Positions 1-64,000 of a DNA stretch of 64,000 nucleotides are shown here, piece after piece (positions within the stretch are counted from its first letter, which is position 1; every line of letters starts with the position of its first letter). Below the pieces are notes generated by a model. It was not told where the DNA came from. It saw only the letters and a list, made by a program, of their open reading frames with translations, and ran no database searches. The stretch covers positions 1 to 64,000 of the forward strand of contig NZ_JALJRB010000009.1 of NCBI RefSeq assembly GCF_022968795.1. The letters are read 5' to 3'. This stretch comes from Desulfatitalea alkaliphila (lineage in GTDB: Bacteria; Desulfobacterota; Desulfobacteria; Desulfobacterales; Desulfosarcinaceae). The position numbers were made by a program, and so were the translations under genes.

Positions 1-82
1 CCAACCTAAACAAAAGGGTTCCCCAGATAACAAGGCCCCCACCAAGCACAAAACCCTGCAGGAGCCCCGTTTTCCCAACTCC

Positions 83-286
83 CTACTCCGCTGTTTTAGA
101 CCATCGCAGCAGCGCTGCACCGCCGCGGTATATGCCGTAGCCCACCCCAACAGAAACGGCCACCACGCCTGCGGCCACGGCGACGGCGACAACCCTTGCC
201 GGCGGTCCTGTTGCATGGACCAGTACACTTCTCCCAGCCTCCACAACCACATCAACAATTTCGGCATCATGGTATGGCCATCTCAA
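83..286 (-). CDS. Possible small membrane protein, unrecognised
   Basis: A 67-residue reading frame with a hydrophobic, Ala/Val/Gly-rich stretch from about residue 30 to 58 that could span the membrane, followed by basic residues. I do not recognise a family. It lies downstream of the Fe-S protein gene on the same strand, separated by about 100 bases. No strong ribosome site was identified, and low-complexity GC-rich sequence can give such frames by chance. Bases 1-82 hold no gene I can support. Confidence 0.3.
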   Translation of the reverse strand: MRWPYHDAEIVDVVVEAGRSVLVHATGPPARVVAVAVAAGVVAVSVGVGYGIYRGGAALLRWSKTAE

Positions 287-392
287 GATGGGAGAACCCG
301 TGATATCGGCTGCATCTGATCACGGGCCTTATTCCCTCGCTGGCAAGCTATGCACCATGCCGACTGTGAAGGACGAGATCACTCCTTTTTTT

Positions 393-1358
393 CTATGAAA
401 TCGGTCTTTTTATAAATGGTTTAACGACACGAACTTTTTTTGCTTTATTTTTTGCGGCTATTTTCTCGGAGGGGCTGCCCTGAAGCACATAGACAGGCTC
501 CTTGCGCTCCTTCAGGGGTTTGAATATATCGTCCATGTAAAGCTTGCGGCTGCGTAGAAATTGGTCCGACACATCGCTGCCCGCAGGGCAAACAGCCATG
601 CAGTAACCACATTTCCATTGAATTTTGAACGAAAGCGATTGCCACATGCTTGCCGTTTCGTCCTGCCTGAATCGATTGAGATATTCATCCATGCTGGTGG
701 AGGAAATCATCGCATCGATCCAGTCTTGAAAGCCGATCATATTCTCTCTGTAGCAGTGCGTCATACAAGCCATTGGATCAAAAGGTTTATCAATGCTTAT
801 GGCACCGGTCGGACAAATTGCAGCGCAGAGTTTGCACTCGATGCAAGGGCCTTTTTCAAGCGGGTGGTCATAATCATCCACTTCGGCGTCGATCAGCAGC
901 GAATTGAGCGAAATGCAAGATCCGTATTCAGGATGAAGAACCAAACGGTTCAAACCCATGTGCCCCAAACCCGCTTCAACTGCAATTGTCTTATGGCTGA
1001 CATCCCACAGTTTGCCCGGCCATCGGTTCATATCCATGGGCCAGGATTCGTTGACATATGCGCCGCGGACGCCTGATCGATTCAATTGCCGAATGACACA
1101 CCGCGAAATCTGCGTGACCTCATCGCCGGTGCGGTGAAGCTCGTCATTGGCCACGTACCGCGCCTCGCTTATAACGTTTTCCCGATTGGCAGCGCGCATA
1201 AAAGCAATGATACTTTTGGTCTTCGGGTACACGCGCTCAATGCCGGCCCGCTCCGTGGCGATTCCTTTGCGCTCGATATCAATTATACCGACGGCATCCG
1301 CACCGGCTTCAAGGCACATGTTCTTTACTTCAATGCTTGAGATGACCTTGTGACTCAT
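393..1358 (-). CDS. QueG-like double [4Fe-4S] cluster protein
   Basis: A 321-residue soluble Fe-S protein related to the epoxyqueuosine reductase/reductive dehalogenase ferredoxin domain. A CIECKLCAAICP motif sits near residue 170. A second set, CMTHC plus CGYCMAVCP near residues 200-255, completes two cubane clusters in the arrangement of that superfamily. The sequence ends shortly after the clusters and lacks the C-terminal HEAT-like region of true QueG, so its substrate is unknown and queuosine synthesis should not be assumed. An AAGGAG ribosome site lies just before the ATG. It follows the MATE exporter by 39 bases, so the two are probably one transcript. Confidence 0.75.
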   Translation of the reverse strand: MSHKVISSIEVKNMCLEAGADAVGIIDIERKGIATERAGIERVYPKTKSIIAFMRAANRENVISEARYVANDELHRTGDEVTQISRCVIRQLNRSGVRGAYVNESWPMDMNRWPGKLWDVSHKTIAVEAGLGHMGLNRLVLHPEYGSCISLNSLLIDAEVDDYDHPLEKGPCIECKLCAAICPTGAISIDKPFDPMACMTHCYRENMIGFQDWIDAMISSTSMDEYLNRFRQDETASMWQSLSFKIQWKCGYCMAVCPAGSDVSDQFLRSRKLYMDDIFKPLKERKEPVYVLQGSPSEKIAAKNKAKKVRVVKPFIKRPIS

Positions 1359-1397
1359 TCGGGTCTCCTTTGATAAAAGATGTTTTTTATCGGCCGC

Positions 1398-2822
1398 CTA
1401 TGAACGAGGTTTTCCCCAAGCCCCGAACAATACCGACAGGGCGGTAACAGAGCCGAACACGACCATTCCTGCGGCCGTGAGAAACAAAAGGGTCTTCAAT
1501 CCCATGCCCAACACCAGCACCGCGACAAGTGCGCCGCCCACGGCGACAATTACTCGCAGGACCCCGGCAGCAACCGGCCAGAACACTGTGCCTGCGCCTT
1601 GGGATGCAAAATACAGGGAAAGGCCGACACCCTGGAACACATATACGCAACCGACGATCCTAAGATACAGTGAGCCGGATGCGAGCACCGCCGGATCTTC
1701 GGTATACAACCCCACCCACCATTCAGGCCGGACTGCCAGTACCAGACCGATGGTGCCTGCCAGCAGACCGGCAGCAGCCGCACCTGTCCAGCCGATGCGC
1801 AGTGCACGGTCCAGTTTTCCGGCGCCCATATTGACGCCGACCATGGCGGTCAGAGCAGCCCCGATTCCAAAAATGAGCGGAATCAATAAGAATTCCAAAC
1901 GTGCGCCGATTCCGTAGCCGGCCAGGGCAGCCGGACCAAAACGGCCGACAAGGCCTGTTATGGCAACAATGGTCAGTACCGAAAGTACAGGGGAAACCGA
2001 TGCCGGGAGACCGACCCGCAGGATATCCCTGAACAGATCCTTTTGCAGTCGAAGTGCTGAGATGTGTAGTTTAACAACTATATCCCTGAAAATTAGCGGC
2101 CAAAGCAGAAGAGCCGTCATGATTGCCGCAGAAGATACGGCCGATACCGCCGCGCCGGGAACCCCCAGGCGGGGAAAGGGACCCCACCCAAGGATCAGCG
2201 TACCGGACAGGGGAATCTGAATAAAGACGCCTAGTACCAGAACCATCGAGGGCAATTTCATGTCGCCGATGCCGCGGTAGATGCTGGCAAGGATGTTGGT
2301 GGTCCAAATCAGGACACAGCCTGAAAACAGCACGACGGCATAGGCTTGGGCTTCGGCCAGGATCTGTCCACGGCCTCCCAGCAGCTTCAATAGAGCATGC
2401 CCGCCCCAAAAATAGAGGGCACTGCAAATACCAGCCCCCGCCAAGGCGAGCACCAGGGCATGCCATACAAGAGCTTGACCCCGGTCAGTGCGTCCTGCGC
2501 CGATGGATCGCGCAACCGAGGATGCCACTGCTCCACCCAGCGCGCCACCGGATAACATCTGCATCAGCATCAACAACGGATACACAAGCGCCAAACCCGC
2601 CAGAGACAGGGTGCCCAGTTGCCCGACGTACCAGACTTCAGCAATACTGACCATTGACTGGATGAAAAAAGCCAGAACATTTGGGCTTGCCAGGCGGATC
2701 AACAAGGGTAGGATCGGCCCTTCCAGAAGATCGTCCGTCAAGTTTCTCTTTGGCCGAACTCGGATGGGAACCGGATCGATAGGCAACTTTGTTTCTACCG
2801 CGGATACATTTTCCCCCATCAT
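1398..2822 (-). CDS. MATE family efflux transporter
   Basis: A 474-residue polytopic inner-membrane protein with about twelve hydrophobic segments in two similar halves, as in the MATE (multidrug and toxin extrusion) family, which exports organic cations using Na+ or H+ gradients. The N-terminal motif region (EGPILPLLIRLASPN) is typical. Two adjacent ATG codons (2822 and 2819) follow a GGGGGAG ribosome site; either may start the protein. It is followed closely by the Fe-S protein gene and preceded by a marR gene on the same strand. A GTGTATAT-containing near-palindrome in front of it resembles a sequence in front of marR. Confidence 0.9.
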   Translation of the reverse strand: MMGENVSAVETKLPIDPVPIRVRPKRNLTDDLLEGPILPLLIRLASPNVLAFFIQSMVSIAEVWYVGQLGTLSLAGLALVYPLLMLMQMLSGGALGGAVASSVARSIGAGRTDRGQALVWHALVLALAGAGICSALYFWGGHALLKLLGGRGQILAEAQAYAVVLFSGCVLIWTTNILASIYRGIGDMKLPSMVLVLGVFIQIPLSGTLILGWGPFPRLGVPGAAVSAVSSAAIMTALLLWPLIFRDIVVKLHISALRLQKDLFRDILRVGLPASVSPVLSVLTIVAITGLVGRFGPAALAGYGIGARLEFLLIPLIFGIGAALTAMVGVNMGAGKLDRALRIGWTGAAAAGLLAGTIGLVLAVRPEWWVGLYTEDPAVLASGSLYLRIVGCVYVFQGVGLSLYFASQGAGTVFWPVAAGVLRVIVAVGGALVAVLVLGMGLKTLLFLTAAGMVVFGSVTALSVLFGAWGKPRS

Positions 2823-2888
2823 CTCCCCCTTCTGGGTTAACCAATCAGGTTGGTGCTATCTTGAAAGTTCTTCAGCGCACCCGTATTT

Positions 2889-2909
2889 GCGTGTATATGC
2901 ACACATATC
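2889..2909. promoter_or_regulatory. Possible MarR operator before the MATE gene
   Basis: The sequence GCGTGTATATGCACACATATC contains GTGT-N6-ACAC, an imperfect inverted repeat of the size MarR dimers bind. Its core CGTGTATAT recurs, inverted, just upstream of marR at 3391-3404. The shared motif suggests one regulator acts at both sites; binding is inferred only. Confidence 0.4.
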
Positions 2910-2920
2910 AAGAAAATTTT

Positions 2921-3382
2921 TTACCCGACGACCTTGGCCGCGGCCTTCAAATCCACCAGCAACGATTTGATTCGATCTTTGCCCAGTTTGCCTGCCATCT
3001 CGTTCTGTGCCTTGTCCCACAAAGGAAGTGCTTGCTGGTATATCTGCTTGCCCTCAAGGGTCATCTCAACGATGCGGGTGCGCTGATCATCACCCGCAGA
3101 GATATCAACCAGACCCTGCTTTTGGAGGGGCCCCAGGTTGCGGGTAAGCGTGGTTCTATCCATCGCAAGCACCTCGGCCAGCTTCGAAATGGCCACAGGA
3201 CCCATAATGATGATGGCCGTCATCAGATTGAACTGGGTTCCCCGCAACCCCGAAGGTTTCAAAGCTACGTCATAAACTTTGGCAACCGCCCGTGATACTC
3301 TGCGCAGGTTGCCCGCAACACATGTGCCAGCGACTTCCCAGCATTTCCGTTTAAGTTCCTTGTCCTTGTCTTTGAGTTCCAT
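2921..3382 (-). CDS. MarR family transcriptional regulator
   Basis: A 153-residue winged-helix regulator. The helix-turn-helix lies around residues 60-85 (ISKLAEVLAMDRTTLTRNL), followed by the wing with the D-x-R-x-R signature (SAGDDQRTRIVEMT). This length is normal for MarR proteins. A longer frame runs upstream to 3493, but the ATG at 3382 gives the standard MarR N-terminus, and the extension lies in the region beside the transposase remnant. It precedes the MATE exporter on the same strand. The ligand is unknown. Regulation of itself and the exporter through the shared GTGTATAT motif is plausible. Confidence 0.85.
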   Translation of the reverse strand: MELKDKDKELKRKCWEVAGTCVAGNLRRVSRAVAKVYDVALKPSGLRGTQFNLMTAIIIMGPVAISKLAEVLAMDRTTLTRNLGPLQKQGLVDISAGDDQRTRIVEMTLEGKQIYQQALPLWDKAQNEMAGKLGKDRIKSLLVDLKAAAKVVG

Positions 3383-3390
3383 AAAAGGTG

Positions 3391-3404
3391 AATATACACG
3401 TATT
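3391..3404. promoter_or_regulatory. Possible MarR operator before marR
   Basis: AATATACACGTATT is an imperfect inverted repeat (AATA...TATT) whose reverse strand carries CGTGTATAT, the same core seen in front of the MATE gene. It lies only 9 bases upstream of the marR start, where a bound repressor would block initiation. Confidence 0.35.
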
Positions 3405-3452
3405 AGGGGCCATGTCAACACATCGATCATTCGCCATGATAGATCGAAATGA

Positions 3453-4679
3453 CAGGCGCCGGAAGCCGATTGTCTGCTGTTTGACACCACCAATTACTAC
3501 ACCTTCATGGCCAGTCATACCAACTCGGAGCTTGCCCGTCGGGGCAAGAACAAGGAAGGGCGCCATCACCTGCGCCAAATCGGTCTCGGGTTGTTGGTCG
3601 CGCGCAACTCGCGCCTGCCCTTGTACTATTGTGCCTACCCGGGCAACCTGCATGACAGCCGTCAGTTCGAGGCGGTCATGGACCGCATGTTCGCCGTGGC
3701 CTGCGGGCTGAACCGGACCAAAGAGCGTCTCACGGTGGTCATCGACAAGGGCATGAACTCGGAAGGCAACTTTGCGTGGATTGATGAGCATGCACGCATT
3801 CACTTTGTCACCAGCTATTCCACATACTTTGCCCAAGAGCTGGCCGCAATCGGCCTGGATCAGTTCGAGGTGGCCGAAACGGCCAAGAATCAAAAACTGG
3901 TGCAACAGGACAAGGCCCATGATCGCATTCTGGTGCATCGCACCAAGGGTGAGTACTGGGGCAAGCAGCGGGCGGTGGTGATCACCTACAACCCGGCCAC
4001 GGCCCGCAAGCAAACCTACACCCTTGAATGCAAACTTGACACGATTCGCGAGCAGCTGCTTTCCATGCGGGCCAAGGTACGTGAAAACAAGCCCCACTGG
4101 CGAAATCCCGACGCCATAAAGGAATGCTACATCCGGTTGTGCGAACAACTGCACCTGCCGACCGATTTATACCATTTGCAGTTTTCGACCTCCGCCGATG
4201 GACTGTCCATGAGCTTTCGAAAGGATGCCGTGCGCGTGGAGCGCAAGATGGCTCTTTTTGGCAAGAACATCATCATCACCGACAACACGGACTGGACCAC
4301 GGCCCAGATCGTGGAAGCCAGCCTGGATCGCTGGCAGGTCGAAGACCGTTTTCGTCTGAGCAAGGACAACGACCTTGTGGCCATGCAACCGATCCGGCAC
4401 TGGACCGACAGCAAGATACGCTGCCACCTGTTTACCTGTATCGTGGCCATGACCTATCTGCGGATGATCGAACTCAAGCTGAACGCTGCCGGCATCAACC
4501 GGTCGGCGGAAGATGTGATGGATGATATGCGCCACCTGTATTCGGTGTTGCTGCTGCGTGCCGGTGCGAGAAATCCTGAGCGCCGAATGGAGATCCCGAC
4601 GAAGACCCAAGCCGAAGCCCTATCGGCCTTCGGGCACTACGTGGATACCAGTGGGGCCTTACAGTCCCTGGCGACATAA
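3453..4679 (+). pseudogene. IS1634-type (IS4 superfamily) transposase, N-terminally truncated
   Basis: The frame encodes the catalytic and C-terminal parts of a DDE transposase of the IS1634 group. It includes the first catalytic Asp in LLFDTTNYYTF (about 3474-3506), the DNTDWTTAQIVEASLDRWQVEDRF segment corresponding to the late Asp and the catalytic Glu, and the Lys/His-rich end. Family members are roughly 550-600 residues; here about 400 remain. In the same frame a TGA at 3450-3452 precedes the homologous part, so roughly the first third is missing. The best internal ATG is at 3507. I could not define terminal inverted repeats. The truncation point lies about 70 bases upstream of marR on the opposite strand. 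Confidence 0.75.
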
Positions 4680-4792
4680 CTGCCTGTGATGATATCGGAT
4701 ATCGTCCAATGTGTTGGTTTAACCCCTAAACTCCTGGTGTAGGATTACCATCCTGGCAGATCAATCATGTCACAAATTCAAATCGGGTGCCT

Positions 4793-5170
4793 TTACTGTA
4801 TAGACCCCCCCAATAACTGAATATTATCCTTGAGCTTTTCGAGGCGCGATTTTTCTTCATCCAACTTGATTTGAAGCGAGTTGACAACTCCTTGAATCAC
4901 CGCTCCGACCTTCTCCGAGTCGGCACTTAGCTTATCTTTCAGTAGTCCAACCACACGTGGAATGACGGTGTTGTTGACATATTCTTCCCAATTGGCAATG
5001 TTGTCATTATATTTTTCGCAAGCGGCAATGATCACCATAAATTGACTTTCCAGCAGCCATTTGGCCTCACTAATCAAGTCCTTGTCCCTTGGATCTTCGC
5101 AGAAACCTGCCATTTCGTAGAGTGAATTCATCTTGCCTCTGTCTGTCTTTAACATGGAAGCATCGGACAT
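4793..5170 (-). CDS. Conserved-looking protein of unknown function, C-terminal coiled coil
   Basis: A 125-residue soluble, acidic protein with no family I recognise. The last third (about residues 85-120, rich in Lys, Glu, Leu) is predicted by eye to form a coiled coil. The longer frame starts at 5353, but the ATG at 5170 has a GGGAGGTGG ribosome site and the upstream part reads as noise overlapping the next gene. It lies 154 bases downstream of the citrate-lyase-like gene on the same strand. Confidence 0.6.
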   Translation of the reverse strand: MSDASMLKTDRGKMNSLYEMAGFCEDPRDKDLISEAKWLLESQFMVIIAACEKYNDNIANWEEYVNNTVIPRVVGLLKDKLSADSEKVGAVIQGVVNSLQIKLDEEKSRLEKLKDNIQLLGGSIQ

Positions 5171-5324
5171 AACCACCTCCCGATAAAGAATTGAATGATT
5201 TAGCGAATGATATTCAATTCCTTCGCCAAATAGCAACCCGCAAATGCGTTTGGCCCGGGTTATGTGGGGACGGCAATGCATACGATGGAATCCGCATCCC
5301 CGGAGACAAGGGGGGCCACCACCT

Positions 5325-6206
5325 TTACAAAGAATCAGATCGCCCGGAGGCAAGAATCTGTTTGGCCCGCTCGAAAACCGGCTTGTCGATGAACTTGCCG
5401 TCCATCTGAATCACACCGACGCCATTTTTGTGTGCTTCTTCGAACACCTCAACGATCTTCCGAGCCAGTTGAACCTCGGCAGCACTCGGGCTGAAAATGC
5501 GGTTGACGATCTCGATCTGGTTGGGATGAAGGCACAGTTTTCCGCCCAAGCCCAGCTGTTTGGCCCGCAAGGCGTCTTTTTCCAGCGCCTGCATATCTTT
5601 GAGGTTCTCCATGTAAGGGGTGTCCAGCGGCGCGGGCAATTCGGCAGCCCGGCTGGCGACCACAAGGCGAGACCGGGGATAGATCAGCTCCCGGCCATCT
5701 TCGCTGATGGATATCCCAAGATCATAGGTGTAGTCGGCCGCGCCGAAGGCAAACGAGAGTAGTCGCGCAGGGCTTGGACGAAAACAGGCTATCCGATGAA
5801 TATTGACCACGGCCTTGGCCGATTCAACCATGATGATGACGGGTGTGGTTGGCATCGACCGTTGCAGTTCGATGGCACACATCTGTTCGTGCAGACGGGA
5901 TATGGACGCTTCGTCATCCACCTTGGGAATAATCAACCCTTTGATGCCGGGCACCAGCACCGCCTCAAGATCGTCCTTGAAAAAGGGAGTGCCTATGCCA
6001 TTGGTTCGAACAATCACCTTGTGAGCGCTGATGGATCCCGGCTTTTCGGCCACAATCTTTCGGGCCGCAGCTTTTTCCGATACCGGAACAGCATCTTCCA
6101 AGTCGATGATCACGACATCGGCTTTGGTTTTGATGGCCTTATCGATTCTGTCCGGGCGGTTGCCGGGAACGAACAGTGCCGATCGAATCCATCCGAGTGA
6201 TGGCAT
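5325..6206 (-). CDS. HpcH/HpaI aldolase / citrate lyase beta-subunit family (CoA ester lyase)
   Basis: A 293-residue TIM-barrel protein of the CitE-like family, which cleaves or condenses acyl-CoA esters such as citryl-, malyl- or citramalyl-CoA with a Mg2+ ion. Visible signatures are RSALFVPGNRPD at the N-terminus, IDLEDAVP near residue 35, the metal-binding Glu in MVESAKAV and the Asp in FGAADYTYDLG. No citrate lyase alpha or gamma subunit is adjacent, so a free-standing CoA-ester lyase is more likely than a classical citrate lyase. The ATG has an AAAGGAG ribosome site. The exact substrate cannot be told from sequence. Confidence 0.85.
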   Translation of the reverse strand: MPSLGWIRSALFVPGNRPDRIDKAIKTKADVVIIDLEDAVPVSEKAAARKIVAEKPGSISAHKVIVRTNGIGTPFFKDDLEAVLVPGIKGLIIPKVDDEASISRLHEQMCAIELQRSMPTTPVIIMVESAKAVVNIHRIACFRPSPARLLSFAFGAADYTYDLGISISEDGRELIYPRSRLVVASRAAELPAPLDTPYMENLKDMQALEKDALRAKQLGLGGKLCLHPNQIEIVNRIFSPSAAEVQLARKIVEVFEEAHKNGVGVIQMDGKFIDKPVFERAKQILASGRSDSL

Positions 6207-6428
6207 GCAGAGGCTCCTTTTGCGGTTAATTGTGCGAACGGTTTGTTTGCCGGCACACGGTCGCAGGCGCAGGGGGCCGACGAGAACCTGTTTTCTATGT
6301 TCGCATGGTCAGGCAAGAGGCTGATTTTTAGCAATCTTAATAGGGGTGCTGCTCCTGACGCCGGCATTTCCGTTGGCAGGGGGCGCACACCTTGAAAAAC
6401 GCGGAAAGTCGGCAAGCCAAACGGCGTG

Positions 6429-7574
6429 TTATTCCTTTCCGGTAAGAATCCGGCCGAAGCGCTTGAACAGTTCCATCTTGGCCCCATAAGCATCGACCGG
6501 CGGGGGGTCTGAGAGATCCATACGGTTGATGCCTATGAAGACAGTGACGTCGAGCCCTGGCACATAAGCCAGGATGGTTGTCGTCCCCGCCCCATCTCCG
6601 CCATGCCAGAAGATCGGCCCGCCGTAATCTTCAAGCATGGGATTGATGAACATGCCATAGCCGTACCATTGTGCCGCGACCGCATGCGCATGCTTGACAG
6701 TCATCAAATCCAGGATCCGGGGCGAGACAATTTCACCAACGAATAGTGCTCGTCCGAATTCCACCATATCCCTGGCGGAAGATACGCCTGACCCCGCGCA
6801 CCAATCCCACGACCGATTCCACCCGGCGGCATCCTCGATCGTCGCTTGCTCAGGGTTGTAGTAATAGGCGCGCACATATGGCTCCTCCAAAGCACCGGAT
6901 CTTTCCAGACGTGATCGCTGCAACCACAGCGGCTCCGCGATATATTCGTAAAAGAGCTCGTCAACGCTACGGCCTGTAGCGCGCTCAAGAATTGGGCCCA
7001 AGACATAATAATTGGAGTTGCTGTAGTGCCATTGTTCGCCCGGTTCCCGCGGTTCACCGCTGCGAATCCACTGATATATTTGGCTCTCACTCATCTCCTG
7101 CTGAAGGTCGGCGGACATGGCCTGAGCGAAGGCCTCGCTTTCATTGCAAAAGTCATAGAGACCGGCGGTATGCACGAGCAACATGTGCAGCGTGATGTCA
7201 GCGGCATGGGGAATACCGCTGTCTGGCAGAAGCGCTTGCAGCGTCTGGTCCAAACCGAGCGTTCCCAACTCAACCTGCTTCATCACCAATGTCGCTGCCC
7301 AAGTCTTGGTGATGCTTGCAATAAGCATCTGGTCGTCCGGCAGCAGCTCCCTTGCGGCGTCCACATCAGCGTACCCACTTGCGCCGAGCCAGACTTCGTC
7401 GCCAAAGTCTACGGCGGCGGTTACCCCGGGAATGCCGGTTGTGGCGACGCATTGGTCCAGTGCCTGCTGCAGTTTCTTGCTTTGGTGATCATCCGAAGCG
7501 CCGCCGCTGCCGCCGCAACCGAAAACCATTAGCAGCAACAGGGTGATGATCGATCGGTGCCGGCGGCTCATCAT
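6429..7574 (-). CDS. Beta-lactamase-fold serine hydrolase, lipoprotein
   Basis: A 381-residue serine hydrolase of the class C beta-lactamase/esterase/D-aminopeptidase fold. The start at 7574 (a second ATG follows at 7571) gives a basic N-terminus, a short hydrophobic run and a VFGC lipobox, so it is probably a membrane-anchored lipoprotein. The catalytic SxxK is in ASITKTW, the YxN motif in YSNSNY, and the third motif is HGGDGAG. Proteins of this type more often act on peptides or esters than on antibiotics; no ampR-like regulator is nearby. The frame can be read upstream to 7706 but would bury the signal peptide. Confidence 0.8.
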   Translation of the reverse strand: MMSRRHRSIITLLLLMVFGCGGSGGASDDHQSKKLQQALDQCVATTGIPGVTAAVDFGDEVWLGASGYADVDAARELLPDDQMLIASITKTWAATLVMKQVELGTLGLDQTLQALLPDSGIPHAADITLHMLLVHTAGLYDFCNESEAFAQAMSADLQQEMSESQIYQWIRSGEPREPGEQWHYSNSNYYVLGPILERATGRSVDELFYEYIAEPLWLQRSRLERSGALEEPYVRAYYYNPEQATIEDAAGWNRSWDWCAGSGVSSARDMVEFGRALFVGEIVSPRILDLMTVKHAHAVAAQWYGYGMFINPMLEDYGGPIFWHGGDGAGTTTILAYVPGLDVTVFIGINRMDLSDPPPVDAYGAKMELFKRFGRILTGKE

Positions 7575-7899
7575 ATTAATGAATCCCCTTCGCGCATGTG
7601 TGAAAGAAGTGCGTCTCGGAATATTTCGGAGGCAAGGTACGGTAAGGGCCGCTGTATTGTCAATCCCAATTACGGAAACGGTTCTAAAGCCGCGCGCCAC
7701 AAGCACAAGTGTTATGCGTCATTACGCCTTCCCCTTGTCCATGAATGGAGAATGTGTATCAAAACGTGCCATCTCAACCTGGTCGTTTGATCAAAGGTAG
7801 CGGGCAGGGGTGACATTTGCGGCATGTTCGGGGCTGGGACCAAAGCCGGGTGTATATTGCATTTCAGATACAGGGCGCCAATTGAATCATACCAACGGG
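7575..7899. other. Intergenic stretch with no recognised gene
   Basis: About 325 bases between the lipoprotein hydrolase gene and the small 59-residue gene. It must hold the promoter of the hydrolase, but I see no clear promoter boxes, RNA gene or repeat. Short frames here have no ribosome site or recognisable content. Confidence 0.5.
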
Positions 7900-8079
7900 C
7901 TATCTCCCCTTAATCTGTTTCGTTGAAAATTCGACGATGGTTTCCAATCGGACCAATCTCCGATCGTGGTCCCGCAATTCCGCGACAAGCTCGGATAGGG
8001 TAGCGCCTGTTTGATCGACTTTTTCCGCCAGCACCAGTGCCGCTTTGACGGCCGACATCGCGTCCTTAAACATTCCCAT
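7900..8079 (-). CDS. Small 59-residue protein, partner of the ribbon-helix-helix gene
   Basis: An open frame starting MGMFKDAMSAV and ending FSTKQIKGR. It is helical by appearance, with an amphipathic stretch and a charged middle (ELRDHDRRLVRLE) that looks like a short coiled coil. No family is recognised. Its ATG lies 14 bases inside the end of the upstream gene, a sign of translational coupling and a single operon. A GGAGGTCGACT ribosome site precedes the start. The tight overlap with a DNA-binding-type protein recalls toxin-antitoxin or partition-type pairs, but no toxin fold is evident. Confidence 0.65.
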   Translation of the reverse strand: MGMFKDAMSAVKAALVLAEKVDQTGATLSELVAELRDHDRRLVRLETIVEFSTKQIKGR

Positions 8080-8359
8080 CAGTCGACCTCCTTTTTCGCA
8101 GCTCTTCGAGAAACTCCGCGGCGTCCTTCAATCCTTTGTTCAGGGAGGCTTCGGCTTTGGTCACCGCGTTCTGTAGCTCTTTGACCATATCCGCCAGCAC
8201 CTCTGCCTCCTCCCGGCCTTCCGCGGATTTACCCTCGCAGCGCTGCCGAACCAACTCGGACACACTGATGCCTTCCTTTTTCGCCTCCTGGAACAGGTAC
8301 GCTTTGAAGTCCGAAGTCCCTAGAATGGTTATTCGCTCTGATTTCAAGGCAGCAGGCAT
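8066..8359 (-). CDS. Ribbon-helix-helix-like small DNA-binding protein
   Basis: A 97-residue protein. Residues about 5-35 read as a short beta strand (RITILG) followed by two helices (SDFKAYLFQEAKKEGISVSELVRQRCE), the pattern of MetJ/Arc-type ribbon-helix-helix proteins. The C-terminal half is a Lys/Glu-rich helix. The ATG at 8359 has an ACGGAGG ribosome site. A longer frame to 8422 would cover the upstream palindrome and is unlikely. It overlaps the next gene by 14 bases. A 28-base palindrome lies 28 bases in front of the start, fitting self-repression. Confidence 0.65.
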   Translation of the reverse strand: MPAALKSERITILGTSDFKAYLFQEAKKEGISVSELVRQRCEGKSAEGREEAEVLADMVKELQNAVTKAEASLNKGLKDAAEFLEELRKRRSTDGNV

Positions 8360-8386
8360 GTTGGCCTCCGTTGGTTGATGGTTATT

Positions 8387-8414
8387 CATTACCATGATAA
8401 TGAACATGGTAATG
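8387..8414. promoter_or_regulatory. Perfect 10-base inverted repeat, likely operator
   Basis: CATTACCATG and CATGGTAATG are exact inverted copies separated by 8 bases. They lie immediately upstream of the ribbon-helix-helix gene where its promoter should be. Such a symmetric site is what a dimeric or tetrameric ribbon-helix-helix repressor binds. Confidence 0.6.
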
Positions 8415-8418
8415 CCTG

Positions 8419-8433
8419 TCAACCTTAGGTTGA
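8419..8433. promoter_or_regulatory. Second palindrome upstream of the ribbon-helix-helix operon
   Basis: TCAACCT-T-AGGTTGA is a perfect 15-base odd palindrome starting four bases beyond the first operator-like repeat. Its sequence differs from the first, so it may bind another protein or be an extended operator arm. Confidence 0.35.
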
Positions 8434-8741
8434 GGGCTTAGGGAGATCGGGTCGAGGTCCGTGGGATGTGCTCGTGAAATTTCAAGGCAACATGGTCGAC
8501 TCGCAGAATCATGGAAACACTCCTCGATCCTTAATTAATTGCTGCCGGTCAACCCGCCGACGACTGCGTTCAAACGGGCGATGCTTTTCACCAGCATGAA
8601 GGTATATTTACGCGCCGACGACCGGAAGGCAAGCCCTACGTGGGGAAACCGTCGGAAAAGATTGATTTGGAAGCTGAGGCTCGGAATGACATCACCAATT
8701 CGACAAATGCGCCGGCGCATGCATCAAGTCGGCGAGGGGCA
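8434..8741. other. Intergenic stretch with no recognised gene
   Basis: About 308 bases between the ribbon-helix-helix operon and the multiheme cytochrome gene. A leftward frame at 8535-8720 exists (ends VVGGLTGSN) but has no recognisable domain or ribosome site. I see no RNA gene or clear terminator. Confidence 0.4.
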
Positions 8742-9290
8742 TTATGGAACCCTGTATTCGAAGTCATGGCACAACAGGCAGAAGTTTTCCGACCATGTGT
8801 GCTGATGATGGCACAAGTCGCAAGCCAGGTAGGTTTTACCGTGGGGAGAACCGTGGGGATTGTGGGGTCGCGTGGTCGCCGTTCGGGCGATCACTTCTTC
8901 CAAACTGCCATGGCATGCCAGGCACTGCTCCGTGGTCAGCGGTCCCGCAAGCGTGCCTTGCGGATGACACTGGTTGCAAGTAATGCCGTGGAGTTGATGC
9001 AGGTGGCCCAGGGGTATTTTGGCGACCAAAGTCAACGGCGAACCCTTTGCGTGGCACGCGCGGCAATCCGCGGCATCCATCGATGCCGTGGGCACATGAT
9101 TCTTGGGCAGTACATCGGCCCGGCCGTGACAAGCAACGCAATCCCCGGGCCGGGCTTGTTCGTCCCGGGATTGGGAATCAGCGACCATCGCACAGACCAG
9201 CAGAACGACCAGAAACAGAGTCAATGCCATAGTCCGCCTGCGCAATGCGTCAAACTTGCGCCGGCGGACCAATGAACACAGTTGCGGCAT
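8742..9290 (-). CDS. Membrane-anchored or periplasmic hexaheme cytochrome c
   Basis: A 182-residue protein with six CXXCH heme-binding motifs: CVACH, CRACH, CNQCH, CLACH, CDLCH and CLLCH. A basic N-terminus and one hydrophobic segment (ALTLFLVVLLVCAMV) serve as a signal or membrane anchor, so the hemes face the periplasm. The spacing resembles the cytochrome domain of flavocytochrome c reductases, which usually has four hemes. It lies 82 bases behind the flavoprotein gene and most likely passes electrons to it. The ATG at 9290 has GGGAG upstream; an ATG at 9305 is an alternative. Confidence 0.8.
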   Translation of the reverse strand: MPQLCSLVRRRKFDALRRRTMALTLFLVVLLVCAMVADSQSRDEQARPGDCVACHGRADVLPKNHVPTASMDAADCRACHAKGSPLTLVAKIPLGHLHQLHGITCNQCHPQGTLAGPLTTEQCLACHGSLEEVIARTATTRPHNPHGSPHGKTYLACDLCHHQHTWSENFCLLCHDFEYRVP

Positions 9291-9372
9291 GCCTTGCTCT
9301 CCCATGCAGCGGATTAATACAGGGGTCGGGGAGCGGCCCTTCAGCGAACACCCCTCCCAGACCTTCCGATCG

Positions 9373-10935
9373 TTAACCCCAAGGCTTTTCGGCGGCGGCT
9401 TGGCGCCCGGCGATGCGGCCGAAGGTGAGGCAGTCCACAACCGCGCAGCTGCCGAGGCGCACCGCCCCGTGGACAGCGCCCGTCACCTCACCCGCGCAAT
9501 AGAGCCCGGGGATGGGGGCATCGGTTTCGACATCCAGGGCCTGGGCATCGGTGTTGATGCGCACCCCGCCCATAGTGTGATGCACCTTGGGCATGAGCCG
9601 CGAAGCATAGTAGGGGGCGGTTTCCAGGGGAAATTGATCTTTCTGAAGATAGCGGCCCCACTCCTCGTCCTTGCCTGCGGCGACCGATGTATTAAAGCGT
9701 TGAATGGTTTCCTGCAGCGGAGCGAGCGGCATGTCGTAGGCCGCGGCCATCGCCTCCAGGGATTCATGGCGCTTGACCACCCCTCTGTCGATCAACCGGT
9801 TCATGATTTCCCCCAGGGCCTTTTGCCCGAGGGCGTAACCCTTGGCGTCCGTGAAGGCGATGCATTTGTTGCCGGCACGAATAATGGCATCCGCGCGAAT
9901 CTTCCGGTCCGCCAGCTCATTGACGAAGCGCTTGCCGGTCAAGGTGTCGACCCAGAGACCATACATGGCGCAGCACAACTGGGCGAAAAAGGGGTTCAGG
10001 CCCATGCCCCGTTCGTCCGGACTGCCCCAGGGCCCCAACTGGATCCAGGAAAGCTGGACGGGCGTGCACCCGATCCGGAAAGCCTCGCGCAACGCCTCGG
10101 CCGTCGCGCCGGGTTGATTGGTGCTCTCGAGCTCCTGGGTCAGCCGGGGATCCTGCACGGAACGAAATGCCACATCGTTGCCGAAGCCGCCCGTGGCCAG
10201 CACCACGGCCTTGCGGGCCTTGATGAATTGCTGCCGGCCGCTTCCCTCTTTTGGAAAAAGGTACCCTTCGCGCACTTCGACCCCTTTGATGCGGCCGTCG
10301 TTGTCCCGCAGTATGCGTTTGAGCAATATCCCGGTCCGGGGCACGACCCCCAAGGCCGCCAGCTTCTCCAGCTGCTGCTCCACAATGGCCGAGCCGCTCT
10401 GGTTGTATGTGCTGTACATGCGCGGTACGGCGTGGCCGCCCTCCTGGGTCACCCCGTCCTTGTACTTGACCCCCAGCTCGTTGATGGTCCACTGCACCAT
10501 GTTGTTGGATTCCTGGGCCACAATCCGGGCCAATGGCAAGTGATTGAGATGGAGACCGGCCGCCAGCATGTCCTGCAACAGGATCTCCGGCGAATCCTGG
10601 ATGCCCGCTTTTGCCTGCAACGGCGAACCCGCCGCGGCCACCACCCCGCCGTTGATGATGGAGTTGCCGCCGGGGGTCCGCATCTTTTCCAGCACAACCA
10701 CCGAGGCACCCGCCTTTTTCGCTTCATAGGCGGCGGCCAGCCCCGCGAAACCACTGCCGACGACGATCACATCGAAGGTCTCGTCCCACTTTTCCGGCAT
10801 TTCGGCCGCAAACGCCTTTTTGCTGCCCAGGAGCAAACCGCCGCCGGCCATGCCGGCCGCGGCGGCCATCCCGCCCGTGGCCTTCATGAAATCGCGCCGA
10901 CTGACTCCTTTGTTCTTTTGCTTTTGACTGCCCAT
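9373..10935 (-). CDS. Tat-exported flavocytochrome c-type FAD reductase subunit
   Basis: A 520-residue flavoprotein of the fumarate/urocanate-type reductase family. A twin-arginine signal (SRRDFMK then an Ala/Gly-rich hydrophobic run) occupies residues about 10-45, so it is exported folded. The dinucleotide-binding motif GSGFAGLAAA follows near residue 60. Near the C-terminus HHTMGGVRI and HGAVRLGS carry the His and Arg used for substrate binding in Shewanella fumarate reductase, within the GLYCAGEVTGAVHG block. The heme domain is absent and supplied by the next gene. Substrate is uncertain: fumarate, urocanate or another enoate. The start at 10935 has GAAGGAGG. Confidence 0.85.
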   Translation of the reverse strand: MGSQKQKNKGVSRRDFMKATGGMAAAAGMAGGGLLLGSKKAFAAEMPEKWDETFDVIVVGSGFAGLAAAYEAKKAGASVVVLEKMRTPGGNSIINGGVVAAAGSPLQAKAGIQDSPEILLQDMLAAGLHLNHLPLARIVAQESNNMVQWTINELGVKYKDGVTQEGGHAVPRMYSTYNQSGSAIVEQQLEKLAALGVVPRTGILLKRILRDNDGRIKGVEVREGYLFPKEGSGRQQFIKARKAVVLATGGFGNDVAFRSVQDPRLTQELESTNQPGATAEALREAFRIGCTPVQLSWIQLGPWGSPDERGMGLNPFFAQLCCAMYGLWVDTLTGKRFVNELADRKIRADAIIRAGNKCIAFTDAKGYALGQKALGEIMNRLIDRGVVKRHESLEAMAAAYDMPLAPLQETIQRFNTSVAAGKDEEWGRYLQKDQFPLETAPYYASRLMPKVHHTMGGVRINTDAQALDVETDAPIPGLYCAGEVTGAVHGAVRLGSCAVVDCLTFGRIAGRQAAAEKPWG

Positions 10936-11418
10936 TGCGTCCTCCTTCAACCCAGCGGTGTCCATCCGTAAGTGGCATTTTTTTGCCGGCCAATTGTCTT
11001 CGCCGATCAACCATCGGCAATAGAAGCATGAGATGTGCCACTGGAGGTCGATGAACGCCAACCCTTTCTTTTTACAGTCAAAACGGGAGTCGGAGAACCG
11101 GACGGACAAAAGGCGGAAAAAAGCTTCGGGCTTGGCCTCAGACAAGGTGGGGAAGAATGAAAACGGTTTGTTTACAACAAGTTGGATCAGGGCAGCAGGT
11201 CCATTGAGGACATTGGGGATCGGCAGGCGGCTGGGAGCCTGGATGTCAAGCGTCGTTTACAACTTGTAAAGCAACGGCCTCGGAACAGCGGCGCTTGGTT
11301 GCGTCCTTGCAGTCGATTCAGGATCGTTGGCCGCCATCGCTAATGATCGCACGCTGACATCGCCAATCCTCGTTCGGCTGCTGCATCCGGCTGAACCTGT
11401 TGTCATACAAAGGAAAAA
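10936..11418. other. Intergenic stretch with repeated TTTACAAC, no gene seen
   Basis: About 480 bases between the flavoprotein gene and the CBM48 gene. TTTACAAC occurs at 11171-11178 and again at 11256-11263, the second within a perfect palindrome TTTACAA-C-TTGTAAA (11256-11270). These may be operator sites for the reductase operon. No credible coding frame is seen. Confidence 0.4.
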
Positions 11419-11706
11419 CTACCGTACACACACGATGTTGTTGGCGCCGCCAAAGCAATTGGCGCAGGACCGTTCGTTGAGCGGATCATTGCACCATTGG
11501 CCGTCCACCCAGATTTTGTACTCATAATCACCCGGTACCAGAACCAGGGATTTTTTCCAGACACCTCCCGGACTCCGCTTCATCGGATGTTTGCTCAGGG
11601 ACCAATCGTTGAAGCTGCCCGCCAGGAATACCGACACGGCATCCGGAGCCTCAAATTCGAAGTCGATCCGTTTGCGCTTTGCTTTCCCTCTCGGTTTGAT
11701 ATCCAT
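11419..11706 (-). CDS. CBM48 / AMPK-type glycogen-binding domain protein
   Basis: A 95-residue protein consisting almost entirely of an isoamylase-N/AMPK-beta-type carbohydrate-binding module. It shows the characteristic VFLAGSFNDW, the later PGDYEYKIWVDGQW, and the end with NDP and NN. Such stand-alone modules bind glycogen-like glucans and are thought to target partners to storage polymer. A basic N-terminal tail (KPRGKAKRKR) precedes the domain. The longer frame to 11943 has no homology-like content, and the ATG at 11706 has AGGAAAAGGA upstream. No glycogen gene is adjacent. Confidence 0.8.
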   Translation of the reverse strand: MDIKPRGKAKRKRIDFEFEAPDAVSVFLAGSFNDWSLSKHPMKRSPGGVWKKSLVLVPGDYEYKIWVDGQWCNDPLNERSCANCFGGANNIVCVR

Positions 11707-12067
11707 TGGGTACAATCCTTTTCCTGAACAGTCTATGCCAAAAACATGGCAACACGATGGCGATGGGCACCGCCTGTGTCGCCTGGTTCGATGCTTCTGT
11801 GTTCGGCACTTTGAATAGCAATATCGGTGCCACCGTTGAAAGGGGCTCCACAAAGCGTTAGCATAGGGTAAAAACGGTTGATCCGGACATACCGAAACAG
11901 CGATGCGGTCATGGGGGTGTCCAATGATTTTACACCCTGGCAACCCGATGATTGTATACGATGACGATCAGTAGTGAGGGCCGCGCCTGCAAGTCTGCGA
12001 AGGCGGCGCCTTTGAAGGGGCGCTCTTCATATTGGTAATTCACGTTCATTTCAGTCTTTCGTTCTTC
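11707..12067. other. Intergenic stretch with no recognised gene
   Basis: About 360 bases upstream of the CBM48 gene, reaching the broken end of the efflux pump gene. I see no gene, RNA or repeat here. Confidence 0.5.
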
Positions 12068-14649
12068 TTATTCATGTTCCGCCCCGATTGGCCGCTTGAG
12101 CATTTTGCGATTGTGGAAGAAAAAAGAAGCGTCGTCCATCAATCGGTAGAACAACGGTACGAACAGCAAGGCCAGAGTGCTGGCCAGGACCATACCGCCC
12201 GCCCACCACGACGGTGCCGATGACCTGACGGCTGGCCGCACCCGCGCCGGAGGCAAAGACCAGGGGCAGGGGCAGGGTCCAGCGTTCGTATTGGGCCGCC
12301 AGGATCAGCAGCACCATCACCAGCCCCATGCCGAAGGCCAGGCCGCCGGCACCCGCGGCGGCATCCAGCTGGAAGGCTTCGCCGATCCAGCCGATGGCGC
12401 TGTCGCCGTCGGTGAGCACCCGTTCCGCCACCGCTTCCATGGCCGCTTTGGCCTGGCCTGTGGTGTAGCCCGGAGCGGGGTCCGCCAGGAAGCGGGCGGC
12501 GCTGTTGACGTTGTAGCGGTTGAGAATATCCGGGCCGGCCGTCCGCTCCAAGGTCACCAGGGTACTCAGGGGCAGCATATGACCCCCGGTCGAGCGCACG
12601 AACACCTTGTCCAGGTCTTCCGGTTTGCTCCGGAACGCCGCTTCCGATTGCAGGGTCACCTGCCAATTGCGCCCGAGCAGGGTGAAGTCGTTCACATAGA
12701 GGGAGCCGAAGGTGCTCTGCATGGTCTCGAACACCTGGTTCACGGGCACGCCCATGTCTCTGGCCTTTTCGCGGTCCAACACGGCCCGGTAACGGGGAAT
12801 GCCGGTGTCCAGGGTGCTGCGGGCGTTGACCAGCTCCGGGCGCTGATTGGCCGCCGCCATCAGCTTGCCGGCGAGCGCCTCAATCTGCTCGGGGCCGGCG
12901 CTGCCCCGCATCTCCAGGTAGCCTTCCACGCCGCCGGTCAGGGAGAGGCCCTGGATCGGCGGCGGGGAGAAGGCGAACACATTGGCCTCGGGAATGCCGA
13001 GGCCCAACCCCATGATTTGGCCGGCCACGGAAAGAGCATCCTGACCGGGCCCGCCGCGTTGGCGCCAGTCGCTCAGGTCCAGAAATCCGATGCCGGCATT
13101 GGTGCGCATGGAACCGGCGAAAATGTCAAACCCGGCGATGGCGGTGAAGTTCTCGGTGGTCGGCAACCCCATCAACCCTTCACTCAGGGTGTCGCGCACC
13201 GCTTCCGTACGGGGCAGGGCGGCGGCCGGCGGCAATTGGTACACCACCATGGCCACCCCCTGGTCCTCCTGGGGCACCAACCCCGCAGGCAAGCGGGTCA
13301 CCAGCCATCCCGTGCCGCCCACCAGCAGGGCAAACAGCAGCACGCCGATGACCGCGTGGCGCAGCAGTCGGTTCGCGCCCCAGGCCAAGGCGTCGGTCAA
13401 TTTGTCGAAGGTGGCGTTGAACAAGGCGAAGGGTTTGCGCACCTTCCGGGGCTGCTGGTCCAGGAGCAGGGCGCACATGGCCGGGGTCAAAGTGAGGGCC
13501 ACCACCCCTGAGACCACCACCGAGACCGCGATGGGCACGGCGAACTGGCGGTACAACTCTCCGGTCATGCCCCCCAAAAAGGCCACCGGGGCGAACACCG
13601 CCACCAGCACCAGGGTTAAAGAGACCACCGTGCCGGCCACCTGCTTCATTGTCTCGATGGCCGCGTGCCGGGCCTTCATGTTCTGCTCGCGTATGAGCCG
13701 GTCGACATTCTCCATGACGATGATGGCGTTGTCCACCACGATGCCGATGGCCAGGACCAAGCCGAACAGGATCAGCAGGTTGACGGAGAAGCCAAGAGCC
13801 AGCATGCCGGCGAAGGTGCCGATGAGGGACACGGGAATGGCCGCCACCGGAATCAGGGTGGCCCGGAACCGCTACAGGAAAAGATAGGTCACAAGGATCA
13901 CCAGTCCCACGGCCACGATCAGGGTGATGAACACCTCCCGGACCGAAATTTCCACAAACTCGGTGGTGTCATAGGCGATGGTGTGGGCCACCCCTTCGGG
14001 AAATCCGGCCGCCAAACGGTCCAGTGCCTCATAAACCGATCGGGCCGTATTCAGCGCATTGGCGCCCGGTTGCAGATAGACGCCCAGGGGCACCGCCGGG
14101 CGGCCGTTGAAGGTGGCCGAAAAGGAGTAGCTTTGGGCGCCCAGCTCCGCCCGGGCCACATCCCCCAGCCGCAGGCTGCTGCCGTCCGCTGAACAAAGGA
14201 TCCCTGCTGTTGTCCGGCGAATACAACACCGGCAGCATCAAGATATTGGTGGAACGGGACTCCACGCGCACGCACAGGTCGCGCACCGTTCGGGGTAAAC
14301 GGGAGAGTCCGGCCTGTACCCGGTTGTTCACGTTGATGGTCGCCTGGTCCGGGTCGGTGCCGAAAGCAAAGGTGATCACGATCTGCAGATAGCCGTCGTC
14401 CATGGCCGTGGACTCCACATAGAGCATGTCGTCCACGCCGTTGATCTCCTGCTCCAGCGGCGCGGCCACCGCTTCGGCCATCACTTGTGCATTGGCCCCG
14501 GGATACACGGCGCTGACCACGACCTGGGGCGGTACCAGGTCGGGATACTGTTCAATGGGCAGGACACTCAGGGCCATCCCGCCGGCCAGGATGATCACGA
14601 TGGAGATCACCGAGGCAAAAATGGGACTGTCAATGAAGAACCGGAACAT
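12068..14649 (-). pseudogene. RND efflux pump inner-membrane subunit (AcrB-like), multiply disrupted
   Basis: Read leftward from the ATG at 14649, the frame gives a normal AcrB N-terminus (FRFFIDSPIFASVIS, LPIEQYPDLVPPQVVV). Around 14190 it breaks, jumping to another frame at a part normally about 100 residues later (LRLGDVARAELGAQSYSF). A TAG at 13872-13874 follows YLFL where homologues have Gln (LFLQNFRATLIP), so CAG became TAG. The next 1750 bases are intact. Near 12230 roughly 100 residues of the C-terminal membrane domain are missing and the frame shifts again before the end (GGMVLASTLALLFVPLFYRLMDD). A working pump is impossible without suppression. Confidence 0.85.
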
Positions 14650-15085
14650 TATTGCGCCTCCCCGGTTTGCTGCACATTGGTGACGGCCACGGGCATGCCG
14701 TCGCGCAGGGCCACGTGACCGACCGTCACCACCCGGTCACCAGGCACCAGACCTTCCAGGATCACCTGCCGGCCATCCACCACGGGTCCCGGTTGAACCG
14801 TGTGGCTGGCGGCCTTGTCGTCCGGCCCCACCACGAAGACCCGTGGGCCGTCCGGCCCTTGGCCGACAGCCGGCTCAGGGATCTGAATGACGTCCGTCAA
14901 CCGCCGCAGGTGAACCCGGATGCGCACGAATTGGCCCGGCACCAGTTCATGATCGGGGTTGGCAAAGACGGCCCGCGCGCTGACGGTGCCGGTTCGCGGA
15001 TCAATGGTGCTGGAGATGAAGTCGAGCACCCCCGGCTGGACGTAGGCAGCGCCATCGGCCGCCTGGAGGGTGGTCCGGTTGTCCG
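14649..15085 (-). pseudogene. RND pump periplasmic adaptor (AcrA-like), 3' remnant
   Basis: The C-terminal half of a membrane fusion protein is recognisable: DFISSTIDPRTGTVSARAVFANPDHELVPGQFVRIRV, then the final beta-barrel region (LEGLVPGDRVVTVGHVALRDGMPV). The lipoyl domain, hairpin and signal peptide are absent. Upstream of about 15085 the frame runs through the opposite strand of a sigma54 activator fragment and is meaningless. Its TAA overlaps the AcrB-like ATG as TAATG, the usual coupling in such operons, so the two once formed an efflux operon. Confidence 0.75.
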
Positions 15086-15089
15086 CGAC

Positions 15090-15764
15090 GGTACCGTCCG
15101 CTTTCTCTATGAAATCGGCGAACTGCCCCTGCCGGCCCAGGTGCGGTTGCTCCGGGTCCTTCAGCACCACGAGGTCGAACGGGTGGGCGGCACTGAGCCG
15201 GTACCGGTGGATGTGCGGCTCATCAGCGCCACACATCGCAATCTGGAGGAGTTGGTTCGGGTCGGCAGCTTCCGAAAGGATCTATGGTTTCGCATCAACC
15301 TGTTTCCCATCCAGATTCCGCCGCTGCGTCAACGCACCGAAGACATCCCGGCGCTGGTGGCCCATTTTCTGGAGCGCAAGGGGAAAAAACTGATGATTCG
15401 CACCCCCCCCCGGCCCCGGGGGCTTTGGAACAGCTCCAGGCATACCACTGGCCGGGCAATGTGCGGGAGTTGGAAAACCTGGTGGAAAGGGCGCTGATCC
15501 TGAGCCTGTCGGGGGATAACGACGGCCTGCTGCGCTTCGACCACCTGCTGACCGACGCGACCACCCTCGGCCGCCACCGAGGCGGCTACGACCGTCGCAC
15601 CGCTGGACCGGATGATCGCGGCCCACTTCCGCCTGGCCCTGGACCGGGCCGGAGGGCGGGTGGAAGGCGAGGGGGGCGCGACCCGGCTGCTGGGCATTCA
15701 TCCAAGCACCCTGCGTGCGCGGATGCGCAAATTGGGCATTCCCTTCGGGCGCAAGAGACGGTAA
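15090..15764 (+). pseudogene. Sigma54-dependent activator, 3' fragment with frameshifts
   Basis: On the rightward strand, the part from the Walker B region onward (EIGELPLPAQVRLLRVLQ, then DVRLISATHRNLEELV, then PPLRQRTEDIPALV) continues into YHWPGNVRELENLVERA and a Fis-like helix-turn-helix ending in LRARMRKLGIPFGRKRR. The receiver or sensory part, Walker A and the GAFTGA loop are missing. Reading requires a frame change at a run of C residues near 15406-15416 and another near 15575. It abuts the adaptor remnant head to head at about 15087, so a rearrangement joined them. Confidence 0.8.
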
Positions 15765-15905
15765 CTCGGTCGGCATGGCATGGCTTGCGGCGCACCGACG
15801 ATGAAGGCCACATCCTCACCCCAAAATTTCTGCCGGCCGGCGGCAATCACAACAAACGCCACCATGGGGCGGTTCGGCTGCGATTATGCGCGCGGCGGCC
15901 GGCGT

Positions 15906-17225
15906 TTAATTCCCGTAGATCAAGGTGGGGATCCAAAGGGCGATTTGGGGGAAAAGCGACACCAGGATCAGCCCCACGATTTGCAGTAACACGAAGGGCA
16001 CGATGGCCAGGTAGATGTCCTTGATGCCGATCCCCGCTGGCGCAATGCTTTTCAAGTAGAACAGGTTGTAGCCGAAGGGCGGCGATATGTAGGCCGCCTG
16101 CATGTTCATGATGAAAATGACGCCGAACCAGACCGGGTCATAGCCCATGGTGTCCACAACCGGCATGATGATCGGCGCCGTGATCATAACGATGGCCCCT
16201 GGATCCAGCACCATGCCCAGGCCGAAGAACATGATTTGGATGAGGATGAAAACCCCCCAGTAGCCAAAGGGCATGGCCTGCACCAGATCTCGGATGAAAC
16301 CAGCAGCCCCCAGCGCCACGTAAATGGTGGCGAAACAGTAGGCGCCGATGATGATCCACATCACCATGCCCGTCAACTTGAGCGTCCCGATGGAAACGGC
16401 CTTGAACGATGCCCAGTTCAGGGTGCGGCTTTTGATCATCAGCACGAGACTGCCGGCGGCCCCCAGTGCCGAGCCTTCCGTCGCCGTGCAGATGCCGCTG
16501 AAGATGGAGCCCAGCACCATCAGGATCAACAGCAGTGGGCCGATCACCGTCCGGGTGGCCAGAAGTTTCTCTTTGAGGGTGGTGGTGTCGTCGGCGCCCA
16601 CCCCCGGACCGTATTCCGGGCGGACCTTGCACAGCACAAGGATGTAGAGGACATACAGCAGGGCCAGCAGGACGCCCGGGCCGATGCCGGCGGCAAACAG
16701 CCGGCCCACCGACACCTGGCAGATCATCCCGTAAATGATCATGACGATGCTGGGCGGGATTAGAATGCCCAGGGCGCCGCCCGCCCCGATGCATCCCAGG
16801 GCCATGCGCTTGTTGTATCCCTTGGCGATCATCGCCGGCAGGGCGATGAGTCCCATGGTGATTGTGCCGGCGCCGCCGATACCGGTCATGGCGGCAAACA
16901 GGGTGCAGACGACGACGGCCGCCACGGCCAGGCCGCCGCCGATGCGGCCGCCCCATATATGGAAGGCGGAAAAGAGCTTGTCCGCCATGCCCGAATGTTG
17001 CAACACCGCGCCCATGAGAATGAACAGGGGAATGGCCAGCAATCCGAAGGACATCATCGCCTTACCGAAAATCAGGTTGGGGATGATCCCCATGGCGTGG
17101 GGTCCCCACAGAAAGAAGGTGAACACCACGCCGATGGCGCCCAATACAAATGAAATCGGAAGGCCCGACAGCAGGCCCAACACCATGCCGAGAAACAGCA
17201 ACAGGGTGATGATGCTGATATCCAT
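15906..17225 (-). CDS. TRAP transporter large permease (DctM-like)
   Basis: A 439-residue polytopic protein with about twelve membrane segments, the family's normal length. It shows typical DctM features: a GLPISFVLGAIG-like opening, GIGGAGTITMG, IPPSIVMIIYG and the PFGYNLFYLKS region near the end. It forms the Na+-driven transport channel for an organic acid delivered by the periplasmic binding protein. The start codon overlaps the stop of the small permease gene (TAATG), so the two are translationally coupled. Confidence 0.93.
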   Translation of the reverse strand: MDISIITLLLFLGMVLGLLSGLPISFVLGAIGVVFTFFLWGPHAMGIIPNLIFGKAMMSFGLLAIPLFILMGAVLQHSGMADKLFSAFHIWGGRIGGGLAVAAVVVCTLFAAMTGIGGAGTITMGLIALPAMIAKGYNKRMALGCIGAGGALGILIPPSIVMIIYGMICQVSVGRLFAAGIGPGVLLALLYVLYILVLCKVRPEYGPGVGADDTTTLKEKLLATRTVIGPLLLILMVLGSIFSGICTATEGSALGAAGSLVLMIKSRTLNWASFKAVSIGTLKLTGMVMWIIIGAYCFATIYVALGAAGFIRDLVQAMPFGYWGVFILIQIMFFGLGMVLDPGAIVMITAPIIMPVVDTMGYDPVWFGVIFIMNMQAAYISPPFGYNLFYLKSIAPAGIGIKDIYLAIVPFVLLQIVGLILVSLFPQIALWIPTLIYGN

Positions 17226-17731
17226 TATTCGGTCACCTCCCGCCCTGTGACGAGCTTGATGAGATCGGCCAAAAAGTTGGCGATCCCTTGCAACAGCAGC
17301 AAGATCGCCCCGAGGGGGATGGTGAGTTTGATCGGCCAGATGGGCGGTGCCCAGTCGCTCTGGGATATTTCGCCCATTTGAACGGAGCGCCAGGCAAACT
17401 CCCAGCCCAACCAGAGGATCACGCCGCAGAAGACCAAGAAGAAGGGAAATGTCAGCACATCCAACAATGCGCGTTTGCGGATGGACAGTTGCATGTACAA
17501 AAGGTCCATGTTGACGTGCGAGCGCGTGCGCAAAGTGTAGGCGCCGCTGAGGATGGTCAGGGCGGCAAACACCATGATGCTCAATTCATGGGCCCAGACG
17601 GTGGGATGGTTGAAAAGACTTCGAGCGATCACTTCCCAAACGATGATCACCATCAAAAACCAGGGTAACCACATGAGCAGAAATCCGGTGGCATCACTGA
17701 TTTTCGAGATGATGCGAATAAGCATGCGCAT
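17225..17731 (-). CDS. TRAP transporter small permease (DctQ-like)
   Basis: A 168-residue protein with four hydrophobic segments, the standard size of DctQ subunits. It contains the membrane-embedded EVIARSLFNHPTVWAHELS motif, which matches the family consensus around a conserved Arg and Glu. It pairs with the large permease. The ATG at 17731 lies behind a GGGGG ribosome site; a frame extending to 17797 is less likely. A stem-loop separates it from the binding-protein gene upstream. Confidence 0.9.
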   Translation of the reverse strand: MRMLIRIISKISDATGFLLMWLPWFLMVIIVWEVIARSLFNHPTVWAHELSIMVFAALTILSGAYTLRTRSHVNMDLLYMQLSIRKRALLDVLTFPFFLVFCGVILWLGWEFAWRSVQMGEISQSDWAPPIWPIKLTIPLGAILLLLQGIANFLADLIKLVTGREVTE

Positions 17732-17900
17732 GGTATATCCCCCGCATGAAAGAAGCCGTGAAGGTACCGTCTTGATGTGCGCCAAAGGCTTGCACACGAA
17801 GGGTGTCCATCACCTGTGCAAGCCACGCGGGGCGGCTGTCGAAGGGGCTTTGCGCCGATGCGGCAAGACGGACCGCAACGTCAGCGTCCTCCCTCCTGGA

Positions 17901-17923
17901 GAGGGGTTCATCCAACACCCCTC
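17901..17923 (-). terminator. Stem-loop between dctP and dctQ, probable attenuator
   Basis: GAGGGGT and ACCCCTC are exact inverted repeats with a 9-base loop, located just after the binding-protein stop. There is no following T-run on the coding strand. A partial stop or mRNA-stabilising hairpin here would give more binding protein than permease, which is common for binding-protein transporters. Confidence 0.4.
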
Positions 17924-17941
17924 CCCGCCGATGTCGGGCTG

Positions 17942-19003
17942 CTATTCCATATATCCCATGGTGCGCATGTAGTCTTTCATCATGCCCACCAGTTCGGCTG
18001 CTTCGGGACTCTTTTGCGCCTCTTCCTCCCACAGGCCATAAGCCACTTCTTCGGCCTTTTTAAGATCCTCGCCGGTCAGGTGGTTAATGGTGACACCGGC
18101 TTTGGCCATCTGGCGCAAACCCCACTGCTCGCCGCTCCAGTTTTGGTGGGCCGTTATGTCCATACCGGCCCGCACCACCGCTTGCTCGAGGGCCACCTGC
18201 AGATCTTCGGGCAAAGCGTCCCAGGCCTTCTGGTTGACCAGGACAGTCAGGTGGTTGATGGGCATCAGGGAAGGGTAGAGATAATATTTGGCCACTTCAT
18301 GGAACTTCATGCTGTGCATCCCCATGGCACCGCCCCAGGTGATGCCGTCGATGGCGCCGGTTTGCAAAGCGGAATAGGCCTCTTCGCCCGGAATGAACAC
18401 CCCCTGGCCGCCCAAACGCTCGATCCAGGAAATCATCAGCCCGGAAGCACGCACCTTCTTGCCCTTGATGTCGCCGATGGAGTTGATGGGGCTTCGAAAC
18501 ATGAAGGCGGCCGGCCAGCAATCCACACCGCCGGCCAGATAGTGGACACCGTGCTTTGCATAAATCTTGCGGTAGACATCAATGGCACGCCAGCCGCCGA
18601 ACATGTTGGGCATGTCCTTGCCATACATGAAGTTGTACATTTCATAGGGCGTGCGAATGCCGAACGGCAGACCGTATTCGATGCTGGCCTCCGGAATGAC
18701 CCCTTTGAAGTAAATCGAAGGCATTCCGATCATTTCAACAATGCCGCTTTGCACGGCATCCAAGGCATCGGTGCTTTTGACCAGATCGCCGCCCCAGAAC
18801 ATCTGCACCTTGAGGCGCCCGTTGGTCATGGCGGGAAGGGTTTTCTCAAACATTTCTTTGTAATAGGCCATGCCCGGCTCGGCGGCGATCCGCATTTGCT
18901 GATATTTCCAGCGGAACACCTTTTCGGCGGCATGGGCGGGAGGGAAAACGAAAGCAAACACGACCAGGGTGATTACCGTCGCAGCAAGAATCCGCTTACA
19001 CAT
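17942..19003 (-). CDS. TRAP transporter substrate-binding protein (DctP-like)
   Basis: A 353-residue periplasmic binding protein. A cleavable signal peptide occupies residues 1-25, ending in PPAHA-AEK. The DctP fold is shown by KVRASGLMISWIERLGG near the middle, where the conserved Arg binds the ligand carboxylate, and by the LQTGAIDGITWGG segment. It is the first gene of the TRAP operon. The ligand is an organic acid that cannot be named from sequence; the closest-looking relatives are annotated for C4-dicarboxylates or keto acids. Confidence 0.9.
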   Translation of the reverse strand: MCKRILAATVITLVVFAFVFPPAHAAEKVFRWKYQQMRIAAEPGMAYYKEMFEKTLPAMTNGRLKVQMFWGGDLVKSTDALDAVQSGIVEMIGMPSIYFKGVIPEASIEYGLPFGIRTPYEMYNFMYGKDMPNMFGGWRAIDVYRKIYAKHGVHYLAGGVDCWPAAFMFRSPINSIGDIKGKKVRASGLMISWIERLGGQGVFIPGEEAYSALQTGAIDGITWGGAMGMHSMKFHEVAKYYLYPSLMPINHLTVLVNQKAWDALPEDLQVALEQAVVRAGMDITAHQNWSGEQWGLRQMAKAGVTINHLTGEDLKKAEEVAYGLWEEEAQKSPEAAELVGMMKDYMRTMGYME

Positions 19004-19554
19004 AGGGGCCTCCTTCTCTTGATTAAAGACGGCACAACACCACGTTATGCCGGGGGTCTGCAGGTATTGCGACGCACTGCCGAAAATTTGCTAACAACCA
19101 AAATGCCAAATTGCAAAACAGCCTGTGAATGAAAAGCGGGACGCCTGATACTCGAAACACGCCGCCGCTGTGGTGTCATGACGCTGTGAACGGACAAAAC
19201 GTGAACTACGGCAATGAGGCCGTTTAAGCTTGTGCAGGAGCTGCGTTCACATTAGGAAGGGGCTGATTTGTTTGTCAAGAAAAAAACGTATTCGGCATGA
19301 TCGAACAAGCTGTGCTTCCTCGAAGAGGCACCTACAAGGTCCCTTTTCATTATTTCGATGGGTTGTCGGAGATGGCGGAAAGGGGGTTGCGACACATTGC
19401 CCATGCTGTCGCCTTGCTTCGACAATAGGGATATACGGTACGCGTGTCTTTCGGCATTGAAAAATCAACGCATCCCATTGATAATGGATGTGTTGCACCA
19501 TTGTCGTCCACCACAACCCCGAACCCCATTCAAGCCAATGAAAGGGAGATGTCC
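19004..19554. other. Divergent intergenic region with no recognised gene
   Basis: About 550 bases between the leftward TRAP operon and the rightward superoxide-reductase-like gene. It must carry both promoters. Frames at 19230-19516 on both strands are short, lack ribosome sites and resemble nothing known. I see no repeat or RNA gene. Confidence 0.5.
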
Positions 19555-19968
19555 ATGGAAAAAAAGGAACACGCCCCTCAAGGTTTCAGCCGACGTGATT
19601 TCATGAAAACCGCCGCGGGCATGGTGGCGGCCGGCTTGGTGCTGCGCGCCAAGCCGGCAACGGCCAACAAGTCGGCGGTGCGCATCGTGGCCCCGGACAG
19701 CGCCGCCGCCGGCGAGGAGATCGTCATCGAGCTGCACGTGACCCACAGCGGTAACAGTTTCTTTCACTACACCAATTGGGTGGCCCTCGAAATCAATGGG
19801 GAGGAAGCGCAGCGCTGGGAATACAGCGGCCGCAACCGGCCTGAGGACGAAAATTTCACCGTCACCCTGCGCCACACCATGCGCGAAACCATCCATGTCA
19901 AGGCCGAGGCCAATTGCAATCTGCACGGCAGCGAAGGGCCCGCGGAGGCGACCGTGACGCTGTCCTAA
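19555..19968 (+). CDS. Tat-exported class II superoxide reductase-like (SORL) protein
   Basis: A 137-residue protein with a twin-arginine signal (FSRRDFMKTAAG followed by a hydrophobic run) and then one neelaredoxin-type domain. Candidate iron ligands are visible: THSGN and HYTNW supply His, and CNLHG near the end supplies the Cys and His found in the superoxide reductase centre. The first lysine-bearing loop of canonical enzymes is not obvious, so activity is not certain. The ATG at 19555 is preceded by GGGAG at 6 bases; an ATG at 19549 is less well placed. It likely meets superoxide in the periplasm. Confidence 0.75.
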   Translation: MEKKEHAPQGFSRRDFMKTAAGMVAAGLVLRAKPATANKSAVRIVAPDSAAAGEEIVIELHVTHSGNSFFHYTNWVALEINGEEAQRWEYSGRNRPEDENFTVTLRHTMRETIHVKAEANCNLHGSEGPAEATVTLS

Positions 19969-20067
19969 AAAGCTTGACGTCATCTCCTTTTCTCAATAGA
20001 CTGCGCTGATTTATGCGCCTTTTGGTTGGCGATGGACCCTCTATTGAAGGCACAGGAGAATAAAATC

Positions 20068-20391
20068 ATGGCGGACTATCAAATCAATGTTTTTTTGGAT
20101 GACGAAAAGCGGAAAGCGATCGAAGCGGCCGGCCTGGCCGACCGGATTGCCACTGTGGACGGCAAACCGGCGGTTCAGGTGCCCATGAGCGGCAAAGAGC
20201 AAAAAAAACTGGTCAAAGGGTTTCCCGATCTGGCTTTCGACGGCGACAACGGCTGCGTTTTGCCCGAGGAGGCGGAGGCCAAGCTGCTGGCCATCATCGG
20301 TGAGATGAAGACCCTGGATGTGATGAAATTCGCTATCATGAAGTTGTACAACCCGCTGGCCGGCAAGGCACCCCGGGCAGCCATGCGTTAA
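20068..20391 (+). CDS. Small conserved-looking protein of unknown function
   Basis: A 107-residue soluble protein starting MADYQINVFLDDE. It is rich in Lys, Ala and Glu with alternating strand-like and helix-like parts; I recognise no family. The ATG has an AGGAG ribosome site, which favours it over the earlier frame start at 20026. It follows the superoxide-reductase-like gene by 99 bases on the same strand. A strong hairpin follows it. Confidence 0.6.
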   Translation: MADYQINVFLDDEKRKAIEAAGLADRIATVDGKPAVQVPMSGKEQKKLVKGFPDLAFDGDNGCVLPEEAEAKLLAIIGEMKTLDVMKFAIMKLYNPLAGKAPRAAMR

Positions 20392-20471
20392 AACCGACGA
20401 CGGTGTTCATCGGCGTTGCGGATGGTCACCATCCGGCGCTGTCACCGCCATCAACAACGGCGCACATGCAC

Positions 20472-20497
20472 AGGGGCGTCCCCAACGGGGCGCCCCT
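20472..20497. terminator. Hairpin between convergent genes
   Basis: AGGGGCG-TCCCC-AAC-GGGG-CGCCCCT folds into a long GC stem with a three-base loop, followed by TTT. It lies between the rightward small gene and the leftward kinase gene and could stop transcription from both sides. Confidence 0.5.
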
Positions 20498-20523
20498 TTC
20501 GCGTTTCCGCCGCGGCGGGCCCC

Positions 20524-22869
20524 CTATTGCGCTGCTACCGTATCACTGGAAGCGGCATCCAAAACTTCACGCACCAGTCGGGCCAGGGTCTCCATGTTCA
20601 GGGGTTTGAGGGTGAAGGCACGAATCCCCATGGCCGCTGTTTGTTCGGCGGAAATGTTCTCACCGAAACCGGTACACAGGATGATCGGCAGATCGGTACG
20701 CCGGTCCAACATGCGCCGGGCCATGGCATCGCCGCGCAGCTCGGGCATCATCAGATCCGTGATCACCAGATCGAAAGCGCCGGGGTCTTTATTGAAAAGG
20801 GCCAGGGCATCCTTGCCGCTGTTGCAAGCGGTCACCTTGTACCCCAGCAGACCCAGCATATGTTTGAGCATATCGGTCTGGAACGGTTCGTCATCCACCA
20901 GCAGAATGCGCTCGTTGCCCGCCGGCAAGGCACCGGCGGCCTGTTTCATGGGAACGGGGGCATGGGGCAGAACGGGCACGTGGATGTCGAACCGGGCCCC
21001 CTTGCCGGGCGTACTATCCACAGTGACCGTGCCCCCCAAGCGGGTAACGATGCCGTGCACCACCGACAAGCCCATGCCGGTGCCTTCTCCCTTGGGTTTG
21101 GTGGTGAAAAAGGGCTCGAAAATACGGCCCATATGTTCGGGGGAGATGCCGTGGCCCGTGTCGGCCACCGACAGTCGCACATGGGGTCCCGGCTTGATGA
21201 TATCGGCATGGCGGCGGGCGAAGGCGGCATCCAGCACCACATCCTCCAGGGTCACGGTCAAGGTACCGCCGCTGTCGCGCATGGCATGGCCGGCATTGGC
21301 GCACAGGTTCATCATCACCTGGTGGATCTGCACCGGGTCGGCCATTACGGTAGCATCGCTGTGGATCCGCTTGTCCAAGGCAATGGTGGCCGGCAGGGTG
21401 GCCCGCACCAGTTGCAGCACCTCCTTGATGATGGGCCCCACTTGAACAGGCTGCGGTTCCGTGTCGCCTTTGCGGCTGAAGGTCAGGATCTGTTTGACCA
21501 GCACCACGGCCCGCTCGCCGGCCTCCAGCACCCGTTTCAGGTAGGGTTGGACCGGGGCCTCGGCGGGCAGGTCGGTCCGGGCGATCTGGGTGTAGCCGAT
21601 CACCGATGCGAGGATGTTGTTGAAGTCGTGGGCAATGCCGCCGGCCAAGGTGCCCAGGGCCTCCATCTTTTGCGCTTGCTGCAACTGCCGCTCCAGTTGC
21701 CGCTGCCGCTGTTCCGTTTCCGTGTGTTCGGTGATATCGATGGCCACCGCGCCTAATGCGGTCAACGCCGATTCCTGAAAAATGGGAAAGCGGGTCACCA
21801 GCAGATGGCGCGGTTGACGGCCGGGAGGGGTGACCGTTTCCACGCCATTGACCGCTTGACGGCTTTGTCGCACCGCTTGGTCGCCGGCGCGCAATTGAGA
21901 CGCGGTGGCGGCACCCCACACTTGCCCGTCGTCCATGCCGACGGCCGCGCCGTTGGCCATGCCGACGAATCGGGAAAAGGCATGGTTGACGAAAACATAG
22001 CGACCCTCCAGGTCTTTGATGACAGCCAGGCCCGGCAGATGGTGCATGAAGGCGTCGAAAAGCGCCTTGCTCTCCTCCAGGGCCTGTTCCATTTTCTTGC
22101 GCTCGGTGATGTCCAGCATCACCCCCACCAGCCCGGCCACCTTGCCGGCTTCCTCGCGGAAGGTGGCCTTGAACAGCATGTAATCCCGCAATTGCCCGTC
22201 GGCGCAGATCAGTTGCTCTTCATGCACTTGAATGCCCGGCGTCCGGATCAGCGCCAGGTCCTGGCGGTGGTAGTGTTCGGCCATGTCGCTGAAAGTGATG
22301 CCGGGCAGATCCACCAGGCGCCGGCCCATGATCTGCTCTTTGGACAGCCCCACGGTGTGGCAGTAGGCCGCATTGCACCCCATGAAGATCCCCTGGTCAT
22401 CCTTGTAGAAAACCGGGTTGGGAATGGTTTCGAGCAGTTGTCGAAAAAGCGCCTCGCTGTCGCGCAAGGCCGCTTCCACAGCCCGGTGTTGACCGATCTC
22501 CAACTCCAAGGCCTCATTGGCCAAGCGCAGATCCCGGGTGCGCATGGCCACCCGTTGCTCCAGATCATCGTGGGCGCGTTGCAGGGCGAGATCCACCTCC
22601 TGGTGGGCCAAAATGGCCCGGCCGGCCCGGTAGAGGGCCGCCGCGACCACGCCCATCAGTGTCAGCGCCGCCAGCAACAACAGGGCATTGCCCAGGTGGT
22701 GGGCCGGCGCCAGGTAGGTCCAACTGAACAGCGGCAGAAAAATCGCCAGCAGGCCACAGGCGATCAATATGCGGCGCAAAAAGGAAACTTGCAGCACACA
22801 ACGGGCGACGGTCGCCATGGAGGGGACCGGTGCGGCCGATTTGCCGGGACTTTGGGGTGAAGTTGCCAT
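20524..22869 (-). CDS. PAS-domain hybrid histidine kinase with C-terminal receiver
   Basis: A 781-residue sensor kinase. Two membrane segments lie at about 30-50 and 60-80, then a coiled-coil linker, PAS domain 1 (about 130-255), PAS domain 2 (265-385), a HisKA domain with phospho-acceptor His414 in GGIAHDFNN, an ATPase domain with GTGMGLSVVHG, and a receiver domain at about 655-775 (LLVDDEPFQ, ITDLMMPE). No separate periplasmic sensor is present, so the signal is probably cytoplasmic or membrane-derived. The ATG at 22869 has GGGAG upstream. It is the last gene after metF and the receiver protein on the same strand. Confidence 0.88.
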   Translation of the reverse strand: MATSPQSPGKSAAPVPSMATVARCVLQVSFLRRILIACGLLAIFLPLFSWTYLAPAHHLGNALLLLAALTLMGVVAAALYRAGRAILAHQEVDLALQRAHDDLEQRVAMRTRDLRLANEALELEIGQHRAVEAALRDSEALFRQLLETIPNPVFYKDDQGIFMGCNAAYCHTVGLSKEQIMGRRLVDLPGITFSDMAEHYHRQDLALIRTPGIQVHEEQLICADGQLRDYMLFKATFREEAGKVAGLVGVMLDITERKKMEQALEESKALFDAFMHHLPGLAVIKDLEGRYVFVNHAFSRFVGMANGAAVGMDDGQVWGAATASQLRAGDQAVRQSRQAVNGVETVTPPGRQPRHLLVTRFPIFQESALTALGAVAIDITEHTETEQRQRQLERQLQQAQKMEALGTLAGGIAHDFNNILASVIGYTQIARTDLPAEAPVQPYLKRVLEAGERAVVLVKQILTFSRKGDTEPQPVQVGPIIKEVLQLVRATLPATIALDKRIHSDATVMADPVQIHQVMMNLCANAGHAMRDSGGTLTVTLEDVVLDAAFARRHADIIKPGPHVRLSVADTGHGISPEHMGRIFEPFFTTKPKGEGTGMGLSVVHGIVTRLGGTVTVDSTPGKGARFDIHVPVLPHAPVPMKQAAGALPAGNERILLVDDEPFQTDMLKHMLGLLGYKVTACNSGKDALALFNKDPGAFDLVITDLMMPELRGDAMARRMLDRRTDLPIILCTGFGENISAEQTAAMGIRAFTLKPLNMETLARLVREVLDAASSDTVAAQ

Positions 22870-23042
22870 GAAACGACTCCCGCTTGTTGAAGGTGTCCAC
22901 TGTGGCAAGTATTCACCATGGCGGCCGCAAATTCAAGGGCAGGGGCTTTGGGGCACTGGCCGGTCGCATGTAGAAATCAACCGGATTGTTTGTGTATCTG
23001 GAGTGAACGCTGTCCGCTTTGCCGGAAAAGAAGGGAGGGTGC

Positions 23043-23444
23043 TCAAGCCGGGGGCTGACGATCAAGCAGGTTGCGCACGCTGCGGGTGATCTGCTCGGCG
23101 GAAGCCGGTTTGGGCAGGTAGTCGTCGGCATCGGTATGGACGCGCTGGTGGTGGGAAAAGCGGGTGGCCAGCTGCGGTGCCGGCTCGGCCGTCAAGATGA
23201 TGATGGGAATGTGGCCGAAGCGCTGGTCGGCCTTGAGGGTTTTGCACACCGTATAGCCGTCGGTTTCCGGCATAATCACATCGAGCAAGATGGCGTCTGG
23301 GGGTTGATCGCACACCTTTTGCAAGCATTCGCGACCGTCATAGGCCACATCCACCTCATACCCGGCCTTTTCCAGAATCCGGCGCACCAGGGCGCAATGA
23401 TCCGGCTCGTCGTCCACCACCAAGATGCGTTTTTTGGGGCTCAT
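23043..23444 (-). CDS. Single-domain response regulator
   Basis: A 133-residue protein that is a complete receiver domain and nothing more: acidic pair in VVDDEPD, phosphorylatable Asp in ILLDVIMPE, Thr in IIILTAE and Lys in YLPKPAS. It has no DNA-binding output, so it must act through protein contact or as a phosphate shuttle. It sits between metF and the hybrid kinase on the same strand and could belong to a phosphorelay with that kinase. A longer frame upstream overlaps a hairpin and is not credible. Confidence 0.85.
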   Translation of the reverse strand: MSPKKRILVVDDEPDHCALVRRILEKAGYEVDVAYDGRECLQKVCDQPPDAILLDVIMPETDGYTVCKTLKADQRFGHIPIIILTAEPAPQLATRFSHHQRVHTDADDYLPKPASAEQITRSVRNLLDRQPPA

Positions 23445-23482
23445 GGGCACTTGTTCCCGCCGGGTGAAAAGGGTGTTCGACT

Positions 23483-23510
23483 CCGGCCGCGCCGCGCAGG
23501 GCGCGGCCGG
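23483..23510 (-). terminator. GC hairpin after metF
   Basis: CCGGCCGCGCC and GGCGCGGCCGG form an 11-base-pair stem with a six-base loop, 41 bases beyond the metF stop on the leftward strand, with CCCTTTTC some bases later. It is probably a terminator or attenuator separating metF from the signalling genes. Confidence 0.5.
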
Positions 23511-23551
23511 ATCGGCAATGATGCCTGTCGCTTCAGGTCGGCAGCAAAGGG

Positions 23552-24499
23552 TTACGCGGGGTCCATCACCGGCCGCGGCAACACACCGGCCCGCTCGGCG
23601 ATTTCGGGCACTTTGTGCTCCCACTCGATGGCCATCAGATGGACGCCGGCCACGCCCGCCATCTGTTTGAACTCTTCGATCTGTTCAATGGCGAACTTGA
23701 TGCCCTCTTCGGCCATCTTGCCTTTGCCGGCGCCTTCCAACCGCTTGATCAGCTCTGCGGGCACATCCATGCCGGGCACGAATTTGGCCATGTACTTGGC
23801 CATACCCGCGCTTTTCATGGGGGTGACGCCGGCAAGGATGTAGGCCCGCTCGGTCAGGCCCATGTCCACGGCGCGTTTCATGAACTCACGGAAGCGGGGC
23901 ATGTTGTAGATGCACTGGGTCTGGATGAAATCGGCCCCGGCATCGATCTTGTTGGCCAGACGGTAGACGCGAAACTCGGTGGGGTCGGCGAAGGGGTTGG
24001 CCGCGGCGCCGATAAAGAGTTTCGGCGGCCCGTCGATCTCCTCGTCGTTGAGAAACTTGCCTTCATCCCGCATCTTCTTGGCCAGGGCGATCAATTGCAT
24101 GCTGTCCAGGTCGTAGACGTTCTTGGCTTCCGGATGGTTGCCGAACTTCTGGTGGTCGCCGGACAGGCAGAGCATATTACGGATGCCCAGGGCGTGAATG
24201 CCCAGGATGTCGCTCTGCATGGCGATGCGGTTGCGGTCGCGGCACACCATCTGAAAATTGGGTTCCAGGCCGGCCTGCACCATCAAGGCACTGGCGGCTT
24301 TGCTGGACATGCGCACCACGGCGGTCTGGTTGTCGGTCACGTTAATGGCGTCCACCACGCCTTTCAGGGGCGCCATCTTCTCGTTGAGATGCTCTACGTT
24401 GGCCCCCTTGGGCGGTCCGCACTCACCGGTGAAGGCGAAATGACCCGCTTTGAGGACCCGTTCCAGGTTGCTTCCGGATTTGTAACCGTTGTCGCTCAT
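23552..24499 (-). CDS. metF: Methylenetetrahydrofolate reductase, MetF
   Basis: A 315-residue TIM-barrel flavoprotein that reduces methylene-tetrahydrofolate to methyl-tetrahydrofolate. The FAD and folate region includes FTGECGPPKG near the N-terminus (catalytic Glu), VTDNQTAVVRMS, and NMLCLSGDH. GADFIQTQCIYN and YILAGVTPMKSAGMAKYM are typical of the family. Its start overlaps the metV stop by four bases (ATGA), so the two subunits are made together. In the acetogen-type system MetF needs MetV, and electrons come from HdrA/MvhD-type partners, both encoded upstream here. Confidence 0.93.
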   Translation of the reverse strand: MSDNGYKSGSNLERVLKAGHFAFTGECGPPKGANVEHLNEKMAPLKGVVDAINVTDNQTAVVRMSSKAASALMVQAGLEPNFQMVCRDRNRIAMQSDILGIHALGIRNMLCLSGDHQKFGNHPEAKNVYDLDSMQLIALAKKMRDEGKFLNDEEIDGPPKLFIGAAANPFADPTEFRVYRLANKIDAGADFIQTQCIYNMPRFREFMKRAVDMGLTERAYILAGVTPMKSAGMAKYMAKFVPGMDVPAELIKRLEGAGKGKMAEEGIKFAIEQIEEFKQMAGVAGVHLMAIEWEHKVPEIAERAGVLPRPVMDPA

Positions 24500-25164
24500 T
24501 GCACCAGCTCCTCCCTTATACTCTTACGGGGTCCGCCGTCCCGGGCCGTGCGCCAATCCTTGGCGGCCCAATAGCGGCGCAGGTCCTCCAGCCGTCCCTG
24601 TTCCGTTTTCTTGCGCACGATCAGATCCCAGACACAGACCACGTCCTTGGCGATTTCGCACTTTCCCGCGGCGCTTCCGCCGCAGGGTCCGTGCTGCAGG
24701 CTTTTGGAACAGCGGGAGATGGGGCACATGCCGTCGAAGAAGTGGATAATGCAGGTGCCGCAACCGGCGCAGCGCTCTTCCCAGACGCCATGGCGCACGG
24801 CGCCGCCCATGAAGGTGGTGTTGACGGTGGGAAAAAAGCGCTGTTCGGGATAGGCCTCGGAGAGAAACTGGGGCCCGACGCCGCAGGCCATGGAGAGAAC
24901 GGCGTCATACTGGTCATACACGTCGCGCAGTTGCTCTATATACTCCGGGTCGCACTGCCGCTCCAGCATCCGCTCTTCGATTTTGATGGGGCGACCCTCT
25001 TTTTTGCGGGCGATGCGCAAGGTGGAGGCCAGAATCTGCACCTCCTTGAGGCCGCCGACGTTGCAGACGGTCACACACCCCTTACAGCCGACCAACATAA
25101 TGTTGTCGTACGGCTTTATCATCTCCTGGATCTCTTCCAGGGGTTTTCGGTCAGCAATAATCAT
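24496..25164 (-). CDS. metV: Methylenetetrahydrofolate reductase partner, MetV
   Basis: A 222-residue protein of the MetV/MTHFR C-terminal zinc and Fe-S family. It has many cysteines: GCKGCVTVCNVGG near residue 27, CGTCIIHFFDGMCPISRCSK near residue 140, and HGPCGG close by. These bind Zn2+ and iron-sulfur clusters and wire MetF to its electron donor. The ATG at 25164 has GAGGTG upstream. It lies 75 bases after mvhD and overlaps metF, so it belongs to the same operon. Confidence 0.9.
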   Translation of the reverse strand: MIIADRKPLEEIQEMIKPYDNIMLVGCKGCVTVCNVGGLKEVQILASTLRIARKKEGRPIKIEERMLERQCDPEYIEQLRDVYDQYDAVLSMACGVGPQFLSEAYPEQRFFPTVNTTFMGGAVRHGVWEERCAGCGTCIIHFFDGMCPISRCSKSLQHGPCGGSAAGKCEIAKDVVCVWDLIVRKKTEQGRLEDLRRYWAAKDWRTARDGGPRKSIREELVQ

Positions 25165-25238
25165 GATTCACCTCGTTGCATGGTGTGCCGGCAGCAGTGC
25201 CGGACACACGGAAATGGGGTCCCAAGGGGCGCGCATCT

Positions 25239-25682
25239 TCAAGCCGGCGTCTCCTCGGTCGCTGTTACGCAGGGATTGAGCGGGCTGGGGCCCAGTTCCT
25301 TGGCCCGTTCGGTCATTTCGGTGGCGATCTCCGCGAACCGCGGTCCCTGGGCCGAAGACAGATTGTACATTTCCACCCGTTCACTCTTCATACCGATGGC
25401 TTTCAGGGTGCGCTTCACATATTCGACTTTGCGGCGGGTTTTGATATTTCCTTCCAGGAAATGGCATTCACCCTCCAGTCACCCGGCCACATAGACGGCG
25501 TCGGCACCGTCTTCTATGGCCCGCAACAGGTGCAGTATGTCCACGCGACCGGTGCAGGGCACCTGGATCACCTTGACGTTGGGCGGATAGTTCAGCCGCA
25601 TGGAACCGGCCAGATCGCCCGCCGCGTATGCGCAGTACTTGCAGCAAAAGGCGACGATTTGGGGTTCGTAGGTTGCTGTCAT
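25239..25682 (-). CDS. mvhD: MvhD-type electron-transfer subunit with selenocysteine (UGA at residue 68)
   Basis: A 147-residue [2Fe-2S] protein of the MvhD/hydrogenase delta-subunit family, which links HdrA to a partner oxidoreductase. Conventional reading stops after VYVAG at a TGA (25479-25481). Reading through gives U-LEGECHFLEGN, exactly where homologues have GCxxGxCH, and continues for 79 family-like residues (RRKVEYVKRTLKAIGM, RVEMYNLSSAQG, AKELGPSPLNP) to a TGA at 25239-25241. Other ligands are CCKYCAYAAGD and VPCTGR. Selenocysteine at this type of site is known for VhuD of methanogens. The ATG has GGAAGAGG upstream. Confidence 0.88.
25446..25481 (-). promoter_or_regulatory. UGA codon and bacterial SECIS-like hairpin in mvhD
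   Basis: Directly behind the in-frame TGA, after 16 bases, ATTTCC (25462-25457) pairs with GGAAAT (25451-25446) around the loop TGGAA. The loop begins 22 bases after TGA and has G in its second position. Six pairs, a small G-bearing loop and this distance fit the bacterial SECIS pattern recognised by SelB. Confidence 0.75.
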
Positions 25683-25790
25683 GGCCTCTTCCTTTCTTGG
25701 ATGGTGAAGTGTTTTTTGCTTTGGATAATTGTTTCGATCCCCCGCCCCGCGGTTGTCTTCTTCGGCAGGCGCAGGGGATCGTTCTGGCGC

Positions 25791-28700
25791 TTATTGGGTC
25801 AAGCACTCGGCGAACAAGGCATCGGTCTTGGCGATGAGCTGTTGATCGGTGAAGTGTTTCAGGGTGATGGCCTTGCCCGGGCATTCGGAGACGCAGCAGC
25901 CGCAGCCCTGGCACCCGGCCGGATCGATGACCGCGTAGCCCTCCGAACCGATATAGGGCACATGATAGGGGCAGGTGCGCACGCAGGTCAAGCAGACCGC
26001 GCACTTGTCCGGATCCACGATGGCCGTCACACCGCCCACCCAGATGGTCTCCTTGCTCAGAATGGTCGAAGCGCGGGAGACCGCCGCCTGGGCCTGGGCG
26101 ATGGTTTCGTCGATGGACTTGGGATAATGGGCCAGGCCGGCCATGAAGATCCCCTCGGAGGAGAAATCCACCGGGCGCAGCTTGGCGTGGGCCTCGACCA
26201 GAAAGCCCTCGGCGTTGATGGGCACCTTGAACAGCTCGAACAGATCCTTGTTCTCGTTGGGCAGCACCGCTGTCGCCAGCACCAGCAGGTCGGGGTTGAG
26301 TTCGATGGGCCGTCCCAGGATGTGATCCTTGACCGTGACGCTGAGTTGATCGCCATCGGCAGCCACGTTGGGGGCCGAGGCCAGGTCGAAACGGATGAAG
26401 ATCACACCCAGCTCCCGGGCCTTGCGGTAGAGGTCTTCCCGGAAACCGTAGGTGCGGATGTCGCGGTAAAGGATAAAGACGCTCATCTCCGGCTTGCGCT
26501 CCTTGAGTGCGATGGCCGACTTGACGCTGTGAGTGCAGCAGATGCGGCTGCACGAGGGGCGCTCCTCGGTGCGCGAGCCCACACACTGGATGAAAACGGC
26601 CGTGTCGGCCGCGGCGATGCGTTCGTCTTCGGCGGTCATGGCCTCGTCCATCTGCTGGTGGGTCAGAATGGCGGGGTGCTGACCGTACTGGTATTCGGTG
26701 GGCTGGTACTCCTTGCCGCCGGTGGCCAACACCGTTACGCCGTGCTCGATGGCGGTGGTCGTCATGGTGGTGCCGCCGGTGGCCACCGTGCTGGTGAAGT
26801 GGCCCAGAATGCCCGCGGTTTCAACCACCTCGCTGTTGAGATGCAGACGGATTTTAGGGTGGTTGCTCACCCGCTCGATGAGCTTTTCCACGTAGGGCCG
26901 CACTTTTTCTCCCTGCCAGGTGGCGCGCAGCCACAGGGCGTTGCCGCCCAGATGATCTTCCCGTTCCACCAGATCGGTTTGAAACCCCTGATCGGCCAGT
27001 CCTAAAGCAGCCTCCATGCCGGCCACGCCGCCGCCCACCACCAGGGCCGTCTGTTTGACCTCCAGGCTCACCTGGTGCAACGGCTCCACATAGGCCGCCT
27101 TGGCCACGGCCATGCGCACCAGGTCCTTGGCCTTTTCGGTGGCCTTGGCCGGATTGTTCATGTGCACCCAGGTGTTCTGATCGCGAATGTTGGCCATTTC
27201 GAAAAGATATTTGTTCAGGCCGGCCTCGCGGATGGTTTCCTGGAACAGGGGCTCGTGGGTGCGCGGCGAACAGGAGGCCACCACCACCCGGTTGATGCCC
27301 ATTTCCTTGATCACCTCTTTCATCTTGTCCTGGGTGTCCTGGGAGCAGGTGAACAAGTTGTCTTCCACGTGCACCACGTGGGGCAGGTTCCTGGCATACT
27401 CACGCACCGCCGGCACATCGGCCACGCCGCCGATGTTGATGCCGCAGTTGCAGACAAAAACGCCCACCCGCGGCGCCTGGTCGGCCACATCCAGCTCGGG
27501 CGGCAACTGCTTGGCCCGGATCAGCGTACCCCGGGCGGCCGTCAGGTTCTTGGCCGAAGCGGCCGCGGCGGCGGACGCCTCCATCACCGATTGCGGAATG
27601 TCCTTGGGTCCCTGGAACACGCCGCAAACGTATATCCCTTCTTTGTTGGTGGCTACCGGCGCCAGATCGCTGGTCTGGGCGAACTGGTGGCCATTGAGAT
27701 CGATGCCCACGGTATGGGCCAGTTTGATCGCCGCTTCGTTGGGCGCCAGCCCCACGGAGAGGACCACCATGTCGAAGAGCTCTTCGATCAGCTCGCCCTC
27801 TTCATTCACATAACGCAGTCGTAGATTGTCACCTTCCACCGGGTCGATGGTGTGTACCCGCGAACGGACGAAGCGCACCCCTTTTTCGTTCTCGCAGCGC
27901 ATGTAGTAGCGTTCGAAATCCTTGCCGTAGGTGCGCATGTCCATGAAGAAGACGGCGGTGTCCAGATCTTTACTGCTATGCTCCTTGGCGATCACCGTCT
28001 GCTTGGCGGCGTACATGCAGCACACCGCCGAACAGTAGCTGTGGTCGCACTTATTGATATCCCGCGAGCCGATGCACTGCAGCCAGGCGATCTTCTCCGG
28101 CTCCTTGTGGTCCGAAGGCCGGATCAAGTGCCCCTGATATGGGCCGGACGCGGAAAGAATCCGTTCGAATTCCAGGGCGGTGACCACGTTGGGATGCTTG
28201 GCATAGGCGTAGTATTCGTGCTTGCTCGGATCGTAGGGCGAAAAGCCGGGGGCCAGGATCAAGGAGCCCACCTCCACCACCGTGCGCTTGGGCTGCATCT
28301 CGTGGTTAACCGCCTTGGCCAGGCACGCCTCCACGCACTGGTAGCATTCCGAGCAGATGCCGCACTTGAGACAGCGGTCGGCCTCCAGTTTGGCCTCTTC
28401 TTCGTTGTAACCGAAGGAGACTTCCAAAAAGTTGCACTCCCGCGCCTCGGGATCCAGGCAGCGCACGGTCACGCGCTTTTTCTTCTCTTCATAGGCCGTC
28501 TCCGGCTTGACGTATTCCCACTTTTTCTCGCGACCTTCCTTCAGATCCAGGCCGTTGACGAAACGGTGAATGCTTTCGGCGGCCTCCTTGCCGCAGGCCA
28601 CGGCATCCACCACCGATTTGGGGCCGTAGAAGGCATCGCCACCGGCGAACACCCATTCGATGGGGGTTTGCAGGGTGACCGGATCGGCCTCCAGGCCGCC

Positions 28701-30254
28701 GGGGCGGGAGATGGCGATCTCCTGCTCCTTGATGCCCTCCAGGTTGGTGCTCTGGCCGATGGCGATAATTACCGTGTCGGCGAAAAAGGGCTGGCAAGCG
28801 TTGTCGTCGTACTGCGGACTGAACCGGCCGTCCTCGTCGAAGACCGTCGTGCAGGTCTTGAACTCGAGGCCCGACACCTTCTTGTTCTTGTCGATGAAGA
28901 AGGATTTCGGACCGAAACTGTTGACGATTTGGATGTCGCCCTCCAGGGCCTCTTCGATCTCGTGCTCCCAGGCCGGCATCTCTTCGCGCTTCTCCAGGCA
29001 GATCAGGGTGACATTCTTGGCCCCCTTGCGCTTGGCGGTCAAGGCTACGTCGATGGCCACATTGCCGCCGCCCACCACCAACACATCCTCGCCGATGACC
29101 ACCTCCTTGCCCATGGCCGCGTCGCGCAGGAATTCGACCCCTTGCAGCACTCCTTCGGCATCCTCGTTTTCCACGCCCAGTCGCCGGCCGCCGTGCAAGC
29201 CGATGGCCAGGAAACAGGCCTTGTACCCCTCTTTTTGCAAGCTCTCCAGGGTGACCTCCTTGCCGAAGGTGACACCACAGCGGATCTCCACCCCCATCTG
29301 CCGGATCACATCGATCTCCTCGGCCAGAATGTCGCGCGGCAAGCGGTATTCGGGAATCCCTACGCGCATCATGCCGCCGGGTTCGGGCAGCTTTTCGAAG
29401 ATGGTCACCCCGTACCCTTTGAGGGTCAGGTAGTAGGCCGCCGTCAGGCCGGCGGGGCCCGCGCCGATCACGGCGATCTTCTCATCCCGCTTATCCGCCT
29501 CAACGGCGGGAATGTAGGTGTCACCGCTCTGGCGCTCGTAGTCGGCCAAAAAGCGGTGCAGTTCGCGGATGGCCAGGGGCTGGTCCACCTCGTTGCGGGT
29601 ACACTCCCCTTCACAAGGGTGGTGGCACACACGGCCGCACACGGCCGGGAAGGGATGGTCCTGCTTGAACAGCTTGAGGGCTTCCTTGTAACGGCCGTCG
29701 TTGATCAGGGCGATGTAGCCCTGAATGCTTACATGGGCCGGGCAAGTGGCCTTGCAGGGCGCCGTGCCGCGCTTTTCGATAGCGTAGGCACTGGGCATGC
29801 CCTGGGGATAGAGCTTGAAGGCCGCCTTGCGTTCGCGCAATCCCTCGTCGAAAGTGTTGGGCATCTCGATGGGACACACCTTGCTGCATTCGCCGCAGGC
29901 CGTGCACTTGTCCAGGTCCACATACCGGGGCCGTTCCAGCAGGGTGACCTTGAAGTTGCCGGCCTCGCCCTCCACCTTTTCCACCTCGGTCATGGTGTAC
30001 AGATCGATGTTCAGGTGGCGCCCCGCCTCCACCAGTTTGGGGGAGATGACGCACATGGAACAGTCGTTGGTGGGAAAAGTCTTGTCCAGCTGGGCCATGA
30101 CACCGCCGATGGCCGATTTTTCCTCCACCATTTTGACCAGGTATCCCGAATCGGCCAAATCCAGGGAGGCTTGAATGCCGGCGATGCCGCCGCCCACCAC
30201 CATTACGGAACCGACCACGCTTTTTTTAGAATCCGAACTGTTTTCAGGTTGCAT
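25791..30254 (-). CDS. HdrA / NfnB(GltD)-like / HdrA fusion flavoprotein
   Basis: A 1487-residue multidomain iron-sulfur flavoprotein. Residues 1-150 are HdrA-like: FAD motif GGGIAGIQAS at 21, TNDCSMC at 63, cluster CTACGECSKVCP at 117. Residues about 160-580 are inserted and resemble the NADPH-dependent GltD/NfnB subunit: Cys-rich start (CKATCPAH, CGRVCHHPCEGEC), GAGPAGLTAAY at 264 and a second nucleotide motif GGGNVAIDVAL. HdrA resumes at about 635 with CLKCGICSECYQCVEAC and CSAVCCMYAAKQ. A second HdrA spans about 920-1487 (CNCGINIGG, GGGVAGMEAAL, CSRICCTHSVK) and ends with two [4Fe-4S] motifs, CAVCLTCVRTCP and CQGCGCCVSECP. It is first in the mvhD-metV-metF operon. Confidence 0.9.
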   Translation of the reverse strand: MQPENSSDSKKSVVGSVMVVGGGIAGIQASLDLADSGYLVKMVEEKSAIGGVMAQLDKTFPTNDCSMCVISPKLVEAGRHLNIDLYTMTEVEKVEGEAGNFKVTLLERPRYVDLDKCTACGECSKVCPIEMPNTFDEGLRERKAAFKLYPQGMPSAYAIEKRGTAPCKATCPAHVSIQGYIALINDGRYKEALKLFKQDHPFPAVCGRVCHHPCEGECTRNEVDQPLAIRELHRFLADYERQSGDTYIPAVEADKRDEKIAVIGAGPAGLTAAYYLTLKGYGVTIFEKLPEPGGMMRVGIPEYRLPRDILAEEIDVIRQMGVEIRCGVTFGKEVTLESLQKEGYKACFLAIGLHGGRRLGVENEDAEGVLQGVEFLRDAAMGKEVVIGEDVLVVGGGNVAIDVALTAKRKGAKNVTLICLEKREEMPAWEHEIEEALEGDIQIVNSFGPKSFFIDKNKKVSGLEFKTCTTVFDEDGRFSPQYDDNACQPFFADTVIIAIGQSTNLEGIKEQEIAISRPGGLEADPVTLQTPIEWVFAGGDAFYGPKSVVDAVACGKEAAESIHRFVNGLDLKEGREKKWEYVKPETAYEEKKKRVTVRCLDPEARECNFLEVSFGYNEEEAKLEADRCLKCGICSECYQCVEACLAKAVNHEMQPKRTVVEVGSLILAPGFSPYDPSKHEYYAYAKHPNVVTALEFERILSASGPYQGHLIRPSDHKEPEKIAWLQCIGSRDINKCDHSYCSAVCCMYAAKQTVIAKEHSSKDLDTAVFFMDMRTYGKDFERYYMRCENEKGVRFVRSRVHTIDPVEGDNLRLRYVNEEGELIEELFDMVVLSVGLAPNEAAIKLAHTVGIDLNGHQFAQTSDLAPVATNKEGIYVCGVFQGPKDIPQSVMEASAAAAASAKNLTAARGTLIRAKQLPPELDVADQAPRVGVFVCNCGINIGGVADVPAVREYARNLPHVVHVEDNLFTCSQDTQDKMKEVIKEMGINRVVVASCSPRTHEPLFQETIREAGLNKYLFEMANIRDQNTWVHMNNPAKATEKAKDLVRMAVAKAAYVEPLHQVSLEVKQTALVVGGGVAGMEAALGLADQGFQTDLVEREDHLGGNALWLRATWQGEKVRPYVEKLIERVSNHPKIRLHLNSEVVETAGILGHFTSTVATGGTTMTTTAIEHGVTVLATGGKEYQPTEYQYGQHPAILTHQQMDEAMTAEDERIAAADTAVFIQCVGSRTEERPSCSRICCTHSVKSAIALKERKPEMSVFILYRDIRTYGFREDLYRKARELGVIFIRFDLASAPNVAADGDQLSVTVKDHILGRPIELNPDLLVLATAVLPNENKDLFELFKVPINAEGFLVEAHAKLRPVDFSSEGIFMAGLAHYPKSIDETIAQAQAAVSRASTILSKETIWVGGVTAIVDPDKCAVCLTCVRTCPYHVPYIGSEGYAVIDPAGCQGCGCCVSECPGKAITLKHFTDQQLIAKTDALFAECLTQ

Positions 30255-30386
30255 TGACTGTCCTCTGCTTCAATTTTGGGTCTGCCAGGATGGGCCGCGC
30301 CCATCGACCATCACCGTTGACGCGCCAGGGGTATCCCCTTGTCCAGCGACGCGATTGTATTTGGTTTTCGACACCGGGTACAAATT

Positions 30387-30402
30387 AGCAACAGCCGTGC
30401 CA
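30387..30402 (-). promoter_or_regulatory. Consensus sigma54 (-24/-12) promoter of the hdrA-mvhD-metVF operon
   Basis: Read leftward, TGGCACG-GCTG-TTGCT matches the TGGCAYG-N4-TTGCW consensus at every fixed base. It lies about 130 bases upstream of the fusion-gene ATG and points toward it. Transcription would start near 30375, giving a leader of about 120 bases. Confidence 0.8.
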
Positions 30403-30432
30403 CTCTATCGGCACCGGCACAACACATTGAAA

Positions 30433-30600
30433 TATTTCGGTATATTATTATGGCAAGGTTGAAAAGGCCTTATACGGCCACCTGAAATATACCGAAATGG
30501 TATGCCAGAATGGCCCATCAATATATAATACTTGTATGTTTTCAGATGGTTGTTTATATCTATGCCAAAATGGCGCGCATCCAATTTCGTGCCAAAATGG
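30433..30600. repeat. TGCCARAATGG-type repeats, probable activator sites
   Basis: TGCCAGAATGG (30503-30513) and TGCCAAAATGG (30563-30573 and 30590-30600) occur three times in the same orientation. A related TACCGAAATGG lies at 30490-30500, and TACCGAAAT appears inverted at 30433-30441. They lie roughly 30-215 bases upstream of the sigma54 promoter, where enhancer-binding activators dock, and also directly before the activator gene. Confidence 0.6.
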
Positions 30601-30629
30601 AACGATGGCAGTGGAAGGGAGTACAATTC

Positions 30630-32006
30630 ATGAGCAGCCGCATCATACTTGTCGACGATGATCACGACTACTTGGAGTTGCTGGCCGGCAAGCTCCGGTC
30701 CCTCGGTTACACGCGGTTACGCTTGGAGGACAGCCCCTTGGCCGCGGCCGCGGCCTTTGATGCCGGCGAGAGCTTCGATGTGGCCCTGATCGACATGACC
30801 ATGCCTGAAATGGACGGCATGGCCTTGCTGGAACGCATCAAGAACACCAGTCCCGGAACCGAATGCATCATGGTCACAGCCATCAACGAAGCCCGCACCG
30901 CGGTGGATTGCCTGCGCAAGGGCGCCTACGACTACCTAGTCAAGCCGGTGGCCAAGGATGTGCTGGCGCTGACCTTGCCGCGGGCCTTGGAGCGCAAGCG
31001 GCTGTTGGATATCCTGGATATCGAAAAACGGCAGGCCCACCCCGCGCTGTCCAACCCTGCCCCCTTCGAACCGATTCTGACCCAGAATGCGGCCATGCAA
31101 CGCATTCTCAAAGAGGCCGAACTGCATGCCTCCAGCAACGTGCCCATTCTGATCACCGGCGAAAGCGGCACCGGCAAGGAGCTGCTGGCCCGCGCCATCC
31201 ACAATGCCAGCTCCCGGTCGCAACATCCGTTCACGCCGATCAACATGGCCTCCATTTCACCCCAACTGTTCGAGGCCGAGTTCTTCGGTCACACCCGCGG
31301 CGCCTTCACCGGGGCCACCGCGCCAAGGGCCGGCTTCCTGGAGCACACTGATCGCGGGACCCTTTTTTTAGACGAAATCGGGGATTTGCCCTTGGAACTG
31401 CAGGGTAAGCTGCTGCGGGTGTTGCAGGAGGGGGAGTTTTCGCGAGTTGGCAGCAATGAAAGAATACAGGTGGACTTGCGGTTCATCGCCGCCACCAACG
31501 AGGATCTGGACCGCATGATCAGCCGCAAGGCTTTCCGCAAGGACCTGTTTTACCGCATCCGGGGCGGCTGGCTCCACCTGCCGCCGCTGCGGGAGCGGCA
31601 GGAAGACATAGAGCTGCTGACCAATGTCTTTTTAAGCAAATACGCAGAATATCCCCGCGGTGCCCAACACATTGCCGAGGCAGCCCGCCGGCGGCTGCTC
31701 GCCTACCACTGGCCCGGCAATGTCCGCGAACTCAAATCGGTGATCCAATCGGCCGTCAACCTGGCCGGGGGCGCCACGTTGGATGTCATCCATTTGCCGG
31801 AACACATGCGCCATTTGCCCCAACAGTCCCATGCCCCCGCCGTCCAACCCGCACCCGCCGAGATCCGTCCCCTGGCCGAGGTGGAGAAAGCGCACATTCT
31901 GGCGGCATACGAGCGGTGCAAGCGCAACAAATCCAAAACGGCCAAAGTGCTGGACATCGGGCTCAACACCCTGCGCCGCAAACTCGCATCCTACGGAGTG
32001 GCATAG
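30630..32006 (+). CDS. Sigma54-dependent response regulator (NtrC type)
   Basis: A 458-residue activator. An N-terminal receiver (VDDDHDY, phosphorylatable Asp in ALIDMTMPE) is followed by an AAA+ domain with Walker A GESGTGKE, the sigma54-contact loop GAFTGAT, Walker B LFLDEIGDLP and the arginine-finger region PPLRERQEDIE. The C-terminal Fis-like helix-turn-helix ends in AKVLDIGLNTLRRKLASYG. All functional loops are intact. AAGGGAG precedes the ATG at 30630; the frame extends upstream only through the repeat region. It is transcribed away from the hdrA operon, whose promoter is sigma54-type, so it is the obvious activator of that operon. Confidence 0.92.
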   Translation: MSSRIILVDDDHDYLELLAGKLRSLGYTRLRLEDSPLAAAAAFDAGESFDVALIDMTMPEMDGMALLERIKNTSPGTECIMVTAINEARTAVDCLRKGAYDYLVKPVAKDVLALTLPRALERKRLLDILDIEKRQAHPALSNPAPFEPILTQNAAMQRILKEAELHASSNVPILITGESGTGKELLARAIHNASSRSQHPFTPINMASISPQLFEAEFFGHTRGAFTGATAPRAGFLEHTDRGTLFLDEIGDLPLELQGKLLRVLQEGEFSRVGSNERIQVDLRFIAATNEDLDRMISRKAFRKDLFYRIRGGWLHLPPLRERQEDIELLTNVFLSKYAEYPRGAQHIAEAARRRLLAYHWPGNVRELKSVIQSAVNLAGGATLDVIHLPEHMRHLPQQSHAPAVQPAPAEIRPLAEVEKAHILAAYERCKRNKSKTAKVLDIGLNTLRRKLASYGVA

Positions 32007-32012
32007 CGCACT

Positions 32013-33470
32013 CTATTTTTGACCGATGCGCGCCAGCAGTGCCACCAGGAAACGCCACACCTTTTCCACCGAAGGAATATGCATGCGCTCGGTGGGGGAG
32101 TGGGGATTCTCGATGTCCGGGCCGAAGGAGATCATCTGCATTCCGGGACTGCGCTCACCGATGATGGCGCACTCCAATCCGGCATGGATCACCTGCAGCA
32201 CGGGTTGCGCACCGAACAGCTCGGCATACACCGTACGGGCGGTGTTGAGCAGATCGGCGGCCATATCCGGTTGCCAGGGGGGATACTTGTTGCTGTCGCT
32301 GACTGTCGCGCCGGCCAGCGCGGCGATGGCGTGCACCTTGCCCGTCAGCGCGGCCAGGCGGGATGCAACAGCACTGCGCTGACTGATCAGAATGCACAGA
32401 TTGTCCCCTTCAACAACCACGGTGGCCAGATTGCTGGAGGTTTCCACCAACCCTTCCAGGGTGGTGGACATGGTGGCGACGCCGTCGGGCAGGGCCAACA
32501 ACAGGTTGATAATGCGCCCGGCAATATCGGCAACCCATACGGTATGCGGCGCCGTGGTCAACGGACGCACCTGGATGGACAACCCTTCATCCACGCCCTG
32601 CCATTCGGCACGCATGATCGCTTGTGCCTCGGCCGTGGCGGCCATCAGCGTTTGGACCGCCTCGGCCGGGCAGGCGATAACGGCCGTGGCATCCCGCGGG
32701 ATGGCGTTGTGCCGGGTGCCGCCGCTCAAAGTTGCAATGGCCGGAGCAATGCGGCTGCCAAGGTGCGCCAAAGTGCGCGCCAGCACCTTGTTGGCGTTGC
32801 CCCTTTGTTTGTCGATATCGATTCCGGAATGGCCACCCCGCAAGCCGCCCACCAGCACCTCGTAGGGGACCCAGCCCTCAGGAAACGGCTCGCGCACCAG
32901 GGCCATGGTAAGGGTGGTATCCATGCCGCCAGCACACCCGATGGTAAAGACCCCCTCGTCCTCGGAATCGAGGTTGATGAGGATGCGCCCGCTGATCAGT
33001 TCGGGGGGCAGCTCCTTAACACCGTTGAGTCCGGTTTCTTCATCCACCGTGAAGAGCAGCTCCAGGGGGGGGTGGTCCACCGCCGGATCCTCGGCCAAGG
33101 CCAAGGCGTAAGCCAGAGCGATGCCGTTGTCCGCCCCCAAGGAGGTGCGGTCGGCCGTGAGCCAATCCCCCTCGCGATGGGAGCGAATGGGGTCGCGTGT
33201 AAAATCATGCGGGGAATCGGGTGTCTTTTCACACACCATATCCATGTGGCCTTGCAGGATCACCGTGGGTCGTTCCGCCATGCCGGAACTGGCCGGCACG
33301 CGCACCACCAGGTTGCCGGCCGCATCTTCATCAATGGCAAACCCCCGTGCTGTCGCCCAGTCGGCCAACCAGCGACCCAGACGGGCTTCGTTTTTCGAGC
33401 ACCGCGGGATGGCGTTGATCTGCTCGAAATAGTCCAAAATCTTATTTAACGCAGCAGCGTTTTGATCCAT
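32013..33470 (-). CDS. pepD: Aminoacyl-histidine dipeptidase, PepD
   Basis: A 485-residue M20-family metallopeptidase that splits Xaa-His and other dipeptides in the cytoplasm. Metal-site motifs are visible: QGHMDMVCEK, SLGADNGIAL, the catalytic DEETGLNGVKEL, and the late MQMISFGPDIENPHSPTERM, typical of PepD. The length matches the family. AGGAG is located before the ATG at 33470. It is convergent with the sigma54 activator, with only six bases between the ends. Confidence 0.9.
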   Translation of the reverse strand: MDQNAAALNKILDYFEQINAIPRCSKNEARLGRWLADWATARGFAIDEDAAGNLVVRVPASSGMAERPTVILQGHMDMVCEKTPDSPHDFTRDPIRSHREGDWLTADRTSLGADNGIALAYALALAEDPAVDHPPLELLFTVDEETGLNGVKELPPELISGRILINLDSEDEGVFTIGCAGGMDTTLTMALVREPFPEGWVPYEVLVGGLRGGHSGIDIDKQRGNANKVLARTLAHLGSRIAPAIATLSGGTRHNAIPRDATAVIACPAEAVQTLMAATAEAQAIMRAEWQGVDEGLSIQVRPLTTAPHTVWVADIAGRIINLLLALPDGVATMSTTLEGLVETSSNLATVVVEGDNLCILISQRSAVASRLAALTGKVHAIAALAGATVSDSNKYPPWQPDMAADLLNTARTVYAELFGAQPVLQVIHAGLECAIIGERSPGMQMISFGPDIENPHSPTERMHIPSVEKVWRFLVALLARIGQK

Positions 33471-33733
33471 CGCACACTCCTTTTGGAAAGCTTCGCCGAC
33501 GGCCGCCCCACTCAATTGGGGAACAGCCCGAACCCTTGCTATACCTCTTTCAACGACAACAACGCAAGGCGCATCGAAGTATCAAATTCTCCTTGCGGCG
33601 ACCCCCTCGATGTGGTCTAAAATAAGGCCGTTGCAAGCGGCCCGGTCACACCGCCGCGAATGGTGCCGATGGCAAACGACCAGAGGCCGCGCTTTTGAAA
33701 CGGCTTACTTCAACACATCAAAGGATGCAATTT

Positions 33734-34579
33734 ATGAAACAATGGAAATGCATGGTTTGCGGCTTTGTACACAAGGGGGAAACGCCCCCGGACAAATGCC
33801 CGGTCTGTGGGGCCGACAAAAGCCAATTCATTCTGCTGGACGAAACCGCAGACGATGAGCCGGCACAACCCGCTTCCGCGCAAGGAACAGGCGGTGCTTC
33901 GGGCCCGGCACGCAAATGGCGCTGCACCGTTTGCGGCTACATTCATGAAGGCCCCGAACCGCCCGACAAGTGCCCTGTATGCGGCGCCGACAAAAGCATG
34001 TTCGAGCCTGTGGAAGACAGTGATGCGAAAGAGGCTGGCGGCGGCGCCAGGACCGCAGCAGGCAGCGGCGCCACCGCCGAAGCGACAGCCGAAGCGGCTC
34101 CCGAAGGCCCGGCTTGGGCGCGACGGTTAAAACCGAGCGGCCGCTGGGAAGAGATGAGCCACCACCTCACGCGCCTGCACGGCCATCCCATCGCGGTGCA
34201 CATCCCCAACGGGCTATTGCCCGTTTCGGTCTTCTTCACCTTGGTGGCCCTGCTGTTTGGCGCCGCCGGCTTTGCCACCGCCGCGAAGTACAACACCATC
34301 ATCGTAGCGCTTGCCATGCCCTTGGTGGTCGCCACCGGCTGGGTGGATTGGATCAATCGTTTCGCTGGTCGCATGTCCCCCGTCTTTCGCATGAAAATGA
34401 TTTGCGCCGCCGTGGTGACAGGGCTGTCCATCATTCTCGCCATCTGGTGGCTTGCCAAACCCGACCTCTACCAGGACGGTCTTTTCGGCAACTTCTTTTT
34501 TGTGGTGCTCAATCTGGGCAATTTGGCCGCCGCCGGTGTGGCGGGTTGGTACGGCGGCAAACTGGTTTTCACCAAATAG
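33734..34579 (+). CDS. Tandem rubredoxin-like domains fused to a membrane domain
   Basis: A 281-residue protein with two rubredoxin/rubrerythrin-type iron sites, each CxxCG...CPVCGADKS (residues about 6-35 and 63-92), joined to an Ala/Gly/Glu-rich linker. Four hydrophobic segments (about 160-280) follow and resemble the DUF2231 family of small membrane proteins. It probably passes single electrons at the membrane, perhaps for oxygen or peroxide defence. The ATG at 33734 follows AAAGGA. A strong hairpin follows the stop. Confidence 0.8.
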   Translation: MKQWKCMVCGFVHKGETPPDKCPVCGADKSQFILLDETADDEPAQPASAQGTGGASGPARKWRCTVCGYIHEGPEPPDKCPVCGADKSMFEPVEDSDAKEAGGGARTAAGSGATAEATAEAAPEGPAWARRLKPSGRWEEMSHHLTRLHGHPIAVHIPNGLLPVSVFFTLVALLFGAAGFATAAKYNTIIVALAMPLVVATGWVDWINRFAGRMSPVFRMKMICAAVVTGLSIILAIWWLAKPDLYQDGLFGNFFFVVLNLGNLAAAGVAGWYGGKLVFTK

Positions 34580-34599
34580 TGCCCAAACGGACATTTGCT

Positions 34600-34634
34600 C
34601 CCCGCAAACCCTTTGTCGACAAGGGTTTGCGGGG
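34600..34634. terminator. 14-base-pair hairpin terminator
   Basis: CCCCGCAAACCCTT and AAGGGTTTGCGGGG are exact inverted copies around a 7-base loop (TGTCGAC), 20 bases beyond the rubredoxin-fusion stop. There is no T-run, so termination may be weak or bidirectional, serving also the convergent methyltransferase gene. Confidence 0.55.
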
Positions 34635-34778
34635 GCAAACCAACCAGACCCCCAAAATCGAGCGATCAACAACCCCCCAATACGATCGCATGGATAACCG
34701 CCAGCCGTCGAATTTGATCCTCTCAGGCTTTTTCTGTTCGAAACACCCTCTATTTGGCAAAAACCACCGCAAAACCCC

Positions 34779-35597
34779 CTATGACCCAACCGCCACCACC
34801 ATGGCGCCCCAATCGAGGTGTTCCAATTGCCGCTCGCAGCCGCATCCGGCAGGCAGTACCGATTGCAAAGCCTCTCCTTCATCCGGTCGGAATCCCGAAA
34901 GCACCCAATGGCCTCCGGGTCGCGTAACCGTTTTCAGCGCCGGCATCAGGCAGTGCAGGGTAGGGGGCCGGAGGTTGGCCATCACCAAATCAAAGCAGCG
35001 GTTCGGCACGGCCGCCAGGGAACCGGCCGCCACAAGGATGCGGTTCTGCAGATCGTTGCACTTGACATTAATCGCCGCCTCATGACAGGCCAGGGGGTCC
35101 AGATCAAGGGCCAGCACCCGCGCCACCCCCAGCAACGCCACGGCCAGGGACAACATCCCGGTGCCCGTGCCGACATCCACCGCGGCCCGGGGAAACACAC
35201 GACCCGCTCGGCGGATTTCCAGCAAAAGGTCATCCACGGCCGTCAGACAGAGCCGGGTAGTGGGATGATCGCCGCCACCGAAGGCACCGCCGACCTGCAT
35301 CCGCAGCGGCATGACGGCCGCTGGTGTGTTCACTTGTGCGTTCCCGGTGACCAACGCGAGGCGAGGCGAAATCAGGTGGGAAATTGAATGGTTCCACTCC
35401 AAGTGGGAAATGGCGAACGGATGGGTGTAAAGCAGCTCACCGGCATCGACCATTTGCTGAATCAAGCGACGGAAACGCCTGGGCGCCTCCGCAGGAAACC
35501 GGCGGTGCAACTCACGGATCAGCTCAGATGGTGTAACGCGCTGACGGCGATGTGAAAAATATTTCCGGAGCCACTCCTTCACGGCATTTTCCACCAT
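34779..35597 (-). CDS. PrmA-like (ribosomal protein L11) methyltransferase
   Basis: A 272-residue SAM-dependent methyltransferase. The SAM-binding motif I is VDVGTGTGMLSLAVAL; the following ALDLDPLACHEAAINVK and DLVMANLRPPTL match PrmA, where NxxPP-type loops bind substrate, and SGFRPDE follows. The N-terminal 100 residues contain a winged-helix-like stretch (SELIRELHRRFP) instead of the usual PrmA substrate domain. It may therefore act on another protein, so the L11 assignment is tentative. Confidence 0.65.
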   Translation of the reverse strand: MVENAVKEWLRKYFSHRRQRVTPSELIRELHRRFPAEAPRRFRRLIQQMVDAGELLYTHPFAISHLEWNHSISHLISPRLALVTGNAQVNTPAAVMPLRMQVGGAFGGGDHPTTRLCLTAVDDLLLEIRRAGRVFPRAAVDVGTGTGMLSLAVALLGVARVLALDLDPLACHEAAINVKCNDLQNRILVAAGSLAAVPNRCFDLVMANLRPPTLHCLMPALKTVTRPGGHWVLSGFRPDEGEALQSVLPAGCGCERQLEHLDWGAMVVAVGS

Positions 35598-35701
35598 GGC
35601 GCCTCCAATACCGGGACAGCGGCGATGGCCCCGGGATCCTGTGATCGCCGCAGGAAAACAAAGGTGCCGTCAAGCAGCCTTTCGGCAACCGATCATGGTA
35701 T

Positions 35702-36049
35702 TCAGGACCGACCCTTCATCCTTTCCACCTCGGCCCGATGCCACAGCGCAAACTCATACATGCCCACAAAGCGATCATCATTGTTTATGATCCCCAAAGC
35801 CATTTCCAGCACCCCGCGGCCATATGCTTTGCTGTAGTCCTCCTGGCCGCACGCCTGCAGGAATTGGCCGACCAATTGCTGCGTGGTGCGGCGGGTGGCA
35901 TCCCGTCGAATATCGATGGGGTCCTTGGGCTCTTCGAAAGGGTCCCAGTTCTCGAAACCCTTTTTGAGAATCTGCTTCTGCCGGCGGGCTGTCATGTTGT
36001 CAAAAATCGCCTGCTTGCGGGCAGCGGCATCATCGTTCTGGTTCGCCAT
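35702..36049 (-). CDS. Small hydrophilic protein of unknown function, YkgJ-gene partner
   Basis: A 115-residue protein rich in Arg, Lys, Asp and Glu, starting MANQNDDAAARKQ and mostly helical by appearance. No family is recognised. The ATG at 36049 follows AGGAG at 9 bases; an earlier TTG at 36055 is less well placed. It lies just 7 bases after the stop of the YkgJ-type gene, so the two are one operon. Confidence 0.6.
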   Translation of the reverse strand: MANQNDDAAARKQAIFDNMTARRQKQILKKGFENWDPFEEPKDPIDIRRDATRRTTQQLVGQFLQACGQEDYSKAYGRGVLEMALGIINNDDRFVGMYEFALWHRAEVERMKGRS

Positions 36050-36055
36050 GGCCAA

Positions 36056-36736
36056 TCACTCCTTCTGTGGGTCGGCGGCTGCTTCCGGGTTTTCCTCACC
36101 CACACCGAGATACGCTTGTGTATACTCGGTCAGCAAGGCCATGGAAAGGGGCACCAAAAGCTCCGCCAGCTTGGGATAGCGAGAGCGAATGCCGACGGCC
36201 AGTTCACTTGAGATGTCGTACAAACGCTGGTACACGGCGTCCAATTTGAGTGTGGGATATGTTTGTCCCGGCGCGAAACCGCTTACGCCGCAAGTGTGGG
36301 CCTTGCCACCAATAACGGTGGGAATGCCGTAAATGCGGCAGGTGATAGGGCGCGCGTCGTATATCAAACAACGCTCCTGGTCATCCAGACAGGGGCAGCG
36401 CACCCGTTGCAGCGCCATCTCCTCGAGAATCGCTTGCTCGGACCGGCCCCCCTCATGATCCTTGTACGCTTGGCGTTTGAGCCGATGCACCGCGCGGTCG
36501 GCCTCATCGGCACGCTCCAGCAATGCCTCCCGGGCCGGACCGCTCATCATCTCATCGAAACGCTGCTTGATATACAGCGCCTCGACCAGGGTCAGGTCGA
36601 ACAGGGCATGACAACAATCAGAACAGCCCTCCTTGCAAGTCACACATTCGGGATACTCCTGTTTTACCTTTTCAAAAGCGGCATCCACCTGTTGAACCAA
36701 CTGCATATATTTTTCAAAATAGGGCTTTAAGTCCAT
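36056..36736 (-). CDS. YkgJ family cysteine cluster protein
   Basis: A 226-residue protein with the Cx2Cx3CxxCC start (CVTCKEGCSDCC, about residues 39-50) and later CPCLDDQERCLIYDARPITCRIYG, which is the YkgJ/zinc-or-iron-chelating family signature. Members are thought to bind a metal or an Fe-S cluster, with no settled function. The ATG at 36736 follows GAGGAG. It sits 38 bases downstream of the other end of the mnmE gene, on the same strand. Confidence 0.8.
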   Translation of the reverse strand: MDLKPYFEKYMQLVQQVDAAFEKVKQEYPECVTCKEGCSDCCHALFDLTLVEALYIKQRFDEMMSGPAREALLERADEADRAVHRLKRQAYKDHEGGRSEQAILEEMALQRVRCPCLDDQERCLIYDARPITCRIYGIPTVIGGKAHTCGVSGFAPGQTYPTLKLDAVYQRLYDISSELAVGIRSRYPKLAELLVPLSMALLTEYTQAYLGVGEENPEAAADPQKE

Positions 36737-36775
36737 CAATCAACTCCTCACTGTTTCACGTGAAACAACCACGGG

Positions 36776-38194
36776 TTATTTGCCGATACAAAACCGGCTG
36801 AAAATCGCATCCAACACCGCCTCGTCAGTCGACTCGCCGGTGATGCCTTGTAGGGCACGAACGGCGGCCTGCAAGTCAAGCGACACCATATCCTCCGAAA
36901 ACGAATCCTGCAATGCGCTCAAGGCCCGTTGTGTGTGTTCAACCGCTTCTTCCAAACACCGTTTGTGTCGCAGATGACAAAGGGTTGCACCGAAATGCGC
37001 CTGACTGCCCAGGTCTTCGGCAATCTCTTGAACCGCCGTTTTCAAGGCCTCCAATCCGAGCCCCGTCCGCGCCGAAAGCTTGATGCTTTTTCCATTTGTC
37101 GCATCCACATCAAACGGATCCAAATGTGCCTCGCCGACCAGGTCCCATTTGTTCACCACCACCAAGGTGCGCTTGTCCCGATACTTGTGCAGCAGCTTTC
37201 GATCCGCCGCGGTACATCCTTCATCGGCGGCCAACACCAGCAATACCAGATCCGCAGTGTCCGCGCACGCTTGAGCCCTTTCAACACCAATTTGTTCGAC
37301 AGGATCCTGACTCTCTCGGATACCGGCGCAATCACTGATAATGGTGGCCGCACCGCCGAAAAAACAATCCACCTCAATTACATCCCGCGTTGTCCCGGGT
37401 GTATCCGTAACGATCGCCCGCTCCTGTGCCACCAACCGGTTGAGCAAGCTGGACTTGCCCACATTGGGCCTTCCTACAATCGCAATTCGAATGCCATCGC
37501 GAACAACCCGACCCTGGGCATAGGTGGCCATCAGGTCATTCATCGGCGCCACAAGCTCCTGGGCGATGCGATGCAATAGCGCTTGGCGCTGGAAGTCGTC
37601 CACCATATCGGCGGTATCTTCCGGAAACTCGATAAACGCTTCGATTTGTGCTGTTACGACATTGAGAAGCGCCACCCACTGCCGAATGGTCTGCCCGACA
37701 ACCCCATCGAGTTGCCGAGCGGCCAACAAGCCGGCGCTTCGGCTGCGGGCTTGAATCATATCTGCGACCGCTTCAGCTTGGCTTAGGTCAATACGACCAT
37801 TGAGAAAGGCACGCCGGGTAAACTCACCCGGCTCGGCTGGGCGGACGCCGCAACTGAGCACGGCGTCCAAAATGGCGTTGAGCACCGCCGGGCCCCCGTG
37901 ACATTGGAGCTCCACCACATCTTCGCGAGTGTAGGAATGGGGAGCTGCCATATAGAAGGCCAGCGCCTCATCAATCATGGCGTTGCTGCGCGGATCTATG
38001 ATTTGTCCGTGATAGACGCGTCGGGGGTTGGGAAAAGCGCTGTCTTTCGAGGGTTTGCAATGCCCCTCGCTGCCTTTGCGGCGGAACAGGCGGCGCAACA
38101 CGCGGACCGCCTGATCACCAGAGATCCGAACAATGCCGATACCGCCATGTCCTGCACCGGTGGCGATGGCGGCGATGGTGTCGAACGGGTTCAA
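36776..38194 (-). CDS. mnmE: tRNA modification GTPase MnmE
   Basis: A 472-residue GTPase that, with MnmG, makes the 5-carboxymethylaminomethyl group on wobble uridine 34 of several tRNAs. Visible are the N-terminal formyl-folate domain (DTIAAIATGAGHGGIGIVRISG), the G1 loop GRPNVGKSSLLN, DTPGTTRD (switch II), NKWD, and the conserved C-terminal CIGK. Start is TTG at 38192-38194, overlapping the stop of the jag gene (TTGA). This order matches the classical rpmH-rnpA-yidC-jag-mnmE cluster. Confidence 0.95.
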   Translation of the reverse strand: MNPFDTIAAIATGAGHGGIGIVRISGDQAVRVLRRLFRRKGSEGHCKPSKDSAFPNPRRVYHGQIIDPRSNAMIDEALAFYMAAPHSYTREDVVELQCHGGPAVLNAILDAVLSCGVRPAEPGEFTRRAFLNGRIDLSQAEAVADMIQARSRSAGLLAARQLDGVVGQTIRQWVALLNVVTAQIEAFIEFPEDTADMVDDFQRQALLHRIAQELVAPMNDLMATYAQGRVVRDGIRIAIVGRPNVGKSSLLNRLVAQERAIVTDTPGTTRDVIEVDCFFGGAATIISDCAGIRESQDPVEQIGVERAQACADTADLVLLVLAADEGCTAADRKLLHKYRDKRTLVVVNKWDLVGEAHLDPFDVDATNGKSIKLSARTGLGLEALKTAVQEIAEDLGSQAHFGATLCHLRHKRCLEEAVEHTQRALSALQDSFSEDMVSLDLQAAVRALQGITGESTDEAVLDAIFSRFCIGK

Positions 38195-38997
38195 TTCTCG
38201 GCCTTGTTGCGCCGTCTCTTCTTGGGGAACACAACCAGTTTTCGATAGTAGCCGTCACCCATGCTCTGGGTGCGTACCCCTTGATTGTCCTTGAGGTGCA
38301 GGTGCACAATACGGCGGTCGTAGGCGTTCATTTGACCGATGGTAACCGGTTTGTTCAGTTTCCGGGCCTTGTCGGCCATTTTGCTGGCGATCCGCTTGAG
38401 GTTGCTCTTGCGGGTGTTCAAATACCCTTCGACATCCACCAGCACCCTGACCCGACTGTCATTTTGACGGTTGACGATCTTCTCAACCAGGTACTGAATG
38501 GCCTCTAAGGTCTGTCCCCGCTTTCCAATCAACAGACCGCTGTTGCCGCCTTCTATATTATAGAGAAGCCGCCCGTTTTTCTGTTCGATTGCGATTTGCG
38601 CTTCTTCGCAGATCGCGTCGACCATTTTACGAAGCGCCGTTTCCCCGACCGCGGCGGCTTCGCTCAGATCCTGTGGTTCCGCCGCTGGTTCTTGTTCATC
38701 CACCGCCGCGCGCGCCTTGGCCGGTTCTTTATCACCATTGTCTTGATCGTCGAACGTCGCCGCCACCAAATCGCGCGCGGTGTTTTGCACCGTATTGCGC
38801 GCATCCAGCGCTTCACCGTTACTTCCGACTTTAACGCGAATTTTCGCCTTGCGCACACCTACAAATCCGAAAATCCCGCTGGAGCCATAGGACACCACAT
38901 CATATTGCAGTTCGGACACCGGTTTCCCCAACTCTTTGCTGGCGATTTCCAGAGCCTTATCGACATTTTTCCCTTCGTACTCGCTGAAATCGGTCAT
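38191..38997 (-). CDS. jag: RNA-binding protein Jag (KhpB)
   Basis: A 268-residue protein with an N-terminal Jag domain (VSYGSSGIFGFVGVRKAKI), an acidic linker, a KH domain (GLLIGKRGQTLEAIQYLVEKIVN) and a C-terminal R3H domain (RRIVHLHLKDNQGVRTQSMGDGYYRKLVV). It binds RNA, usually with KhpA, and affects cell division and envelope synthesis. The ATG at 38997 has GGAGG. It lies 17 bases after yidC and overlaps mnmE. Confidence 0.92.
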   Translation of the reverse strand: MTDFSEYEGKNVDKALEIASKELGKPVSELQYDVVSYGSSGIFGFVGVRKAKIRVKVGSNGEALDARNTVQNTARDLVAATFDDQDNGDKEPAKARAAVDEQEPAAEPQDLSEAAAVGETALRKMVDAICEEAQIAIEQKNGRLLYNIEGGNSGLLIGKRGQTLEAIQYLVEKIVNRQNDSRVRVLVDVEGYLNTRKSNLKRIASKMADKARKLNKPVTIGQMNAYDRRIVHLHLKDNQGVRTQSMGDGYYRKLVVFPKKRRRNKAEN

Positions 38998-39014
38998 GCC
39001 TAAACCTCCAAGCG

Positions 39015-40673
39015 CTAGGCCAATTTTTTGAGGGTGTAGTATTGTTGCGCCATCGAAACCAAGTTGCTCACCAACCAATACAATACCAACCCCGATGGAA
39101 AATTAATGAAAATAAAGGTGAACACGATCGGCATCAACATCATCATTTTGGCTTGCAGGGGGTCACCGGGAGCGGGCGACATTTTCATTTGAAAAAACAT
39201 CGAGGCGCCCATAATCAGAGTCAGGACGGGAATCCCGGACGGTTCCTGCATAAAGGGAATGGAAAAGCCGAAGTTGAAAAGCCGATCCGGTGCAGACAGG
39301 TCGCTGATCCAGCCGAAGAAGGGCGCATGCCGCAACTCGATGGCCTGGTAGAGCATGCGATAAAGAGCAAAAAAAACAGGTAGCTGGATCACCATGGGCA
39401 GGCAGCCGCCCAAAGGATTGATCTTGTAGGTGCGATAGAGCGCCATGGTTTCCTGGTTCATTCTGGCGCGATCATCTTTGTACTTTTCGCGAATCTCCTG
39501 CATCAGCGGCTGCAGTTTGCGCATTTCGTTCATGGACTTGTAGCTTTTTTGAGCCAGGGGCCAGAAAAGCAGTCGTGTGATGATGGTCAGAATGATGATG
39601 GCGATGCCGTAATTGGGAATGAATTTGTAGATGAAATTCATGAACCAAAGACATGGCTTGGCAATGAAATCCACCCATCCGAAATGAATCACGCGATCAA
39701 GGTCGTTGCCCACCGAGCGAAGCACCTTCAGGCTCTTGGGTCCCATGAAAAGACTGGTGCTGAAGCGCTCGCTGGTACCGGGTGCAAAGACCACTGTTGG
39801 AAAAACGTAGCTGTTTTCAACGATCTTGTCTCTGTGCTGCACCACCATCCGGGCGTCCACATCGTCCTTTTGAAGCACGCTTTCCATGAAATAGAGGGTT
39901 TCGATGGACACCCACCGAATACGGCCTTCCAACGGCGCCTGCTCGTCGATCTTTTTCAGTTTGACTTGTTCGCGTTTGTTGTTGACCAGACCGCTTGGCC
40001 CCTGGAAGCCGAATTGGGTTTTCAAGGCATCATCCGGGTGTCGCAATACCAAGGCCACATCCCCGACAAATTGGTGCGGGCTGTTGTTTTGAACCTCGAC
40101 CGCCATATCCACCAGGTAGCTGTCAGGGTAAAAACGAAAGGTCCTTGCAATGCGCACCCCGTTGCCGGCGTCATGAACCAAACGCACATCCTGCTGGGAT
40201 CCGGTAAGGACGATTCTGTCCGGGGTTTCGCCGGCATCAAACAGCAGCCCTTCGTCAACAATCGTCGTGGCCCCTTCAATTCGCAGCAGCGCAGTTCCCC
40301 CCTGGAGGTTGTCTTCCACCAGCTCCTTGAAATCACCATTGGATTCCATCGATTCCAGGTATTCCTTGAGCACCATGCTGACCACGCTGCCGCCCCTTTC
40401 CGATAAGGTCATGCGAAAAAGAGGCGTATCCACAACAATGTTACGCGCCTGCCGTGCAGCGGTTACAGCATCACCGGCCGCCGGCATGACATCGGCACCC
40501 ACTTGCTCTGGGCCTGAAACGGTTGCTTCGGCCGGCGAAGCAGGAGATCTCGGGCTGCTTGACGTCGGCTGTTCGCTCACGGGCGCGGGAGGCGGCGGTG
40601 CAAAAAAAACGCTCCAAAGGAAAAAAACCAAAAAGGAAATGCCGATGGCCATAAGCAGCCGTGTTTGTTCCAT
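39015..40673 (-). CDS. yidC: Membrane protein insertase YidC
   Basis: A 552-residue inner-membrane protein: N-terminal anchor (LLMAIGISFLVFFLWSVFF), a large periplasmic domain of the Gram-negative type (about 60-340) and the five conserved C-terminal membrane helices (NYGIAIIILTIITRLLFWPLAQ, MNEMRKLQPLMQEI, GGCLPMVIQLPVFFALY). It inserts and folds membrane proteins with or without SecYEG. The ATG follows AAGGAG. Confidence 0.96.
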   Translation of the reverse strand: MEQTRLLMAIGISFLVFFLWSVFFAPPPPAPVSEQPTSSSPRSPASPAEATVSGPEQVGADVMPAAGDAVTAARQARNIVVDTPLFRMTLSERGGSVVSMVLKEYLESMESNGDFKELVEDNLQGGTALLRIEGATTIVDEGLLFDAGETPDRIVLTGSQQDVRLVHDAGNGVRIARTFRFYPDSYLVDMAVEVQNNSPHQFVGDVALVLRHPDDALKTQFGFQGPSGLVNNKREQVKLKKIDEQAPLEGRIRWVSIETLYFMESVLQKDDVDARMVVQHRDKIVENSYVFPTVVFAPGTSERFSTSLFMGPKSLKVLRSVGNDLDRVIHFGWVDFIAKPCLWFMNFIYKFIPNYGIAIIILTIITRLLFWPLAQKSYKSMNEMRKLQPLMQEIREKYKDDRARMNQETMALYRTYKINPLGGCLPMVIQLPVFFALYRMLYQAIELRHAPFFGWISDLSAPDRLFNFGFSIPFMQEPSGIPVLTLIMGASMFFQMKMSPAPGDPLQAKMMMLMPIVFTFIFINFPSGLVLYWLVSNLVSMAQQYYTLKKLA

Positions 40674-40812
40674 GCGTTCAGTCTCCTTGCAATACGACGG
40701 GGGCAGTGGTGGTGAAGCACACCTTGAATGGATTGGCGCGGCGGGTCTTGGATCGGGCGGGAGTCATAGGTGGCGGCAAGGCGCGTTTCATGGTGTTGCG
40801 ATGATTTCCACG

Positions 40813-41037
40813 CTAGGGAACCGGGTCGTACCCACTGCCGCCCCAGGGGTGGCAACGCAACAGTCGTCGCAAGGCAAGGCCTGACCCTTTAAGAAGTCCG
40901 TGGCGCGATAGCGCCTCCAGCGCATATTCGGAACAGGACGGCGCAAAACGACACGCCGGTCCCACCATGGGCGAGATCGCAATTTGGTAAACCCGAATGA
41001 AAGCCCGGGCGATGGTCACGCCCGGCCGTTCAATCAT
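40813..41037 (-). CDS. yidD: Membrane protein insertion efficiency factor YidD
   Basis: A 74-residue protein with the family's [31 protein letters not shown] and the closing [14 protein letters not shown] motif. It helps YidC. The start at 41037 overlaps the rnpA stop by 8 bases. The end is 139 bases from yidC. The longer frame to 41121 simply reads through rnpA. Confidence 0.9.
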
Positions 41038-41419
41038 TTGAAGCACCCATTTTTCGAAATATTGTTTCAAGAGATGCAAACAGTTCCTGATTGGTACGTT
41101 CCGCCGCCCCTTGCTTGGCAATGATATGGATATCCCTTTGTCCGGGGATTCTCCGCCGGTTTTTTCGAAAATATTCCCTGGTGACCCGTTTGATGCGATT
41201 TCTGCTGACCGCCTTGCCGACCTTACGACTCACTGTAATGCCGAGCCGGGTTCGATCAGCGGTGCTCTCTTGGTTAACGGCGATGAACGGACCCGTGTGA
41301 ACCTTCCGCCCTTGTGTTCGCAGCCTTTGGTATTCGCTTCGCTTCAGCAGCCGTTGGGCTTTGACAAATCTTTGGTTCAGATGTCTTTGCAAAACGCTCC
41401 CGCTGGTTTGGGTTGCCAC
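41030..41419 (-). CDS. rnpA: Ribonuclease P protein component RnpA
   Basis: A 129-residue basic protein that forms RNase P with its RNA and matures tRNA 5' ends. It shows [17 protein letters not shown] near residue 24 and the [13 protein letters not shown] signature. The start appears to be GTG at 41419; the conserved part begins about 20 residues in. It follows rpmH by 51 bases. The short C-terminus is normal. Confidence 0.92.
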
Positions 41420-41470
41420 CGGTATGCAAAATCGTCCATTCCGGACGGCCCGGCACCAACGAATGCCCGC

Positions 41471-41605
41471 CTACACCGCCAGGCGTTTCCGCCCCTTGGC
41501 GCGACGGCGATTGATCACCATCCGACCGGCCTTGGTGGACATTCGTTTGCGAAACCCGTGGGTACGAACCCTTTTGATCTTGCTTGGCTGATATGTGCGT
41601 TTCAT
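41471..41605 (-). CDS. rpmH: 50S ribosomal protein L34
   Basis: A 44-residue, highly basic protein, [18 protein letters not shown] through [20 protein letters not shown], an unmistakable L34. It heads the rpmH-rnpA-yidD-yidC-jag-mnmE order that often lies near the chromosome origin. GGGAAAATG puts a weak ribosome site by the ATG. Confidence 0.97.
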
Positions 41606-41694
41606 TTTCCCGTTCCTTTATTGATGCGGTCCCTGATTGTTATCGGACCCGGTCAGTAAGCCCACTATCCTGTTCATAGGTGTATAACCCGTAA

Positions 41695-41723
41695 AAATAA
41701 CCACATGCGGCCTTTCTTGTCAA
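41695..41723 (-). promoter_or_regulatory. Possible sigma70 promoter of rpmH
   Basis: Read leftward, TTGACA (41723-41718), 17 bases, then TTATTT (41700-41695). The -35 box is perfect and the -10 is poor. It lies about 90 bases before rpmH. Confidence 0.4.
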
Positions 41724-41762
41724 TTACAATTTGGCAACCGAAGGCAAAAGACACACCCTGCA

Positions 41763-43313
41763 TCAAAGATGGGTTTCCAAGACGTCATACTCCTCAAAGT
41801 GAAAACGCGGTTCCGGGTAGATGGTGACCTGTCGGCCGAGACTTTTTTCCAGGGAACAGATGATATGGTTTTCCTCCCCGAGCATCTGTTCCGCTATTTG
41901 CGGATGGACCTTAAGGATCACCTCACCTTCCGCCATGTCCTGACAGTTGCGCAAAATCTCCCGGTGAATATTGTAACAGATGGTCTGCCCGGACAGCAGA
42001 TGGCCTTCGCCTTCACAGTAAAAGCAGGGCGAACAAAGCTGACGCATCAACGGTTTGCGGATGCGCTTGCGCGTCATCTGGATCAACCCCATTTCGGACA
42101 TGGGCAGAATGTGGTTTTTGCTGCGATCCTTGGAAAACCCTTCCGTCAAGGCATTAAACACCTTTTCCTGATTGCTCTTTTTCTCCATGTCGATGAAATC
42201 GATGATGATGATGCCACCGATGTCCCGCAGTCGAATTTGATAGGCGATCTCCTTGACCGCCTCCAAGTTGGTTTTCAGGATGGTCTCCTCGAGATTGTGC
42301 TTGCCCACATAACGCCCGGTGTTGACGTCGATGGCGGTCAGCGCCTCGGTGTGCTCGATAATGATGTAGCCACCCGACTTGAGCCATATTTTCCGTTTTA
42401 ACGCCCGGAAAATATCCCCTTCCAGATTGAAATGATCAAAAATCGGTTCGCTGCCCTCGTACAACTCCACGGTCTCTTTCAGATTGGGTATGAAGGTGTC
42501 CAGAAAGGCACAGATCTCCTGGCAACCGCGTCGCGAGTCGATGATCAGCTTTTCGGCTTCGTGCACCAATAGATCGCGAACCGCCCGCAAGCTGACATCG
42601 AGCTCCTGATGGACCATGCTGGGTGCGGGTGCATCTTCGTATTTACGCTGGATGCCGTCCCATAATTTTTTCAGAAAAGCCATCTCCTGCAGAATCTTGT
42701 CGGGTCCGACCCCCTCGGCGGCGGTGCGCACGATATAGCCCAGGGAATCGGTGCGCAGTTCCAACACCATCTCGCGCAAACGGCTCCTTTCGTTTTCGTC
42801 CTCGATGCGTCGAGATACCCCGATGTGGTTCGAGGTGGGCATGAGCACCAAAAACCGGCCGGGCAAAGAGATGTAGTTGGTGATGCGCGCCCCTTTTGTA
42901 CCCATGGGCGATTTGGATACTTGTGCCAGCAGTTCCTGGCCTTCGCTGATCAATTCGGCGATGCGCGGATGGCTTTTCTCCGGTGCCTTGGCAGCCGGCT
43001 TGGTTGCCGCCGTTGCGTTGTGATCGTCGGGATATTCGCTTTCACCATTGTCGGCGAAGCGCACCTCCATGGGTTCATGTCCATGGGGCACGATATCGTT
43101 CACATACAGGAAGGCGGCCTGGGCAAGGCCGATATCCACGAAGGCCGCTTGCATTCCAGGCAAAACCCTTTGCACCCGTCCTTTATATATATTGCCGGAG
43201 CTGTCTGAAGCGCCGCGCCGTTCGATGAACAGTTCCACGATATTGCCCTCTTCCATGAGTGCAACACGGGTTTCATGGGGCATGTCGTTGATGATGATCT
43301 TTTTGTTGGCCAT
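41763..43313 (-). CDS. rng: Ribonuclease G/E family endoribonuclease
   Basis: A 516-residue enzyme of the RNase E/G family, at RNase G length. The S1 domain comprises NIYKGRVQRVLPGMQAAFVDIG, with an insertion near residues 95-115. The catalytic region contains the Mg2+-binding Asp residues in DVNTGRYVG and IIDFIDME. The zinc-link cysteines are CSPCFYCEGEG. It processes 16S rRNA and decays mRNA. It follows the radical SAM gene on the same strand by 45 bases, an arrangement seen in many bacteria. Confidence 0.93.
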   Translation of the reverse strand: MANKKIIINDMPHETRVALMEEGNIVELFIERRGASDSSGNIYKGRVQRVLPGMQAAFVDIGLAQAAFLYVNDIVPHGHEPMEVRFADNGESEYPDDHNATAATKPAAKAPEKSHPRIAELISEGQELLAQVSKSPMGTKGARITNYISLPGRFLVLMPTSNHIGVSRRIEDENERSRLREMVLELRTDSLGYIVRTAAEGVGPDKILQEMAFLKKLWDGIQRKYEDAPAPSMVHQELDVSLRAVRDLLVHEAEKLIIDSRRGCQEICAFLDTFIPNLKETVELYEGSEPIFDHFNLEGDIFRALKRKIWLKSGGYIIIEHTEALTAIDVNTGRYVGKHNLEETILKTNLEAVKEIAYQIRLRDIGGIIIIDFIDMEKKSNQEKVFNALTEGFSKDRSKNHILPMSEMGLIQMTRKRIRKPLMRQLCSPCFYCEGEGHLLSGQTICYNIHREILRNCQDMAEGEVILKVHPQIAEQMLGEENHIICSLEKSLGRQVTIYPEPRFHFEEYDVLETHL

Positions 43314-43357
43314 ATATCTTCGCTTTCCTTCGATAGCGATGGGAATGATTTACAAAG

Positions 43358-45916
43358 TCAATTACGTGCTTCTGCTGAAGGGCCCATCGACGGTGTTGCG
43401 CGCGCAGTCGCCTTGACGGTTCTCAACCGCCCCGCCGCTGCCGCATTCAATTGAAACACGCTCATCAGTACATCGGTGGGACGTATGGTCACCCCTCCGG
43501 CCGGTCCGATTTCCATCGTCAAGTGTAAGGGTTCCCTCCAATCCATGGAACGGATGCAAGCCTTCAAATCGACGCGGTGTTCTTTGCCTTTGTGGGTGCG
43601 CCGCAGGTAGGGCCATTGCGGGGCCTGGAAAAATTGCTCCAGACGATGCCGCAGTATATCGTTTTGCATCAGTTCCACGGTATATTTTTCAACAACCGGC
43701 GCGCTGTCGCGTTTACCGCCGGCGATGATCCGGCCGGCGACGATCCGCATGCCCTCCGGTAACTGGCTGCCCAACCGTTCCAAGATCCGGTTGCTGTCTT
43801 GACCCGAACGCACTTTGATCCACATCCGCTCCCCCTCGCTTTCCATTCCCAGGGGCAACGGATCGTCGAAGGAGATGCGCGGCATGGGATGAAATCCGCG
43901 CGAGTAGACAAGGTCTGTTCCGGCCCGCCGCAAGGCCCGGGCAAAGATGTGGGCCACCTCCAGATGGCTGAACAGCCTGGCCGGCCCCTTTTTGGTGTAA
44001 ACCAACGCCAAGGTGATACCGTCATCGGCCGCATCCGGCTTCCCGTCGCTGACGGTCACCGTCGGACATTGGTCAAACAATCGGGGCGCCAGTTCATCGA
44101 AATCGCACACCCCGCAACCATGGCAGGTACCTTGGCGGCAATCGTCGATGGTGGTCGCCTGCCGGGCCGCATGCCACTGGTCGCGCAAGAAGGCATCATT
44201 CACCCGGCTTTCCATGTGCTCCCACGGTAAAGGCGCATCCAAATGCCTTTCCTTGTGGATGGAGCGGGCAATATCCGGTCCACACGCTTCCAATGCCTCG
44301 TACCATAAATCCATATTGAAGGCGTCGCTCCAGCCATCGAACAAGGCCCCTTTTTGCCAGGCCGCTTCGATCACGTCGGCCATGCGGCGATCACCGCGGG
44401 CCATCCAGCCTTCCAGCAAACTCATTTCCGGTTGTTGCCACTTGACCTGCACGCCGGGCATGCGGAGCCGATCTTTCAAATAGCCCAAGCGCTCCTTGGC
44501 TTGTTGCGCATCCAACTGGGCCGCCCATTGGAACGGTGTGTGGGCTTTGGGAATGAAGGTGGTGAGGCTGACATTGATCCTGCCCTGACGCCGGGCAGGT
44601 CCTTTGATCCGTTTCAGGGCCGTCACCAATTCAATGATCCCGTCCAGATCCGCCCGGGTTTCGGTGGGCAGCCCGATCATGAAATAGAGCTTGACCACGG
44701 ACCACCCCAGGGCGAAAGCCTCCTGAACCGCAGCGACAACGTCCTCTTGTTGAATGTTTTTATTGATCACATTGCGCAGCCGTTGGGTGCCCGCCTCCGG
44801 CGCGATGGTGAAACCGGTTTTGCGCACACTGCGAATCTGGGTCATCAAGCCGGGGGTCAATTTGTCCGCCCGCATGGAGGGCAGGGAAACCGCCACCCGT
44901 TGTCTTTGACACCGTTGCATCAGGTTTTCCATCAAGGCCGCCAGACAAGTGTAATCCCCCGTGCTCAAGGAGAGCAAGGAAAGATCTTCATACCCGGTGG
45001 CGCGCAAAGACGCATCGGTAATGGCCAACAGCCGCTGCGGAGACCGTTCGCGTACCGGGCGATAGATCATGCCGGCTTGACAGAACCGGCAACCGCGACT
45101 GCAACCGCGGGATATCTCCAAACGCAATCGGTCGTGGATCGGTCGACCGAAAGGCACGATGGGCTTGTCGGGAAAAGGGGCCTTGTCCAGATCGCACACC
45201 ACGGCCCGTTTGACCCGCTGATGATCGGAATGGCGGGCCTGCAACCGTTGCAACCCGTCCTCACCATAGCGCGCATCGAAAAAAGAGGGGATGTAGACAC
45301 CCTCCAGGCGCGCCCATCGATGCAACAGGGTCTGCCGGTCGGCGCCTTCCGCTTGCCACGCCATCCAGACATCAGCCATCTGCGCAAGCACTTCTTCGCC
45401 GTCGCCGAAAACCATGGCATCGAAAAAGGGGGCCATGGGCTCCGGGTTGCTCACACAGGGCCCGCCGGCAATCACCAACGGATGCGTTTGGTCCCGCTGG
45501 GCGGCGCGCAGCGGGATGCGCGCCAGCGCCAGCATATTGAGTACATTGGTGTAATTGAGTTCGTACAGCAGGCTGAAACCGATGATGTGCAACTTGCCCA
45601 GAGGCGTTCGGCTTTCCAGGGTGCACAGCGGCTTGTGCGACTGCCGCAGCTGCTGATCCAGATCCCTGGCAGGCGCGAAAACCCTTTCGACGAAAATATC
45701 ATTGCGCTGATTGAGCTGGTGATAGAGGATCTGCAGGCCGAAATGGGAAGTGCCGATTTCATATAGATCGGGAAAGGCCAACGCCATGTGCAGCCGCACG
45801 CTGCGCGGATCTTTGTAAACCCGATTGATTTCCGTGCCCAGATAACGGCTGGGCTTTTCCACCCGCGCCATGATATCTTGAACAGGCTCGGTTTGCGTGT
45901 TAGATTGTTTCGACAT
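43358..45916 (-). CDS. TIGR03960-type radical SAM protein fused to a DUF2344 domain
   Basis: An 852-residue protein. An N-terminal cobalamin-binding-like region (about 50-230) precedes the radical SAM core, with its [4Fe-4S] motif CSRGCRFCQAG near residue 270. The C-terminal 210 residues match the TIGR03936/DUF2344 domain (LVYTKKGPARLFSHLE, YSRGFHPMPRISF). It lies next to the RNase G gene, the usual neighbour of this family. Its substrate is unknown; an RNA-linked role is an inference from the pairing. Confidence 0.88.
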   Translation of the reverse strand: MSKQSNTQTEPVQDIMARVEKPSRYLGTEINRVYKDPRSVRLHMALAFPDLYEIGTSHFGLQILYHQLNQRNDIFVERVFAPARDLDQQLRQSHKPLCTLESRTPLGKLHIIGFSLLYELNYTNVLNMLALARIPLRAAQRDQTHPLVIAGGPCVSNPEPMAPFFDAMVFGDGEEVLAQMADVWMAWQAEGADRQTLLHRWARLEGVYIPSFFDARYGEDGLQRLQARHSDHQRVKRAVVCDLDKAPFPDKPIVPFGRPIHDRLRLEISRGCSRGCRFCQAGMIYRPVRERSPQRLLAITDASLRATGYEDLSLLSLSTGDYTCLAALMENLMQRCQRQRVAVSLPSMRADKLTPGLMTQIRSVRKTGFTIAPEAGTQRLRNVINKNIQQEDVVAAVQEAFALGWSVVKLYFMIGLPTETRADLDGIIELVTALKRIKGPARRQGRINVSLTTFIPKAHTPFQWAAQLDAQQAKERLGYLKDRLRMPGVQVKWQQPEMSLLEGWMARGDRRMADVIEAAWQKGALFDGWSDAFNMDLWYEALEACGPDIARSIHKERHLDAPLPWEHMESRVNDAFLRDQWHAARQATTIDDCRQGTCHGCGVCDFDELAPRLFDQCPTVTVSDGKPDAADDGITLALVYTKKGPARLFSHLEVAHIFARALRRAGTDLVYSRGFHPMPRISFDDPLPLGMESEGERMWIKVRSGQDSNRILERLGSQLPEGMRIVAGRIIAGGKRDSAPVVEKYTVELMQNDILRHRLEQFFQAPQWPYLRRTHKGKEHRVDLKACIRSMDWREPLHLTMEIGPAGGVTIRPTDVLMSVFQLNAAAAGRLRTVKATARATPSMGPSAEARN

Positions 45917-45965
45917 GGACCTTTAATCAACTCCAACCATTGGAAAAAATTAATAAAAAAGAACT

Positions 45966-47354
45966 ATGACAGACTTTCCAGGACAAATCAAGGCCAAAAC
46001 CGTCGCTTGCACGCTGCTGCTGCTCTTTCTGCTCTTTTTGCTGTTGCCGGCGGTTGCCATCGCGAACCGTGAAACCCCGGTGGTGCGTGCCGTGCGCAAA
46101 GTCGGACCGGCGGTGGTCAACATCAGTTCACAACAGGAAGCCGCCCGTCCGATGCACCCCTTCGGCGGCAATCCGTTTTTCGACAACTTTTTCCGCGACT
46201 TCTTCGAACCCCGCCCCCAACAGCGGGTCAGTCTCGGATCGGGCGTGGTCATCGACGGCCGCCGCGGTTTCATTCTCACCAATGCCCATGTAGTCGAGCG
46301 GGCCGCCGACATAAAGGTGGTGTTGCAGGACGAACGGCAGTTCGATGTGACCCTGGTAGGGGTGGATGCCGATTCCGACCTGGCGGTGCTGCGCATTCAA
46401 TCGGACACCCCCTTGCCGTCGGTGGACCTGGGCAATTCGGACGATATCATGATCGGTGAAACCATCATCGCCATCGGCAACCCTTTCGGCTTCTCCCATA
46501 CGGTCACCACCGGTGTGGTCAGCGCCGTCAATCGCAGCATCCGCACCGATCAACGGGTTTATCACAATTTCATTCAGACCGATGCCTCCATCAATCCGGG
46601 CAACAGCGGCGGGCCCCTGTTGAACATCGAGGGAGAGTTGATCGGCATCAACACCGCCATTTACGCCAAAGCCCAAGGCATCGGTTTCGCCATCCCCATC
46701 AACACCGCCCGCCGCATTGTCGCCGATTTGATTGCCCACGGCCACGTGATCCAGGCCTGGATCGGTGTGACGGTGCAGCCGCTGGACAACCGCATGGCCG
46801 ACTATCTCGACGCCCCCGACCTGCAGGGGGTGGTGGTGGCCCGGGTGGAAGAGGGCAGCCCGGCGGCAGCGGCCGGCTTGGCAGCCGGTGACGTGATCTT
46901 GTCCGTCAATCGGCAAAGAACGGCCACCCCCGATGACTACACGGCGGCGGCGCGCGCGCTGCGCGTCGGGCAAACCGCCACGGTGTCCCGTTGGCGCGAC
47001 GGCCGCACTCAAGAGGTTCGTATGCAAACGGCCGAATATCCCAGGGCCCGCGCGCCCGAACTGATTTGGCGCCGCCTGGGAATTCGGGTGAGCGACATTT
47101 CGCCACCACTTCAGCGCCGCTATCACCTGCGTGCCGACAAGGGGGCCGTCATCACCGAAGTGCGCGATGGCGCCTATCTGGCCCGGGTGGGCGCCGCTGC
47201 CGGTGACATCATCGTTCGCTTGGAAAACCAAGCAATTGAGACGGTCGAAGATTTCAACACCCTCATGATAAAGAGCCGCCTTAAATCGGCGGTGCTGGTG
47301 CAGCTCCTGAAGGACACCCAGATTTACTCCCTCACGGTGCCGCTCAATCCCTGA
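45966..47354 (+). CDS. Periplasmic serine protease Do/HtrA (DegP/DegQ type)
   Basis: A 462-residue exported protease/chaperone. A signal peptide (LLLLFLLFLLLPAVAIA) precedes the trypsin-like domain with catalytic His108 (TNAHVVE), Asp138 (DSDLAVL) and Ser214 (GNSGGPLL). Two PDZ domains follow, about 255-345 and 360-450 (GVVVARVEEGSPAAAAGL; GAVITEVRDGAYLARVGA). It degrades misfolded periplasmic proteins. It is divergent from the radical SAM gene, and asnS follows by 23 bases. Confidence 0.93.
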   Translation: MTDFPGQIKAKTVACTLLLLFLLFLLLPAVAIANRETPVVRAVRKVGPAVVNISSQQEAARPMHPFGGNPFFDNFFRDFFEPRPQQRVSLGSGVVIDGRRGFILTNAHVVERAADIKVVLQDERQFDVTLVGVDADSDLAVLRIQSDTPLPSVDLGNSDDIMIGETIIAIGNPFGFSHTVTTGVVSAVNRSIRTDQRVYHNFIQTDASINPGNSGGPLLNIEGELIGINTAIYAKAQGIGFAIPINTARRIVADLIAHGHVIQAWIGVTVQPLDNRMADYLDAPDLQGVVVARVEEGSPAAAAGLAAGDVILSVNRQRTATPDDYTAAARALRVGQTATVSRWRDGRTQEVRMQTAEYPRARAPELIWRRLGIRVSDISPPLQRRYHLRADKGAVITEVRDGAYLARVGAAAGDIIVRLENQAIETVEDFNTLMIKSRLKSAVLVQLLKDTQIYSLTVPLNP

Positions 47355-47377
47355 ACAAAGATTTTAAAGGGCCGACC

Positions 47378-48757
47378 ATGAACGATCCGTCCAAGCTTGA
47401 ACGAAGCCGTATTGTCCACCTGTTGCAGGCCGACCAATCCCCCGGATCGGTGCTGGTCAAGGGATGGGTGCGCACCAAAAGAGATGCCAAAGGCTTCTCA
47501 TTCATCGAAATCAACGATGGTTCCTGTTTGGCCAACATCCAGGTGGTGGCCGACGAAACCCTGTCCAATTACGCGACCATCCGCAAAATGACCACCGGCT
47601 CGGCCCTGAGCCTCAGCGGCCGAATGGTGCCGTCCCGGGGCCAGGGTCAACGCTGGGAAATCAAGGCCGAAAGCGTCACTTTGGTCGGACACGCACCGGA
47701 AGCCTACCCGCTGCAAAAGAAACGGCACAGCGATGAATTTTTGCGCACCATCGCCCATCTGCGACCCCGCACCAACAAGTATGGCGCGGCGTTTCGCATC
47801 CGTTCCCAACTGGCCTTGGCCATTCACCGTTTTTTCCAGGATCGCGGTTTCCATTACATCCACACCCCCATCCTCACTGCCTCGGACTGCGAAGGGGCCG
47901 GCGAAATGTTCCGCGTCACCACCCTGGCTCCCGGAGACGCTGCCGTGGCGAACGATTTTTTCGGGGTCAACGCCTACTTGACGGTTTCCGGTCAACTGGA
48001 AGCCGAAATGCTGGCCCTGGCCCTGGGCGATGTTTACACCTTCGGACCCACATTCCGGGCGGAAAACTCCAACACGCGGCGCCATGCCGCCGAATTCTGG
48101 ATGGTGGAACCGGAAATGGCGTTCTGCGATTTAGCCCAGGACATGGTCCTTGCAGAAGCCCTGCTGCAACACCTGGCCGGCCATGTCATGGATCACTGTG
48201 CGGCGGATCTGTCCCTTTTCGCCCGTTTCGTGGACAAGGAATTGATGCACCGCCTCGCCGCTCTGGTGGAAAAACCCTTCTTTCGGGTGCCCTATGCCGA
48301 TGCCATCGCCATTCTGGAACGCAGCGCCCGGCCCTTCGAGCACCCCGTCGCCCATGGTAATGATTTGCAGGCAGAACACGAACGCTATCTGGTGGAACAC
48401 CATTTTAAGGGACCGGTCATCGTTTACGACTTTCCCAAGGAAATCAAGCCGTTCTACATGCGGATGAACGACGACGGGTGCACGGTGGCGTCCATGGATG
48501 TACTGGTGGCCGGCATCGGTGAGATCATCGGCGGCAGCCAGCGAGAAGAACGCTACGATATGTTACGGCGGCGGATCGAATCCATTCCCCTGGCGCCGGA
48601 AAATTACTGGTGGTACATGGAATCGCGGCAATACGGCTCGGTTCCCCACAGTGGTTTCGGCCTGGGGTTTGAACGTTTGGTGATGATGGTCACCGGCATC
48701 ACCAATATCCGGGACGTTATTCCCTTTCCGCGCACCCCGAAAAACATCGCGTTTTAA
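47378..48757 (+). CDS. asnS: Asparaginyl-tRNA synthetase
   Basis: A 459-residue class IIb synthetase that charges tRNA-Asn. The OB-fold anticodon domain is at 20-115 ([24 protein letters not shown]). Motif 2 is [24 protein letters not shown], and motif 3 is [39 protein letters not shown]-like sequence marks the Asn specificity region. AAAGGG precedes the ATG. Its stop is near the 3' end of the convergent thymidylate synthase-like gene. Confidence 0.95.
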
Positions 48758-48821
48758 ACGCCTGGCGGCAAGGGTCGTCCCTGGATGAGCATAAGCTTCC
48801 CTTCACCGCCCACCGGATCGG

Positions 48822-49616
48822 TCAAGAGGCCCTCAGGCAGCGCAGCTTGGCCAAATCTTCGGCGTAACCGTACAGGTGCAGCCCCTTGCTCTCCACGACC
48901 ATTTCCCCGTCTTTGACGCCGATGGCCTCGGCCATGTACTCTTTCAGGTTCTGAATCCCGGCCAGATTGGCCGGCAATCCGCCCCACAGATCCCAAGAGC
49001 GAAAATAGACGAAAAAGTGAAGGGTGTCGTCCTGAATGCGGGTGTCGATGGATCGCAGACAGGGGGGATCCACCAACGTCAGATCGGAAGGATGAGCAAC
49101 TTGCAGGACCATCTGATTGTTCCGATGGCCGTGTTGCTTGTAGGTGTCGATGATCCATTCGATCTGATTGATGTAAAGTTGCCCCTGCTCTTCAAAGACC
49201 ACCGTGCCGTCCGGCACACGCAGATCGACGATCTCCGTTTGGCCTTCCTGCCACCAGAGCCGTTTCTGACCATCCAACGGCACGCGGGTCAACCGCTCGC
49301 CGTAGGTGTACGATTCGCCCGGTTCCTTCTGCCCGGACATCAAATATTCGATGTAGGAGCGTTGGTAACCCGGTCCGCCGAAAATATAGTCTTCCTCCAC
49401 CGGATTGGGAATGCCGCAAGCCGGTGGAATGTCAGGCAGCAAGGGGCGGGTGCCGGGAAAGCGCACATGGCCGATGAAATAGTCGTACTCCAGGCGTGTC
49501 TGCCCGGCATAAGAACCGCGGTCGATGGTGAATCGACGTCCTTTGTCCAAAATATCGTGAACGGCCTGAAACCAAAGATCAGGCAGATCACGAGCGACTA
49601 CAGTATGAGGCTGCAT
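48822..49616 (-). CDS. Thymidylate synthase, archaeal ThyA-like
   Basis: A 264-residue protein resembling the archaeal branch of thymidylate synthase more than the E. coli type. It shows ESYTYGERL, INQIEWIIDTYKQ, DPPCLRSID with the likely catalytic Cys, YFRSWDLWGGLPANLAGIQ and HLYGYAEDLA near the end. It would methylate dUMP using methylene-tetrahydrofolate. The first ATG is at 49616; an upstream TTG at 49622 is weaker. It lies between asnS and gyrB. A related hydroxymethylase-type activity cannot be excluded. Confidence 0.7.
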   Translation of the reverse strand: MQPHTVVARDLPDLWFQAVHDILDKGRRFTIDRGSYAGQTRLEYDYFIGHVRFPGTRPLLPDIPPACGIPNPVEEDYIFGGPGYQRSYIEYLMSGQKEPGESYTYGERLTRVPLDGQKRLWWQEGQTEIVDLRVPDGTVVFEEQGQLYINQIEWIIDTYKQHGHRNNQMVLQVAHPSDLTLVDPPCLRSIDTRIQDDTLHFFVYFRSWDLWGGLPANLAGIQNLKEYMAEAIGVKDGEMVVESKGLHLYGYAEDLAKLRCLRAS

Positions 49617-49686
49617 GGTCAACGAACCTTATCCGTATCTGTTTGACAATGACAAACCAAATCGGCGACTTTTTCCTATTCCCCGG

Positions 49687-49712
49687 TTGACATTGAACAG
49701 CGTTCATGTCAA
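49687..49712. repeat. Near-perfect inverted repeat between thyA-like gene and gyrB
   Basis: TTGACA-T-TGAAC-AGC-GTTCA-TGTCAA pairs over 11 bases each side with one unpaired T. It could be an operator or an RNA hairpin. It starts with TTGACA, a perfect -35 box, but no good -10 follows. Confidence 0.4.
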
Positions 49713-49830
49713 AAAAGCGGTGCGCTTGGCCTGTGTGTTCCTGCTGTGCTCCCGTTGCTCTCTTCATTCTGATCGGCGCGCCTTTTGAAGCGGTTTTTCC
49801 AAATGTGACCCAAAGCGCACTTTTTTCAAG

Positions 49831-49875
49831 ACCCCCCGGTACATGGCCGCAGGTACCGGGGGGTTTCTTTTTTTC
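49831..49875 (+). terminator. Strong rho-independent terminator, rightward T-tract
   Basis: ACCCCCCGGTAC and GTACCGGGGGGT form a 12-base-pair stem with a ten-base loop, followed by TTCTTTTTTTC on the rightward strand. The leftward side has no T-run. No rightward gene ends here, although it lies 36 bases beyond the gyrB stop and may end gyrB transcription. Confidence 0.65.
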
Positions 49876-49910
49876 GATCACAACCCCTTTAATCCACCGG
49901 GCAGGGGGCC

Positions 49911-52310
<2,400 letters not shown>

Positions 52311-53429
52311 TTATACTCTCATCGGCATGATTACGCCTAAATAGGATTTGTCCGTGACGCCTTCCAGCAGGCACGGCTTTTCGTCGTTGAGTATGTTGAC
52401 GATCAATTTTTCGTCTTCCACACAGTTGAGCGCTTCGATGAAAAAACGGGGATTGAAGCCGGCCTCCATCTTGGGGCCGGTGTAGGCGATGGGCATATCT
52501 TCCTTGGATTCGCCGATGTCCGGATTGGTGGCGTTGATCACCAATTGATCGGCGTCGAAGGTGAAAAAGGCGGCCCGGTAACTGTCTGTGCACAAGATGG
52601 ACATGCGCTTGAGCATGTTATGGAACTTATCTTTGTCCATTTCGATGGCATAGCCCTCCGAACGGAAAATGATGTCGCCGTATTTCGGAAACTGACCCTC
52701 GAGCAAACGAATGGCCAATGTTTCCGCCGGTGCCTTGACGATGAAATAGCTGCCCTCGATGGCGACCTGCACATTGCCGCCGGCGCCCAAAAATTTACTC
52801 ACTTCATGCAGGCCTTTTTTGGGTACGATGACCGCCTCACCGGCCGGCAGCGCTTGATCATCGGCGAAGCGATAGTCGTATTTGGACAGACGACTGCCAT
52901 CGGTGGAAACCATTCGAAGGCGCTTGGGCGTTTCTTCGGTCAACCTCTCAAACAAGACACCGTTGATGTGGGCCTTTTTGTCTTCCCCGATGCCGCTGAT
53001 GACGATGGATTTTTCGATCATTTTTTTCAAATCAGCGGAAGGAATGTCGAACATCTCCCCGGCTTCGAAAAAGGGGGTGTTGGGAAAATCGTCCGGGTTC
53101 ATGCCCATCAAATGGTAGTGCACCTTCTTGTCGCCGATATTGATCCATCGATTTTCGGCTTCCTGGATCATGATGTCGGCGGCGGGAAATTCCCTGACGA
53201 TCTCGTAAAATTTGCGCGCAGCGATGGCGATGGTGCCGGAGTTTTCCACTTGAGCGGGAAAAGTGCCTTCATAACAGGTTTCCAGATCGGTGGCGGTAAT
53301 CTGAACCCGATCCTCCGATCCCTGAATGCGAACGCACTCCGTGATGGCCAAGCTGCTGCGTCGTCCGGTTAACCCCTGGACCTTGCCCATCACATCCACA
53401 ATATCTCTTTTGTTGATTGTAAACTTCAT
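52311..53429 (-). CDS. dnaN: DNA polymerase III beta subunit (sliding clamp)
   Basis: A 372-residue clamp of three similar domains: MKFTINKRDIVDVMGKVQGLTGRR at the start, SRLSKYDYRF in the middle and the typical C-terminal LLEGVTDKSYLGVIMPMRV. It rings DNA and tethers the polymerase. It is followed at once by gyrB. dnaA, which usually precedes dnaN, is absent; instead an AT-rich stretch and an unknown gene lie upstream. Confidence 0.97.
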   Translation of the reverse strand: MKFTINKRDIVDVMGKVQGLTGRRSSLAITECVRIQGSEDRVQITATDLETCYEGTFPAQVENSGTIAIAARKFYEIVREFPAADIMIQEAENRWINIGDKKVHYHLMGMNPDDFPNTPFFEAGEMFDIPSADLKKMIEKSIVISGIGEDKKAHINGVLFERLTEETPKRLRMVSTDGSRLSKYDYRFADDQALPAGEAVIVPKKGLHEVSKFLGAGGNVQVAIEGSYFIVKAPAETLAIRLLEGQFPKYGDIIFRSEGYAIEMDKDKFHNMLKRMSILCTDSYRAAFFTFDADQLVINATNPDIGESKEDMPIAYTGPKMEAGFNPRFFIEALNCVEDEKLIVNILNDEKPCLLEGVTDKSYLGVIMPMRV

Positions 53430-53633
53430 TGCTTCATCCCCAATTATTTATTTTTTAAAACTGTTGTTGTTATTAGGGGGTGTCCATATGTTGAAAAGAG
53501 ACTGACCGAATTGAAATCGTTTGATAAAATGGTGGTCCTGGTTGTTGATAAGCGTGTCGACAACCGTTTGATAACCACCTGCTTTTCAACGTTTCCGGAA
53601 AACCTGTTCATAAAGTCGCTGGTTTTGAACAAG
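53430..53633. other. AT-rich region with DnaA-box-like repeats, possible oriC
   Basis: Just upstream of dnaN lie an AT-rich tract (53441-53474) and four similar 9-10-mers in one orientation: CGTTTGATAA (53518-53527 and 53565-53574), TGTTGATAA (53543-53551) and TGTTCATAA (53605-53613). TGTTGATAA is one base from the DnaA box TGTGGATAA. With gyrB, dnaN and the rpmH cluster within 12 kb, an origin is plausible, though it may only be the dnaN promoter. Confidence 0.4.
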
Positions 53634-54197
53634 TTACCGACCGCTCGTCGGCTCGATTTCGTGGCGTTCCCGTTCCTCATTCAGCCACCTTTTCATGGCC
53701 GGTTGGGTCTGGTTCAACCAGGTGTCGGAAAGGCGCTGCCTGAGGAAAAAGGCGTAGACTTGATCAATGAGCTGAATCGGCTTTTCGTAAAGGTAAATCT
53801 TTTCCAGCACAGCTCCTTCCATATCGCTGTCCGCGGTGACCGGGGCGGTCTCGGGCAGCTTGATACCCAAAAACCCCAGGCTTTCCCCTTTGAGAACAAA
53901 CACCCACTGAAGAGTGCCGCTTTTGTATATCAGCTGCATTTCGGTGATCAAAGCACCCTTGGTCAATGCCAGTACCGCCTCTTCCAGGCCGGCGGCATCC
54001 CCTTTGATGGTCAAGGTCTCCTTGCCGTTGCCCGAGCGGTTTTCCAAAACCATGCGATTGCCCACATTCAATTCGATCAATTCCGGATCGCATTTTCGCA
54101 GGGCCTCCGGATCGGTCTCCATGGCGAACCATAGCCAGGTCATAAATTCGTTACCTAAGAAACGGTAGCGATTGTACGCAACGGCGATATCCAGCAT
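53634..54197 (-). CDS. Protein of unknown function linked to the RdgC-like gene
   Basis: A 187-residue acidic protein. It includes NEFMTWLWFAMETDPEALRKCDPELIELNVGNRMVLENRSGN. It lies 16 bases after the RdgC-like gene on the same strand, and its size together with that gene is close to one full RdgC protein plus extra. It may be the missing C-terminal half of RdgC as a separate gene, since RdgC also has a C-terminal domain rich in a WLW-F pattern. Not recognised with certainty. Confidence 0.6.
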   Translation of the reverse strand: MLDIAVAYNRYRFLGNEFMTWLWFAMETDPEALRKCDPELIELNVGNRMVLENRSGNGKETLTIKGDAAGLEEAVLALTKGALITEMQLIYKSGTLQWVFVLKGESLGFLGIKLPETAPVTADSDMEGAVLEKIYLYEKPIQLIDQVYAFFLRQRLSDTWLNQTQPAMKRWLNEERERHEIEPTSGR

Positions 54198-54213
54198 GGG
54201 ATCCTTGACTTTC

Positions 54214-54828
54214 TTATGCCTGGTTTTCGTGGTAGGCCAATTTTTCCAAGATGTCGCGCTGGGCGTGGGACAAGGTGTCTCCCGCCATGGCCAGGGTGTA
54301 AGGCATCTGTCGTATCAGGTGCAAACCAAAGGATTTGAAAAAAAGGGTTTCCAACTGTTCGTTGGCCGATTTGAGGCTGGAAAAGAACCACAAATCGCCC
54401 GCTTCGTATTGCCACACCACATCATACACATTGGGGGTGGCCGGTATTTTGCGGGTGAGCCGTTGGAGCACCTGATCTTTAATGGCCTTTTTTTCCTCGT
54501 TGGACAGAAAATCCCTTTTCAATTCGAGCAACCGTTTGGCCGATTCGGCGGCGACATGTTTTTGCAGCATCTTGGTTGAAACCGTTTTTTTATCGATGCG
54601 CAGTCCGAACACCAGGTGAACGCCAAGTACGAAGCGTGCCCCCTCGAAATCGGGATTGAAAGGATTATCGAAAGAGGTCCATCCCACGGTTTGTTCAGAT
54701 GGTTCGTCGTCGATTTCGGTGATGGCGAACCGTTTGAGTGCGGTGGTGACCGTTTCGATGACCGGCGGTTCCAGTTGACCGTTGACACGGTAACGGGCAA
54801 GGGATGTGGTGGCGGAAAGCAGGCCCAT
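54214..54828 (-). CDS. RdgC-like recombination-associated protein, short form
   Basis: A 204-residue protein whose start ([16 protein letters not shown]) and [11 protein letters not shown] segment match the N-terminal domain of RdgC. This protein binds double-stranded DNA as a ring and limits RecA. E. coli RdgC has 303 residues, so only two thirds is here. The 187-residue gene that follows might supply the rest. The ATG is at 54828. Confidence 0.65.
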
Positions 54829-54992
54829 GGGTTTTTAAACTACTCCATCGTGTATAACATTAATTATCGAACACCCAAATATAGCGTTTTTTTTAAAAAA
54901 AAACAAGCTGTTTATAAGCATTCCCCGCTTGACAGCCAAGCGACTCTTTTATAATTTTATGCTTTGCCATTCCTCAAACAAACGGGTTTCTT

Positions 54993-56789
54993 ATGACATC
55001 CCAACAAAACAGGCGTCGCTTGACCTCTATATTGTCTATTGCGCCGCACTTATTGGAAATATTCAAATCTCAAATCGATATTGAAGAAAAACGCACTCAA
55101 ATTCGCAACTGGCTATACCACCAACTGGCGGACAGTTACGAGCCCAATCAGGACAGTCCCCCATTGGAATATATCCTGCGCCGGGATGCCATCGATGTTT
55201 TGCGCAAGATTTTGTCATTCCGAAACGAGCAATTGGCCGGTTACAGCATGCTGGCGTACATGGACGATCTCATCAACGACCAGACGGGCAAACAGACAGC
55301 CAAACCCTCAGCGGCCTTTTTTGCCGAACTGGAACATCTGCTCAAGGGAATCGTGGGTAAAAGCGGCGTTTACGACGATAAAACGCCGGCCTACACCAAA
55401 TACGAGGGCGTAAGAGCCGCACGTCTGCGCTCCGTGGAGCTTTCCCGCATGGCGCGGGCGGCCGCCACCCATATGGAAAAATACACCTGCGGCCTCGACC
55501 CGGAGACCATTCGGCGCCGCAGCCGCAACAAATTAAGGATCTTGAAATATTTCAACGCTACGGAGTTGGAGTGGGACCAGTGGCAATGGCATCTGCGCCA
55601 AGCCGTCCAGAAAGCCGACACCCTGCGCTCCCTGGTCAAGCTCAGCGACCAAGAGTATGAAGCGCTGCAGCTGGCCAATCGCGAGCACATTCCAGTGGGC
55701 ATCACGCCCTATTACCTCTCGTTGTTCGATCACGAAGTGGGTGGTTTGCGGGACCGTGCCGTGCGGGCCCAGGTGTTGCCCAGCCTACATTATGTGCGGC
55801 GCATGGCCGAGATGAAAGCCCGCGACAGCCAATCCATGGATTTCATGCTGGAAAGGGACACTTCCCCCATCGAGGGGATCACGCGCCGCTACCCCAATGT
55901 GGTGATTCTCAAACCGGTGCTCACCTGCCCCCAGATTTGTGTTTATTGCCAACGCAACTGGCAGATCGAGGAGGTCCACTCGCAACAGGCCGCCCTGGCC
56001 AAGGACAAATTGGACAAGGCCATTGCATGGATCGCCGACACCCCCGAGATCAACGAAGTGTTGATCACCGGCGGCGACCCGCTACTGCTATCCAACAGTC
56101 GCATCGAGTCCATCCTGTCCCGTCTGGCCGCCAATTCCCGGATCATCCGCATCCGTATCGGCACCCGCACGCCGGTGACGCTGCCCCAGCGGATCTCCGA
56201 AGCCTTCGTGCGCGGCGTGGCGCGCTACCACGTGCCGGGCAAACGGGAGATCATAGTGGTCACCCATTTCGAACACGTGTATGAGATCACCCCCCAAGCC
56301 ATGGAAGCGGTGCAGAAATTCCGCCGTTACGGCATGGAGGTGTACAACCAACTGGTGTACACCTACTACAATTCGCGTCGTTTCGAGGCCGCCCTGCTGC
56401 GCCAGCAATTGCGCCTGATCGGCGTCACCCCCTACTACACCTTCAACACCAAGGGCAAAGAGGAGACCAAAGATTTTCGGGTGCCCATCACCCGGCTGTT
56501 GCAGGAGCAGAAGGAGGAAGCACGCCTGATGCCTGGAACGGTGCGCACCGATGAAATCGTTTTCAATGTACCCGGATTGGGAAAGAACTATTTGCGGGCT
56601 TCCCAGCACCGGGACATCATCTCCATCCTGCCCGACGGACGGCGGGTGTACGAATTCCATCCCTGGGAGAAAAAACTGGCCCTGGCCGGCACCTATGTCT
56701 ATCAGGACGTGCCCATTTACGACTACCTGAAGCGGCTCAAGGCCGACGGCGAAGATCCGGCCGACTACCGCACCATCTGGTACTATTGA
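54993..56789 (+). CDS. KamA-family radical SAM / PLP protein (lysine 2,3-aminomutase-like)
   Basis: A 598-residue enzyme of the lysine 2,3-aminomutase family. The [4Fe-4S] motif is CPQICVYCQRNW (about residue 311). EVLITGGDPLLLS and RIRIGTRTPVTLPQRI follow, matching the family. YNQLVYTYYNSRR and TPYYTFNTKGKEETKDFR carry residues around the PLP-lysine site. Compared with bacterial KamA (about 420 residues), it has an extra N-terminal helical domain of about 250 residues. It lies 19 bases before the EndoQ-UvrD fusion gene. The substrate (lysine or other amino acid, or a protein) is open. Confidence 0.85.
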   Translation: MTSQQNRRRLTSILSIAPHLLEIFKSQIDIEEKRTQIRNWLYHQLADSYEPNQDSPPLEYILRRDAIDVLRKILSFRNEQLAGYSMLAYMDDLINDQTGKQTAKPSAAFFAELEHLLKGIVGKSGVYDDKTPAYTKYEGVRAARLRSVELSRMARAAATHMEKYTCGLDPETIRRRSRNKLRILKYFNATELEWDQWQWHLRQAVQKADTLRSLVKLSDQEYEALQLANREHIPVGITPYYLSLFDHEVGGLRDRAVRAQVLPSLHYVRRMAEMKARDSQSMDFMLERDTSPIEGITRRYPNVVILKPVLTCPQICVYCQRNWQIEEVHSQQAALAKDKLDKAIAWIADTPEINEVLITGGDPLLLSNSRIESILSRLAANSRIIRIRIGTRTPVTLPQRISEAFVRGVARYHVPGKREIIVVTHFEHVYEITPQAMEAVQKFRRYGMEVYNQLVYTYYNSRRFEAALLRQQLRLIGVTPYYTFNTKGKEETKDFRVPITRLLQEQKEEARLMPGTVRTDEIVFNVPGLGKNYLRASQHRDIISILPDGRRVYEFHPWEKKLALAGTYVYQDVPIYDYLKRLKADGEDPADYRTIWYY

Positions 56790-56808
56790 AGCAGGCGGTG
56801 TGGGTACC

Positions 56809-59800
56809 ATGGACCTCATCGCCGACTTGCATGTGCACTCCAAGTATTCCCGTGCCACGGCCCGCAATCTCGACTTGGAAAACATCCACATCGCCGCCCA
56901 GATAAAAGGGATCGATGTGGTGGCCACGGGGGATTTCACCCATCCGGCCTGGTGGGCCGAAATCAACCAGAAACTGGTGCCGGCCGAGGAGGGACTTTTT
57001 GCCTTGGCGCCGGCGATCGCCCGCGCCTGCGAAGAGCGGGTACCGCCCGCCTGCCGACGCCCGGTGCGTTTCATGCTGGTGACCGAGATCAGCAATATCT
57101 ACAAAAAAGCCGATCGCACCCACAAGAACCACAACCTGGTGTTCATGCCCGATCGACAATCGGCCGAACGGCTCAACCGACGCCTGGACGCCGTGGGCAA
57201 CATCAGCGCCGACGGGCGCCCCATTCTGGGCCTGGATGCACGCCATCTGCTTGAAATGGTACTGGAAACCGATCAGCGGGGGTTCCTTGTGCCGGCCCAC
57301 ATCTGGACCCCCTGGTTCTCCTTGCTGGGCTCCAAATCGGGATTCGACGCCGTCGCCGACTGCTTCGCGGATTTGACACCCCACATCTTCGCCCTGGAGA
57401 CCGGCCTCTCCTCCGACCCGCCCATGAACCGACGGGTTTCCAACCTGGATCGGTTCACGCTGATTTCCAACTCCGATGCCCACTCGCCGGCCAAATTGGG
57501 CCGCGAGGCCAATCGCTTCGCAACGGACCTGAGTTTCGGCGGCCTGCGCGCCGCCATGGATAAAACAGATCCCGCAGGGTTCAAAGGCACCATTGAGTTT
57601 TATCCCCAGGAAGGCAAATATCACGCCGATGGTCATCGCAACTGCCGCTTCCGCTGTCTGCCCGCCGAAACCCGTGCCTTGAACAACACCTGCCCGGTGT
57701 GCGGCGGCCCATTGGTCGTGGGGGTGCTCAACCGGATCGAACAATTGGCCGATCGTCCCGAAGGCGCCGCAACGGCAGCGGACCAATCCTTTCGCAGCTT
57801 GATACCGCTGCAGGAGGTGTTGGCCGAGGTGTTGCGTTGCGGGCCCGGCACCAAAACCGTCGGCAACGCCTATTGGAAGTTGATCGGGCGATACGGTGCC
57901 GAATTGGCGATTCTCGAAACCATCGACATGGCGCGGTTGGCAAGCAGCGGCGTGCCCCTGTTGGCCGAAGCCATCGAACGCATGCGCTCGGGGCGGGTCC
58001 ATTTCGATCCCGGTTTCGACGGGGCCTACGGCGCGGTTCGGATATTTGAAGCCGCCGAATGGAAAGCCCTTTCGGGACAGCAATCCCTGTTTGCCTGCGG
58101 CGCCGACCTGCCGCCGGCTGTTGAAATACCGCCGTCGGCGAAAACCCAAACCGCGCCGACCGCGACGGCGAATCCCGTCGCGACGGCAAATTGCCGAACG
58201 GCGGCTTCGCAGCGACCGGTGCGATTGAATCGACAGCAACAAACGGCGGTGGACCATCCCCGCGGCCCGCTGTTGATCGTGGCCGGTCCGGGCACCGGCA
58301 AGACCCGCACCATAACCTGTCGTATGGCGGCCCTGTCCGTTAACGGCGGCCTGTCGGCCGATCAGATCCTGGCGGTCACCTTCACCCAAAAGGCGGCCCG
58401 CGAAATGGCGTCCCGCCTTGCGGCCATGCTGTCGGCGGATAAACCCCAGCCCACCGTGGGTACCTTTCACGCCCTTTGCCGGCAATGGCTTCAACAGCGG
58501 TCGCCGGCAAAACCGGTGGCCATCGTCGACGATGCCGGCCGCCAAGAAGTGATGGCGGATGCACGCCGTCTGGCAGCGGCCGAAGGCCCCCCGGTGACCC
58601 TTTCGCTGCAACGCTCCTTGGCGCTGGCGGCCCGCGCGAAACAAAAACTGCTCGGCCCGGAAGATGATCTGCACGTTCTGGTGGCCGCCGATGACAAGTG
58701 TGCCGAATTCAGGCGGATCTACCGTTATTACGAGCGTCTGCTCAAAGATCAGCAGCGGATCGATTTCGAGGGCCTTGTTCAACGCACCGTGGCGGCCCTG
58801 CGCCGGGATCCGGAGTGGTGCACGGCGCTGCAACGGCGCTTCACCCATATTTTCGTGGATGAGTTCCAGGATCTCAACGAAGGCCAATATGCCCTGATAC
58901 GGCTTTTGGCCCCCGACCAGGGGGATGTTTGCGTCATCGGTGATCCGGACCAGGCCATCTATGGCTTTCGCGGTGCCGACGCGGGCTTGTTCGATCGATT
59001 CATGGCGGATTATCCAACGGCCCGTCGCATCGACCTGGCCTGGAACTACCGCTGTCCACAATCGATCTTGGATGCGGCGCAGCAGGTGATCGCGGCCCGG
59101 TCCCAAGAAGGGTCGGCTCGCCGTCGGCCGCCGATGAAGGCGGCAGTCGACGGCGGGCCGGTCATTGATTTTTTGGAGGCCGCCTCGCCGCGGGGCGAGG
59201 CGGTGGCCGTCGGCCGAGCCATCGAGCTGATGGTGGGGGGCACCGGGTTTCAGGCCATCGATTTCGGCGCCGTCAGTGGCTTTGACGGCAACGGCCACCA
59301 TCGGAGCTTTGCCGACATCGCCGTTCTGATGCGCACCGCGCAACAGGTGCGTCTGATGACCGAGGTGTTGACCGCTGCCGGGATACCGTGCCAGACGGTC
59401 AACAAGGAAAACCTGTTGCAGCGGCCGGCGGTGGTCGAAATGATGGCATTGTTGCGGTTGATGGCCGATCAAGGCACCTATGGTGATTTGGACCATCTGA
59501 CCGACCTGGTGGCGCCGGCTGTCGGCGTCAAAACCCTGGCCGCTTTCAAAGTGTGGGCCCAAGGGCACCGCATGGCGCTTGCCCAAGCGCTGCAAGCCGC
59601 CACCCGTTTACCGATTCCGACACTGAGCCGGGCGCGTCAACACCGCCTCGTGGCCCTGGTGCGTTTTATCAAAGCCCTGGCCGATGTCGTGCAAGGGCGG
59701 TCGGTGGCCGCGGCGATCCGTCATGTGGTGGCGCACACCCACTTGGTGCATCGCATCGACCCGGCGGATCTGCAAACCGTGCTGGCCCTGGTGGCGGATG

Positions 59801-60207
59801 CCGGACCGGACCTGCAGGGGCTTTGCTCCGCCCTGACGACTTGGAGCGATACCGATCTTTACCACCCCGAGGCCGAGAAGGTGGCCGTCATGACCCTGCA
59901 TGCCGCCAAGGGCCTCGAATTTCCCGTCGTGTTCATCGCCGGTTGCGAGGAGGGGCTCTTGCCCTATCGCCATCCCCATGGCCAGTTCCAGCCGGTCGAT
60001 GGGGCGGAGGAGCGGCGCCTGTTTTATGTGGCCATGACCCGGGCCCAAGAACGGCTCTGCTTGAGCCGGGCGTTGCACCGCAACCGCGGTGGCCGCAACC
60101 GCGCCACCCGACCAACCCCTTTCCTGGAGGATATTCCGTCCCGATTGCTGCACGGCTGCCGGGTGCCGGTCAAGCGGCCGCCTCAGCGTCAATTGACGCT
60201 GTTCTGA
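56809..60207 (+). CDS. Endonuclease Q-like PHP nuclease fused to UvrD/Rep helicase
   Basis: A 1132-residue fusion. Residues 1-395 match the PHP-type endonuclease Q/TIGR00375 family: DLHVHSKYSRAT, GDFTHPAWW, EISNIYKK, PAHIWTPWFSLLGSKSGFD, ALETGLSSDPPMN, SNSDAHSPAKLGREAN and the zinc-finger pair CRFRC...CPVCGG. EndoQ cuts 5' of deaminated bases such as uracil and hypoxanthine. An Ala/Pro/Thr-rich linker (440-475) leads to an SF1A helicase with Walker A GPGTGKT at about 492, DEFQD near 683, GDPDQAIYGFRG and VAMTRAQERL. ATG 56809 is preferred; a GTG lies at 56800. The gene follows a KamA-like gene. Confidence 0.9.
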   Translation: MDLIADLHVHSKYSRATARNLDLENIHIAAQIKGIDVVATGDFTHPAWWAEINQKLVPAEEGLFALAPAIARACEERVPPACRRPVRFMLVTEISNIYKKADRTHKNHNLVFMPDRQSAERLNRRLDAVGNISADGRPILGLDARHLLEMVLETDQRGFLVPAHIWTPWFSLLGSKSGFDAVADCFADLTPHIFALETGLSSDPPMNRRVSNLDRFTLISNSDAHSPAKLGREANRFATDLSFGGLRAAMDKTDPAGFKGTIEFYPQEGKYHADGHRNCRFRCLPAETRALNNTCPVCGGPLVVGVLNRIEQLADRPEGAATAADQSFRSLIPLQEVLAEVLRCGPGTKTVGNAYWKLIGRYGAELAILETIDMARLASSGVPLLAEAIERMRSGRVHFDPGFDGAYGAVRIFEAAEWKALSGQQSLFACGADLPPAVEIPPSAKTQTAPTATANPVATANCRTAASQRPVRLNRQQQTAVDHPRGPLLIVAGPGTGKTRTITCRMAALSVNGGLSADQILAVTFTQKAAREMASRLAAMLSADKPQPTVGTFHALCRQWLQQRSPAKPVAIVDDAGRQEVMADARRLAAAEGPPVTLSLQRSLALAARAKQKLLGPEDDLHVLVAADDKCAEFRRIYRYYERLLKDQQRIDFEGLVQRTVAALRRDPEWCTALQRRFTHIFVDEFQDLNEGQYALIRLLAPDQGDVCVIGDPDQAIYGFRGADAGLFDRFMADYPTARRIDLAWNYRCPQSILDAAQQVIAARSQEGSARRRPPMKAAVDGGPVIDFLEAASPRGEAVAVGRAIELMVGGTGFQAIDFGAVSGFDGNGHHRSFADIAVLMRTAQQVRLMTEVLTAAGIPCQTVNKENLLQRPAVVEMMALLRLMADQGTYGDLDHLTDLVAPAVGVKTLAAFKVWAQGHRMALAQALQAATRLPIPTLSRARQHRLVALVRFIKALADVVQGRSVAAAIRHVVAHTHLVHRIDPADLQTVLALVADAGPDLQGLCSALTTWSDTDLYHPEAEKVAVMTLHAAKGLEFPVVFIAGCEEGLLPYRHPHGQFQPVDGAEERRLFYVAMTRAQERLCLSRALHRNRGGRNRATRPTPFLEDIPSRLLHGCRVPVKRPPQRQLTLF

Positions 60208-60299
60208 GGCGTGCAAATGTGGTATGCTGATTTGTTGATAATCGGAATAGCGGAATTGATTAACCGGATCCATTCCCGCAAAGAGGAGGCCGGGGTGCC

Positions 60300-60551
60300 A
60301 TGACCAAAGTGAAGCTTGTGATCGCGCTGGTGGTTGTTGTTTTGATGACCATTGTGATTTATCAGAATCTGGAGCCCATGGAGGCCCGGTTGCTCTTCAC
60401 CACCATTGCCATGCCCCGTGCCGCTTTGTTGGGTATCACCTTGCTGATCGGCATTGCCGCAGGGGTGGCGCTGACGCTGGTCATCTCTGCGCGACGGCGG
60501 CGCAGCGAACCCACCGAACCCACCGAACCGGAAGAAACCACCCAATCATGA
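60300..60551 (+). CDS. LapA/DUF1049-type small membrane protein
   Basis: An 83-residue protein with two hydrophobic segments (KLVIALVVVVLMTIVIYQN and ALLGITLLIGIAAGVALTLVI) joined by a short loop, then a basic turn and a TEPTEPEE tail. This is the lipopolysaccharide assembly protein A-domain pattern. The ATG follows GAGGAGG. It overlaps the next gene by four bases (ATGA). Confidence 0.8.
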   Translation: MTKVKLVIALVVVVLMTIVIYQNLEPMEARLLFTTIAMPRAALLGITLLIGIAAGVALTLVISARRRRSEPTEPTEPEETTQS

Positions 60552-61450
60552 GTGACCGCGTCATCGCCCTGGATGTCAAAGCGCGCGGCGTGGCCGCGGC
60601 GCGGCGCTATCTCATTGACATGGAACGCTTGTTGCGCGACGGCGAACGGGCCATCGAACGGCTGACCCAGGCCCTCGATGCCGCTGACGAAGAGCTGAAG
60701 TTGCGGATTGTGTTGATGCTGGGGGCCACCGCCGATCCGCAGGCCATTGCGCCGCTGTATGCCTTGATGCACGACGACGGTCAGAGCGATTCGCTGCGCC
60801 ACGCCGCCGCGGTACAGTTGAGTCTGTTGGGCGAACAATGCCGCGGCGAGAAAAACTGGGTCGCACGGTTGTTGGCGGATCTTGCGCATGAGGATCCTTT
60901 TATGCGGGCCACGGCGGCTTTCGCTTTGGGGTGGGAAGGCAACCGACAGGCGGTGGCGCCTCTGGTGTCGCTGCTCGCGGATCCGGACATGGAGGTGCAA
61001 CAAGCCGCCGTCAGTGCGCTGACCAACATTCGCAACGATGACTTGTTCGATGTGTTGATCGAACGGTTGATCAGCGGGTCCAAAGAGCAGCAGCGCTGCA
61101 TCCTCTATCATTTGAGCTGCTTCGCCGCCCGCCGGGAGGAGGTGGTGGCCATTTGCGCCCGTTATCTGGATCATCCCGATGCCGATTTGCGCTATGACGC
61201 CCTTGTGGTGCTGGATGCCGTCAACCCCACCGATAAACCCCTGGCGTTGTACCTGCAATCGCTCACCGATCCCGATCCCCGCATTCGCGAAGTGGCTCTC
61301 GTTTACCTGGCCGGCGAGGAGAAGGGGCGGCTTGCGCGTTTGACGATAGAAGTGCGCGGCTTGATGGCGGATCCGGTGCCATCCATCCGGCAAGCCGCCA
61401 CCCGTTTGCTGCACCACATTCAGAACGGTCCGGTGCTGATGACGCCTTAG
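60548..61450 (+). CDS. HEAT-repeat protein
   Basis: A 300-residue all-helical protein made of repeated pairs of helices of about 30 residues: LKLRIVLMLGATADPQAIAPLYALM, SLRHAAAVQLSLLG, MRATAAFALGWEGNRQAVAPLVSLLADPDMEVQQAAVSALTNI and similar. PBS-lyase/HEAT repeats mediate protein contacts. No enzyme domain is present. It is co-transcribed with the LapA gene (ATGA overlap). Partner unknown. Confidence 0.85.
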   Translation: MSDRVIALDVKARGVAAARRYLIDMERLLRDGERAIERLTQALDAADEELKLRIVLMLGATADPQAIAPLYALMHDDGQSDSLRHAAAVQLSLLGEQCRGEKNWVARLLADLAHEDPFMRATAAFALGWEGNRQAVAPLVSLLADPDMEVQQAAVSALTNIRNDDLFDVLIERLISGSKEQQRCILYHLSCFAARREEVVAICARYLDHPDADLRYDALVVLDAVNPTDKPLALYLQSLTDPDPRIREVALVYLAGEEKGRLARLTIEVRGLMADPVPSIRQAATRLLHHIQNGPVLMTP

Positions 61451-61530
61451 TCGTTCGTAAACACGAATAGAGACGCCCCGCAAAAGCCTTCTTTTTCCGT
61501 CTTCGGCCGTCTGCGCCGGGGGAGGCAAGC

Positions 61531-62439
61531 ATGCTCAAACCGGATTTGCCGCTGATAATGGATGCGGAGGGCGACGGTCCGCCGGCCGGCCTTCCCCCTG
61601 TGGTGGACGCCCATGTGCACATCTTTCCGCGCACCCTGTTTGCCGCCATCCACCAATGGTTCGATGCCCACGCCTGGCCCATTCGCTATCGCATGAACAC
61701 CGATGCTGTGCTGGACTTCCTTTTTGACCGGGGCGTGGCCCACCTTGTGGCCCTGCAATATGCGCACAAACCCGGTATCGCCGTTTCGCTCAACCAGTAC
61801 ATGGCCGCCAAGTGCGCCCGCTTTGGCAAGCGCGTCATCGGCATGGCCACCATTTATCCGGGTGAGCGGAACGCACGGGCCATTCTGGAGGCGGCTTTCG
61901 ATGCTGGATTGGCAGGGGTCAAACTGCATGCCCATGTGCAATGTTTCGATATGAACGATGCGCAGATGGCGCCTGTTTATGAAGTGTGCGCCGAGCGCGC
62001 CAAACCGATCATCATGCACGTGGGGCGTGAACCCAACAGCCCGCAGTATGCTTGTGATCCCCACCTGATCTGTCGGGCGGACAAACTGGAACGGGTCGTT
62101 CGCGAGCATCCCCGGTTGCGGGTTTGCGTTCCGCACTTGGGGATGGACGAGTTGACGGCCTACCGGCACTTGATCGAAAAGTACGACAACCTTTGGCTGG
62201 ACACCACCATGGCGTTGTCCGAATACCTACCTTTGCAGGAGGGCATCGATTTGGCATCCTATCGTTGGCAACGGGTGATGTACGGTTCCGATTTTCCCAA
62301 CATTCCTTATGCCTGGGACCGCGAACTCAAACATCTGGCCCGCATGAACCTTTCCGCCCAAGCGCTGGAATGGGTCCTCCATAGAAGCGCCGCTGATTTT
62401 TTCCAAACGGCTTTTCAGCCCAACTTGCCCAGTTCGTAG
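61531..62439 (+). CDS. Amidohydrolase-family metallohydrolase (amidohydrolase-2 type)
   Basis: A 302-residue TIM-barrel protein. The metal-binding DAHVHIFP is near residue 30, a further His in IIMHVGRE, and the catalytic-type Asp in MYGSDFPNIPYAWD near residue 250. The family hydrolyses or decarboxylates small aromatic or heterocyclic compounds; the substrate here is unknown. The ATG follows GGGGGAGG. It converges on the MltF-like gene, and the two ends overlap by 25 bases. Confidence 0.8.
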   Translation: MLKPDLPLIMDAEGDGPPAGLPPVVDAHVHIFPRTLFAAIHQWFDAHAWPIRYRMNTDAVLDFLFDRGVAHLVALQYAHKPGIAVSLNQYMAAKCARFGKRVIGMATIYPGERNARAILEAAFDAGLAGVKLHAHVQCFDMNDAQMAPVYEVCAERAKPIIMHVGREPNSPQYACDPHLICRADKLERVVREHPRLRVCVPHLGMDELTAYRHLIEKYDNLWLDTTMALSEYLPLQEGIDLASYRWQRVMYGSDFPNIPYAWDRELKHLARMNLSAQALEWVLHRSAADFFQTAFQPNLPSS

Positions 62440-63881
62440 GCGGTGCGATAGGCCACATAGTAGATATAGACGTTGCTCACATATTGCACCGTCTCGCTGC
62501 CGATGCTTTGGCGCGCCACATGTTCCACGTTCAGAAACCAGCGGTTGGGGTCCAGGCCCTGTTCCGCCGCGCGCCGGCGCAGCCGGTTGATGCGCGCCGG
62601 CCCGGCGTTGTAGGCAGCGATGGCAAAGTCGGTGCGATGTTCGAGGGCGAGGTCGGGATCGTCGAAATAGGTGTCCCGCAGGTAGGCCAGATATTTTACG
62701 CCGGCATGGATGTTGTTTTCCAGGTCATGGATATCGGGAATGTCGATGGCCGGTCCGGCCGCCGTGCGCGGCAACACCTGCATGATGCCCACCGCACCGC
62801 GATGGCTCCGTGCATTGGGGTCCAAACCCGACTCCTGATAGGCCAGGGCGGCGATCTTCAGCCAGTCGAAATCATATTGATCGGCATATTGCCGGAACAG
62901 TCGCATGAGTTGCGCAAATCGCTGCCGCGATGGTTCGGAAAGCGGATTGCGGATCCAGTGGGTGTTCTCGTAGTAACGCGCCACCAAGAGATTGAAAGCC
63001 AGGGAGCCCTGGCGGTGGGTGGCCAGAAAGGCGTTCAAGTCGGCCAGCAGTTCCGGGTTGTCGGGGCGCACGGCCCAGGCGATTTCCCCGCCCTGGTGGA
63101 TGGCGATATCCCCCCACACCCGGATGTCGGGCAACACCTCGGACCAGATCCGGGCAATGTGGTCGTCGGCCACCGTCATCTCGAAGATGCCGGCATTGAC
63201 CATTTGTAAAATATCCTCTTCTTCCAGGCGTGGGTCCACCGGCACGATGTGGATGGTGGGTCGCAGCCGCCGCTTGCCCGACTGGTTGAGTAGCTGTAGG
63301 TGCGGGATGTAACTGCTGCCGTCCAGTACATGGAGGGTGCGGCCGTAGAGATCTTCCAACGATTCGATGGCGGGCAAGGCGTCATGGGTCACAAGCACTT
63401 CGCTGATCTCGGTGAAGTAGGGTCGGGTGAAGGCGACCTGTTTGCGCCGTTCATCGGTGACGGTCAGTCCGGCGGCGGCGATATCGCCCCGACCCTCCCG
63501 CAGGGCCGGCAACAGCTCTGCAAAGGGCAATACCGTGAAGACCACCTTGATTTTCAGACCATCGGCAGAAGGATGCCGACGGTTGAGAAACGCTTCGTAG
63601 GCTTTGAGCAGCTCGTATTCGATGCCGCGGGGCGTGCCCCGGTCGATGAAGAAATTGGTTTGGTTGTAGCTGACCAGCGCGCGGATGAAGCGCCGCTTTT
63701 CGATGGTTTCAACCAAGTCGCCGGTCCAGCGGGCCGCGATCCGGTCCATGGCGCTGGACGTCGCCGGAGCCGGGGGATGGGTGGGGAATTGGCGCTGGCT
63801 GAGCCACAGCAGGAGCAACAAAAAGAGGATTGCGCCGCAGGCCCACAAGCCGCCCTTTTTGATGCGGCGACTAACGGGCAT
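62415..63881 (-). CDS. mltF: MltF-type lytic transglycosylase with solute-binding domain
   Basis: A 488-residue envelope enzyme. One N-terminal membrane anchor (LWACGAILFLLLLLWLS) is followed by a type 3 solute-binding domain (about 60-295, with ALVSYNQTNFFIDRGTPRGIEYEL) and an SLT transglycosylase domain with catalytic Glu in AYQESGLDPNARS and IMQVLPRTAAGP. MltF cuts peptidoglycan; the binding domain is believed to regulate it. The start at 63881 is chosen for the anchor; the ATG overlaps the stop of the preceding GGDEF gene by 11 bases. Confidence 0.88.
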   Translation of the reverse strand: MPVSRRIKKGGLWACGAILFLLLLLWLSQRQFPTHPPAPATSSAMDRIAARWTGDLVETIEKRRFIRALVSYNQTNFFIDRGTPRGIEYELLKAYEAFLNRRHPSADGLKIKVVFTVLPFAELLPALREGRGDIAAAGLTVTDERRKQVAFTRPYFTEISEVLVTHDALPAIESLEDLYGRTLHVLDGSSYIPHLQLLNQSGKRRLRPTIHIVPVDPRLEEEDILQMVNAGIFEMTVADDHIARIWSEVLPDIRVWGDIAIHQGGEIAWAVRPDNPELLADLNAFLATHRQGSLAFNLLVARYYENTHWIRNPLSEPSRQRFAQLMRLFRQYADQYDFDWLKIAALAYQESGLDPNARSHRGAVGIMQVLPRTAAGPAIDIPDIHDLENNIHAGVKYLAYLRDTYFDDPDLALEHRTDFAIAAYNAGPARINRLRRRAAEQGLDPNRWFLNVEHVARQSIGSETVQYVSNVYIYYVAYRTAYELGKLG

Positions 63882-64000
63882 CGGCGCTGGCCACTCGGTT
63901 GTGACCCCCTTGTTTGGCTTCCAGCAACGCATGTTCCGCGGCCGTAACCATCAGATCGGGCGTTTCCCGGGGTGTAGGGATCCATCCGGCCACTCCCAGG
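63871..64000 (-). CDS. GGDEF (diguanylate cyclase) protein, C-terminal end, cut by window edge
   Basis: Forty-three codons are visible. They end with AAEHALLEAKQGGHNRVASADAR, which matches the last helix and strand of GGDEF domains (ADxALYxAKxxGRNRV). The active-site GGDEF itself lies beyond the window. It probably makes or binds cyclic di-GMP. It overlaps mltF by 11 bases, so the two are in one operon. Confidence 0.7.
   Translation of the reverse strand, partial: LGVAGWIPTPRETPDLMVTAAEHALLEAKQGGHNRVASADAR

Follow-up and report, generated by a model that had tools for sequence, protein, structure and literature searches.

A predicted selenocysteine codon in the mvhD gene of an hdrA-mvhD-metV-metF operon of Desulfatitalea alkaliphila

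The stretch of Desulfatitalea alkaliphila DNA analysed here (64,000 nucleotides, termed the window) carries an mvhD gene that is interrupted by an in-frame TGA codon. A plain stop-codon reading truncates MvhD and would make a methylenetetrahydrofolate reductase operon look broken. The locus raises the question of whether this UGA ends the protein, reflects an error, or specifies selenocysteine (Sec), and which HdrA-linked complex the resulting protein would serve. The features on which our analysis is based are collected in Table 1.

Table 1. Features of the mvhD locus in window coordinates
Feature	Position	Strand	Description
metF, methylenetetrahydrofolate reductase	23552..24499	(-)	PF02219
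metV	24496..25164	(-)	PF12225
mvhD	25239..25682	(-)	147-residue read-through product, predicted Sec at residue 68; PF02662 match spans TGA; ATG at 25682, terminal TGA at 25241-25239
Possible lower stem GGGU/ACCC below core	25436..25473	(-)	From fold; variable among relatives, less certain
Core hairpin, predicted bacterial SECIS: ATTTCCT-GGA-AGGAAAT	25446..25462	(-)	7 pairs, G-rich apical loop
In-frame UGA, predicted to be recoded (predicted Sec codon, residue 68)	25479..25481	(-)	First Cys position of GCxxGxCH; TGA read 25481-25479
Shine-Dalgarno-like GGAAGAGG before mvhD ATG	25685..25692	(-)	Direct reading
hdrA, long form (HdrL-like, 1487 aa)	25791..30254	(-)	HdrA parts, glutamate-synthase-small-subunit-like insert and ferredoxin domains

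The in-frame UGA and the read-through product

Conventional translation of mvhD yields 67 residues, and reading through the TGA yields 147. The initial annotation had located the TGA after residue 67 and proposed that same-frame read-through restores MvhD; its coordinates are exact, and the PF02662 (FlpD) profile matches the 147-residue protein across the TGA over its entire length (positions 1-123 of 123, E = 1.1e-47, 161.6 bits against a cut-off of 22.3). It had also assigned the UGA to the first Cys of a GCxxGxCH signature, in agreement with the read-through motif G-U-L-E-G-E-C-H. The suggested alignment to MvhD and VhuD extends over the length of the read-through protein. Among solved MvhD chains, the sequence matches 7bkb_F best (4.7e-39), and 9sfi_K is matched at 2.9e-37. 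The score with the VhuD model NF045873 is 152.7 bits, below the curated cut-off of 215. The protein thus appears to be a relative of MvhD rather than VhuD itself, and it may work in a VhuD-like manner.

An open frame beyond the mvhD TGA is weak evidence when taken alone, because such in-frame TGA codons are common in this GC-rich window. A crude filter, requiring at least 35 codons and a GC3 of at least 0.6 on both sides of the TGA, finds 59 TGA codons (that of mvhD included) that split same-frame open reading frames. Among the 58 others, none of the 10 that were tested has a Pfam domain spanning the TGA. What goes beyond chance in mvhD is the domain that continues across the TGA, the presence of Cys in homologues where mvhD has the UGA, and the strongly conserved hairpin described below. 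Elsewhere in the window, at 8745-9767 (-), a cytochrome c3-like protein (PF14537) follows a TGA-separated open stretch, and its domain does not extend across the TGA.

The genome that contains the window is a draft of 5.07 Mb in 98 contigs and is 99.68% complete. The initial annotation had proposed that selA, selB, selC and selD be sought there, and all four are present: selA (605.2 bits, cut-off 268), selB (379.6 bits, cut-off 242), selD (367.2 bits, cut-off 125) and a tRNA-Sec whose anticodon is UCA (73.5 bits, gathering score 47), each above its curated cut-off. The selD gene (contig C16; L152:2607) is a TGA gene itself, with an in-frame UGA in U-A-S-K, and SelD is predicted to be a selenoprotein here. 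UxxK is the motif given for SelD selenoproteins, and CxxU is listed for those of HdrA (PMC13188914). On another contig (C35, at L151:797), an N-terminal piece of HdrA has an in-frame TGA that gives CAMU, a CxxU site; a further TGA follows at 1001, and this gene may be short, split or frame-shifted. The same contig carries a second Sec-type mvhD (C35:7070, L151:7070) in an hdrA cluster that lacks metVF and whose neighbouring redox open reading frames were named by eye. Its hairpin is as in the window gene, with a paired F-to-Y and Gly-codon change.

Codon 68 and the hairpin among homologues

Homologues were collected from a genome-contig scan (80 loci), a family search (30 genomes) and the loci of the same genome. 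Residue 68 could be placed in all 119 loci, and with 12 extra regions added and duplicates merged the set comprises 113 distinct mvhD genes; the mvhD at C23:14053 is left out of this number because its locus aligned to a better-matching neighbour. The nearest named relatives are from Desulfatitalea. Codon 68 is TGA in 34 of the 113 genes, Cys (TGC or TGT) in 79, and nothing else. The position, Cys or predicted Sec in 113 of 113, is one of five near-invariant Cys positions, the others being residues 14 (conserved in 112 genes), 17 (103), 43 (112) and 73 (113). For the closest mvhD copy in each of the 30 family genomes the codon is TGA in 26 and Cys in two (L134 and L136), and the remaining two genomes have distant copies only. 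The presence of Cys at the UGA site in homologues, which the initial annotation had named as support for Sec, is seen in 79 genes.

The reading frame beyond the TGA remains under selection. Among 27 Sec-type genes of at least 75% identity, pN/pS is 0.120 upstream of the TGA and 0.215 downstream of it outside the hairpin, values that indicate purifying selection on MvhD past the TGA. These data bear on whether mvhD could be a pseudogene, or its TGA a sequencing or assembly error for TGC or TGT, as the draft state of the genome and the TGC or TGT codons of homologues might suggest. The TGA recurs in 34 distinct genes, selection persists after it, and a hairpin is present that is absent from nearly all Cys-type genes, all of which speak against such a reading. 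Resequencing had been named as a step that might reveal TGC or TGT; the recurrence of an identical TGA in separately assembled genomes makes a miscall very unlikely. We regard error or decay as having a very small probability, in effect refuted by the separate assemblies, and set it aside.

On the best mvhD tree (137 columns and 109 of the 113 rows, four below 35% identity having been dropped) there are at least nine changes between Sec and Cys, three of them forced by starred branches; this tree is poorly resolved and gives no direction of change. In two genomes (G013 and G022), the metVF-linked mvhD has Cys and lacks the hairpin (L134 and L136) and another mvhD has the TGA hairpin, an apparent local exchange of Sec and Cys. 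The genome of the window also contains a tandem pair of mvhD genes followed by hdrA (C23:14047-14890; L010, L012). Both genes of the pair lack an internal stop, and the product of the one read first shares 75% identity with the window Sec-MvhD.

Bacterial SECIS elements carry a G in the apical loop. In mvhD, a stem-loop with a G in its apical loop lies directly 3′ of the UGA and inside the reading frame, the hairpin starting 16 nt and its GGA loop 23 nt after the UGA. The initial annotation had described a hairpin of six pairs with a G-bearing loop; the hairpin and its GGA loop hold, and the number of pairs is seven. All seven pairs can form in 34 of 34 TGA genes as against four of 79 Cys genes, and the 18-mers covering the hairpin region take only three distinct forms in the former compared with 72 in the latter. 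The possible lower stem is kept in some TGA genes, although not in all.

In the TGA genes the hairpin is conserved down to its synonymous positions. In a comparison of synonymous codons between 33 Sec-type genes (at least 53% identity) and 61 Cys-type genes, pairs with the same residue at codons +4, +6 to +9 and +11 use the same codon in 100% (rounded) of cases in the Sec genes and in 34-54% in the Cys genes. Elsewhere in the Sec genes codon identity lies between 0.2 and 0.7 at most sites and above this range at a few, and pS is 0.207 in the hairpin versus 0.61 and 0.67 on either side. Moreover, the choice between Phe and Tyr goes together with that of the Gly codon on the other side of the stem: TTC occurs with GGA and TAC with GGT. 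When both positions were left free in the search, the 50 readable loci gave A...T in 43, T...A in seven and an unpaired combination in none, and inspection by eye of the remaining listed elements revealed only these same two combinations. We read this pattern as covariation through a synonymous site, and the comparative evidence as a whole indicates that the hairpin is under selection at the RNA level.

Folding energy was dropped as a test for the SECIS element, as it is not discriminating, and the comparative evidence was used instead. The z values are -0.43 and -0.92 with flanks and -1.96 for the bare hairpin, and mean energies are equal for TGA sequences (-10.48, n = 49) and Cys sequences (-10.46, n = 70), duplicates included. 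Rfam, run over the window with its gathering thresholds, gave no match. Three independent contrasts between Sec and Cys fall on strongly supported branches, and in these the hairpin goes in the same direction in an average of 2.8 of 3, with none in the opposite direction; with only three contrasts, we claim no significance for the association.

The element is also specific enough to be searched for directly. The TGA-N16-hairpin pattern occurs twice in the genome of the window, both times in mvhD, and its reversed-pattern control does not occur. Among sampled genomes of the order, TGA-N16-ATTNCCTGGAAGGNAAT is present in 214 of 291 (reversed-pattern control, 0 hits), and among those of the phylum in 75 of 395, of which 17 are also in the order sample (control, 1 hit); these counts represent Sec-type mvhD in any gene context. 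In all 50 loci that were read, TGA-N16-ATTNCCTGGAAGGNAAT lies in mvhD: every one aligns to the window MvhD with a score of 300-571, where the best of 200 shuffled controls reaches 53, and the part before the TGA alone scores at least 165. Given this association and the frequency in the order, the element can be used to mend annotation widely. Two variants of Sec-type mvhD can be seen among these loci (L155-L204). In many the motif is GUHPG..CHYLEGN and the sequence in view contains no metV, and those of the GULEG or GUEEG kind are mostly beside metV.

In our proposed mechanism, SelB carrying Sec-tRNA(Sec) would bind the hairpin 3′ of codon 68 and Sec would be inserted at the UGA, giving the 147-residue MvhD, and the UGA at the end of mvhD, which has no such element, would cause termination. 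Leaky read-through or a reassigned code that inserts Trp, Cys or Arg would likewise account for a frame that is open past the TGA. That mvhD itself ends at UGA argues against this route, as do the Cys codons of the 79 non-TGA relatives, the presence of SelA, SelB, SelD and tRNA-Sec, and the company that the hairpin keeps with TGA; we consider it highly improbable. Still more improbable, in our judgement, is genuine termination at the UGA to give a functional fragment of 67 residues, whether alone or accompanied by a C-terminal half made by reinitiation. In formal terms the codon is a stop, and the fragment holds three of the five conserved Cys residues. Yet purifying selection acts on the C-terminal half, which contains Cys73, the Cys-type relatives have a sense codon, and the conserved hairpin would be left with no evident purpose.

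The metVF operon and its Cys-type counterpart

The mvhD gene is adjacent to and co-oriented with hdrA, metV and metF, as expected for a Moorella-type HdrA-MvhD-MetVF reductase complex, and the long hdrA is open without any TGA read-through. Very probably, mvhD is a selenoprotein gene in which Sec is specified at the UGA by a bacterial SECIS element, and its product would link HdrA to MetVF. The prediction of selenocysteine made in the initial annotation is supported by the sel genes, the Cys homologues and the conserved hairpin. MvhD would serve as the [2Fe-2S] electron-transfer subunit between MetVF and the flavoprotein HdrA, which here has the long HdrL-like form. Because Sec replaces one of five near-invariant Cys residues, Sec68 is probably a ligand of the [2Fe-2S] cluster or adjacent to it. 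In the former case Sec would be a natural ligand for this cluster; in either case it would tune the redox potential or the rate of electron transfer.

The genes metV and metF follow 33 of the 34 TGA mvhD genes, a share that is high because the loci were sampled by similarity to the window gene; the exception is the C35 copy of the same genome. A search by hairpin gave 50 loci, most with about 1.5 kb in view on each side; metV is visible in 15 of them and metF in 14. Sec-type mvhD with metVF is a regular arrangement and not the only one, and with metV beside only 15 of the 50 hairpin-sampled loci, Sec is no peculiarity of the metVF-linked genes.

It is unlikely, on balance, that Sec is inserted but MvhD serves another HdrA complex, with metVF as mere operon neighbours. 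In favour of such an arrangement, MvhD is described as generally linking HdrA to a number of partners (PMC12350162, PMC6085437), and the genome has nine FlpD matches. Against it stands the occurrence of metV and metF after nearly all Sec-type genes of the similarity sample, including genes on contigs that binning assigns to Chloroflexi (L089) and Spirochaetes (L080). In a pull-down from Sporomusa ovata, tagged MvhD brought HdrB, HdrA and MetF with it, even though copurification of the complex was not achieved (PMC9430772).

The same genome carries a second hdrA-mvhD-metV-metF operon (C78:118000-130000; L009/L149), with a Cys-type mvhD and a shorter HdrA that lacks the insert. For comparison, 11 other genomes were picked from the 30 family genomes because they showed a similar Cys copy (G001, G002, G003, G006-G010, G019, G024 and G029). 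In 11 of the resulting 12 genomes, metV and metF follow the Cys-type mvhD, the twelfth locus (L141) stopping at a contig end, and all 12 also hold a Sec copy. In Methanococcus maripaludis, Sec and Cys isoforms coexist and are regulated by selenium (PMC11097638), a system with which the operon pair invites comparison by analogy. Replacement of this kind was already proposed in general terms for Desulfobacterium autotrophicum in 2009 (PMC2702500). As HdrA differs between the Sec and Cys operons, it may instead be that each takes its electrons from a donor of its own. The role that Sec would have at an iron-sulfur cluster becomes testable with such natural Sec/Cys pairs within a single genome.

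If the host family comprises, as we take it to, sulfate reducers that oxidise acetyl units completely, the HdrA-MvhD-MetVF complex would mostly run towards oxidation of methyl-THF in a reverse Wood-Ljungdahl pathway. Sec68 would bring selenium into the subunit through which electrons enter a central carbon pathway.

Comparison with known systems

The initial annotation had noted that Sec in this position is known from methanogen VhuD. Sec is indeed established in that subunit (PMC2933860), where the archaeal type of SECIS sits in untranslated regions (PMC9312934), but it is not confined to methanogens, having also been reported in sulfate reducers and syntrophs. By 2006, 19 bacterial FrhD selenoproteins had been counted, including eight in Syntrophobacter fumaroxidans and one in Moorella thermoacetica, for which a single Sec HdrA is tabulated as well (PMC1794560, Table 3). 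Four Sec mvhD genes (mvhD1, 2, 3 and 5) are given for D. autotrophicum (PMC2702500) and one for Desulfococcus multivorans (PMC5109826). The Sec-type MvhD and FrhD proteins of these organisms belong to the same gene family as the window protein, share the bacterial type of Sec insertion, and are often encoded beside hdrA or hdrL. The contexts described for them are hydrogenase, formate dehydrogenase and dsr, and in the portions of these reports that bear on the genes none is tied to metVF (PMC2702500, PMC5109826, PMC1794560).

Structures of Hdr complexes place the [2Fe-2S] cluster of MvhD close to the bifurcating flavin (PMC12350162). In the PDB chain 9sfi_K, of the same FlpD family, the position that aligns to residue 68 of the window MvhD is occupied by a non-standard residue, X. 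We infer that this X is Sec, and that Sec probably occupies the same position in both proteins. X also occurs in 9sfi_K at the position of Cys17, where the window MvhD has Cys, and the partner in that system is a [NiFe] hydrogenase with Hdr, whereas here it would be MetVF.

The HdrABC-MvhD-MetVF systems of M. thermoacetica and S. ovata likewise have HdrA, MvhD, MetV and MetF encoded together, and for the M. thermoacetica HdrA, too, residue numbers up to 1487 are reported (PMC9430772), the length of the window HdrA. Those complexes have HdrB and HdrC. A domain scan of the long HdrA revealed no HdrB-type CCG domain, and neither HdrB nor HdrC was recognised by eye among the open reading frames of the hdrA-mvhD-metV-metF operon, so that the complex here may differ from theirs. 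The passages that describe the Moorella and Sporomusa complexes make no mention of selenium in MvhD. Our literature search, which covered openly accessible articles, likewise found no description of a Sec-type MvhD tied to metVF, a weak negative. Sec-type MvhD is thus known in kind, and the fresher part is its link to an hdrA-mvhD-metV-metF operon; this link, the paired Sec and Cys operons and a sharply defined SECIS element that is easy to search for are the main points of interest in the locus.
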